A stretch of 36,062 bases of DNA from the IMG/VR virus record IMGVR_UViG_3300027762_000023, positions 1 to 36,062 of that record; one strand, given 5' to 3'. The DNA comes from a virus. Each line of letters starts with the position of its first letter. Within the stretch, counting starts at the first letter, position 1. Of this stretch, positions 1 to 36,062 are shown one piece after another. The translations under genes were made by a program, and so were the position numbers. The notes under the pieces are model-generated. The model did not search any database. It saw only the letters and a list, made by a program, of their open reading frames with translations, and was not told the origin of the DNA.

Positions 1-2649
1 CTAACAATTAACGGGGTAAGCTTTGACCTTTCAGCGGATAGAAGCTGGAGCATAGCCTCACCCGGTGGCGGTTCTGTTACATCGGTTGCAATGTCTGTGC
101 CGACAGGATTTGCAGTTTCGGGTTCACCTATTACATCAGCAGGCACATTAGCTGTAACTTTTGCGAGTGGTTACGCTTTGCCTACAACAGTAAAGCAATC
201 TAATTGGGATGATGCTTATACGTTTGTATCAAATTTTCCATCCCAAACGGGTAACAACGGAAAGTTTCTTTACACATCAGGCAGCGTTTTAAGTTGGCAG
301 ACAGCTTTGCAAAACCCTATGACGGCTTTGGGAGATATGCTGTTTGGTGGGGTATCGGGGGCGGTCACAGTTCTTCCCGGCAACCAATTTACTACAAGGG
401 CATATCTTCAGCAAGTTGGAACGGGTAGCGGTTCAGCTGCTCCAACGTGGGGCGGCATTGTTTCTACCGATATAAGCGGTCAGGCAATCACAAGGGTTAA
501 TGATTCTAACGTTACCCTTACACTTACCGGAACGCCCGGCAATAGCGTTTTGAACGCTGTCGGCTTAACAATGGGGTGGACAGGTGAACTTTCAGCAGGG
601 CGAGGCGGTACAGGTACTTCAGGCGTTAGCGGCATCATGCTCGGTAATTTAACTGCACCTGTAACGGGAATAACGGGCATAGGTGGGCAGATATTACGGG
701 CTAACCCTTCAACGGGTGTTTATGAGTTTTGGACTCCTAACTATTTAGAATCGCCTTTTACGCAACTTGGACAAATTATTTACAGTGGTGCAGGCGGTCA
801 GCCTATTGCGTTAAACGCTAACAGCACGGCTAATAATATGTATCTGCGTTCTGTGTCATCAGGTACTCCTTCTTGGGCATCTATACAAGGCGGTGACATA
901 GTAGGCGCAGGGCTGACAAGTACCAATGATACAAACGTTCAAATAACATTAGGGGGTACTCCTAATAATTCCCTACTTCGTGCGGTTAGCCTTACAATGG
1001 GATGGACAGGACAGCTTGCTGTGCCAAGAGGTGGAACGGGAGTAAGCACTATCACAGGCGTAGTTATTGGTAATGGAACGGGCGTAATGACGGGCGTAGC
1101 AGGTACAGCTTCACAGCTTCTGCGTAGGGATGCAACGAATTCTTTTTATGAGTTCTTTACGCCTACCTATTTAAGCAACCCTATGACCTCGCTTGGTGAT
1201 ATTATCTATGGCAATGCAGCAGGTGCGCCTGTTAGGCTTGCGGCTAACTCCAGCGGTTCTAATCAATATCTGCGTAGTGTTTCAAGTGGTGCGCCCGGAT
1301 GGGCATCCATTGCCGGGTCAGATATTACAGGCGCAGCAATAACAACCGCTAACGATACAAACATTTTAATAACTGCAAGCGGCAACACATCATCTGCATT
1401 ATTAAGGACATTGACTTTAACAGCAGGATGGACAGGAAGCCTTGCTGTGGGTCGTGGAGGAACAGGGGCAGCAACGCTTACAGGTGTACTAATCGGGAAC
1501 GGTACAAGTGCAGTTACAGGAATAACAGGGACAGCTTCACAATTATTGAGGCGCAATGCTGGGAATACTGCTTATGAGTTTTTTACCCCAAACTTTACAA
1601 CGGGTTCAGGTACTACAAATTTTGTGCCTATATGGACATCATCAACGGCTTTGGGGAATAGCCCGTTAAGTATTACAGGAAGTGAAGCGAATTTTGGGAA
1701 TAATAAGTTAGTAGCTGGTAACGTTTCTGCAACTGATGGTTCTATAATGTTGCAGGATAATTACTCTAACGGGCATTTCGGGAATGTCGGTACGATGTTC
1801 AGCGGTGGTAACTTTATGTTAGGTTATGGGGTAACACCTTCCACGTCTTCATCAACTGCTTTTTTAAGTTCAGTATTTATTAGCGGTCAACCACTTACAA
1901 GATATGCAAATGTGTTAGGTACGGATGTGGTGTGGTATGCAGGTGCAGCACAATCTGTTTCGATTGGTTCGTCTGTTACAATGTCTGAAAGGATGAGGTT
2001 AACAAATACAGGCACATTGCAAATAACGACAGGCAACCTGCAATTAAACACAGCAACTTATTTAACGTGGGGCGGTGCTTATGGTACTGATATTCCAACC
2101 ATATCAGGCACAAGCGGTAGCACTAATGGTTTTCTTCAGTTCTACCCTGCAGGGTCTACAAGTGGCGTTAAAATGGCTTTGAGGCGTACTGGGCAACTAT
2201 CGTTACCATCTTATACAAGTTCTACGGCTTTCACGGGAACATCTGTTGCAACTTTGGCTGTAACTAATGCAGGTGATCTAATAACAATCGCTCCGCAACA
2301 GGTAACAGCATCAGGTACTTACACGCCAACATGGACAGGATTAGCGAACGTTACAAGCGTAACGGCTTTTTCTTGTCAATATATGAGGGTAGGAGATACA
2401 GTAACAGTTTCGGGATGGGTAACGATTGACCCGGTAAGCGACAACACACCTACAAGCCTTTCATTTTCTTTACCTATCAATTCGGATGTGTCAGTGGTTA
2501 ATAGGTTGAACGGAACAGGCGTAACTCAGGGCGGTGGTGCTGCTGCTTCGCTGTCGGGTTACGCTGTTAACTTTGGAGAGTTTGAGGTAATACCATCGCT
2601 TGCTACTGCTGTAAACTACGCTTTCCATTTTACTTATAGAATTGTTTAA
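1..2649 (+). CDS. Tail fibre protein (3' part, continues from 35848)
   Basis: Virion tail-fibre or receptor-binding protein. The reading frame is open from base 1, so the ATG at 91 is internal. Joined to the start at 35848 through the terminal overlap, the protein is about 904 aa. It is rich in Gly, Thr and Ser. Three copies of a 142-residue repeat (period 426 bp) run from about 313 to 1600. Each carries NPMT/SPFT-LG, RSVSSG-P-WASI, GWTG-LAV-RGGTG and YEFFTPN signatures. The region from 1600 to 2300 is fibre-shaft-like. The last 110 residues (from about 2320) form a compact C-terminal domain starting SGTYTPTWTGLANVT. No S74 intramolecular chaperone motif is seen. Assignment to fibre is by composition and repeat style; the receptor cannot be read from sequence. 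Confidence 0.8.
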   Translation, partial: LTINGVSFDLSADRSWSIASPGGGSVTSVAMSVPTGFAVSGSPITSAGTLAVTFASGYALPTTVKQSNWDDAYTFVSNFPSQTGNNGKFLYTSGSVLSWQTALQNPMTALGDMLFGGVSGAVTVLPGNQFTTRAYLQQVGTGSGSAAPTWGGIVSTDISGQAITRVNDSNVTLTLTGTPGNSVLNAVGLTMGWTGELSAGRGGTGTSGVSGIMLGNLTAPVTGITGIGGQILRANPSTGVYEFWTPNYLESPFTQLGQIIYSGAGGQPIALNANSTANNMYLRSVSSGTPSWASIQGGDIVGAGLTSTNDTNVQITLGGTPNNSLLRAVSLTMGWTGQLAVPRGGTGVSTITGVVIGNGTGVMTGVAGTASQLLRRDATNSFYEFFTPTYLSNPMTSLGDIIYGNAAGAPVRLAANSSGSNQYLRSVSSGAPGWASIAGSDITGAAITTANDTNILITASGNTSSALLRTLTLTAGWTGSLAVGRGGTGAATLTGVLIGNGTSAVTGITGTASQLLRRNAGNTAYEFFTPNFTTGSGTTNFVPIWTSSTALGNSPLSITGSEANFGNNKLVAGNVSATDGSIMLQDNYSNGHFGNVGTMFSGGNFMLGYGVTPSTSSSTAFLSSVFISGQPLTRYANVLGTDVVWYAGAAQSVSIGSSVTMSERMRLTNTGTLQITTGNLQLNTATYLTWGGAYGTDIPTISGTSGSTNGFLQFYPAGSTSGVKMALRRTGQLSLPSYTSSTAFTGTSVATLAVTNAGDLITIAPQQVTASGTYTPTWTGLANVTSVTAFSCQYMRVGDTVTVSGWVTIDPVSDNTPTSLSFSLPINSDVSVVNRLNGTGVTQGGGAAASLSGYAVNFGEFEVIPSLATAVNYAFHFTYRIV
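313..1602 (+). repeat. Three in-frame 426-bp repeats in the tail fibre
   Basis: The core GWTG...RGGTG occurs at about 571, 997 and 1423, exactly 426 bp apart each time. The unit starts NPMTALGD at 313, SPFTQLGQ at 751 and NPMTSLGD at 1177. The first unit is 12 bp longer than the others. The copies have diverged at the DNA level while the phase is exactly kept. This points to repeated structural domains of the fibre rather than a recent duplication. Confidence 0.9.
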
Positions 2650-2654
2650 TTTTG
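2647..2654 (+). promoter_or_regulatory. Candidate Bacteroidota -7 box before the lysis cassette
   Basis: TAATTTTG fits TAnnTTTG and overlaps the stop codon of the fibre gene. The next gene starts at 2673. No clear TTTG -33 element lies about 23 bp upstream, so this is weaker than the promoters at 4901 and 10435. Confidence 0.4.
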
Positions 2655-2672
2655 CAATAAATAAAAAAAACC

Positions 2673-3062
2673 ATGACATACAGAGAACTTATCCAAACGA
2701 TGAACATCATTAGTCAAAACATTGGACAGCAGGAAACTAAAACACAAAAAAAGCTGTACAAGATTTATGAGCGACTGAAGAAATACCATGAGGAATATCA
2801 GGAGCAGTTTCAAGAAATCAGACTTGATGCTGCTTTAGTAGATGATAAAGGGGCTTTGGTGTTAGATGAAAAAGGGGAGTATAAATTTACAAAGGATGGA
2901 GTAAGACAAGTAGAGAAGGCTGTTAAGGAATTATTGTCAAAAGACTTTGTTTATCAAAAAATTGAAGTTCTTAACGCCAACGGATTAGAGAACCATACCT
3001 ATCTAAAAGATTGGCTTATAGGGGTTGAATTTATAGGTGAAGAAGATGCCGAAATTTTCTAA
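2673..3062 (+). CDS. Hypothetical protein, helical and charged
   Basis: A 129-aa protein of unknown function and the first gene after the fibre. Residues 1-50 are rich in Lys, Glu and Gln with heptad-like spacing (KTQKKLYKIYERLKKYHEEY), suggesting a coiled coil. The rest is mixed alpha/beta and ends in an acidic tail. There is no signal peptide or membrane segment. The start is the only ATG after the stop and has an A-rich leader. It precedes membrane proteins of the lysis block, so it could be a late accessory protein; no family was recognised. Confidence 0.7.
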   Translation: MTYRELIQTMNIISQNIGQQETKTQKKLYKIYERLKKYHEEYQEQFQEIRLDAALVDDKGALVLDEKGEYKFTKDGVRQVEKAVKELLSKDFVYQKIEVLNANGLENHTYLKDWLIGVEFIGEEDAEIF

Positions 3063-3073
3063 CAAATCTATTT

Positions 3074-3268
3074 ATGAGTAAGATGGCAGACATACCCACA
3101 CATAGCCTTGATGCACGGAGTATATGGCTCTGCATCGGCACTATTTTTATGAAGTTTATGGCGGAGGTGAATACAAGTGATGCAGCTAATATTGTTGCGG
3201 TTATTGCCGGGTTGAGTACTATTGCGTACAATGTTGTTGCCTTCTATAAGAAATTCATTAAAAAATAG
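3074..3268 (+). CDS. Small membrane protein, holin candidate
   Basis: 64 aa. A hydrophobic stretch covers about residues 17-30 and a stronger one about 38-57 (ANIVAVIAGLSTIAYNVVAF), followed by a basic tail ending YKKFIKK. Size, topology and position four genes before an endolysin fit a holin or a lysis-associated protein. It is separated by only 11 bp from the previous gene and 4 bp from the next. No holin family was matched directly, so the role is inferred from context. Confidence 0.6.
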   Translation: MSKMADIPTHSLDARSIWLCIGTIFMKFMAEVNTSDAANIVAVIAGLSTIAYNVVAFYKKFIKK

Positions 3269-3272
3269 ATAT

Positions 3273-3446
3273 ATGGGAAAATTGCTCGGCATTAATTGGA
3301 AGACTTCATTAGTTGGTTTGTTGGGTGCAGTAGCCTTATTGGTTATTGACTATATCAACCCCGGTGATGTTCAACTGAAAACGTTTGTGGAAGCTGCTGT
3401 GCTGTTTTTAGGCGGTCGAATGGCTGCTGATAGTAAAGCAGAGTAA
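3273..3446 (+). CDS. Small membrane protein, holin-like
   Basis: 57 aa from the ATG at 3273. An upstream in-frame start at 3222 would overlap the preceding gene by 47 bp and is less likely. A hydrophobic segment (TSLVGLLGAVALLVIDYI) is followed by a second weaker one (FVEAAVLFLGG), giving two possible membrane helices. The pattern NWKTSLVGLL...INPG...F..A...LGG resembles small phage membrane proteins found beside endolysins. A strong terminator follows at once. Confidence 0.6.
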   Translation: MGKLLGINWKTSLVGLLGAVALLVIDYINPGDVQLKTFVEAAVLFLGGRMAADSKAE

Positions 3447-3451
3447 TTAAC

Positions 3452-3478
3452 AAAGGGGGCTAAAAACCCCCTTTAAAA
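3452..3478 (+). terminator. Rho-independent terminator
   Basis: Perfect 8-bp stem AAAGGGGG (3452-3459) with CCCCCTTT (3467-3474), loop CTAAAAA. The T-tract is short, but the stem can be read on either strand. It separates the two holin-like genes from the lipoprotein at 3487. Confidence 0.8.
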
Positions 3479-3486
3479 TTTGTTCT

Positions 3487-3933
3487 ATGCGCTATGTGTT
3501 AATACTATTGGTGTTTATTAGCTGCAACCCTGTTAGGCAAGTATTAAAAGACCCTGTGAAATTTGAAGCTGTAGCAGACGAAATGATTAAGCGTGGGTAT
3601 TGTTTGAATGATACTACATACATTCACAGCACAGATACGCTTGAAATAACGGACACTCTAACAATGGTATACGTTGACACAACTATTCTGAATGATACCA
3701 CTTATTTGTGGGAAACAAAATTTCAGACGATAACCAAAGTAAGGACTATTAGGGATAGTATTAAATCAGTTGTTATTGATTCAGCACAAGTGCAGGTATT
3801 GCGCAAACAACTTGCAGCGGCTAATGTTTTAAAGGAGGCAGCGGTAAAGGATATGAAAGGGCTGCGTAAAATATTACAGATTGGGGCTGCTGCTGCTGCT
3901 GTGTTTTTTCTTTTACTTTTTAAATTGAAATAG
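3487..3933 (+). CDS. Putative unimolecular spanin (lipoprotein with C-terminal membrane helix)
   Basis: 148 aa. The N-terminus MRYVLILLVFISC is a lipoprotein-type signal with Cys13 as the predicted lipidated residue. The middle is polar, rich in DTT/DTL motifs, then helical (VQVLRKQLAAANVLKEAAVKD). The C-terminus (residues about 129-146, IGAAAAAVFFLLLFKLK) is a membrane helix with a basic end. An outer-membrane lipid anchor plus a C-terminal inner-membrane helix is the architecture of u-spanins such as T1 gp11, which fuse the two membranes at lysis. Its length is close to that example. Location before a two-helix membrane protein and an endolysin supports this. It could instead be an unrelated lipoprotein. 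Confidence 0.6.
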   Translation: MRYVLILLVFISCNPVRQVLKDPVKFEAVADEMIKRGYCLNDTTYIHSTDTLEITDTLTMVYVDTTILNDTTYLWETKFQTITKVRTIRDSIKSVVIDSAQVQVLRKQLAAANVLKEAAVKDMKGLRKILQIGAAAAAVFFLLLFKLK

Positions 3934-4133
3934 TGAATAATAAGGTATTTATCATTTTATCTTTTTTAGGCTCGTTTCTTATTATAGGGCTTGCCTTATA
4001 TATTTTTATCATGCTCATGGAAAGGGAAATGCCTGAATCTAACAGGGAACTTTTAATAGCGTTTGTTTCTGTTTTGTTCGGGGCTATGGCAGCATCAATG
4101 AAAAATATTACAGGTGGAAGAGATGACAACTGA
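3933..4133 (+). CDS. Two-helix membrane protein, holin candidate
   Basis: 66 aa from a GTG that shares its G with the preceding stop (TAGTG), so translation is coupled. Membrane helices are predicted at residues 4-28 (FIILSFLGSFLIIGLALYIF) and 40-56 (LLIAFVSVLFGAMAAS), with a charged loop MEREMPESNRE between them and a polar tail. This is the layout of class II holins. It is the best holin candidate of the cassette because it sits between the spanin-like gene and the endolysin. Confidence 0.6.
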   Translation: MNNKVFIILSFLGSFLIIGLALYIFIMLMEREMPESNRELLIAFVSVLFGAMAASMKNITGGRDDN

Positions 4134-4335
4134 AAAACTTGGTTGGTTTGATTACCTGCTTATTAGTGTGGTGTTTCTTATAGTTGCTGCATCTTTGTTT
4201 TTTCTTTTCGGCTTTTATGAATCAGGGGTACAAGAAGTTAAGACGGATAGCCTGCTTATAAAAAAAGTAGAAACGCACGAAATCAGACTGGACAGGATAG
4301 ATACATTACATTTAAAATACATAAAAGAAAAATAA
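4123..4335 (+). CDS. Single-pass membrane protein of the lysis cassette
   Basis: 70 aa from the ATG at 4123 (a GTG at 4114 is also in frame). It overlaps the preceding gene by 11 bp. One long membrane helix lies at about residues 10-31 (YLLISVVFLIVAASLFFLF). A predicted periplasmic helical tail rich in Lys, Glu and Asp follows (LLIKKVETHEIRLDRIDTLHLKY). This N-in, single-helix, coiled-coil layout is like an inner-membrane spanin, but is also seen in antiholins. Function is inferred from position only. Confidence 0.55.
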   Translation: MTTEKLGWFDYLLISVVFLIVAASLFFLFGFYESGVQEVKTDSLLIKKVETHEIRLDRIDTLHLKYIKEK

Positions 4336-4338
4336 GAT

Positions 4339-4803
4339 ATGCAACTATCAGAACATCTTTCAGTAGGTGAGTACATCAAAAGCGATACAGCAAAGAGAAA
4401 AGGAATAAATAATGCCATGACGGCTGCCCATACTGAAAATGCAAAAGTATTAGCCGCAAAGGTATTTGAACCTATTAGGGTACATTTTGGTAAGCCTATC
4501 TTTTTATCTTCAGGTTACAGAAGCGAGGCTTTAAATTCTGCTATTGGTGGCAGTTCTACATCGCAACATTGTTCGGCAGAAGCGATGGATTTAGACCAAG
4601 ATGATAGAGGAACAGGCGTAACAAATAGAATGGTTTTTGATTACATAAAAGGCAATCTGAACTTTGACCAGCTTATTTGGGAGTTCGGAGATGACACCAA
4701 CCCGGACTGGGTTCATGTCAGCTATAAGGTTAATGGCAACCAAAGAAAGCAAATATTAAAAGCAGTAAAGTCAGGTAATACTACAAGATATGTGCCTTTT
4801 TAG
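4339..4803 (+). CDS. Endolysin, M15-family zinc peptidase
   Basis: 154 aa. It cleaves peptidoglycan stem peptides (D-Ala-type or L-Ala-D-Glu peptidase activity in this family). Zinc site: SxHxxGxAxD-like SQHCSAEAMD gives His77 and Asp84, and DWVHVSY gives His126 with Asp123 as the likely catalytic acid. The SSGYRS motif at 57-62 is also typical. No signal peptide is seen, so it needs a holin. It has the usual length of the single-domain Peptidase_M15_3 type and ends the lysis cassette, followed by a strong terminator. Confidence 0.88.
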   Translation: MQLSEHLSVGEYIKSDTAKRKGINNAMTAAHTENAKVLAAKVFEPIRVHFGKPIFLSSGYRSEALNSAIGGSSTSQHCSAEAMDLDQDDRGTGVTNRMVFDYIKGNLNFDQLIWEFGDDTNPDWVHVSYKVNGNQRKQILKAVKSGNTTRYVPF

Positions 4804-4845
4804 ATTATATTAGCCCTACATTATTGTGTTTGTTTAATTGTGTTT

Positions 4846-4879
4846 ATCCCGGTGGTGTTTACCTTCGGGATTTTTTTTT
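4846..4879 (+). terminator. Rho-independent terminator after the endolysin
   Basis: ATCCCG (4846-4851) pairs with CGGGAT (4866-4871), with inner GGT (4854-4856)/ACC (4861-4863) and a run of nine T. It isolates the lysis cassette from the early promoter 20 bp downstream. Confidence 0.88.
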
Positions 4880-4900
4880 AAAAAAAATATATCAAAATAG

Positions 4901-4931
4901 TTTGGAAATTAAAGTAATAACCTTAATTTTG
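4901..4931 (+). promoter_or_regulatory. Bacteroidota-type promoter for the early region
   Basis: TTTG at 4901-4904 and TAATTTTG at 4924-4931, 23 bp start to start, match the Bacteroidota sigma consensus (-33 TTTG, -7 TAnnTTTG). It directly follows a terminator and precedes the gene at 4951. The block GTAATAACCTTAATTTTGAT resembles that of the promoter at 10435. Confidence 0.8.
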
Positions 4932-4941
4932 ATTCATCAAA
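4928..4941. promoter_or_regulatory. Palindromic operator candidate TTTGATTCATCAAA
   Basis: Perfect 6-bp half sites TTTGAT/ATCAAA with a 2-base spacer. It overlaps the -7 box and the expected transcription start. The same palindrome recurs at the matching place of the promoter at 10435. It is a likely binding site for a dimeric repressor, possibly the XRE protein at 5304 (inference). Confidence 0.55.
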
Positions 4942-4950
4942 CACACAAAC

Positions 4951-5154
4951 ATGAACAAAGAAACATTTTACGCAATTTTTACTGATGGTCAAAAAGACAT
5001 CAAAATATTGTTTAAAGCAAATTCAGTTACCCATGCAAAATCAATAAAAACTAAATATGCTAAAACTAACAATATCACATATGTACAAGGTGGTAAATCT
5101 TGGACATTAGAATTTACTGGAGAGAATATTGCAGAATTTAAATCAATTAACTAA
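4951..5154 (+). CDS. Hypothetical early protein
   Basis: 67 aa, first gene behind the early promoter, with an ACACAAAC leader before the ATG. It appears to be a small mixed alpha/beta fold, basic, with TDGQKDIKILFKANS near the N-terminus and a WTLEF strand near the end. There is no membrane segment and no recognised family. First-position early genes of phages often act on the host, but nothing here shows that. Confidence 0.7.
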   Translation: MNKETFYAIFTDGQKDIKILFKANSVTHAKSIKTKYAKTNNITYVQGGKSWTLEFTGENIAEFKSIN

Positions 5155-5175
5155 TAATCAAATAAACACAAAACA

Positions 5176-5295
5176 ATGAAACACAAACACACACCTGAAG
5201 AAATCGCAAGCGCAAAAAAGAATGCAAAACTTACCCTGCTGATATTGGCATTGGTTATAATAGCCTGCACGGCTGATAATTGGTTTAACTTTTAA
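5176..5295 (+). CDS. Small membrane protein (39 aa)
   Basis: ATG at 5176 behind AAACACAAAACA, stop at 5293. A polar basic N-terminus (MKHKHTPEEIASAKKNAK) is followed by a hydrophobic helix (LTLLILALVIIAC) and a short tail TADNWFNF. This is a single-pass inner-membrane topology. It sits between two genes of the same operon with the same style of leader, which supports translation. Function unknown. Confidence 0.55.
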   Translation: MKHKHTPEEIASAKKNAKLTLLILALVIIACTADNWFNF

Positions 5296-5303
5296 AAATC
5301 TAC

Positions 5304-5474
5304 ATGAAAGAGACATTAATTAAATTACGGAAAGAAAAAGGTCTTACACAGGCACAAGTCAGCTTTATTAGCGGTTTATCCCTACCAACTGTTAACAGGG
5401 CAGAGAATAGAAACGTAAAGCTGAAGACTTACGAAATCCTTTTTACGGCAATAAATAATTATAAGGTTGATTGA
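5304..5474 (+). CDS. XRE/Cro-type helix-turn-helix regulator
   Basis: 56 aa, ATG 5304, TGA 5472-5474. The whole protein is one HTH_3-type domain: LIKLRKEKGLTQAQVSFISG, then LSLPTVNRAENRN as the recognition helix, then LKTYEILFTAINNYKV as the closing helix. Short Cro-like proteins of this size bind palindromic operators as dimers. It lies 360 bp downstream of a promoter that carries a perfect palindrome, so autoregulation is plausible (inference). Confidence 0.75.
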   Translation: MKETLIKLRKEKGLTQAQVSFISGLSLPTVNRAENRNVKLKTYEILFTAINNYKVD

Positions 5475-5540
5475 TTAGTGGACAATCCGCCCGGTATGTC
5501 TATGCTAGGCTTTTATTAAACACACATTAAAAAAAATAAC

Positions 5541-6368
5541 ATGATATATCGTGACCATTTTCAAAATTATAAAGGTTATGCGATACCAAAAGCGCAGTTA
5601 ATTATAGCTGATATACCTTACAACCTCGGGAATAACGCATACGCATCAAATCCTGCGTGGTATAAAGACGGGGATAATAATAATGGAGAATCAGATTTAG
5701 CTGGTAAAAGTTTTTTTGATACTGATGAGGATTTTAGACCTGCCGAGTTTATGCACTTCTGCTCTACAATGCTAAGGTCAGAACCTAAAAAGATTAAAGC
5801 AGAAGGAGAAGGAAGGCAAAAAAGTGATGCGCCTTGTATGATTATCTTTTGTGCTTTTGACCAGCAGATGTATTTGATAGAATTAGCAAAAAGATACGGT
5901 CTAAACAATTATATAAATTTAGTATTTAGAAAAAATTTTTCTGCCCAAGTTCTTAAAGCTAATATGAAAGTTGTTGGAAATTGCGAATATGGGCTTATAT
6001 TGTATCGTGAAAGATTGCCAAAGTTTAGAAATAATGGTAAGATGATTTTTAATTGTATGGATTGGGGCAGAGATAATGAAAGCGAAAAAATACATCCAAC
6101 TCAAAAGCCTATTGAATTATTAAAAAACTTAATATCAATATTTACAGATGAGGGTGATGTAGTTATTGACCCGGTAGCAGGTAGCGGCTCAACGTTAATA
6201 GCAGCTGAAAGATTAAACAGAAAAGCCTATGGGTTTGAAATTAAAAAAGAATTTTTTACTAAAGCGAGTGCATGGCTTGCTGAAGAAAGACAAACTAAAA
6301 AAGATGTAGCTGAATTTGGTTTTGATAAAACAAGAATAGAGAAATCAGGATTAACTCTTTGGTCTTAA
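5541..6368 (+). CDS. DNA methyltransferase, beta class (N6-adenine or N4-cytosine)
   Basis: 275 aa. The catalytic motif IV comes first (ADIPYNLG, about residues 26-33; DIPY in place of the usual DPPY). The SAM-binding motif I comes late (VIDPVAGSGST, about 207-217), preceded by the HPTQKP motif X. This IV-X-I order defines beta-class N6_N4_Mtase enzymes. There is no cognate restriction gene nearby, so it is an orphan methylase, probably protecting phage DNA or marking it. The target sequence cannot be predicted. The leader is ACACACATTAAAAAAAATAAC. Confidence 0.85.
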   Translation: MIYRDHFQNYKGYAIPKAQLIIADIPYNLGNNAYASNPAWYKDGDNNNGESDLAGKSFFDTDEDFRPAEFMHFCSTMLRSEPKKIKAEGEGRQKSDAPCMIIFCAFDQQMYLIELAKRYGLNNYINLVFRKNFSAQVLKANMKVVGNCEYGLILYRERLPKFRNNGKMIFNCMDWGRDNESEKIHPTQKPIELLKNLISIFTDEGDVVIDPVAGSGSTLIAAERLNRKAYGFEIKKEFFTKASAWLAEERQTKKDVAEFGFDKTRIEKSGLTLWS

Positions 6369-6387
6369 ACACATTAAAATACACAAT

Positions 6388-6681
6388 ATGAATCTGAATG
6401 AAATTTTAAGCAAGTCACTTGAACAGATGCCTGACTTCTTTAGCAGCAATCAATTCGCAGATGCAGCTATTAGGCAGAATTATCCAAAAATTGCAATAGC
6501 TAAAGGAATGCTGGGCAGCTATTTACACAAGCACGCTACGCAGTCAAATACAAGCAAACGAATGTGGCATAAACGGGGTAATTCCCATCAACAATTTAAC
6601 GACATAGATGCAGCTATAGCATTACTTAAATCTCATGGGTACAGGATATTAAAGCCTGTAAGCGATTGGCAAGAAATCTAA
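6388..6681 (+). CDS. Hypothetical protein
   Basis: 97 aa, basic, with HTH-like spacing in the first half (FFSSNQFADAAIRQNY followed by KGMLGSYLHKHA) and AAIALLKSHGYRIL towards the end. It could be a small DNA-binding protein. It follows the methyltransferase by 19 bp with an ATACACAAT leader and so belongs to the same operon. No family assigned. Confidence 0.65.
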   Translation: MNLNEILSKSLEQMPDFFSSNQFADAAIRQNYPKIAIAKGMLGSYLHKHATQSNTSKRMWHKRGNSHQQFNDIDAAIALLKSHGYRILKPVSDWQEI

Positions 6682-6703
6682 ACACAAATAAAACACAATA
6701 AAA

Positions 6704-6994
6704 ATGTACAGCACAATAACACAAGTAACAGTTCAGGTAAGGATTCCAAAAGATTGGATTCCAGCCGATTGGGAAAATGAAATAGTTTTAAATGTTCAAG
6801 GTGAAGTATTAGCTTATGATGGTAAGCATACGCCAATAGTTAAGCAGATAACTTGCAATGGATACCAAATGTGGCTCATTAACGCAATACATTATTTTGA
6901 TGTTGTTGCATTAATTGACAAACAAATACTTGATGTCTATGCAGAAATGAAGCTGAACGCTGCGGAATCAAATTTGTCTGACTATGTCGAGTAG
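6704..6994 (+). CDS. Hypothetical protein
   Basis: 96 aa, predicted mostly beta with hydrophobic strands (ITQVTVQVRIPKDW, EIVLNVQGEVLAY) and an acidic C-terminal helix ending SNLSDYVE. It is preceded by an AAACACAATAAAA leader. No motif, signal peptide or membrane helix is visible. Function unknown. Confidence 0.65.
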   Translation: MYSTITQVTVQVRIPKDWIPADWENEIVLNVQGEVLAYDGKHTPIVKQITCNGYQMWLINAIHYFDVVALIDKQILDVYAEMKLNAAESNLSDYVE

Positions 6995-7286
6995 GACACG
7001 GGTGATGATGGAGTTAGTGATCAGGGATGAAGTGGTAGTTGTAGCAACATCTTTGCTGATGATACGCCACATGAAAGAAGTCCGGAACAGGTGGTATTAT
7101 TTATACGGGCTGGCTTCTAAAGAAGATTGGCAAATACATATAAGGATGCCGAGCAAAATGGATGAATATAAAAAAACTATCAGATTTCCGAAGAAAAATG
7201 TTATATTTGAATCACAAAACACAATAAACAATGAAACAAGTACAGACACAACAGACGGACAATTTAGTGAGTCAGCTGATTATTAA
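6984..7286 (+). CDS. Hypothetical basic protein
   Basis: 100 aa, starting 11 bp inside the previous gene and ending 56 bp inside the next. It is rich in Arg and Met with a hydrophobic core VVVVATSLLMIRHM and WYYLYGL. The last 18 residues are polar and coincide with the leader and start of the annealing-protein gene. The double overlap makes the true C-terminus and even its expression less certain. Confidence 0.45.
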   Translation: MSSRTRVMMELVIRDEVVVVATSLLMIRHMKEVRNRWYYLYGLASKEDWQIHIRMPSKMDEYKKTIRFPKKNVIFESQNTINNETSTDTTDGQFSESADY

Positions 7287-7926
7287 CGGCGATTTGGGCA
7301 GATTATCACCAAACGAAAAGGTAACTTATTACAACGGCTACTGCCAGCGTTTAGGACTTGACCCGTTTACAAAGCCTTTTGACCTGCTACGTTTAAACGG
7401 GCGTGAGATTCTTTATTGCACCCGGTCAGGTGCGCAGCAACTTAACAAGCTGCACAATGTTAGCCATGCAATAACAAGCCGGGAAACAAACGCAGAGGCT
7501 GGCGTTTACCTTGTAACCAGCAGGGCTTGCTTGCCTGATGGAAGATGTACCGAAAGCATAGGGGCTGTAAACATTCAAGGGCTAAAGGGTGAGGCTTACG
7601 CAAATGCGATTATGAAAGCGGAAACAAAAGCAAAGCGCAGGGCAACGCTTGACCTGTTAGGTCTTGGAGTATTGGATGAAAGCGAAATGGATACCTTGCC
7701 CGTAGTTGGCGGCTTTGAGGTTAACGCTGAAGTTATGAGCGAAGCAGATTTATCTTCTCGGACAACTTACAAAACTGAAGGCGAGGTTGTAGGTGCTTTG
7801 GATTTAGTTGAAACTATGCAACACCTTAAAAGCCTATACAAGATGAATAGCGTAATAGTTGATGCTAATCCTGAAATAAAGGAAATGTTTTCTTCACTCA
7901 AAAAAGAGTTAACCAATGGAAAATAA
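7231..7926 (+). CDS. Probable single-strand DNA annealing protein (RecT/Red-beta-like)
   Basis: 231 aa. Residues 20-60 (RLSPNEKVTYYNGYCQRLGLDPFTKPFDLL) and 120-150 (AYANAIMKAETKAKRRATLD, then LLGLGVLDESE) match the pattern of phage annealing proteins, where the conserved TKAKRR...L.GLG helix precedes an acidic tail. Such proteins pair complementary strands in phage recombination and replication. The C-terminal 60 residues are variable. It starts at an ACACAATAAACA leader. Nuclease genes at 12503 and 12818 could supply resection or resolution. Family-level call by motif, not by alignment. Confidence 0.65.
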   Translation: MKQVQTQQTDNLVSQLIINGDLGRLSPNEKVTYYNGYCQRLGLDPFTKPFDLLRLNGREILYCTRSGAQQLNKLHNVSHAITSRETNAEAGVYLVTSRACLPDGRCTESIGAVNIQGLKGEAYANAIMKAETKAKRRATLDLLGLGVLDESEMDTLPVVGGFEVNAEVMSEADLSSRTTYKTEGEVVGALDLVETMQHLKSLYKMNSVIVDANPEIKEMFSSLKKELTNGK

Positions 7927-8338
7927 CGCACTAATAACCCTGCAACAAAACCCGTCTAAAGAAAACATAAATAAGCTGGTGGAATCTTTCCGCCAGCAGA
8001 TTGACGAGGGTAATATGAATCCTTTATCTGTTGCAGTAAGTATGGCAGCTTTGGAAACGCTTGTAAAGGAATTACGGGCTGTTATTTCGGGCTATGTTAT
8101 GGATGAGGTAGCAAAGTATCCTAAAAGCAAAGCAGACCATCTTGGTGCATCTGTTAGCCTTGTGGATACAATCAGGCATGACTTCAGCCATATAGAAGCA
8201 TGGAGCGACCTTGAAGCTGTTATAGTTGCAGCACGGGAATCGCAGAAAAGAATAGAGGAAGAGGAAAAAAAATGGAGGCGTGGCGAATTACCCGTTAAAA
8301 ATTCATCCAGCACGTTTAAAGTCCAATTACCTAAATAA
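7916..8338 (+). CDS. Hypothetical protein, partner of the annealing protein
   Basis: 140 aa, overlapping the annealing gene by 11 bp and the next gene by 1 bp (TAATG), so it is translationally coupled. Mostly helical: NKLVESFRQQIDEGNMNP, then VAVSMAALETLVKELRAV, then an acidic/basic helix RESQKRIEEEEKKWRRGELP. Proteins of this type commonly sit beside recombination genes in Bacteroidota phages. Role unknown. Confidence 0.7.
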   Translation: MENNALITLQQNPSKENINKLVESFRQQIDEGNMNPLSVAVSMAALETLVKELRAVISGYVMDEVAKYPKSKADHLGASVSLVDTIRHDFSHIEAWSDLEAVIVAARESQKRIEEEEKKWRRGELPVKNSSSTFKVQLPK

Positions 8339-8565
8339 TGAACGCACATTTAGAAAACGCAATTTCTTACCTGCTTTATGATCTTTCTTTACCATTAGAG
8401 GAAAGACCAGCAAAGGCGGTATACTACAGAACGGGGGCTGATGTTGCGCTATATCTTGGCATAAACGCTACCCGGCTTCCGTATATCAGAATACCCGGCA
8501 AGAAAGTAAGGGGTAAAGATGGTAAAATATATGCGGTAAGAATTGCGCCTGATAAGAAAAAATAG
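8338..8565 (+). CDS. Small protein, possible winged-helix DNA-binding fold
   Basis: 75 aa. The second half (TGADVALYLGINATRLPYIR then GKDGKIYAVRIAPDKKK) resembles the helix-wing pattern of excisionase or MerR-like small DNA binders, with a basic wing and tail. It ends 2 bp before a promoter box. Function unproven. Confidence 0.6.
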   Translation: MNAHLENAISYLLYDLSLPLEERPAKAVYYRTGADVALYLGINATRLPYIRIPGKKVRGKDGKIYAVRIAPDKKK

Positions 8566-8567
8566 TT

Positions 8568-8575
8568 TAATTTTG
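8568..8575 (+). promoter_or_regulatory. Candidate Bacteroidota -7 box before the structured RNA
   Basis: TAATTTTG matches TAnnTTTG. A TTG occurs at about 8542, 26 bp upstream, a slightly long spacing. Transcription would begin near 8580, at the 5' edge of the folded element. Confidence 0.5.
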
Positions 8576-8579
8576 TATA

Positions 8580-8690
8580 GTCGGAGATGAGAGCCTGACC
8601 AACAACAACTAATTTAATGCCTGAAGGGGCGATACTGCCCGGTATAAGTTTACCGGCTCTCATCAGTATCAATCCTTCAGGTTTTTTATT
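8580..8690 (+). ncRNA. Structured leader RNA with pseudoknot and U-tract (candidate riboswitch or attenuator)
   Basis: A gene-free stretch between a promoter box and the ATG at 8693. P1: GATGAGAGCC (8586-8595) pairs perfectly with GGCTCTCATC (8655-8664). Within it, GGGC 8627-8630/GCCC 8637-8640 and GGTA 8641-8644/TACC 8651-8654 stack end to end against P1. CCTGAAGG (8620-8627) in the P1 loop pairs perfectly with CCTTCAGG (8674-8681) outside it, giving a pseudoknot followed directly by GTTTTTTATTTT. The last pairing on its own would be a terminator stem. No known riboswitch consensus was recognised. A short ORF from 8617 (MPEGAILPG...) runs through it and could be a leader peptide instead. Confidence 0.6.
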
Positions 8691-8692
8691 TT

Positions 8693-8950
8693 ATGTCAAA
8701 TACAAAGTATTTTCAAATTGATGGAAGCCAATTAACAAAGACAAATTGCATTGAAAGATTTTTAACGCATAGTGAATTGCAAGGAATTATTGATTATTGT
8801 AAATATCAAATTTTATCTTACGAGTTAGATGGTATAACAGAATTAGACATTTACAAAATGAATAGGGATTTATTGGCTGAAGAAATAAATACAATATCAA
8901 AAATGATTGATATTAATGAAAATATATCAGCTAAAGTAAATAATAAATAA
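8693..8950 (+). CDS. Hypothetical protein behind the structured RNA
   Basis: 85 aa, polar and probably helical (THSELQGIIDYCKYQILSYE then MNRDLLAEEINTISKMIDIN). Its ATG lies 12 bp after the pseudoknot arm and inside the T-rich tract, so initiation or readthrough would depend on that fold. It is 10 bp upstream of the replication gene and may be co-regulated with it. No family was recognised. Confidence 0.65.
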   Translation: MSNTKYFQIDGSQLTKTNCIERFLTHSELQGIIDYCKYQILSYELDGITELDIYKMNRDLLAEEINTISKMIDINENISAKVNNK

Positions 8951-8960
8951 TATTTGTAAA

Positions 8961-9770
8961 ATGGCTAACACTGGGCAAATAGTAAAGTCTAAATTGACTG
9001 AAAAGTACACATCAATTTCAAATGATATTTTAAGGTTCTATAAATTATCAATGGAGGAACGTGGCATGATTTCTTATCTTCTTTCATTGCCTTCTGATTG
9101 GGTATTGTATCGTGAAAACCTTTATAATAGCATGAATGATGGTAAAACTACTATTGATAGGGTATTCAGACAATTACAAAAAAAAGGCTTTATTGTATCA
9201 ATTAGGGTACATGAACAAGCTACTGGTAAGTTTATAGGATGGAATCATGTAGTATATGCAGAGCCTGTTAAACCGATAGAAAAATATTCCGACATTGGTA
9301 ATAACCGAGATAGGGAAAACCCGATATCGGTAAACACCGACCTCGGTAAATCAACCCCTATACAAAAGAAAGATATTAATACTAAAGAAATATTTAATAC
9401 AAAAGAAAAAATAAATACAAAGGAGCAGGAAGATTTAGTTTTTATTTCAGATGATTGGAAGGGGTTATGGGATGAATGGATAGAATATAAAGACATACAA
9501 TTTAAACAGAAGTATAAGCTAAATAAGTACGAACAAATAGCAATTAACAAACTTGTTAAACTATCAAAAGGAGATTTGGAATCAGCACAACAAATAGTTT
9601 GTCAGTCAATGGAAGCCACATGGCAAAGTTTTTACCCACTTAAAAATAATACAAATGCTACCACTTTCACAGGCAATAAGCCAAGCAATGCAGACATCTA
9701 CAAACAGCGAAGGGAAGAAATGCACAGAATTGCAGCAGAGATTGACAGACAGCGAGGCATTAGACCTTGA
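8961..9770 (+). CDS. Replication initiator/organiser-like protein
   Basis: 269 aa. Residues 10-80 form a winged-helix domain (TEKYTSISNDILRFYKLSME, then RGMISYLLSLPSDWVLYREN, then TTIDRVFRQLQKKGFI). This is typical of the N-terminal domain of phage replisome organisers and Rep proteins that bind origin repeats. A low-complexity Lys/Asn/Thr linker (about 125-155) follows. A C-terminal helical domain (YKLNKYEQIAINKLVKLSKG then LESAQQIVCQSMEATWQSFY) is like DnaD-type domains. No ATPase or polymerase motif. It is the best origin-recognition candidate in the genome. Confidence 0.65.
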   Translation: MANTGQIVKSKLTEKYTSISNDILRFYKLSMEERGMISYLLSLPSDWVLYRENLYNSMNDGKTTIDRVFRQLQKKGFIVSIRVHEQATGKFIGWNHVVYAEPVKPIEKYSDIGNNRDRENPISVNTDLGKSTPIQKKDINTKEIFNTKEKINTKEQEDLVFISDDWKGLWDEWIEYKDIQFKQKYKLNKYEQIAINKLVKLSKGDLESAQQIVCQSMEATWQSFYPLKNNTNATTFTGNKPSNADIYKQRREEMHRIAAEIDRQRGIRP

Positions 9771-10434
9771 ACGATTCCAAATGGCAAGGGCTACGGCTTT
9801 AGTTAGCGTAGTTAGTATGGACTTGTTTATTGACGAACTAATGCGTGGAATGGCTTTGCTAGGCATTAAAGGCGAAAAGATACCTTCAAATGCTGACATG
9901 GTTAATATGTACAAGTCAGTAATGGAAGAGTACAAAAATATCAAGATTGGCGAAATGTCTTTAGCTTTTGATTTAGCCAGTAAGGGCAAACTGGATATGG
10001 AAGCTGAAACATACCAAAACTTCAGCGTATTATACCTTCACAGAATCCTCCGAGCCTTTGCTCGGTATGGGATAGTAAAGCTGAACGAGATTAAACCCGT
10101 GCAGCAGGAGCAAAGAAGTCACCAAATAGTAACCGACAGGGAAAAGCTGGAGATTGCGTGGGGTTGTTACAAGAAGTTCAGGAAGTGGGATAGCATAGTT
10201 TTCGGGCTTGATGTCTTCAAAATCCTGCACAAAGAAGGAAAAATAGTAGTCACACCAGCAGCAACCCTACAAAAGGTTAGAAGTGCAATGAATGATCAGA
10301 TGATTACAGGTAGCAGCAGGAGGAAGGCTGAAATAGCCAGCCTGCTTAATGATGACGATTATATGGAGAACCAATGTAAGCGAATGGCAGTTGCAGATTA
10401 TTTTGATACTTTTATAAAAAAATCTGAAAAATAA
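9655..10434 (+). CDS. Helical protein of the replication region
   Basis: Up to 259 aa. The ATG at 9655 would overlap the initiator gene by 116 bp. ATG 9688 and ATG 9781 (217 aa, just after the initiator stop) are alternatives, and 9781 removes the overlap. From there it is helical: MARATALVSVVSMDLFIDEL, then VMEEYKNIKIGEMSLAFDLA, then YLHRILRAFARYGIVK, with a polar C-terminal half. There is no Walker A. The arrangement after an initiator suggests a helicase-loader or replication accessory role, by context only. A promoter follows it. Confidence 0.6.
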   Translation: MLPLSQAISQAMQTSTNSEGKKCTELQQRLTDSEALDLERFQMARATALVSVVSMDLFIDELMRGMALLGIKGEKIPSNADMVNMYKSVMEEYKNIKIGEMSLAFDLASKGKLDMEAETYQNFSVLYLHRILRAFARYGIVKLNEIKPVQQEQRSHQIVTDREKLEIAWGCYKKFRKWDSIVFGLDVFKILHKEGKIVVTPAATLQKVRSAMNDQMITGSSRRKAEIASLLNDDDYMENQCKRMAVADYFDTFIKKSEK

Positions 10435-10466
10435 TTTGTTGGAATAAAAAAGTAACCTTAAATTTG
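10435..10466 (+). promoter_or_regulatory. Bacteroidota-type promoter, second early transcript
   Basis: TTTG 10435-10438 (or TTGG at 10439) and TAAATTTG 10459-10466. The block GTAACCTTAAATTTGATTTA closely matches the promoter at 4901, including a GGAA shortly after the -33 element. It drives the gene at 10498. Confidence 0.78.
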
Positions 10467-10477
10467 ATTTATCAAAT
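10462..10477. promoter_or_regulatory. Palindromic operator candidate ATTTGATTTATCAAAT
   Basis: Half sites ATTTGAT/ATCAAAT are perfect, centred on the expected transcription start, at the same position as the 4928-4941 palindrome relative to its promoter. Confidence 0.55.
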
Positions 10478-10497
10478 CACAATCAAACACAAACAAA

Positions 10498-10788
10498 ATG
10501 AACACAGCAGAAACAATCCTTAATCAAATCGGTGGCAAAAAATTTATAGCTATGACAGGTTCAAAAGATTTTATGAATACTGGAAATGGTTTGCAAATGA
10601 AATTGGCACGCAATAATTCAGGAGCAGGTTATTTAGAAATACAGCATACAGAATCAGACCTTTACAATATGGTTTTTTATTCAGTTCGTGGTATCGAATT
10701 AAAAGTTAAAAAAGAAATCACTAATGTTTACGCTGATATGCTTGTAAATATTTTTGAATCAACCACCGGACTTATTGTTAGATTTTAA
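10498..10788 (+). CDS. Conserved phage hypothetical protein
   Basis: 96 aa. The opening (ETILNQIGGKKFIAMTGSKD then FMNTGNGLQMKLARN) followed by YNMVFYSVRGIELKVKKEIT and a TGLIVRF end is a pattern I recognise as a widespread small protein of phages and mobile elements with no known function. Likely alpha/beta, cytoplasmic. It is the first gene of the second early transcript, with a CAAACACAAACAAA leader. Confidence 0.78.
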   Translation: MNTAETILNQIGGKKFIAMTGSKDFMNTGNGLQMKLARNNSGAGYLEIQHTESDLYNMVFYSVRGIELKVKKEITNVYADMLVNIFESTTGLIVRF

Positions 10789-10826
10789 TAAAAAAGGGGC
10801 GCAGCATCCTCCAAACTGCAAACACA

Positions 10827-11009
10827 ATGAACACAGAATTAACAGACTACGAAAGGGCATACCTTAGAATGCTACTCAATAACAAGATTAAGGATTTACA
10901 GCTTATGTTGGAAAATAGGCACTTGATACAATTACAGGAGCATATTTCGAATGAGATAAGCGAACTGATTGTTATGAAAGAAAAGCTGACATTAATCTAT
11001 TCAAACTAA
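10827..11009 (+). CDS. Hypothetical small helical protein
   Basis: 60 aa, nearly all helix (YERAYLRMLLNNKIKDLQLM then LQEHISNEISELIVMKEKLT), probably a coiled coil. A GCAAACACA leader precedes the ATG. Five bases separate it from the next gene. Function unknown. Confidence 0.6.
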   Translation: MNTELTDYERAYLRMLLNNKIKDLQLMLENRHLIQLQEHISNEISELIVMKEKLTLIYSN

Positions 11010-11014
11010 ACACA

Positions 11015-11230
11015 ATGAAACACACAGAACGAGCAGAACAGATTTATTCCTACATGAATTTTAATTTCGTTGCAGCAGAATCGGCTATCTGCTTACTGCA
11101 TCAGCATGGTGAAAATAAGGATTACTGGGAGTTAGTATGGGAAGCATTGATTGATAAGTACGGGGAACATTGGCAGAAAATCCAATTTGAAAATGAAAGG
11201 CAGGATTACATTCAAGCGTGTACACTATGA
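11015..11230 (+). CDS. Hypothetical protein
   Basis: 71 aa with several aromatic residues (YSYMNFNFVAAESAICLLHQ, then YWELVWEALIDKYGEHWQKI). The leader is TAAACACA. Its stop overlaps the next start (ATGA at 11227-11230), so the two are coupled. No family recognised. Confidence 0.6.
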   Translation: MKHTERAEQIYSYMNFNFVAAESAICLLHQHGENKDYWELVWEALIDKYGEHWQKIQFENERQDYIQACTL

Positions 11231-11580
11231 CAGCAAATAATAAAAAAGTATGCACTAAATGCCGTAAGACAAAAGAACTAACGGAGTACTGTAAAAAGGC
11301 TTATAGCAAAACGGGGTATAATAGCCAATGTAAACAATGCGCTAAATTATATCAGAAATCTAAACGACCTGAAAAGCCTGAAGTAATCCATCCGGAAGGA
11401 GAAAAAGAATGCACGGGGTGTAAGCAGTCTTTACCTTACCCGTCTTTCCATCGCAATAAAGCAAGTAAGGATATGTATATGTCTAAATGTAAAGTTTGTG
11501 AAAGCGATATGGCAAAAGCGAGGAAAGCAAAGGAAGATATTAACTATGCGGCTTTTTATTATCCAGTAGCACTGGATTAA
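11227..11580 (+). CDS. Double zinc-ribbon protein
   Basis: 117 aa from the ATG at 11227 (a GTG at 11218 is less likely because ATGA coupling exists). Two Cys4 knuckles: CTKCRKTKEL...CKQC in the N-terminal half and CTGCKQSLPY...CKVC in the second half, each followed by a basic helix. The first resembles the zinc-binding front of phage HNH and endonuclease-VII-like proteins, but no catalytic domain follows. Probably a nucleic-acid binding protein. Confidence 0.7.
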   Translation: MTANNKKVCTKCRKTKELTEYCKKAYSKTGYNSQCKQCAKLYQKSKRPEKPEVIHPEGEKECTGCKQSLPYPSFHRNKASKDMYMSKCKVCESDMAKARKAKEDINYAAFYYPVALD

Positions 11581-11591
11581 AAATTATAAAC

Positions 11592-11730
11592 AGTCAGGTG
11601 GCGGAAGGAGGGTGGTGTCCATCCTCGTGGTAGACGCAGTAAATGGTTATAGCATTACGGGTTAAAAAGCACCTCAGTTGTGTGGTCACTATAATGGCAT
11701 CCCTTACAGGTTCGAATCCTGTCCTGACTA
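11592..11730 (+). tRNA. Oversized type II tRNA-like element (Leu-like), 139 nt
   Basis: The acceptor stem AGTCAGG (11592-11598) pairs perfectly with CCTGACT (11723-11729), discriminator A11730. The T-arm is canonical: ACAGG TTCGAAT CCTGT (11706-11722). The D-arm TG GCG GAA ... GTGGTAGA CGC (11599-11637) is of the Leu type, but an 8-bp hairpin GAGGGTGG/CCATCCTC (11608-11626) sits in its loop. The middle (11638-11705) is too long. Two anticodon arms are possible: GCAC CTCAGTT GTGT with anticodon CAG at 11675-11677 and a variable arm GTCA CTATAA TGGC; or the hairpin at 11639-11658 with loop GTTATAG. CCA is not encoded. It may be functional after processing, or a decoy. Confidence 0.55.
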
Positions 11731-11750
11731 CTCATTAAAAACACAATAAT

Positions 11751-11984
11751 ATGGAAAACAAGGACATTGAAATTAAAAAAGTAGAAGCAAAAGAGGTTGC
11801 GATGAGTACAAAAAGAACATTTTATATGTGTGCATACTGGAATACACACGGTATAGTAAGTTTTAATACACCATCAAGCGAAAAGAGACACGCAGAAGAA
11901 TATGCATTGAGTATGCGTAAATACGCAGAGCATACTGCTATCTATTCTTTCGACATTGATATACCTAACTTTAAAAACAAATAA
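11751..11984 (+). CDS. Hypothetical protein
   Basis: 77 aa, charged N-terminus (ENKDIEIKKVEAKEV) then a compact part TFYMCAYWNTHGIVSFNTPS and a helix HAEEYALSMRKYAEH. The leader is AAAACACAATAAT. It begins 20 bp after the tRNA-like element. An internal ATG (about 11802) could give a shorter form. Function unknown. Confidence 0.6.
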   Translation: MENKDIEIKKVEAKEVAMSTKRTFYMCAYWNTHGIVSFNTPSSEKRHAEEYALSMRKYAEHTAIYSFDIDIPNFKNK

Positions 11985-11985
11985 C

Positions 11986-12183
11986 ATGCAAAAGACAGCG
12001 GTAGACTTATTTTTAAACGCAATCCAAAAAGTAGATAAAATGGATTGGGATTTAGTTTATATATCAGCCAAGAAAATAGAAAAGGAGCAGATAATTGATT
12101 TTGCTAAACAATGGGAAGCAAGACAAAACGAGGGTAATTTAGATACTATTGAAATGCTTTATAACGAAACCTATAACAAATGA
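11986..12183 (+). CDS. Conserved small phage protein
   Basis: 65 aa from the ATG at 11986 (an upstream start at 11956 overlaps the previous gene and is rejected). The pattern KTAVDLFLNAIQKV ... AKKIEKEQIIDFAKQW ... YNETYNK matches a small helical protein common in Bacteroidota phages and of unknown role. It is coupled to the next gene by ATGA. Confidence 0.7.
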   Translation: MQKTAVDLFLNAIQKVDKMDWDLVYISAKKIEKEQIIDFAKQWEARQNEGNLDTIEMLYNETYNK

Positions 12184-12281
12184 AGAACGAAAAATATTGG
12201 GATGGGTTTATTTTAGGAATATTTGTAGGCGGTATTTTTGCTATTGTGCTTGTTAGGTTAGTAGACAATGGCATATTTTAA
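12180..12281 (+). CDS. Tiny membrane protein (33 aa)
   Basis: ATG 12180 overlaps the previous stop (ATGA). Sequence layout: MKNEKYWDG, then a hydrophobic glycine-rich helix FILGIFVGGIFAIVLVRLV, then DNGIF. It is a single membrane span. Coupling to the previous gene and the clean helix support it as real. Function unknown. Confidence 0.5.
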   Translation: MKNEKYWDGFILGIFVGGIFAIVLVRLVDNGIF

Positions 12282-12293
12282 AAAAAAAATAAC

Positions 12294-12503
12294 ATGAAAA
12301 AAGTAAAAACGCAAGCAGAGCAGATTCAGAAACACCTTGAATCAGGGAAAAAGTTAACAGCAGCACAGGCTTATGAAAAGTACGGCTGCCTTCGGTTAGC
12401 ATCAAGAATATTCAACCTAAAGAAAGCAGGGCTTCCAATCATTACCGAAATGGTTACAAAAAACGGAAGTACCTTTGCTTCATATCAAATTGTAAAAAAG
12501 TAA
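12294..12503 (+). CDS. HTH_39-type helix-turn-helix protein
   Basis: 69 aa. QAEQIQKHLESGKKLTAAQA, then YEKYGCLRLASRIFNLKKAG and LPIITEM match the short phage helix-turn-helix family with the GCLRLASRI recognition helix and a basic wing ending. Such proteins are frequent single-domain phage DNA binders. It overlaps the next gene by one base. Confidence 0.78.
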   Translation: MKKVKTQAEQIQKHLESGKKLTAAQAYEKYGCLRLASRIFNLKKAGLPIITEMVTKNGSTFASYQIVKK

Positions 12504-12814
12504 TGATGTATAATTACAAAGCAGTTGTTAACCGGGTCGTAGATGGTGATACTGTAAACCTGCAAATAGATTTGGGGTTTAGGTTATCCTACACGGCAAA
12601 TTGCAGAATGGCTGGTATAAACGCACCTGAAATGTCGGAAGATGCAGGTAGGCAGTCAAAGGCTGCATTAATGGAACATTTACAAGTTGGTCAGGTAGTA
12701 GACATAGTAAGCACGGGATTAGACAAATACGGCAGACCTTTAGTGATTGTCAAAGCAAACGGAACTGACATTAACATTAAAATGATTACACAAGGCTTCG
12801 CAGTTAAAATGTAA
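12503..12814 (+). CDS. Staphylococcal-nuclease-like (thermonuclease) protein
   Basis: 103 aa SNase-fold protein. VVDGDT (residues 13-18) is the calcium-binding aspartate motif. RMAGINAPE carries the catalytic Arg and Glu 8 residues apart, and DKYGRPL provides the second Arg. Shorter than secreted thermonucleases (about 150 aa), and without a signal peptide, it would act in the cytoplasm on DNA or RNA, for example in host DNA breakdown. The start may be ATG 12503 or 12506. Confidence 0.85.
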   Translation: MMYNYKAVVNRVVDGDTVNLQIDLGFRLSYTANCRMAGINAPEMSEDAGRQSKAALMEHLQVGQVVDIVSTGLDKYGRPLVIVKANGTDINIKMITQGFAVKM

Positions 12815-12817
12815 GCA

Positions 12818-13138
12818 ATGGCAGACCTGACAGCTTCACAGATAACAAAGCACGCTTTAGAAGTCCTAAACGCATGGGGGTATTATGTATGGCGAAATAA
12901 TAATTTATCTGTACCGGGGCGAAAGTTCATCGGGGAAAAAGGCGTGAGCGACATAATAGGCTACCATAAGCAAACAGGGCAGGCTGTGTATTGTGAAGTA
13001 AAAACAATTAACGACAAGTTCAGCGAATCGCAAATGCTATTTATGTGTAGAGCGAAGCAGGCAGGGTGTATTTGTTTAGTGGCTCATCAGGTAAACAAGC
13101 AAATAAAGCTGGACTATTGGACAGACGAGATGAAATAA
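12818..13138 (+). CDS. VRR-NUC family nuclease (PD-(D/E)XK)
   Basis: 106 aa. Catalytic core: GVSDIIGYHKQTGQAVYCEVK has the Asp of motif II and the ExK of motif III, followed by SESQMLFMCRAKQAG, the usual helix with Gln. Stand-alone VRR-NUC proteins of this size occur in phages and act on branched DNA or as Holliday-junction resolvases. It lies 3 bp after the SNase gene. Likely partner for the annealing protein in recombination or packaging. Confidence 0.83.
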   Translation: MADLTASQITKHALEVLNAWGYYVWRNNNLSVPGRKFIGEKGVSDIIGYHKQTGQAVYCEVKTINDKFSESQMLFMCRAKQAGCICLVAHQVNKQIKLDYWTDEMK

Positions 13139-13623
13139 TTACAAGGCTTTATGAGGATGCAGACATAGCTGATGCAATCGGTAAGATGCGACCAGTAGAG
13201 TTACAAGATGACCTGCGTAGTGAAATGTTTATGGTACTTTGTCAGATGGATGCAGCCCGGCTGATAGACCTGCACGAAAGGAAGATATTAAAGTTCTATT
13301 TGGTTCGCACTATGTTAACCATGATAAAATCAGATAGAAGCACTTTCTTCAAAGTTTACAGGCGGTATTTAGATGAATTACCTGAAGGCTTTACTGAAAT
13401 GCAGGACAAGCAGGAAAGCAATGAAGAAGCGTTTGCAAGGGTAGAACAAGCAATGGATGGACTGCATTGGTACGAAAAAAGCGTGATGGAACAATTTGCA
13501 GAACTTAAAAATATCAGCGAATTAAGCAGGCGTACCAAAATACCATACAGGTCTTTGAGCAAAACCATCAGCGATGCCCGAAAGAAAATAAAGAGCGATA
13601 TAAAATCTAATATAAAAGAATAA
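13117..13623 (+). CDS. Sigma-70-like protein
   Basis: The frame is open from GTG 13066 (185 aa), but that would overlap the nuclease by 73 bp. TTG 13117 (168 aa) gives 22 bp overlap and begins just before the conserved part. The C-terminus has a region-4-like HTH: LHWYEKSVMEQFAELKNISE, then LSRRTKIPYRSLSKTISDAR, then a basic tail. The middle (EMFMVLCQMDAARLIDLHER) resembles phage sigma-like proteins. It may direct transcription of late genes, though no distinct late promoter motif was found. Start uncertain. Confidence 0.65.
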   Translation: MDRRDEIITRLYEDADIADAIGKMRPVELQDDLRSEMFMVLCQMDAARLIDLHERKILKFYLVRTMLTMIKSDRSTFFKVYRRYLDELPEGFTEMQDKQESNEEAFARVEQAMDGLHWYEKSVMEQFAELKNISELSRRTKIPYRSLSKTISDARKKIKSDIKSNIKE

Positions 13624-13626
13624 CAC

Positions 13627-13634
13627 TAACTTTG
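13627..13634 (+). promoter_or_regulatory. Weak -7 box candidate
   Basis: TAACTTTG fits TAnnTTTG and lies 14 bp before the ATG at 13649, but there is no -33 TTTG. It may be chance. Confidence 0.3.
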
Positions 13635-13648
13635 TTAAAACCTACTAA

Positions 13649-13912
13649 ATGACCGAATTTATACACCAGCTTCAGATATTATTTGCGGCTATATTATCAG
13701 CCGTTTACTTTATCGAAATGGCAAGGATGCACAAGGCTTTAAGGATTGATTTTAGACCTTTCAACTGCTTAATGTGTTTATCTACATGGTTAGCGTTAGG
13801 CTTTCAATTTGTGCCGTCTTTTGTGCTTACATACATAATTGTTTCATGCCTTGCTGGAGCATTGGTTAACCCGATAAAAAACTTCATTCAAAATATTAAT
13901 TTTACTAAATGA
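13649..13912 (+). CDS. Membrane protein with CxxC-W motif
   Basis: 87 aa. Hydrophobic segments at about 8-22 (LQILFAAILSAVYF) and 41-75 (TWLALGFQFVPSFVLTYIIV then SCLAGALV). Between them is PFNCLMCLSTW, a CxxC motif that recurs in small Bacteroidota-phage membrane proteins. Function unknown. The N-terminus has no cleavable signal. The stop overlaps the next start. Confidence 0.7.
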   Translation: MTEFIHQLQILFAAILSAVYFIEMARMHKALRIDFRPFNCLMCLSTWLALGFQFVPSFVLTYIIVSCLAGALVNPIKNFIQNINFTK

Positions 13913-14226
13913 CACAAAAAGAAATAGATTTTTGTCAGGAGCATATCATAAATTTTGAATCTGTAAAGCTGGGCTTTACCCGTAATATTCCTCATGGCGT
14001 ATTAGCCGAATATGAAAGGCTTTATCAGTCATATCTTGACCCACATTTTGGATTAACTTACTATTGTTCTTCCTGCGTATTTGATATGCTTTTAAGGTTA
14101 AGTAACCATTTTGATAACGAGAAAGCAAAGAATTTTGTACTCCCGGATGATTTGGATAATATACAGCCCGACCCGAATGCACAGCCTGTTGAATTAAAGA
14201 AGCGAGGAAGAAAGCCGAAGCAATGA
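13909..14226 (+). CDS. Hypothetical protein
   Basis: 105 aa with YERLYQSYLDPHFGLTYYCS then CVFDMLLRLSNHF, a CxxC (YCSSC) helix, and a proline-rich then basic tail KKRGRKPKQ that could bind nucleic acid. It overlaps its neighbours by 4 bp on both sides (ATGA). A similar protein is common before the terminase in Bacteroidota phages; role unknown. Confidence 0.7.
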   Translation: MTQKEIDFCQEHIINFESVKLGFTRNIPHGVLAEYERLYQSYLDPHFGLTYYCSSCVFDMLLRLSNHFDNEKAKNFVLPDDLDNIQPDPNAQPVELKKRGRKPKQ

Positions 14227-14771
14227 CTATAACACCAGCCGAGTTTTTAAAACTTGAATTAGAGATGGGCATTAGTGCTGATAACCCTGCATTCAGGGAA
14301 TTAGCACGGAAGACGGCTGAATGTATTACAGAAAAATATACAGATGTTTTTGACTTTGGAGCAGGTACGGGTTTATATTCAAACGCCTTCCATGAATTAG
14401 GCAAGGCAGTATTCGCTTATGAGATATGGGCAGAACATCGGGATTATATGCGTAAGCACTTCCCGCACCTTATTCAGACCCTACATATTTTTACAACAGA
14501 CCTGCTGCTAATGATTGAGGTAGCGGAACATCTGACGGAGCAGGAATTGCGATATTTTTTCAGCAGCGTACAACCGAGGCTGATTTTATTTAGTAGTACA
14601 CCATACAAGAATCCGGAGTTTGATAAAATGTGGGGTCACATAAATGTCCGGGAAACAGAAGACTGGGTATTATTTTTTAAGGAGTTAGGTTATAAAATAA
14701 AGCGGATGCCAGGACTGCCTACGCCTTGGACTTTGCTATTAGAAAAAACACAAAACACAAAACAAATATGA
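14223..14771 (+). CDS. SAM-dependent methyltransferase, class I
   Basis: 182 aa. SAM-binding motif I is VFDFGAGTGLYSNAFHELGK (about residues 40-59). The acidic strand end VFAYEIWAEHRDYM follows, and IEVAEHLTEQELRYFF is the motif IV/V region seen in Methyltransf_23-type enzymes. The substrate is unknown: sugar, protein or a modified base are possible given the glycosyltransferase and Mom-like genes nearby. The last residues KTQNTKQI are encoded by the 24-bp repeat that also ends the next gene. Confidence 0.78.
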   Translation: MTITPAEFLKLELEMGISADNPAFRELARKTAECITEKYTDVFDFGAGTGLYSNAFHELGKAVFAYEIWAEHRDYMRKHFPHLIQTLHIFTTDLLLMIEVAEHLTEQELRYFFSSVQPRLILFSSTPYKNPEFDKMWGHINVRETEDWVLFFKELGYKIKRMPGLPTPWTLLLEKTQNTKQI

Positions 14772-14773
14772 AA
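14750..14773 (+). repeat. 24-bp direct repeat, left copy
   Basis: ACAAAACACAAAACAAATAT followed by GAAA; identical to 15205-15228. The repeats flank the GIY-YIG gene and contain the ATGA stop/start junction on both sides. Confidence 0.85.
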
Positions 14774-15226
14774 CCATACAGTAGTCAATATGAAAGAAAT
14801 ATAGAAAGATTAAAACAGGCTTATCCTGATATATCAGAAGCACAATTTGAAGAATTTAATGAACTAAATTCAGGGGTTTATTTGCTGATTAAAATAAATA
14901 ATGATAACCTTGAAGAGGTTGTTTATATAGGCATATCTTCAAATTTGGCTCAAAGGATTGCTACACACAGATGTGAAAGAAAAAAAATATTTGATAAAGT
15001 TTATATACATAAATGCAAGGAATACTGGAAGGCAGCAATGATAGAATCACATCTAATAAATAAATACAATCCTTTGTATAATATATCAAAAGGGGTTTTA
15101 GCTGATGCCCTTTACAGGAATCAACACGGCATGAAATTGTCTGACAACGTAGAAAATTTTGCAGTTCCAACTGGATGGGCGCAAACAGCTACAATAGAAG
15201 CAAAACAAAACACAAAACAAATATGA
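14768..15226 (+). CDS. GIY-YIG nuclease
   Basis: 152 aa from the ATG at 14768 (an upstream start at 14726 lies inside the methyltransferase). The GIY-YIG signature is GVYLLIKINN...VVYIGISSNL (residues about 36-58). The following Arg is in AQRIATHR, the metal-binding Glu in AAMIESHLINKY, and the final YNPLYN is present. Single-domain phage GIY-YIG enzymes are homing or nicking endonucleases. It is precisely bounded by 24-bp direct repeats and coupled by ATGA at both ends, suggesting a mobile insertion. Confidence 0.85.
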   Translation: MKPYSSQYERNIERLKQAYPDISEAQFEEFNELNSGVYLLIKINNDNLEEVVYIGISSNLAQRIATHRCERKKIFDKVYIHKCKEYWKAAMIESHLINKYNPLYNISKGVLADALYRNQHGMKLSDNVENFAVPTGWAQTATIEAKQNTKQI

Positions 15227-15228
15227 AA
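15205..15228 (+). repeat. 24-bp direct repeat, right copy
   Basis: Identical to 14750-14773. The sequence diverges immediately outside both ends. It provides the leader and start codon of the next gene. Confidence 0.85.
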
Positions 15229-15582
15229 GGAAGCGTAATGTCAGCAATCCATCACCTACGGGCAGCCATAGAGTATATGGATGATTTTGTAAGGGAATCA
15301 AATAAAAAATCAGGCGGCTCACGGGGAGCGGCAAAGTTCGGTGAGTATTCAAAAAAAATGCAATGGATACTTTTAGACATGAGAACCTACCCACACTTTT
15401 GCGATGAAGTACGGGAAGGCTTTCGTAAAGAAATGAAAAGCGATGTCTTTGCTTATGTTTCCATAGCTGAAAAGTGCAGCCTTTTAGAACCTGCCCAGCG
15501 TGAAATGTTAGACGATGTTTTGGATAGGATACTATCAGGGGAAACAATAGAAGTAAATTTAAAGCCTGTACCATGCGAATAA
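15223..15582 (+). CDS. Hypothetical protein
   Basis: 119 aa from ATG 15223 (upstream start 15175 rejected). Helical: SAIHHLRAAIEYMDDFVRES, then a GGSRGAAKFGEY turn, then YVSIAEKCSLLEPAQREMLD. It overlaps the glycosyltransferase by 10 bp. No family recognised. Confidence 0.65.
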   Translation: MKGSVMSAIHHLRAAIEYMDDFVRESNKKSGGSRGAAKFGEYSKKMQWILLDMRTYPHFCDEVREGFRKEMKSDVFAYVSIAEKCSLLEPAQREMLDDVLDRILSGETIEVNLKPVPCE

Positions 15583-16607
15583 TGGCGGTAGGTGATAGAT
15601 TTAGTGGGGTAAGTTATCATAGGCTATTTTTGCCGATAGCTTTTTTAAAACGTGAAAAGGCTTTCTTTTCTGATACGCTTTACGAAAAGGAATTGGCTGA
15701 AGGTTACGACATCGTTCTGATTAATCGCTGCATATTTGAGGAAAGCAAGGTAAAGCCTATTCATGAGGTTATGCAGGTAAAAGCAAAGTATGGCTTTAAA
15801 TTGGTGGTAGATGTGGATGATTACTGGAATCTTGACCAATGGCATATTTTAAAGAACGGCTACCCTACGCAAGCGATTATGGACTATATCATTGCAGCGG
15901 ATATGGTAACAACTACCAACGAAAAGTTACGGGATAGGATTTTAAGTCTTAACAAGAACGTTCATGTAATACCTAACGCTTTACCTTTCGGGCAAGACCA
16001 ATTCATTAACGATGTAGTATCAACGGAAGGAATAGAAGGAAGGTGTCGCTTTGTTTATGCTGGAGGCGTTACACATCAGCGTGACCTTGATATACTGCAC
16101 AACCCGATGAAAAGGGTGGCAACGGATACTGAACTGAACAGGTTAACCCATTTCACTATTTGTGGTTATGACGGAAGTAATGCACGAAGCAAAGATATTT
16201 GGGATAGGATGGTGCATAATTACACAGCAGGTCTAAAAGTTAGCTGTCACATTAAATCTGCACTACCAGTTGCACAATACATGAATTTTTATGCTGAAGC
16301 TGATGCAGCGTTAGTGCCATTGGTAGGGTCAGAGTTTAATAGCATGAAGTCTAACCTGAAAGTATTAGAAGCAGCTTGTAAAAAGATTCCTGTAATAGCT
16401 TCGGATGTTTCACCTTATGCCGAATGTCCACACGTTTTAAAAGTATCAAAGCAGGGTGATTGGTATAAACATATAAAAGCATTAGCCAAATCTGAATCAT
16501 TAAGAAAAACAATCGGAACAGCTAATTATGAGTGGGCAACCGAAAATCATAATCTGCACAAATGGAACGAGGTTAGGGCGGAATTATTTAACAGCTTAAT
16601 AAAATAA
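15573..16607 (+). CDS. Glycosyltransferase, GT4-like
   Basis: 344 aa, two-domain GT-B type. The N-terminal half has RFSGVSYHRLFLPIAFL and the acidic VVDVDDYWNLDQW motif. The linker gives TTTNEKLRDRI and HVIPNALPF. The C-terminal Rossmann half starts FVYAGGVTHQRDL and has VPLVGSEFNSMKSNLKVLEA, containing the donor-binding Glu region, and PVIASDVSPYAE. Such enzymes are common in Bacteroidota phages. They may glycosylate phage DNA, virion proteins or host surface sugars to block other phages; the acceptor cannot be told. Confidence 0.83.
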   Translation: MRIMAVGDRFSGVSYHRLFLPIAFLKREKAFFSDTLYEKELAEGYDIVLINRCIFEESKVKPIHEVMQVKAKYGFKLVVDVDDYWNLDQWHILKNGYPTQAIMDYIIAADMVTTTNEKLRDRILSLNKNVHVIPNALPFGQDQFINDVVSTEGIEGRCRFVYAGGVTHQRDLDILHNPMKRVATDTELNRLTHFTICGYDGSNARSKDIWDRMVHNYTAGLKVSCHIKSALPVAQYMNFYAEADAALVPLVGSEFNSMKSNLKVLEAACKKIPVIASDVSPYAECPHVLKVSKQGDWYKHIKALAKSESLRKTIGTANYEWATENHNLHKWNEVRAELFNSLIK

Positions 16608-16609
16608 TC

Positions 16610-16831
16610 ATGGAATTTTACGAGGTAGAATGGGAAGACAATTATGGTGTTAAAATGTTTGTAAGTATACCATACAGCGAAATAATTGCATGGGATATAC
16701 GGGACTATAAAAGTTTTAAATCATATGTTCCAGTAGTTAGACATGAAAACTTTAAGTACAAAGGCAAAACCGATATGGAAGGGGCAACAGAATATTTAAA
16801 ATGGCAGGCTTTTTTAAAACGTAATATGTAA
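16610..16831 (+). CDS. Hypothetical protein
   Basis: 73 aa, acidic-aromatic N-terminus (EFYEVEWEDNYGVKMFVSIP) and a helix EGATEYLKWQAFLKR. It lies 2 bp after the glycosyltransferase and overlaps the ParB-like gene by one base (TAATG). Function unknown. Confidence 0.62.
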   Translation: MEFYEVEWEDNYGVKMFVSIPYSEIIAWDIRDYKSFKSYVPVVRHENFKYKGKTDMEGATEYLKWQAFLKRNM

Positions 16832-17427
16832 TGAATACACAAAAAGTAAAAATCAGCGAGGTGAAAGCCAACCCAAACAACCCAAGGCTGATAAAAGATG
16901 ACAAGTTTAAAAAGTTGGTAAAGTCTATTCAAGAGTTCCCGGAGATGTTAAGCCTGCGCCCTATTGTGGTTAATGCTGACATGATAGTGCTGGGTGGCAA
17001 TATGAGGCTCAAGGCTTGTAAAGAAGCAGGACTGAAAGAGGTTGATATTATAAAAGCTGATGACCTAACCGAAGAACAACAGAAGCAGTTTATCATAAAA
17101 GATAACGTGGGCTTTGGTGAGTGGGACTGGGAAGACCTTGCAAATAATTGGGATAGTGAGCAGCTAACGGGTTGGGGGGTTGATATTCCGGGTTTTGATA
17201 ATGTAGAAGATTTAGGCGATTCTTTTAGCTTACCTGATGGCGATAAAGCACCATTCCAGCAAATGACATTTACATTAGCCGATGAACAAGCGGAACAAAT
17301 AAAAAATGCAATAGATGATATAAAAGAAACGCAGGAGTACAAATATGCAGAAACAATGGGAAATGAAAACAGCAATGGTAACGCTTTATATTTAATCATA
17401 ATGCAATGGGCAGAGCAAAGGAAATAA
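16831..17427 (+). CDS. ParB/sulfiredoxin-fold protein
   Basis: 198 aa. Residues 1-75 form the ParB N-terminal domain: VKISEVKANPNNPRLIKDDK, then LRPIVVNADMIVLGGNMRLK and AGLKEVDI. The GGNMRLKA motif binds nucleotide in this fold. There is no partition ATPase in the genome, so it is not a partition protein. The remaining part is acidic and helical. In phages this domain often sits next to DNA-modifying enzymes; here it overlaps the Mom-like gene by 22 bp. Confidence 0.78.
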   Translation: MNTQKVKISEVKANPNNPRLIKDDKFKKLVKSIQEFPEMLSLRPIVVNADMIVLGGNMRLKACKEAGLKEVDIIKADDLTEEQQKQFIIKDNVGFGEWDWEDLANNWDSEQLTGWGVDIPGFDNVEDLGDSFSLPDGDKAPFQQMTFTLADEQAEQIKNAIDDIKETQEYKYAETMGNENSNGNALYLIIMQWAEQRK

Positions 17428-18110
17428 TTGTAAAGGTCATACCTTCAAAGGTTGCAAATGAATTTGTCAAGCTACACCATTATTCTGGCAAATTTGTGCC
17501 TAATAGTACAATACATTTTGGTTGTTTTCTTGACAACAAATTGCACGGGGTATTGAGTTACGGCAATTCAATGGATAAATATAAGGTTGGTGCAACTGTA
17601 AAAAATACAGGTTGGAATGAATTTATAGAATTAAATAGAATGGCGTTTGATGATTACCTTCCTAAATATTCAGAAAGCAGGTGCATTGCAATTACATTAA
17701 AATTGCTTAAAAAAAATGCGCCACATATAAAATGGGTAATTAGTTTTGCAGATGGTAGTCAATGTGGTGATGGAACTATTTATAGAGCAAGTGGGTTTAA
17801 TTTGATAGGTATCAAAATAAATAAACAAATATTAGAATGGGATGGTAAAATAATAGCTAAAAAAACTTTAGACAATAAAAACTATCCAACTATAAACGGT
17901 AAATATTACAGCAGGCATTTATTAGAAACGGGTGCAGCAAAACCAATAGAAGGTTACCAATTAAAATATATTTATTTTATAGATAAATCAAAAATAAATG
18001 ATTTAACAGTACCCATACTACCATTTAGTAAAATAGATGAATTGGGTGCTGGAATGTATAAAGGAGAAAAAATAAGTTTAGCAGATAGAAAACAAGCGGA
18101 TGTAGCATAA
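17406..18110 (+). CDS. Mom-like DNA modification protein
   Basis: 234 aa. The segments KLHHYSGKFVPNSTIHFGCF, then LHGVLSYGNSMDKYKVG, then FIELNRMAFDDYLPKYSESR and VISFADGSQCGDGTIYRASG follow the GNAT-like fold of the Mom family of Mu-like phages. Mom modifies adenine so that many restriction enzymes cannot cut. The HYS motif and FADGSQCGDG loop are the strongest signs. The C-terminal 60 residues are lower complexity. Its last 15 bases form the 5' end of the tRNA at 18096. A role in anti-restriction is inferred. Confidence 0.75.
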   Translation: MGRAKEIIVKVIPSKVANEFVKLHHYSGKFVPNSTIHFGCFLDNKLHGVLSYGNSMDKYKVGATVKNTGWNEFIELNRMAFDDYLPKYSESRCIAITLKLLKKNAPHIKWVISFADGSQCGDGTIYRASGFNLIGIKINKQILEWDGKIIAKKTLDNKNYPTINGKYYSRHLLETGAAKPIEGYQLKYIYFIDKSKINDLTVPILPFSKIDELGAGMYKGEKISLADRKQADVA

Positions 18111-18168
18111 TGGTAATGCGGTTAGTATTCCAACTAACAGAAGGCGGTCCGATTCCGACCTTTCCGCT
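18096..18168 (+). tRNA. tRNA-Gly-like gene, anticodon UCC in an 8-nt loop
   Basis: Acceptor GCGGATG (18096-18102) with TTTCCGC (18161-18167), with one T-T mismatch and one G-T pair; discriminator T18168. D-arm GCAT AATGGTA ATGC is perfect. Anticodon stem GTTAG/CTAAC (18121-18125/18134-18138) leaves an 8-nt loop TATTCCAA. T-arm GGCGG TCCGATT CCG(A)CC has one bulged A. G1-C72, C2-G71, U73 and C35-C36 are the glycine identity elements, so UCC is the likely anticodon. The extra loop base is what +1 suppressor tRNAs have. No CCA encoded. Confidence 0.7.
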
Positions 18169-18193
18169 CAATTAACAACGGAATAACAAAGGA

Positions 18194-18574
18194 ATGGCAA
18201 AAAAGATAGTACAGGCGCATGGTGGCGTTTTATCAATACCAGAAAAGGGTGAAACTAATAATCCAAACGGCAGACCGAGGAAGTATGTTAGCCTTTTGAA
18301 AGATGCAGGATATAAATTGTCAGAGATAAATGATACTATTCAGACGATGATGGCAATGGATATACAGGAACTGAAAGGGGTTTATGAAAATCCACAGGCT
18401 ACGATATTGGAAAAGACAATAGCGAGTGCGATGCGGAAAAGTTTAGAGAAGGGTAGCCTGTATTCATTGGAAACGCTTTTAACGAGGGTATACGGCAAGC
18501 CAAAGGAAACGGCTGAAGTAACTAATGACGGAAAGATTGAAGTGGTCTTTGTAAATGGTAAGACTATATTATGA
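18194..18574 (+). CDS. terS: Small terminase subunit (putative)
   Basis: 126 aa. NNPNGRPRKYVSLLKDAGYK is the basic NPNGRP entry seen in small terminases and related DUF5681-type proteins, where it binds DNA. Helices QTMMAMDIQELKGV and TILEKTIASAMRKSLEKGS follow, then LETLLTRVYGKPKE. It overlaps the large subunit by 4 bp (ATGA). It would recognise the packaging site. Sequence plus position support the call. Confidence 0.78.
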   Translation: MAKKIVQAHGGVLSIPEKGETNNPNGRPRKYVSLLKDAGYKLSEINDTIQTMMAMDIQELKGVYENPQATILEKTIASAMRKSLEKGSLYSLETLLTRVYGKPKETAEVTNDGKIEVVFVNGKTIL

Positions 18575-19722
18575 GGATAGAACTGCCTGAACCACATATT
18601 AACCAGCTTCCTATCCTGCAATCACCTGCAAGGTTTAGAGTGGTTATGTGTGGCAGAAGGTTCGGTAAATCAGAACTATCACAGATTGAAATAATAACCG
18701 AATCACTCAAAGGGCATCAGGTCGCATACATTACGCCCACTTATAACCTTGCTAAGACTTTCTTTGATAAACTTGCAAAGGCTGTACCATTCCCGGCTAA
18801 TAGATCAGAACTTACTATTAGCTTACCAACAAAGGGCAGCATCCAATTCTTTACAGGTGAGCGGCTTGATAACCTACGAGGTAGGAAGTTCCATTTAGTT
18901 GTAGTGGATGAGGCTTCTTTTATACCTAATCTTGAAGACGGCTGGCTTAATTCAATAAGACCAACCCTAACCGATTACATTGGTCGGGCTTTGTTTCTAT
19001 CTACGCCAAAGGGTAAGAACTATTTTTATAGCCTGTTTATGAAAGGCGGTGAGCAGGACTGGGAGGCGTTCAGGTTTACGACTTATGATAACCCACACAT
19101 AAATAAAACCGAGATTGATGACGCAAGGACTCAATTACCTGAAGCGGTCTTTGAGCAGGAATATATGGCTAACCCAATGGAGAACGCTGCCAATCCGTTT
19201 GGGTCTGCCTTCATCCAACAATGCACCTATCCAATAAGCACATCAGCACCAGCTGTTTACGGCATAGACCTTGCCAAATCTTCAGACTGGACTGTAATAA
19301 TCGGAATGGATAGAATGGGTGCAGTCTGTTACTTTGAGCGATTCCAAAACGATTGGCGTACAACAAAGCAAAAAATTAAGCTACTACCCAAAGCACCTAT
19401 GCTTATAGATAGCACGGGGGTAGGTGACCCTATAACGGAAGAATTGCAGCACGATGGTATGGAGGTAACAGGGTTTAAGTTCAGCCAAACAAGCAAACAG
19501 CAACTAATGGAAGGACTGCAAGCGGCTATTCATCAGCGGAAAATAACTTTTCCTTCCGGTATAATTACGCAGGAGTTGGAAATATTTGAATACCAATATT
19601 ACGCAGGTGGCGTTAGGTATTCTGCACCATCAGGCTTTCATGATGACTGCGTAATGGCTTTGGCTTTAGCAAATCAGCACGTTAACCAATATAGAAACAA
19701 AGGAAAATATTCATTTGCATGA
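18571..19722 (+). CDS. terL: Large terminase subunit
   Basis: 383 aa, packaging ATPase and nuclease. Walker A-like CGRRFGKSE (residues about 27-35); Walker B VVVDEAS (about 110-116); coupling motif LFLSTPKGK. The C-terminal RNase H-like nuclease has three acidic sites: YGIDLAKSSDW, MLIDSTGVGD and FHDDCVMALALA. It is at the short end of the family (400-600 aa) but all motifs are present. Starts inside the small subunit, and its last 4 bases are the next gene's start. Confidence 0.93.
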   Translation: MRIELPEPHINQLPILQSPARFRVVMCGRRFGKSELSQIEIITESLKGHQVAYITPTYNLAKTFFDKLAKAVPFPANRSELTISLPTKGSIQFFTGERLDNLRGRKFHLVVVDEASFIPNLEDGWLNSIRPTLTDYIGRALFLSTPKGKNYFYSLFMKGGEQDWEAFRFTTYDNPHINKTEIDDARTQLPEAVFEQEYMANPMENAANPFGSAFIQQCTYPISTSAPAVYGIDLAKSSDWTVIIGMDRMGAVCYFERFQNDWRTTKQKIKLLPKAPMLIDSTGVGDPITEELQHDGMEVTGFKFSQTSKQQLMEGLQAAIHQRKITFPSGIITQELEIFEYQYYAGGVRYSAPSGFHDDCVMALALANQHVNQYRNKGKYSFA

Positions 19723-20327
19723 AATGGAGTGATGTAACAGTAGGACAATATCAGCAGCTTGCCGAAATAGGTAAAATGGGGTTAAGCGATTTAGAAGCAA
19801 CACATGAAACGATTGCCATACTATTTGGGCTAACAATTAATCAGGTGCGGCAACTAAAGCCAACAAAATTGGCAGCCTATGTAGAGCAGATAGGTTTTTT
19901 GAAAACGGAAATAATACCGAGGCGCAGAACGATTCTTTATTGCAAGGGTTATTTTGCTGGGGTAGATTATTCGTTTGTTGATTTCCCGACAAGCAAATAC
20001 ATTGAATCAAAATGGTTCATGCAGGACTTTGTTGCAAACATCCACAACCTATTGGCGGTATATACCCATGAGCTGAAATATGGCTTGATAAAAAAGAAAG
20101 CTAAAGTATCCGATTTTGAAAAGGTTTCAGAAAGGTTAAAAGCTGCAAACATTGAAGAAGCAATGGGAGTGCTGGTTTTTTTTTATCCAACATTCGACAA
20201 CTTGATGAAAATTATGCAACCTTGTTCGGAATTGAGCAGGAAGACGCAGAAAGTGAGCCAACTGATAGAGAAGGCACTCACCCTTTCCTTGAGCAATACG
20301 GATGGGTATACCAAGCCCACCTTGTGA
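19719..20327 (+). CDS. Tail assembly chaperone-like protein (short form)
   Basis: 202 aa. WSDVTVGQYQQLAEIGKMGL, then ATHETIAILFGLTINQVRQL resemble the N-terminal region of chaperone-like proteins in Bacteroidota siphophages. Residues 153-156 are V-F-F-Y, coded by a run of nine T (20176-20184). The -1 frame is open across this run and continues to 20467, which is the hallmark of lambda G/GT-type tail chaperones made in two lengths. The gene is unusually placed, right after the terminase and four genes ahead of the tape measure. Confidence 0.7.
   Translation: MKWSDVTVGQYQQLAEIGKMGLSDLEATHETIAILFGLTINQVRQLKPTKLAAYVEQIGFLKTEIIPRRRTILYCKGYFAGVDYSFVDFPTSKYIESKWFMQDFVANIHNLLAVYTHELKYGLIKKKAKVSDFEKVSERLKAANIEEAMGVLVFFYPTFDNLMKIMQPCSELSRKTQKVSQLIEKALTLSLSNTDGYTKPTL
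20177..20183 (+). promoter_or_regulatory. -1 frameshift slippery heptamer T TTT TTT
   Basis: In the zero frame the codons are GTT TTT TTT TAT. T_TTT_TTT allows both tRNAs to slip back by one base, continuing TTA TCC AAC. The nine-T run would also allow polymerase slippage. No strong downstream pseudoknot was found. Confidence 0.65.
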
Positions 20328-20467
20328 GCGAATTTGAACGGGTTTGTTTGGATGATGTATACAAGATGACAGCTATACACTTCTTAAACGATTTGGCTTA
20401 CCTAAAGGCTAAAAATGCCCATGAAGACTATTTAAATAAAAAAGCCCGTGGCGCAAAAATCTCTTAG
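20183..20467 (+). CDS. -1 frameshift extension of the tail chaperone (long form)
   Basis: Read in the -1 frame from 20183: L-S-N-I-R-Q-L-D-E-N-Y-A-T-L-F-G-I-E-Q then acidic EDAESEPTDREG and LVSEFERVCLDD...YLKAKNAHEDYLNKKARGA. The fusion would be 249 aa (155 + 94). A TTG at 20222 could start an 81-aa separate product, but the frame is open well upstream of it, which favours frameshifting. The helical, charged tail fits the T domain that binds the tape measure in lambda. Confidence 0.65.
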   Translation, partial: LSNIRQLDENYATLFGIEQEDAESEPTDREGTHPFLEQYGWVYQAHLVSEFERVCLDDVYKMTAIHFLNDLAYLKAKNAHEDYLNKKARGAKIS

Positions 20468-21155
20468 GCAATTACAGCAAGAAGCACTTAACGAAGGTTT
20501 TCTTGATGACCTCGGCAATGACAAAACTAACTACGCAGATAAAAGAAAAGCACCTGTAACGGAGCAGCTTCTGATTGAGGTAGTCGGAAATTTCCTACTT
20601 CAAGTGCAGGAGAATCTAAAAAATGCAAATAAGGTTGACACAGGCACGCTTTCGGAATCGGTTAGTGCAGGCGACTTGATTAGTAATAAAGGTGTTTACT
20701 CAATAGAAGCAGGCTACCCATTAAACAGCGAAGCTGCCAATTACGCACCATTTGTCAACCAAGGCGTCAAGGGTTTTTTATCAGGTGAGCCTTCAGATAG
20801 TCCGTTTAGCTTTAAATCGGCACGCCCAAAATATGATGGGGTTATGGTTGATGCCATGCTGCAATGGGTAAAGCGTAACGGCATCAGCAGTAGGAGCGAA
20901 GACCAACGAACTAATTTAAGCCAACTGCAAACAAGAAGGCAATCTGTCGGCAATGTTGATGTACAAAGACAAACGGCTTACCGAATAGCGACAGCAATAA
21001 AAAGAAAAGGTCTACCTAAAACAGATTTCTTCACTTCAGCGGTTAGGCAATATTTTGGCGATGAGTTCGTAGCTGCTGTGGGTTCTGCTTTTCTTTCGGA
21101 TGTACGGGTGTACATAAAGCAGGCGAATCAGCTAATTAATAAAGAGAATCAGTAA
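20448..21155 (+). CDS. HK97 gp10-like tail completion/connector protein (putative)
   Basis: 235 aa starting at a GTG that overlaps the frameshifted chaperone by 20 bp. VDTGTLSESVSAGDLISNKG, then EAGYPLNSEAANYAPFVNQG follow the gp10-family pattern (N/D-TG-L-S ... Y-A-FV-N-G). A long insertion (residues about 105-170) is rich in Ser, Arg and Gln. It probably sits at the head-tail joint or tail end. Length exceeds the usual 120-150 aa. Confidence 0.6.
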   Translation: MAQKSLRQLQQEALNEGFLDDLGNDKTNYADKRKAPVTEQLLIEVVGNFLLQVQENLKNANKVDTGTLSESVSAGDLISNKGVYSIEAGYPLNSEAANYAPFVNQGVKGFLSGEPSDSPFSFKSARPKYDGVMVDAMLQWVKRNGISSRSEDQRTNLSQLQTRRQSVGNVDVQRQTAYRIATAIKRKGLPKTDFFTSAVRQYFGDEFVAAVGSAFLSDVRVYIKQANQLINKENQ

Positions 21156-21157
21156 AT

Positions 21158-22339
21158 ATGGCGATAACAGTAAATAGTACACCTGAAGCATACCCTTCGG
21201 CTCATGATGACCTTTGGTTTGTTACGACAAGCACGAACATTGCACAGCCTAACTTCAAATTCGTTTACGATGTATACATTAACAGCGTATTGGTTGCACG
21301 GGTGAAGCAATTCCCTGATCCTGCGACATCGAAAGGCGTCTTTAACGCTGCTGGTATTGTTCGCAGTTATTTGTCTTCAGGCTTTAAGCCAAACGCAACA
21401 TCTACCCTGTTTTCATATAACGGATCAGATATTTACGTTTCTTATCAAATCCAATACGGGGAAGAGTACGGAGGTACAACTTACACGAACTTAACGAACG
21501 CAACATATCAGGCATACAACTTTTATGCTCCTATATTTCGTGACCCATCGGCATCTTATTTTACAAGCAGGTTATCTAATTGGTTAACCTTCAGGGATAC
21601 GACAAAAGTAGAATGTGGGTTTACTGACCCTTTATTTATTTCATGGGCTAACCCTTTCGGGACAAATATAAACATGACTGCAACGGTAAGGGTGATAAAT
21701 GAAGCAGGCAGCACAGTAGGCAGCGCATCCACTACGACAACGCAGAGCATCGGAAACTTTTTACTTCTTGATATTTCACCGGGTGCGATTAACACCCACT
21801 TTGGAAGTACCATAATTCCTTCATCTGCTTACGGCTACGGGATTAAATTAAATTATGCAAGCACAAGCAGCAGCGAAATATTTGTTACTTTGGCGTGCGG
21901 TGCTAAATTTATCCCTTCTATCTTGACATTTCAAAACAGCTTGGGCGGTTATGAATCTTTCGGGTTTAGATTAGTCAATAAAGAAGTAAGAAACTATGAA
22001 CGACAGGAATATTCTTTGGACAAATACCAATACGTTGCCTCCGCTTTGGCAATGCGTCAGTACGACAGCTACAAAAGATATAATCCGGGTAGCGTATCAT
22101 TTTACACCAAACAAGACGTATTATTTCAGTTGAGATCTTCCATGCTAAACGTGCAGAATTATAACTGGCTGAAGGACTTAATCGGTAGCCCGGAAATATA
22201 CTTAACGAATGGCGGCTACCATTACCCTGTAGTGGTTACAAGTGGAAATTTTGTTTCCAAAGTGCAATATGCAGATAAAGCAAATTACATGGAGTTAGAG
22301 GTTAAGTATGCTAATGCCGTAAATTCGCAGTACCGATGA
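21158..22339 (+). CDS. Tail protein, beta-rich (minor tail or distal tail)
   Basis: 393 aa. Beta-rich and aromatic, with DLWFVTTSTNIAQPNFKFVY, then AGIVRSYLSSGFKP, and a later part SFGFRLVNKEVRNYERQEYS. This start (strand, then DV-NS-L-ARVKQFPDP) resembles the beginning of tail-tip proteins of Bacteroidota siphophages. It lies directly before the hub-like gene (4-bp overlap ATGA) and the tape measure. Exact role unknown. Confidence 0.6.
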   Translation: MAITVNSTPEAYPSAHDDLWFVTTSTNIAQPNFKFVYDVYINSVLVARVKQFPDPATSKGVFNAAGIVRSYLSSGFKPNATSTLFSYNGSDIYVSYQIQYGEEYGGTTYTNLTNATYQAYNFYAPIFRDPSASYFTSRLSNWLTFRDTTKVECGFTDPLFISWANPFGTNINMTATVRVINEAGSTVGSASTTTTQSIGNFLLLDISPGAINTHFGSTIIPSSAYGYGIKLNYASTSSSEIFVTLACGAKFIPSILTFQNSLGGYESFGFRLVNKEVRNYERQEYSLDKYQYVASALAMRQYDSYKRYNPGSVSFYTKQDVLFQLRSSMLNVQNYNWLKDLIGSPEIYLTNGGYHYPVVVTSGNFVSKVQYADKANYMELEVKYANAVNSQYR

Positions 22340-24375
22340 GAACCGAAATATACATAGAAGATCAGCGGCTTGATCTAACGCAGGATATCAGCGCAGAATT
22401 AACCTACTCAATAGACGAGATTCAGGACTTCGGAACTCGTAATACATCATTCAGCAAAACTATTATCCTTCCCGGTAATGCAAATAATAACAAAATATTT
22501 GGTCACGTTTTTGATTTCAACAGGTCAACACCTTATGACCCGGAAATACAGAACTATGGCTATAATTTTAATCCTGCTGCGACTGCCCGGTGCGTTATCC
22601 TTATAGACAAGATTCAAGTCTTTAAAGGCGTTTTAAGGCTATTAGAAATCGTTATAGATAATCAGCTGATTGAATACGAATGTGCTGTATTTGGGGAGTT
22701 AGGCGGCTTTGTATCGGCATTGGGTAACAATAGATTAGAAAACCTTGATTTTTCATCTTACAATATTGCTTGGAATTATACCAACATATCAAATAGTTGG
22801 AATAATGTAACGGGGGGCGGTATTTATTTTCCGCTAATTGATTATGGTGCATTAAGCGGTAACAAAGAAGATTTTGATTTTAAAGCCTTCCGACCTGCTT
22901 TTTATGTGCGTGAAATACTTAACAAGATAATAACGGCTTCAGGTTATACATGGGACTTTCCTTTAGTTGATACGGCTTTATTTGATAGGCTTGTAATACC
23001 GAATAACCAGTTACGGATAAACAGCTTAACTACACAGGTATTTGATGCTGACTTTACTATTGGCAACTACGCAAGCCCGACTAATATACCGATGACGGTA
23101 ATAGCTGCCGGGTCATTTACAGGAACTAATCCAATAACTTATACAGCAACAGAGCCTTTAAATATTGACATCACAGCAAGACCTACTGGGCAGGTATCAT
23201 GTGCAAGCTATCCGAGAACTGTCAGTTTTTTACTTAAAAGAAATGCTACCACAATAAAGCAAGAAGATAGAGTAATAACATCAGCTGCTCAACTTGTTAG
23301 CATTAATCTTGATGTGGCAGGTCAAGCATTAGTGCAATCAGATACGCTTACTGTATCCATCGTTAACGCTTCCAACTACCAATCTTTTGGCGGTGATTTT
23401 AGACTAAATAGTACAGTACCTGTTGAAGTGCCTATTGCGTACAATGACGTAATAAGCATGAATGACTGCTTGCCAAAAGGCATCTTTCAGCGTGACTTCT
23501 TTTCTTCTATTGTGAAGATGTTTAACCTGTATGTTGTAGAAGATAAGTTTGTTGAAAAGAAGCTGGTGATAAAGCCATTTATTGACTTTTATAGTTATAC
23601 TGCTTCTGCCCAATATGATTGGTCGAATAAGATGGATAGGGGAAAGCCGATAAGGTTAAAGCCCATGAGTGAAGTTAACGCAAGGTATTACCAGTTCGCA
23701 TATAAGCCTGATTCTGATTATTACGGGGATAACTATCGCAAAAAATACAATCAGGGTTATGGTGATTTCATAGAAGATACAGAGAGCGAGTTTGTGAAGG
23801 AGACCGAAAAGGTTGAACTAATATTTGCAGGAACTGCACTTTACCAATATTTAGGAACTGATAAAATTTATCCCGCAATATATAAGCTATCCAACACAAA
23901 GCAGAGTGAAGACCCGATGGATTCTGTTATACGGATTTTACAGGCACAGAAAATAACTAACCGATTGGGATGGGATATGCTAAACGCTGGTACTGTTTTA
24001 GCAAGTTTTAATGTTTACGGGTACGCAGGGCATTTGTATTTTGATTCTGCAAGTTTTACTTCTACTTATCTAAATCCAACTTCAGATATCAATTTTGGCG
24101 CACCTGCTGAAATCTATTTCAGGGTACAGCAGTACACTTCGGCTAACCTTTTTAATAGCTACTGGAGCGAATACATTGCAGAAATAACGGATAAGGACAG
24201 CAAGCTATTAACGGCACAAATCAAGCTGAATGACGTAGATATATATAATCTTGATTTCGGGAAGTTGCTATATATAGACGGAAGCCTGTGGCGGTTGAAT
24301 AGGATTTTAGATTACAACCCGATTGCATTGCAGACAACTAAATGCGAATTTCTTAAAGTAATTGAATTAATATAA
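22336..24375 (+). CDS. Tail tip / baseplate hub-like protein
   Basis: 679 aa. The N-terminus TEIYIEDQRLDLTQDISAEL then TYSIDEIQDFGTRNTSFSKT and ILPGNANN is a pattern known in Bacteroidota phages as a large tail-tip protein. The middle has beta-rich domains and KIQVFKGVLRLLEI. The C-terminal part (SKLLTAQIKLNDVDIYNLDF, GSLWRLNRILDYNP) ends in a small beta domain like phage hub proteins. It may form the tail-tip ring. In lambda-like order it would come after the tape measure; here it is before. Confidence 0.65.
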   Translation: MRTEIYIEDQRLDLTQDISAELTYSIDEIQDFGTRNTSFSKTIILPGNANNNKIFGHVFDFNRSTPYDPEIQNYGYNFNPAATARCVILIDKIQVFKGVLRLLEIVIDNQLIEYECAVFGELGGFVSALGNNRLENLDFSSYNIAWNYTNISNSWNNVTGGGIYFPLIDYGALSGNKEDFDFKAFRPAFYVREILNKIITASGYTWDFPLVDTALFDRLVIPNNQLRINSLTTQVFDADFTIGNYASPTNIPMTVIAAGSFTGTNPITYTATEPLNIDITARPTGQVSCASYPRTVSFLLKRNATTIKQEDRVITSAAQLVSINLDVAGQALVQSDTLTVSIVNASNYQSFGGDFRLNSTVPVEVPIAYNDVISMNDCLPKGIFQRDFFSSIVKMFNLYVVEDKFVEKKLVIKPFIDFYSYTASAQYDWSNKMDRGKPIRLKPMSEVNARYYQFAYKPDSDYYGDNYRKKYNQGYGDFIEDTESEFVKETEKVELIFAGTALYQYLGTDKIYPAIYKLSNTKQSEDPMDSVIRILQAQKITNRLGWDMLNAGTVLASFNVYGYAGHLYFDSASFTSTYLNPTSDINFGAPAEIYFRVQQYTSANLFNSYWSEYIAEITDKDSKLLTAQIKLNDVDIYNLDFGKLLYIDGSLWRLNRILDYNPIALQTTKCEFLKVIELI

Positions 24376-26355
24376 ATGGCGCAGCAAGAAGCGATAAACA
24401 TAAAAGTAACAGTTGACAGCAAAGATGCGCAACAAGGCGTGGATAAGCTGCAAGAAGGTGTAAAGCAGACGGGTGATGCTGCAAAGAAAGCGGAAGCAGG
24501 TGCGAAGAAGGCGGCAGGTGCTTTTTCTACTATCGGCAACGCTTTAAAATCATTGGGCATTATTTCGCTTGTTGTTAAGGGCTTTGAGTTCTTGCAGGAA
24601 GTGCTAATGAAAAACCAAAAAGTGGCTGATGCTTTTGCAGTTGCAGGTGAGTTTATTAGCCGGGTACTTTCCGATTTGGTAGAGTTTGTGGTAAACAATT
24701 TCGGTAAGGTTGTCGATTTGTTTACAAAGGTCTTTAACGACCCTTTGCTGTATGTTGAGAAATTAGGCGAGGCGATAAAGAATAACCTAATCGAAAGGGT
24801 TAAAAGCCTTATTGATGCCTACGGATTTTTAGGTGAGATTATCAAAAACGTATTTACGGGTGAATTTGATGCAGCAGCAGAAGCGGCAAAGAATTTTGGT
24901 AAAGAGGTGGTGGATGTGTTTACAGGTGTTGACGATGCTTTTGATAAAGGCGTGGAGGTTGTAAAGAACGCAACAGCTGCGATTGTTGAATATGGTAAAG
25001 AAACATTAGAGGCTGCAAAAAAAGGTGTAGCGTTAAGGAATAGCGCAAGGCTGGCGGCAAGTGAAGCAGAGGTAGCAGCTGCAAAATTTAAACGACAAGC
25101 GGAAGAACAAAGGCAAATCAGGGATAATGAGTTTGCAAGTTTAGAAGATAGGATTGCAGCTAATCAAAGGCTCGGTAAAATATTAGAGCAACAACTAAAG
25201 CAAGAAGAAAGAGCGGCTGAATTAGCCGTGGCTGCTGCACGTTATGAGTTTAACAAGACCAAAAGCCTTGATGATCAAATAGCATTAAATCAGGCGTTAG
25301 CTGCTTTAGAAGGTAAGCGTGAAGAAATAACCGGACAGCGTTCAGAACAGCTTGTCAATGAAATAGCATTAACAAAGGAACTGCAAGAACTTAACAAAAC
25401 AAGGATAGCGGCTGAAAACAAACTTGACATAGATGCACGCAAAGCCGCTGCCGATAGGATTAAAGACGAAAAAGAAAGGCTTGAAGTAAAGCGACAGATT
25501 GCAGTAGATGAAGCAGCTATTGAGTTAAAACGTTTAGAAGATAACGTTAACGCTGCAACTGAAGGAACAACGGCAAGGGTAGCGGCTGAAATTGAGTACA
25601 AAGAGAAAAAGGCAGCTATTGCAAATGAAATAATCGCAATAGATGAAAACATTAACAAGCTGGCTATTGATAGGGCAATGGCAGCAGCTGAAAGGCAAAT
25701 AGCTGAAGCAGAAAAGCTGAAAGAAAATACAGAGCGTGAATTTGATTTGAAGCGTTCAGCCTATGATCAAGAAGAAGCAATTTTAAAACAATCGCTGGAT
25801 AATAACATAATCAGTCAGCAGGAATACAACGATAAATATAAGGTATTAAGCGAAGCACGGGTACAGATTGACAAAGACGAGAAACAAGCCCGAATGGATG
25901 CGGCAACAGCGGCAGCGGATGCGCTCGGCAATCTTGCTAATATAATTGGTGAACAGACAGCAGCAGGTAAAGCGTTAGCTATTGCGAGTGCAACTATCAA
26001 CACAATTAATAGCGCAGTTCTTGCATATCAAAGGGGTTTAGAAGTTCCTTTTATCGGCACAATCCTTGCACCTATTAACGCAGCGATAGCAGCAGCGGCA
26101 GGTATTGCGAACATCAAGAAAATAGCAGCTGTAAAGATACCCGGACAAGGTAGCGCAGGCGCAGCAGTACCATCTGTAAACACAGGGGCTGCACCAATTA
26201 CGCCACAGGCAGCACTACCAACAGTTACCCAATTAGACAACCAAACCATTAACCGAATGGGGTCTGCAACAAATAGGGCATACGTTTTAGAATCAGATAT
26301 TAATAACAATCAGGAACGTTTAATAAGAATAACAAGAGCGGCAAGGCTCGGCTAA
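24376..26355 (+). CDS. Tape measure protein
   Basis: 659 aa. It sets tail length and is ejected with DNA. Long Ala/Glu/Lys coiled coils (GVDKLQEGVKQTGDAAKKAE and residues about 210-500) surround a hydrophobic part at about 50-110 (LKSLGIISLVVKGFEFLQEV). Near the end a second hydrophobic stretch (IGTILAPINAAIAAAAGIAN) is membrane-active-like. At about 0.15 nm per residue the tail would be near 100 nm (rule-of-thumb inference). No lytic domain is seen. It starts right after the hub stop. Confidence 0.88.
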   Translation: MAQQEAINIKVTVDSKDAQQGVDKLQEGVKQTGDAAKKAEAGAKKAAGAFSTIGNALKSLGIISLVVKGFEFLQEVLMKNQKVADAFAVAGEFISRVLSDLVEFVVNNFGKVVDLFTKVFNDPLLYVEKLGEAIKNNLIERVKSLIDAYGFLGEIIKNVFTGEFDAAAEAAKNFGKEVVDVFTGVDDAFDKGVEVVKNATAAIVEYGKETLEAAKKGVALRNSARLAASEAEVAAAKFKRQAEEQRQIRDNEFASLEDRIAANQRLGKILEQQLKQEERAAELAVAAARYEFNKTKSLDDQIALNQALAALEGKREEITGQRSEQLVNEIALTKELQELNKTRIAAENKLDIDARKAAADRIKDEKERLEVKRQIAVDEAAIELKRLEDNVNAATEGTTARVAAEIEYKEKKAAIANEIIAIDENINKLAIDRAMAAAERQIAEAEKLKENTEREFDLKRSAYDQEEAILKQSLDNNIISQQEYNDKYKVLSEARVQIDKDEKQARMDAATAAADALGNLANIIGEQTAAGKALAIASATINTINSAVLAYQRGLEVPFIGTILAPINAAIAAAAGIANIKKIAAVKIPGQGSAGAAVPSVNTGAAPITPQAALPTVTQLDNQTINRMGSATNRAYVLESDINNNQERLIRITRAARLG

Positions 26356-26364
26356 ACTAAAGAC

Positions 26365-27240
26365 ATGGAAAAGGAATTACCGATTTACGAATTACAAATA
26401 GATGACATAAACGGCAGCGCAGAAGTTGACTTTGTAGCTTTGGTGGACAGACCTGCTGTGCAGCGTAACTTTTTAAAGTTTGCAGAAGATAGCTGGAACG
26501 ATTACCCTGAAGCGGCGGTTAACAATGCAAGGCGTGCTTTAAAATGGGCAGATGAAAATGGGTGGGGTAGCTGTGGCGAGGCAACGGGAAAAGCAAGGGC
26601 TAACCAAATTTCCAAAAAAGAAAATCTGACGAGGGAAACGATAGCCCGGATGGCATCCTTCAAAAGGCATCAGCAAAACAAAGATGTACCTTATGACGAA
26701 GGCTGTGGCGGTCTTATGTGGGATGCATGGGGTGGTGATGCAGGGATAGAATGGGCAATAAGAAAGTTAAAGCAAATAGACAGACAACGCTTCCAAATTG
26801 ATGACGAAGAACAGCGTATTATTTCAGGCGTTCTGATGTTAGCAGATACTCCAATTTACAGGAATGACGGGGTACAGGAATACTATGTAGTTTTCACAGC
26901 TGAAACGATAGCCGAAATAGTACAAAAGTTTTTTAGTAAAGGTTATCAAAACAATGTTAACCTGATGCACGACAGCGGTCAGCAGCTTGAAGGCATCACC
27001 ATGTTTGAATCATGGGTAAAGGATAGCAAAAGGGGCGTAAGGGCTTTGAAAGGTTTTGACGATGTACCTGATGGTAGCTGGTTTGGTTCTTACAAAGTCT
27101 ACGATGATGCAACGTGGGAGAAAATAAAAAGCGGTGAGGTGTTAGGTTTTAGTGTAGAAGGTGATTTTATTTACAAGCAAAAGGTGAGTAAGGAGGAGCA
27201 AATGATGAAAGATATTATTAAAATCCTGCAATCGGTTTAG
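26365..27240 (+). CDS. XkdF-like prohead protease with an inserted domain
   Basis: 291 aa. It begins ELPIYELQIDDINGSAEVDF then VALVDRPAVQRNFLKF, the typical XkdF-like serine protease start. The conserved His is in NVNLMHDSG (about residue 202) and the Ser in LGFSVEGDF (about 263). Between them and the start lies an inserted domain (about 44-130): YPEAAVNNARRALKWADENG, then ARANQISKKENLTRETIARM, then YDEGCGGLMWDAWGGDAGIE. This domain also occurs alone in phage capsid modules. It would process scaffold and capsid. Confidence 0.78.
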   Translation: MEKELPIYELQIDDINGSAEVDFVALVDRPAVQRNFLKFAEDSWNDYPEAAVNNARRALKWADENGWGSCGEATGKARANQISKKENLTRETIARMASFKRHQQNKDVPYDEGCGGLMWDAWGGDAGIEWAIRKLKQIDRQRFQIDDEEQRIISGVLMLADTPIYRNDGVQEYYVVFTAETIAEIVQKFFSKGYQNNVNLMHDSGQQLEGITMFESWVKDSKRGVRALKGFDDVPDGSWFGSYKVYDDATWEKIKSGEVLGFSVEGDFIYKQKVSKEEQMMKDIIKILQSV

Positions 27241-27269
27241 TCTTTTTCTGTTTTGTGTACAGTAGGTTT

Positions 27270-27304
27270 ACCCTGCCCGTTTCTACGGGTGGGGTTTCTA
27301 TTTC
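27270..27304 (+). terminator. Rho-independent terminator after the protease
   Basis: ACCCTGCCCGT (27270-27280) pairs with ACGGGTGGGGT (27285-27295), 11 bp including two G-T pairs, loop TTCT, followed by TTTCTATTT. Confidence 0.75.
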
Positions 27305-27316
27305 ATAAAATATTAG

Positions 27317-27324
27317 TATATTTG
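27317..27324 (+). promoter_or_regulatory. Candidate Bacteroidota -7 box for scaffold and capsid
   Basis: TATATTTG matches TAnnTTTG. The -33 region has TTTC instead of TTTG. It lies between a terminator and an attenuator-like leader, so transcription would begin near 27330. Confidence 0.5.
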
Positions 27325-27329
27325 TATGC

Positions 27330-27410
27330 CTGAATCTAATCGATAAAAATGGAGTGCCTAAAAAGCACAATCTTCAAAGGGTAATGGTTGCAGCCACTAC
27401 CCTTTTTTTA
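27330..27410 (+). promoter_or_regulatory. Attenuator-like leader ending in a terminator
   Basis: The 80-nt leader holds an 11-codon ORF (27349-27384, MECLKSTIFKG), a small hairpin GTGC/GCAC (27354-27368), and a strong terminator AAAGGGTAATGG (27376-27387) / CCACTACCCTTT (27394-27405) with seven T. The ORF's stop codon (27382-27384) is inside the 5' arm of the terminator. A ribosome there would prevent the terminator from forming, allowing readthrough into the scaffold gene. The alternative is a short independent non-coding RNA. Confidence 0.5.
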
Positions 27411-27462
27411 TTCTATTTTGCCTATATCCTTAATGGTTACTAATTAGTTGTAAATATTATAT

Positions 27463-28047
27463 ATGACAGCTGTTGAAGCACTAAACAAAATCAAAGCCAT
27501 GTTTGCCGAAGCAGGCGAACTGCCAGCGGTAGCACCCGGCTTGGCATTGGCTGAATATGTCCTGATGGGCGGAACAAAAGTAAACATTGATAAACTTGAA
27601 GTAGGCGGTAAAGTTGAGGTAATTGGTGAAGACGGAAGCCTTTCTCCTGCACCTGTTGGCGAACATGAACTTGCTGATGGTAGCAAAATCGTGGTTGATG
27701 AAGCTGGAATTATTACCAGCGTTTCTGTACCTGAAGCAGCACCATCCGTTGAAGTTGAAGTGGAAGCACAGGTTGACGAGGAAAAAGAAATGATGAAGAA
27801 GAAGATAGCTGAAATGGAAGCTGAACTTTCTGCAATGAAAGCAAAGTTTTCAGAGGTTGAAGGTGCAGCAGTTGCACAATCAGCAAAGTTTTCTTCAGCA
27901 ATTACGCAGCTTACTGATGTAGTTGTAGGTCTTTGCAATACTCCTTCAGTTGACCCATTACCTGCATCTGATAAATCTTACAAGTTTGTAGAAAGCAAGC
28001 AAAGCAAGATTGATAAGTTTTTGGACATGGCAAAAAATCTTAAATAG
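27463..28047 (+). CDS. Capsid scaffold-like protein
   Basis: 194 aa. Acidic, Ala/Val/Glu rich; glycine-rich beta part (VGGKVEVIGEDGSLSPAPVG, ELADGSKIVVDEAGIITSVS), then a coiled coil (DEEKEMMKKKIAEMEAELSA), then a Lys-rich tail (SKQSKIDKFLDMAKNLK). Position between protease and major capsid, plus coiled coil and basic end, fit a scaffold. The N-terminal part is like structural proteins of Bacteroidota phages. The upstream leader from 27330 may regulate it. Confidence 0.7.
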   Translation: MTAVEALNKIKAMFAEAGELPAVAPGLALAEYVLMGGTKVNIDKLEVGGKVEVIGEDGSLSPAPVGEHELADGSKIVVDEAGIITSVSVPEAAPSVEVEVEAQVDEEKEMMKKKIAEMEAELSAMKAKFSEVEGAAVAQSAKFSSAITQLTDVVVGLCNTPSVDPLPASDKSYKFVESKQSKIDKFLDMAKNLK

Positions 28048-28084
28048 TAGCATCACTTTTAATAACAAATAAAAATTCATAACA

Positions 28085-29038
28085 ATGGCTTTTGACGTAT
28101 CAACTTTGGCAGCTTATACCAAAGACAACTGGAAAGAACTGGTTACCAGTTCAGTATTAGGTAGCAAGACTGCTAACCTTATTAAATCACAAGGTAACGT
28201 TTTAGTAGGTGTTAAATCTGCTGAAAACATTACAATTATGGACACCGATGCTTTTTTCCAATCAGGAACAAACTGCGGATTTAACGCTTCAGGTACTACC
28301 ACTTTTACACAGCGTGCTGTAACTGTTGGTAAAATCAAAATCAATGAAGCACTTTGCTTAAAAGATTTGGAAAGCAAGTTTTTGCAAAATGCACTTCCGC
28401 AGGGTTCACGTTACACAGACATGATTTTTGCCGAGCAGTACAGCAATAGAAAAGCTGAAAAAGTTGCAGAGCAAATGGAAATCGCTTTATGGCAAGGTGA
28501 TACAGCTTCTGCGAATGGTAACCTGAACAAGTTTGATGGTTTGCTGAAGTTGATTACTGCTGCATCTACTGCGGTAACTAACGCAAACACTTCTACTTAC
28601 ATTTCAGGCGGTCCGATTTCATCTATCACAGTTGCAAACGTTGTAAGCGTATTTGATGCAATCTACACAGCAATACCTGCAAAGGTTGTAGCAAAGGATG
28701 ATATCACTATCTTCTGCGGAATGGATACATTCAGATTGTACACCATCGCCCTGAAGAACGCTAACCTTTTCGCTTACAATCTTGACATCAAAGCTGATAG
28801 CGAGTTCTTCCTTCCCGGAACAACTGTAAAGGTTGTAGCTGTTCAAGGCTTGAACGGAACAAACGACCTCGTAGCTGCAAGGATTAGCAACCTGTTCATG
28901 GGTACTGATTTGTTGAACGAAGAAGAGCGTTTTGAGATCTTCTATGCCAAAGAGGCAGACCAAATTAGATATGTTAACGAGTTCAAAGCTGGTGTAAACT
29001 TTGCCTTCCCTGATGAGATTGTAAAGTTCTTCATCTAA
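28085..29038 (+). CDS. Major capsid protein
   Basis: 317 aa, expected HK97-like fold. The start FDVSTLAAYTKDNWKELVTS then SVLGSKTANLIKSQGNVLVG is typical of this phage group's capsid protein. It has SGTTTFTQRAVTVGKIKINE, then AEKVAEQMEIALWQGDTASA, and a late IRYVNEFKAGVNFAFPDEIV segment. It follows the scaffold by 37 bp and precedes a terminator that would cap high-level expression. No N-terminal delta domain is evident, consistent with a separate scaffold. Confidence 0.82.
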   Translation: MAFDVSTLAAYTKDNWKELVTSSVLGSKTANLIKSQGNVLVGVKSAENITIMDTDAFFQSGTNCGFNASGTTTFTQRAVTVGKIKINEALCLKDLESKFLQNALPQGSRYTDMIFAEQYSNRKAEKVAEQMEIALWQGDTASANGNLNKFDGLLKLITAASTAVTNANTSTYISGGPISSITVANVVSVFDAIYTAIPAKVVAKDDITIFCGMDTFRLYTIALKNANLFAYNLDIKADSEFFLPGTTVKVVAVQGLNGTNDLVAARISNLFMGTDLLNEEERFEIFYAKEADQIRYVNEFKAGVNFAFPDEIVKFFI

Positions 29039-29046
29039 AGATAAAC

Positions 29047-29076
29047 GGGGGCAGCTAATAACTGCTCCCACTTTTT
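29047..29076 (+). terminator. Terminator after the major capsid gene
   Basis: GGGGGCAG (29047-29054) pairs with CTGCTCCC (29062-29069) with one G-T pair, loop CTAATAA, tail ACTTTTT. Partial readthrough would lower the tail-tube and portal genes relative to capsid. Confidence 0.75.
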
Positions 29077-29096
29077 AAAATAATAAATTTTAAGTC

Positions 29097-29597
29097 ATGC
29101 CCTGCGTTCTTACCCAAGGATTTACATTAGACTGTCGTGACTCGATAGGCGGAGTAAAGGCTGTGTGGTTTATCGCTCATGCTAATGTTACAACTGTAAC
29201 ACAGGCTTCAGGAGTGGTTACCGCTATAACCGATACTTCGAATTGGTATAAATATAATTTAGTTAAAAATACCGCAAGCCTTACCGAAAATATCACAGGC
29301 ACAGTAGAAAACGGGACTGTACAATATGCACCCGAACTGAATATTATAATTAACAAACTGCAAGCGAATACCCGCAACGAAATTTTGCTTCTTGCTCAAA
29401 ACACGCTTATGGCTATTGTGCAAGACCAAAACAATAAATACTGGTTGCTCGGTGTGCAGAATGGTATAGACCTCACAACGGGTTCAGCTGCCACAGGTGT
29501 TGCAGGTGGTGACCGAAATGGTTACAGCTTGACATTTACAGGTACAGAACCAGCACTTGCTCCTGAAGTTCAGGCTTCAGTTGTTACAGGCTTGTAA
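29097..29597 (+). CDS. Major tail tube protein (putative)
   Basis: 166 aa. PCVLTQGFTLDCRDSIGGVK then AVWFIAHANVTTVTQASGVV is a start I recognise from tail tube proteins of Bacteroidota siphophages; beta-rich, with a C-terminal YSLTFTGTEPALAPEVQASV strand pair. It lies directly after the capsid gene instead of the tail block. It would polymerise into the tube measured by the tape protein. Confidence 0.7.
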   Translation: MPCVLTQGFTLDCRDSIGGVKAVWFIAHANVTTVTQASGVVTAITDTSNWYKYNLVKNTASLTENITGTVENGTVQYAPELNIIINKLQANTRNEILLLAQNTLMAIVQDQNNKYWLLGVQNGIDLTTGSAATGVAGGDRNGYSLTFTGTEPALAPEVQASVVTGL

Positions 29598-29621
29598 AAA
29601 GCAATTCCGTGAAATACTAAG

Positions 29622-29648
29622 GGCTGTCCAAATCGGGCAGCCTTTTTT
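29622..29648 (+). terminator. Terminator after the tail tube gene
   Basis: GGCTGTCC (29622-29629) pairs with GGGCAGCC (29635-29642) and is followed by six T. Confidence 0.82.
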
Positions 29649-29682
29649 GCGTAATTTAGCCCGATACACTATTTATCAATAG

Positions 29683-30063
29683 ATGATAACGATTAAGAAA
29701 GGAAATACCGAAGCAATAGTATTAACGCTAACTGAAAAACAAACGTTAGTTAATCCTAACTATTTGTTTGTTTTCAAAAGCAGGATGCCTGAACAGGTTG
29801 TTTCTTTTGTGCTATTGAATGCAGCGGATACAAGCCTTTACAAATATCGTTACAACCAATTCAGTATTGTGGTAAATAATTATTTCAGCAATAGCCCACA
29901 GGGTGAATGGCGGTACTATATTTACGAGCAGGCAAGTGCAACGAATAAAGATGAGACAAAGACGGGTGGATTATTGGAAGAAGGGATAATGAGATTGAAT
30001 GAAGCAGAGGCGTTCGGTTATGTTAGCTATCAACCAGAAACGGAATTTATCACACATGGATAA
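29683..30063 (+). CDS. Hypothetical virion-region protein
   Basis: 126 aa, beta-rich (TIKKGNTEAIVLTLTEKQTL, then NYLFVFKSRMPEQ, WRYYIYEQAS). The opening pattern and domain size resemble small immunoglobulin-like phage proteins that sit before the portal in Bacteroidota phages. It may decorate the capsid or belong to the tail. It overlaps the portal start by 8 bp. Confidence 0.6.
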   Translation: MITIKKGNTEAIVLTLTEKQTLVNPNYLFVFKSRMPEQVVSFVLLNAADTSLYKYRYNQFSIVVNNYFSNSPQGEWRYYIYEQASATNKDETKTGGLLEEGIMRLNEAEAFGYVSYQPETEFITHG

Positions 30064-32056
30064 TTTATTTATATTAAAGTTTGCGGAGGCGAGGCAGCCG
30101 GAGTACCGAGAGAAAAAAGGTACTTATGGCGGTTACATGGAGTTCGGCTACCATAACGACTACCCTAAATATTTGCTTGATCTTTACAACAAATCAGCGA
30201 AGCATAACGCAATCGTAAAAGGTAAGGTTAACTATATTATTGGCAATGGCTGGAAATCTAACGAACCCGATGCAGTTGCAGAATCATTCATAAAAAAGCC
30301 TAATCAGTACGAGAGTTTAGCAGACTTGACCCGTAAGGTAAGCACAGACATTGAGGTATTCGGTGGTGCTTATTTGGAGATAGTATGGAGTGCAGCAGGT
30401 GGGCAGCTTTATTCTGTTGGTCATATTGATTATACCAAAATCAGAACAAACAAAGACAATACCCAGTTTTGGTTTAAAAATGATTGGCAGGATAGGAAAG
30501 AAGAACCTGTTGTTATTAATGCTTTTAATAGTCAATTAAGGCAGGGCAGACAGATTCTTTACATGAAAGAGTACAGACCCGGACTTGAAACTTATAGCCT
30601 GCCGGGGTACATGGGTGCGCTCAATTACATTGAATCTGATATCGAAGTATCAAAGCACGTTTTAGGTAATGCTCAAACAGGGTTCAGTGCATCAAAGATG
30701 GTAACCTTTCCGAATGGTGAGCCTACACCTGACGAGAAAAGAAATATAGAACGCAGGTTTAGCGATAGGTTTACTGGTGCAGATGGTAAAAAACTGATTC
30801 TTTCTTTTGTTGACAGGGTAGACCAAAAGCCATTAGTTGACGATTTAGGGCAAAGCGATTTGAGCAAAGAAGACTTTGCAAATGTTGATACGCTGATACA
30901 AACTAACATCTTCGCAGGTCATCAGATTGTAAGCCCCGTTTTATTCGGAATCAAAACAGAAGGACAGCTGGGTGCTACAACGGAATTGCAGTCAGCTTAT
31001 GAGATTTTCAAAAACACATACGCAAACGATAAGCAGCACTTTATCGAATCGGTTTTCAATGAGTTAGTTACCATCAAAGGTGCGACTTCTGAAATAGTTA
31101 TTATACCTGTTGAGCCTATTAGCTTCCAATTAACGGAAGCAGCTTTATTGCAGATTGCACCAAAGGAATACCTTCTTGAAAAAGCAGGAATTGATTTGAG
31201 TAAGTATGCACCCGTTGACAGCAATACAGGCAATTTAGCGGCATCACCTGCAAACGTGAACGAATCCTTAAAGAACTTAACAGGGCGGCAATATCAGCAG
31301 CTTATGAGGGTTGTACGGCAGTTCAGTCAAGGTAAGATAACAAAGCAGCAGGCAAGCGTTATGCTTTCGGGTGGGTTAGGGTTGAGTGAGGCTGAAATTA
31401 ATACCATGTTAGGCGTGGATGATGACCCTGCAACTGAAGACCAATTTAGTGATCAAGAAAATGAAGCGGTAAAGATTTTTGAAGAATACGGGGAACAAAG
31501 GGAGTTTTTTAATGTGTTTCGTGACAAGCCAGTATACAGCAGCTTTGAGGCTTTCGTAATGGATAACACCATAGACGGGGCGAGTGACAAAAAGATATTG
31601 GAATTAATAAAGAAAGACCCGTTAATTCCTGCTGTGGTTCTTGCAAAGGCTATTGGAAAAGAAATTGATTTTGTTTACGATAGGTTACAGCATTTGCAGG
31701 ATATTGGTGCAATAGTAAAGGATGAAGTAACGCAGGCAAGAACGCTGACAAGACCAATTAACGAAATTATAGACGAGCCTTTGCGTACTACTATTGAGGT
31801 GCGTTATTCTTACGAATGGAAGAAGGTAGTGCCACAGGGGCAGCGAAATTCAGCTACCCATCCTTCAAGACCATTTTGTGCAAGGCTGATGCAGTTGGAC
31901 AGGTTATATACAAGGCGAGAAATAGAGGCAATAAGTTCAAGACTGGGATATTCCGTTTTTGACCGAGGCGGTGGATGGTGGACAAGACCAAGCGGATATC
32001 ATAGCCCATCATGCAGACACGAATGGAGGGCGAATGTTGTAGTAAAGAAAAAATAA
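30056..32056 (+). CDS. Portal protein fused to a MuF-like C-terminal domain
   Basis: 666 aa from ATG 30056 (the frame is open from 29999 but that overlaps the previous gene by 65 bp). Residues 1-400 are portal-like: HNDYPKYLLDLYNKSAKHNA, then IVKGKVNYIIGNGW, then TDIEVFGGAYLEIVW, then QIVSPVLFGIKTEGQLGATT. Residues about 400-470 and 500-580 are linkers with helix-turn-helix-like parts. The last 90 residues (HPSRPFCARLMQLDRLYTRR, then GGGWWTRPSGYHSPSCRHEW) carry the Cys/His/Pro signature of MuF/gp7-type minor head proteins. No separate MuF gene was found. Confidence 0.8.
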   Translation: MDNLFILKFAEARQPEYREKKGTYGGYMEFGYHNDYPKYLLDLYNKSAKHNAIVKGKVNYIIGNGWKSNEPDAVAESFIKKPNQYESLADLTRKVSTDIEVFGGAYLEIVWSAAGGQLYSVGHIDYTKIRTNKDNTQFWFKNDWQDRKEEPVVINAFNSQLRQGRQILYMKEYRPGLETYSLPGYMGALNYIESDIEVSKHVLGNAQTGFSASKMVTFPNGEPTPDEKRNIERRFSDRFTGADGKKLILSFVDRVDQKPLVDDLGQSDLSKEDFANVDTLIQTNIFAGHQIVSPVLFGIKTEGQLGATTELQSAYEIFKNTYANDKQHFIESVFNELVTIKGATSEIVIIPVEPISFQLTEAALLQIAPKEYLLEKAGIDLSKYAPVDSNTGNLAASPANVNESLKNLTGRQYQQLMRVVRQFSQGKITKQQASVMLSGGLGLSEAEINTMLGVDDDPATEDQFSDQENEAVKIFEEYGEQREFFNVFRDKPVYSSFEAFVMDNTIDGASDKKILELIKKDPLIPAVVLAKAIGKEIDFVYDRLQHLQDIGAIVKDEVTQARTLTRPINEIIDEPLRTTIEVRYSYEWKKVVPQGQRNSATHPSRPFCARLMQLDRLYTRREIEAISSRLGYSVFDRGGGWWTRPSGYHSPSCRHEWRANVVVKKK

Positions 32057-32060
32057 GGCA

Positions 32061-32660
32061 ATGAGCAGAAACATACTTTTCATATCAGTTGATACAATAA
32101 AGGACAGAACAGGGCTGCATTTTAATGTTGACCCGAAGCTGGTTTATCCTGACATACTATTTGCGCAGGATGCCTATATTCTGCCAATGCTAGGAACGGC
32201 TTTGTACAATAGGCTTCAGGATGGTATTGATTGCAAAGACCTTGATTGTGATGAAGAAACGCTGTTGAATGAATATATCACGCCTACGCTTGTTTATCAA
32301 GTTATGGCTGAACTTCCTATGGCTTTATCTTACCAATTTTACAATAAAGGTGTAGTAAAGAAATCAGGCGAAGGACAGACAGAACCGAGCGCATCAGAAC
32401 TAACAGAGGTTGCCCAACGTTATCAGGCAAGGGCTGAATTTTACAGGCAAAGGCTGATGAAATATTTAAGGCAAAATGCAAGTCAGAATGTGGTAAGCTG
32501 GGCGCAGCTTTATCAGAATCCCGGCAGCGGCTTTGATACTATTGTACCCGATGCTGAAGCCTATACTATTAGTGTATGGCTTGGTGATGATGACTGCTGT
32601 GCAGGTAAAACTTTTGAAGAAAAATATCAAGGAAATATAAATAGGTGCTGTGGCAAATAA
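32061..32660 (+). CDS. Head-tail connector protein (DUF6712-like)
   Basis: 199 aa. FISVDTIKDRTGLHFNVDPK, then YPDILFAQDAYILPMLGTAL, YNRLQDG and ALSYQFYNKGVV follow the pattern of connector (adaptor) proteins that dock under the portal in Bacteroidota phages. An acidic Cys-rich tail (DDDCCAGKTFEEK...NRCCGK) is unusual; it might bind metal. It lies just after the portal, as expected. Confidence 0.7.
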   Translation: MSRNILFISVDTIKDRTGLHFNVDPKLVYPDILFAQDAYILPMLGTALYNRLQDGIDCKDLDCDEETLLNEYITPTLVYQVMAELPMALSYQFYNKGVVKKSGEGQTEPSASELTEVAQRYQARAEFYRQRLMKYLRQNASQNVVSWAQLYQNPGSGFDTIVPDAEAYTISVWLGDDDCCAGKTFEEKYQGNINRCCGK

Positions 32661-32811
32661 GACCTTCCATAAAAAGAATCAAGAAAAGCTGAAAATTTAT
32701 TTAGCAAAAATCGAAAAGAATGCTAACACTAAACCAATTAGTAAAGAAGATACAGGAAATAGGGGAAGCGCACAAACAGATAAAGACAACTTACAACGGA
32801 AGCGTTTTTGA
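32650..32811 (+). CDS. Possible small basic protein (GTG start)
   Basis: 53 aa from GTG 32650, which overlaps the previous stop. Lys/Asn-rich: ANKTFHKKNQEKLKIYLAKI then EKNANTKPISKEDTGNRGSA. It fills the 59-bp gap before 32720, then overlaps that gene by 92 bp in another frame. Small basic proteins occur here in related phages, but the long overlap keeps this doubtful. Confidence 0.35.
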   Translation: MANKTFHKKNQEKLKIYLAKIEKNANTKPISKEDTGNRGSAQTDKDNLQRKRF

Positions 32812-33163
32812 TTTTTTGAGTAAGGGTAGCGATAATGTTTATCCTGCTTTCGTTTACGATGTTTCGCAGGGGAATATTAACGGGACTGTATTAACTATTG
32901 ATTTTTTGCTTTTCTTCTTTGACAGGGTTTTACCAGAGCAGTATAATGAAACGGAGGTGTTAAGTGACCAAGTTTTGATTTGTACGGATATTATCGCCCA
33001 GTTACGTTATCAGCTTTTTGATTTCTATTTGACAGGTAATAATAACATCCAATTTTTCAGGGAAGAAACGCCTGATTTATTAGCTGGTGTTCGTGCTACT
33101 GTTAGCTTTGAGATTCCTTATGATGCAGATAGATGTGCAGTACCGACAACTTTTGCTTATTAA
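32720..33163 (+). CDS. Tail terminator/neck-like protein
   Basis: 147 aa. LTLNQLVKKIQEIGEAHKQI then YPAFVYDVSQGNINGTVLTI, then DFLLFFFDRVLPEQYNETEV, with a final strand ATVSFEIPYDADRCAVPTTF. The pattern of an N-terminal helix, beta sheet with FLLFFFDR and a middle helix is that of neck and tail-completion proteins. It is the usual occupant after connectors. Role by position and fold impression only. Confidence 0.6.
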   Translation: MLTLNQLVKKIQEIGEAHKQIKTTYNGSVFDFLSKGSDNVYPAFVYDVSQGNINGTVLTIDFLLFFFDRVLPEQYNETEVLSDQVLICTDIIAQLRYQLFDFYLTGNNNIQFFREETPDLLAGVRATVSFEIPYDADRCAVPTTFAY

Positions 33164-33180
33164 CTATTTATAGATATACT

Positions 33181-33531
33181 ATGGCTTCAGATTTCAGACC
33201 CGGTAAAAATGATGTTCAGATTTGGCGGAACGATACATGGCGGCAGACCTTCGTGTTAACGGCTAATTCAGTAGCTATTAACCTAACGGGTGCGGTTATT
33301 ACTATTCAGGTGCGTAAAGGATGCGGTGGAACTTTGGCACTAACTGCAAGCACTACTGATGGAGCAGTAACCATAGGAGGCGCAAGCAATAATGAGATAA
33401 CTGTGAACAAGCTGGTTAATATCGAAAAGGGCAAATACTTATACGATATGAACGTGGCTTTTTCAAGCGGTTATGTTAGGACTTATCTTGAAGGTGATTT
33501 TATTGTTTACGATGATGTGACAAAACCATGA
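33181..33531 (+). CDS. BppU N-terminal-domain-like baseplate/fibre adaptor
   Basis: 116 aa from ATG 33181 (33133 lies inside the previous gene). FRPGKNDVQIWRNDTWRQTF, then LTGAVITIQVRKG and KYLYDMNVAFSSGYVRTYLE, then GDFIVYDDVTKP match the small beta-sandwich found at the front of BppU and similar baseplate adaptors. Here it is a separate protein directly before the fibre (4-bp overlap ATGA), which suggests that it joins fibre to tail tip. Confidence 0.7.
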   Translation: MASDFRPGKNDVQIWRNDTWRQTFVLTANSVAINLTGAVITIQVRKGCGGTLALTASTTDGAVTIGGASNNEITVNKLVNIEKGKYLYDMNVAFSSGYVRTYLEGDFIVYDDVTKP

Positions 33532-35552
33532 GTGACATAAATATAACAGTTAACGATGAGATAGTAAACATTGACATAGTTGACGAACCCGTTTTAGTCA
33601 ATGTGATTAACAGTCCCGGTGTTCCCGGTGCGCCCGGTGTTGGTGTACCTGTTGGCGGTACTACGGGGCAGGTGTTAGCAAAGAATAGCGCAACAAATTA
33701 TGATACCGAATGGGTAGATGTTTCAGGTGGTGCATGGGGTACTATTACAGGCACGTTGAGCAATCAGACAGATTTGCAATCCGCTCTTGATGGTAAGTTC
33801 GATGACCCAACAGGTACGACTGCACAATATCTTCGTGGTGATGGTTCTTTGGCTACGTTTCCATCTTTAACAGGTTATGTTCCCTACACAGGCGCAACAG
33901 GTGATGTAAATTTAGGCACACACAGAATACTTGCACAAAACGCAACGATTGCTTCAAGCGGTTCGGGTGATACGGTAGAGATTACACATTCAAGCGGTTC
34001 GGGTATCGGCTTAAATATTACTAAGGGTGGCAATGGTGAGGGGTTGTATATCAACAAAACCGGTGGTAGTGGTAACGCTGCGACAATCATCGGAACAATA
34101 AACGCTACGACATTAGTTAAAAGTGGTGGCACATCATCGCAGTTTTTAAAGGCTGATGGTACTGTTGATAGTTCTGTTTATGTTCCGACATCAACGACAC
34201 TCACAATAAATGGTGTCAGTTACGATTTGTCGGCCAATCGCTCATGGACTGTTGCGGGTGGTATTTCGGGCAGCGGTGCGAGTGGGCAGGTGGCGTATTG
34301 GACAGGAACGAGTGCGCAGAGTGGGTCGAATAATCTGTTTTGGGATAATGCGAATGGTAGATTAGGGATAGGAACAACTACTCCAGCAACAATAGTTGAT
34401 GTAAATGGTGGCACAAATGCAGTATTGACCGCAAGGTTTTTACATCAAGTTGATTATCCAACGCTAATCATTGGAAGAACAACTACAAGATATGCTCAAT
34501 TAACTTGGGACAACCCTTTGGGAGAAGGTTTGTTTCAAACTTTTAACAGAGCGTTTCCTTTTACTTTTGATGCAAGTGCAATTAAGTTTATGACAACGGG
34601 AGTTGTTCGTGCAAGAATATTTGAAACTACGGGAAATGTTCTACTCCAAAACGGAGGCACTTTCACCGATGGCGGTCAACGCCTACAAGTGCAAGGCACA
34701 ACCCTTTTAAACGGAAACGTAACATTCAGCTCCTCTACGGGTATGTTTTGGGATGCGACAAATAGTCGGCTTGGAATTGGAACTAATGCGCCTGCAACAA
34801 TACTTGATATTAAGGGCAACAGAGCAGTAGTATCAATTACTGATAATTTTACATCTAATAGAAGTACTACATTTTTTGGTGCGTATGATGATGTATTGCA
34901 GTTGTCTGTTAATAGAAATCCTTCAAGTGGAATATTTTCTCAAACTACAAAAGCAAGTTCTCAAATAAGTTTAGTAGGTGCTGCTGGTTTAGGTACTATA
35001 AGTTTTTATACTACAAACGCAAACAACACAATACCTAATGAAGTAGTAAGAATTCTTGGAACTGGCAATGTACTAATACAAAACGCAGGTACGTTTACCG
35101 ACTCAGGCGAACGCCTTCAGGTGACGGGTACGATGAAGGTTACAGGTGTGAGTAGCTTTGGAGATAGTTTAACAATAAGCAAAAACTCAAATGCAATCCT
35201 TGGACTGGTAATTTCAAATACAACAGCAGGAACAGTCTCAAGCCCTTACCTTCAGTTAGTATCTGATGCAACAGCAGGAAGTGCGCAACTTTTTAAATAT
35301 TCTTCCACAAGAACACCATATAAGACAATAGCTGCATCTGATTTTGGACATTACAATGCAACGGCAGGAGATATATCTTTCTTAAATGATTTTGCAAGTG
35401 GTGCGATTAAATTTGCAGCAGGTGGGTCTTCTACTGCTTACATGACTATAAAATCAAACGGTCGCATAAATATGTCATCACTTCCGACATCACCAACGGG
35501 ATTAAGTTCGGGTGATTTATGGAATAATTTAGGAATGATAAATATAGTATAA
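33528..35552 (+). CDS. Tail fibre with collagen-like segment
   Basis: 674 aa. N-terminal strand domain (SDINITVNDEIVNIDIVDEP), short collagen-like GVPGAPGVG, then TTGQVLAKNSATNYDTEWVD and SALDGKFDDPTGTTAQYLRG, modules common in phage fibres. Internal repeats: FWD..N.RLGIGT..PATI.D at about 34339 and 34747, and GNVL.QN.GTFTD.G.RLQV.GT at about 34635 and 35064. LTINGVSYDLSANRSW at about 34203 is nearly identical to the segment in the other fibre gene. It ends LSSGDLWNNLGMINIV. Likely host-range determinant. Confidence 0.82.
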   Translation: MSDINITVNDEIVNIDIVDEPVLVNVINSPGVPGAPGVGVPVGGTTGQVLAKNSATNYDTEWVDVSGGAWGTITGTLSNQTDLQSALDGKFDDPTGTTAQYLRGDGSLATFPSLTGYVPYTGATGDVNLGTHRILAQNATIASSGSGDTVEITHSSGSGIGLNITKGGNGEGLYINKTGGSGNAATIIGTINATTLVKSGGTSSQFLKADGTVDSSVYVPTSTTLTINGVSYDLSANRSWTVAGGISGSGASGQVAYWTGTSAQSGSNNLFWDNANGRLGIGTTTPATIVDVNGGTNAVLTARFLHQVDYPTLIIGRTTTRYAQLTWDNPLGEGLFQTFNRAFPFTFDASAIKFMTTGVVRARIFETTGNVLLQNGGTFTDGGQRLQVQGTTLLNGNVTFSSSTGMFWDATNSRLGIGTNAPATILDIKGNRAVVSITDNFTSNRSTTFFGAYDDVLQLSVNRNPSSGIFSQTTKASSQISLVGAAGLGTISFYTTNANNTIPNEVVRILGTGNVLIQNAGTFTDSGERLQVTGTMKVTGVSSFGDSLTISKNSNAILGLVISNTTAGTVSSPYLQLVSDATAGSAQLFKYSSTRTPYKTIAASDFGHYNATAGDISFLNDFASGAIKFAAGGSSTAYMTIKSNGRINMSSLPTSPTGLSSGDLWNNLGMINIV

Positions 35553-35554
35553 AT

Positions 35555-35848
35555 ATGAAACAAATAACCCCTTTTCCAGTTTGGCACAATGGTGCTAATG
35601 TCAATGCCGAGTATTTCGCAATGAAGTCTATTGACGATAATCTTGAAGACCAAGCGCAGTTTTATTGGCAGCTATTCGCCAAAACGCAAGACCCAGAAGG
35701 TAATGACGTGGTTGGTCAGGCATTAAGTCAAGGTAACCTCACGATGAGCGGTGAGCAATATGTTGAGTGGGGAGACCAAGGCGGGTCAGACATAAACAAC
35801 TGGGCATATAATTGGGCAGCAGGTTTGCTTAACATTACACTTATTTAA
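35555..35848 (+). CDS. Small fibre-associated protein
   Basis: 97 aa, between two fibre genes and coupled to the second by a 1-bp overlap (TAATG). Rich in Asn, Gln and Trp (EYFAMKSIDDNLEDQAQFYW, then VEWGDQGGSDINNWAYNWAA). It could be a fibre cap, assembly helper or small virion protein. No family recognised. Confidence 0.6.
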   Translation: MKQITPFPVWHNGANVNAEYFAMKSIDDNLEDQAQFYWQLFAKTQDPEGNDVVGQALSQGNLTMSGEQYVEWGDQGGSDINNWAYNWAAGLLNITLI

Positions 35849-36062
35849 TGGCGGTAGGGAATCCGATAACTGAATTAAGCACTACGGGCAACTTTGTACC
35901 TGTAACACGAACGCTAACAATTAACGGGGTAAGCTATGACCTTTCAGCGGATAGAAGCTGGAGCATAGCCTCACCCGGTGGCGGTTCTGTTACATCGGTT
36001 GCAATGTCTGTGCCGACAGGATTTGCAGTTTCGGGTTCACCTATTACATCAGCAGGCACATT
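35848..36062 (+). CDS. Tail fibre protein (5' part, continues at base 1)
   Basis: ATG at 35848. 22 codons (MAVGNPITELSTTGNFVPVT then RT) precede the point that corresponds to base 1; the frame then matches the 852-codon frame at the window start. It is therefore the true N-terminus of the 904-aa fibre. The window ends in the gene. Confidence 0.85.
   Translation, partial: MAVGNPITELSTTGNFVPVTRTLTINGVSYDLSADRSWSIASPGGGSVTSVAMSVPTGFAVSGSPITSAGT
35914..36062. repeat. 149-bp terminal overlap with bases 1-149
   Basis: 148 of 149 bases match bases 1-149. The one difference is A35936 versus T23, making Tyr or Phe in NGVS(Y/F)DLSAD. It is best read as the join of a circular or circularly permuted genome of 35,913 bp. 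Confidence 0.85.

Follow-up and report, generated by a model that had tools for sequence, protein, structure and literature searches.

Attenuators with a terminator between the promoter and the replication-initiator gene are established for pT181 and pIP501 rep, where they work through a countertranscript and mutually exclusive hairpins. Here we describe a leader RNA with kissing hairpins from a viral record, IMGVR_UViG_3300027762_000023 (the window, the whole stretch analysed, positions 1-36,062, 36,062 nt), which differs from attenuators of this type in that no antiterminator helix was found in it to match the exclusive hairpins there. In the pRNA of phi29, freely covarying complementary loops join one molecule to the next on the packaging motor. 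The kissing leader likewise has freely covarying complementary loops in one RNA, but lies in the replication module.

By position, the closest functional analogue is the put RNA of HK022. There, putL and putR give a nascent two-hairpin RNA straight after an early phage promoter and upstream of early genes, as does the kissing leader, but the put RNA is about 70 nt long, binds RNA polymerase and suppresses termination (PMC9378689). The likeness is one of position and two-hairpin layout, and on present evidence the kissing leader is not a member of this group. Two adjacent hairpins with kissing loops are also described for the Guanidine-II (mini-ykkC) riboswitch (PMC9094411), whereas in the kissing leader the loop letters are free, the pair is 6-10 bp, phage replication genes lie downstream and there is no Rfam match. 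GOLLD and ROOL share with it that they are phage-encoded structured RNAs with covarying kissing loops, but they are 600-800+ nt long and form cages (PMC12286853); the kissing leader is about 100 nt and stands before an initiator gene.

Fold of the Leader RNA

An earlier note on this DNA had proposed a compact pseudoknotted RNA of no known family running from a promoter box to the replication operon, a description borne out by the fold and by comparison with Rfam. The stretch folded far better than its dinucleotide shuffles (z -3.7, 0 of 200), and when trimmed to the predicted transcript a z of -4.4 was obtained (0 of 200 shuffles). Both long helices drawn in the note, the 10-bp helix 8586-8595/8655-8664 (GATGAGAGCC/GGCTCTCATC) and the 8-bp helix 8620-8627/8674-8681 crossing it (CCTGAAGG/CCTTCAGG), were perfect and lay where it had placed them, as did the U-rich tract (8682-8692) and the start codon at 8693. 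The coordinates of all features are presented in Table 1.

The relationship between these helices was found to be different from that proposed. In the minimum-energy fold 8585-8594 (the H1 loop) and 8657-8663 were both unpaired, and these two segments are the core of the 10-bp helix. The overlap of this helix with the conserved hairpins is confined to 8595 in H1, 8664 in P3 and 8655-8656 in P4, so that about 8 of its 10 bp are compatible with H1 and P3. Judged from sequence, the 10-bp helix, called P1 in the note, is a kissing helix between the H1 loop and the unpaired apical segment of a second hairpin, H2, with the crossing helix forming the base of that hairpin. The two hairpins drawn within the 10-bp helix were not the conserved ones, as homologues gave H1, P3 and P4 instead; the first of them (GGGC/GCCC, 8627-8630/8637-8640) clashes with the conserved P3 and is itself not conserved. 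The P3 5' arm was identical in locus L003 and replaced in L004, while P4 was matched in L003, L004 and class B by a hairpin that differs in sequence (classes are described below). The internal loop was invariant in class E and near-invariant in class D.

Table 1. Features of the leader RNA and its flanking genes in the window.
Feature	Position	Strand	Basis or remark
75-aa gene upstream of the RNA	8338-8565	+	homologues stand before the RNA in classes A-C
Promoter -7 box TAATTTTG (Bacteroidota TAnnTTTG)	8568-8575	+	read from sequence
Predicted transcription start	8580	+	derived from box position
H1, 5'-terminal hairpin (stem 8580-8584/8595-8599, 10-nt loop 8585-8594)	8580-8599	+	minimum-energy fold
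Kissing arm 5' (H1 loop), partner 8655-8664	8586-8595	+	perfect complement; covaries in relatives
A-rich linker, unpaired (CAACAACAACTAATTTAAT)	8600-8618	+	minimum-energy fold; A/U-rich linker in all classes
P2 5' arm of terminator-like hairpin H2 (conserved core 8620-8627)	8619-8628	+	fold; class E P2 covaries
Internal loop, 5' side GGC (UGC in classes D and E), facing 8671-8673 (AAU)	8628-8630	+	
P3 5' arm GATACTG, partner 8664-8670 (CAGTATC)	8631-8637	+	fold
P4 apical hairpin (8639-8644/8651-8656)	8639-8656	+	fold
Kissing arm 3' GGCTCTCATC, pairs with H1 loop	8655-8664	+	complement; cognate/non-cognate test
P3 3' arm	8664-8670	+	fold
P2 3' arm, U-tract immediately after	8673-8682	+	complement; fold
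U-tract TTTTTTATTTT, intrinsic-terminator-like tail	8682-8692	+	5-8 U in first 8 nt in 17/17 members examined
85-aa ORF, orphan, directly after U-tract	8693-8950	+	
Replication-initiator gene (MANTGQIVKSK...; O/DnaD-like HTH)	8961-9770	+	PHROG replication initiation matches

With respect to known families, the window and 12 relatives gave no match at the leader position against Rfam 15 at gathering cut-off (4227 models), and only chance-level matches at a permissive threshold. No published description of a kissing leader RNA was found in the open-licence literature, candidate-RNA lists such as PMC8040213 lying outside this search.

Occurrence and Architecture in Related Viruses

Relatives were collected using the 75-aa upstream gene as query, which gave L003, L004 and L005, and by alignment of a conserved gene of the downstream operon (9655-10434; it overlaps the last part of the initiator gene), which gave 80 viral loci. 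The leader RNA was present directly upstream of a replication-initiation gene in 68 of the 74 related viral loci with enough upstream sequence. No leader RNA was present in L090, where two genes are joined directly and gene order is otherwise kept, and in L015, L018 and L030-L032, which have a further gene in between, the examined stretch yielded no such element. Two additional groups of carriers were obtained by pattern scans. In nearly all relatives the layout was constant, the letters differed and the element lay just upstream of the replication gene; the recurrence of one shape with different letters in dozens of related viruses before DNA-replication genes is the reason we regard it as a real RNA.

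The common architecture opened with a TAnnTTTG box, followed by H1 at the predicted start; an A-rich linker then led to a long H2, and a U-tract closed the element. Class A comprised the window, L003 and L004, and together with class B carried the extra apical hairpin P4, with the kissing segment on its 3' side. Class C had a long H1, class D was short (GGGUGCGGAA-loop-UUCCAAUCCC), and class E had an H1 of ACAAAG...CUUUGU plus an internal hairpin. A sixth type, F, was formed by L347 and L355, with arms GTGGAG/CTCCAC and GTAGAG/CTCTAC. A covariance model built from class D only, with the window left out (model R2), located the window's element at exactly 8568-8695 with an E value of about 1e-6, and recovered 18 of the 20 viral records tested, normally with one copy each; model R1 recovered 14 of 20. 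The window itself carries the box, H1 at the predicted start, the linker, H2 with its kissing partner and the U-tract, and on this sequence evidence 8568-8695 is a member of a family of structured RNAs with kissing hairpins.

The promoter box of Flavobacterium lies at -12 to -5 relative to the transcription start (PMC9723704). An equivalent TAnnTTTG box was seen at the same place in nearly all relatives, with occasional one-base deviations, and for 20 of 21 members the offset between H1 and the predicted start was -2 to +3 nt. The host phylum would be Bacteroidota, as read solely from the promoter type. Cultivated phages searched by DNA and protein included no carrier and no cultivated relative. 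In 395 Bacteroidota genomes, run with stricter filters than the viral records, model R2 gave no match and model R1 gave two weak matches, both of which lacked the motif on reading. Matches to the pattern GGGTGCGG..CCAATCC in genomes were, as far as checked, chance only.

Neighbouring Genes

The RNA remained constant while its upstream and downstream neighbours both changed. The upstream position was occupied in classes D and E and in L001 by a DnaA-domain-IV protein instead of the 75-aa gene. Downstream, genes of several unrelated types were found, including HTH_36 initiators, Lin1244_N, a weak DUF1376 match and other replication-like genes. The window has the orphan ORF (8693-8950, with no family and no viral relative) as the first gene downstream of the RNA and the initiator gene as the second. 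The start codon lay a few nt after the U-tract in classes A-D and F. In class E the hairpin and U-tract were kept with no start codon near, the next located gene being about 300 nt on, and there was no TAnnTTTG between the RNA and that gene in 9 of the 10 loci where it had been located.

Iteron-like repeats (CCGACATTGG, ACCGAGATAGGG, CCCGATATCGGT, ACCGACCTCGGT) were observed at about 9290-9352, inside the initiator gene, and similar repeats were present in L001 at about 5310-5385. In lambda, iterons likewise lie inside the initiator gene, O. The repeats of the window are probably, from their sequence, a replication origin some 700 nt downstream of the leader.

Covariation of the Kissing Arms

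All helices covaried, and compensatory changes, the absence of which from homologues would by the note's own test have refuted its reading, were many. In class E, 98.6% of cells were paired, compared with 86.1% for shuffles and no more than 51% after the partner had been slid by 1-3 columns, and in the kissing helix 5 of 6 pairs had changed on both sides, with up to four pair types; the unpaired cells fit L115, the arm of which sits one column off in the alignment. The class B kissing helix was 100% paired. Across classes, 28 distinct arm pairs each complemented their own partner and not one another, the summed Watson-Crick count being 177 for cognate pairs and 72 on average after re-pairing (maximum 99; 0 of 5000). 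By unbroken Watson-Crick run, the weakest pairs were those of L003 (5 bp) and L004 (8 bp, one G-U included). Two pairs of class E P2 were G-U in every sequence, which points to an RNA hairpin rather than a DNA one.

The arms were also the most variable part. Within class E the kissing arms had a pairwise difference of 0.60 and the linker one of 0.31, and for H1, P3 and the internal loop the value was 0. L343 and L344 were about 94% identical over 1.7 kb including the RNA, yet differed at 8 of 12 kissing positions. In two close pairs, picked after inspection, kissing changes exceeded the expectation from the flanks (P 0.003 and 0.02), and other close pairs had no kissing-arm difference. Recombination could be the source of this pattern. 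Seven-mers of the kissing arms showed no enrichment in the remainder of these phage loci (65 versus 70 per Mb).

The U-Tract and Termination

P2 of the window has 10 bp, including 2 G-U, with 7 U in the first 8 nt after it; this is the sequence criterion of an intrinsic terminator, a stable stem with a U-rich tail directly after. A simple terminator scan did not flag H2, because its loop is too long for the scan pattern. Since class E retains the U-tract without a start codon after it, the tract probably serves as a terminator tail. The suggestion that the crossing helix is a terminator stem stands to the extent that P2 and the U-tract are terminator-like.

The best alternative pairings of the P2 3' arm, sought as an antiterminator helix, were 4-7 bp, scattered and not conserved. 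A classical two-state attenuator was rejected, as no conserved helix competing with P2 was found, and switching must then come from kinetics, the kissing contact or some factor. A leader-peptide attenuator was also rejected. The short ORF from 8617, the conservation of which as protein had been named in the note as a ground for refutation, was not conserved: it was absent from relatives or stopped after 2 codons, with class B reading ATG CCT TAG and most of classes D and E having no ATG.

Other Elements Near the Locus

A second conserved, very short promoter-plus-terminator unit (TATTTTTGCAATTCGTAATAGTTGGTTAAAGTTCCCTCTGTAAGTACAGGGGGAATTTTTT) was seen at L065:734, L066:1473, L067:1214, L070:1731, L075:2201, L076:18, L077:2266, L078:2255 and L081:2234, and is apparently another small phage RNA. 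In the window, a terminator-like hairpin (ATCCCG...CGGGAT, then a T run) lies at 4806-4882 after a gene ending at 4803; it gave a weak match to model R1, as did L003:1666-1742. In L104, L200, L208 and L333 a conserved non-coding block of about 260 nt was present just 3' of the class E RNA and before the next gene. About 70 nt of this block matched the crAss-like phage cr118_1 (MT774379.1, 66635-66704, 76%), where the sequence is unannotated and upstream of an ORF; the block was rejected as a tRNA, being negative with ARAGORN. A weak Rfam tRNA match at 18098-18164 of the window (30.4 bits, cut-off 29) was not confirmed by ARAGORN.

Discussion

The reading that we favour, at about even confidence on the sequence pattern, is that the kissing leader acts in cis on the phage replication operon, attenuating it as a self-contained element, and so probably sets the amount of replication protein made. 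Transcription would begin at about 8580 and H1 would fold at once. As H2 emerged, its apical segment would pair with the H1 loop to give a compact two-hairpin kissing fold, and P2 would close beside the U-tract, where a fraction of passages would release RNA polymerase and leave a stable RNA of about 105 nt. The remaining polymerases would read through into the initiator operon, with the first start codon in or right after the U-tract. Whether it started at this promoter or farther upstream, RNA polymerase has to cross the U-tract on its way to the replication gene, which makes the element an attenuator in the logical sense. The RNA family supplies demonstrated support in the fold, the kissing covariation, the positions of promoter and U-tract, and the place between promoter and replication gene. 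Against it count the failure to find a conserved antiterminator helix, the negative result of the simple terminator scan and L090, which keeps the gene order without the RNA.

We infer that the hairpin terminates and the kissing contact tunes termination, and that a phage protein, a host protein or accumulating leader RNA may shift the balance. The note had seen the 10-bp helix and the terminator stem as alternative states between which a ligand might choose. In homologues these are compatible parts of one fold, the loop-loop contact capping the terminator hairpin; the kissing letters are unconstrained, unlike those of a ligand-binding core, and no conserved ligand or protein partner was found.

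The terminated RNA of about 105 nt might instead be a free-standing small RNA of the phage with trans targets among the RNAs or proteins of host or phage, with read-through incidental and its location reflecting early expression. In class E the next gene begins about 300 nt beyond the terminator in which the RNA ends, and its fold is conserved while neighbouring genes change, as this explanation would have it. We nevertheless judge it unlikely, since the start codon within a few nt of the U-tract in classes A-D and F ties downstream expression to the RNA, the arm 7-mers are not enriched in the same loci, and there are no multicopy or displaced examples. It is quite unlikely, in our estimate, that the loop-loop pair is a specificity code, with released leader RNA acting from one molecule on another, either on nascent leaders of its own type or through self-assembly, such that co-infecting phages whose arms match would have their replication coupled or would inhibit one another's. 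Such a code would explain why the arms change fastest yet stay complementary, and the excess of kissing changes in the two close pairs is at most suggestive of it. Pairing in cis and pairing in trans leave identical covariation, as has been shown with GOLLD, ROOL and OLE (PMC12286853).

An improbable reading is that the leader stabilises the 5' end or aids translation, the 5'-terminal hairpin and the kissing fold guarding the mRNA and the U-rich strand before the AUG loading ribosomes in a phylum that hardly uses Shine-Dalgarno sequences. H1 does begin at the predicted 5' end and the U-tract adjoins the AUG in classes A-D, but class E has the hairpin and U-tract with no AUG near. There is a slim prospect that the leader is a put-like element, binding RNA polymerase as a nascent RNA to resist pausing and termination over the replication operon. 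Its two hairpins just past an early promoter, with no obvious trans factor, recall HK022 putL, but putRNA is about 70 nt and is described without a kissing contact or terminal U-tract (PMC9378689), and the second hairpin of the leader itself ends in a U-tract. Slimmer still is the prospect that the complementary loops pair between molecules to give dimers or rings, as in pRNA, GOLLD and ROOL, with arm identity setting the partners. The blindness of covariation to cis and trans pairing (PMC12286853) and the rapid change of the arms would allow this; with roughly 15-25 nt of linker, however, pairing in cis is favoured, and the RNA is a single copy before a gene, with a terminator.

We consider it very improbable that the leader is a metabolite riboswitch in which the kissing fold serves as aptamer: the fold is compact, pseudoknotted and upstream of an expression platform, and the internal loop (K)GC/AAU is conserved in classes A, D, E and F, but this loop is replaced in classes B and C, the kissing letters are free, there is no Rfam riboswitch match and the genes under control are phage replication genes. 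It is scarcely credible that the element works at the level of DNA, whether as origin hairpins or as a recombination site, for although the element sits in the replication module about 700 nt before the iteron-like repeats, at a place where neighbouring genes are swapped, its invariant G-U pairs, strand-specific U-tract and fixed spacing from the promoter speak against it.

The kissing leader thus represents an RNA family with no Rfam match, common in uncultivated, presumed Bacteroidota phages and tied to the switching on of DNA replication. It is short, starts from the first transcript base, has exchangeable arms and ends in a terminator, and so is suited to testing whether a tertiary contact tunes termination. 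L090 offers a natural deletion of the leader, in which a DnaA-domain-like gene runs straight into the replication gene (upstream of 3694). Should arm identity indeed matter between molecules, the family would constitute an RNA-based incompatibility system in phages.
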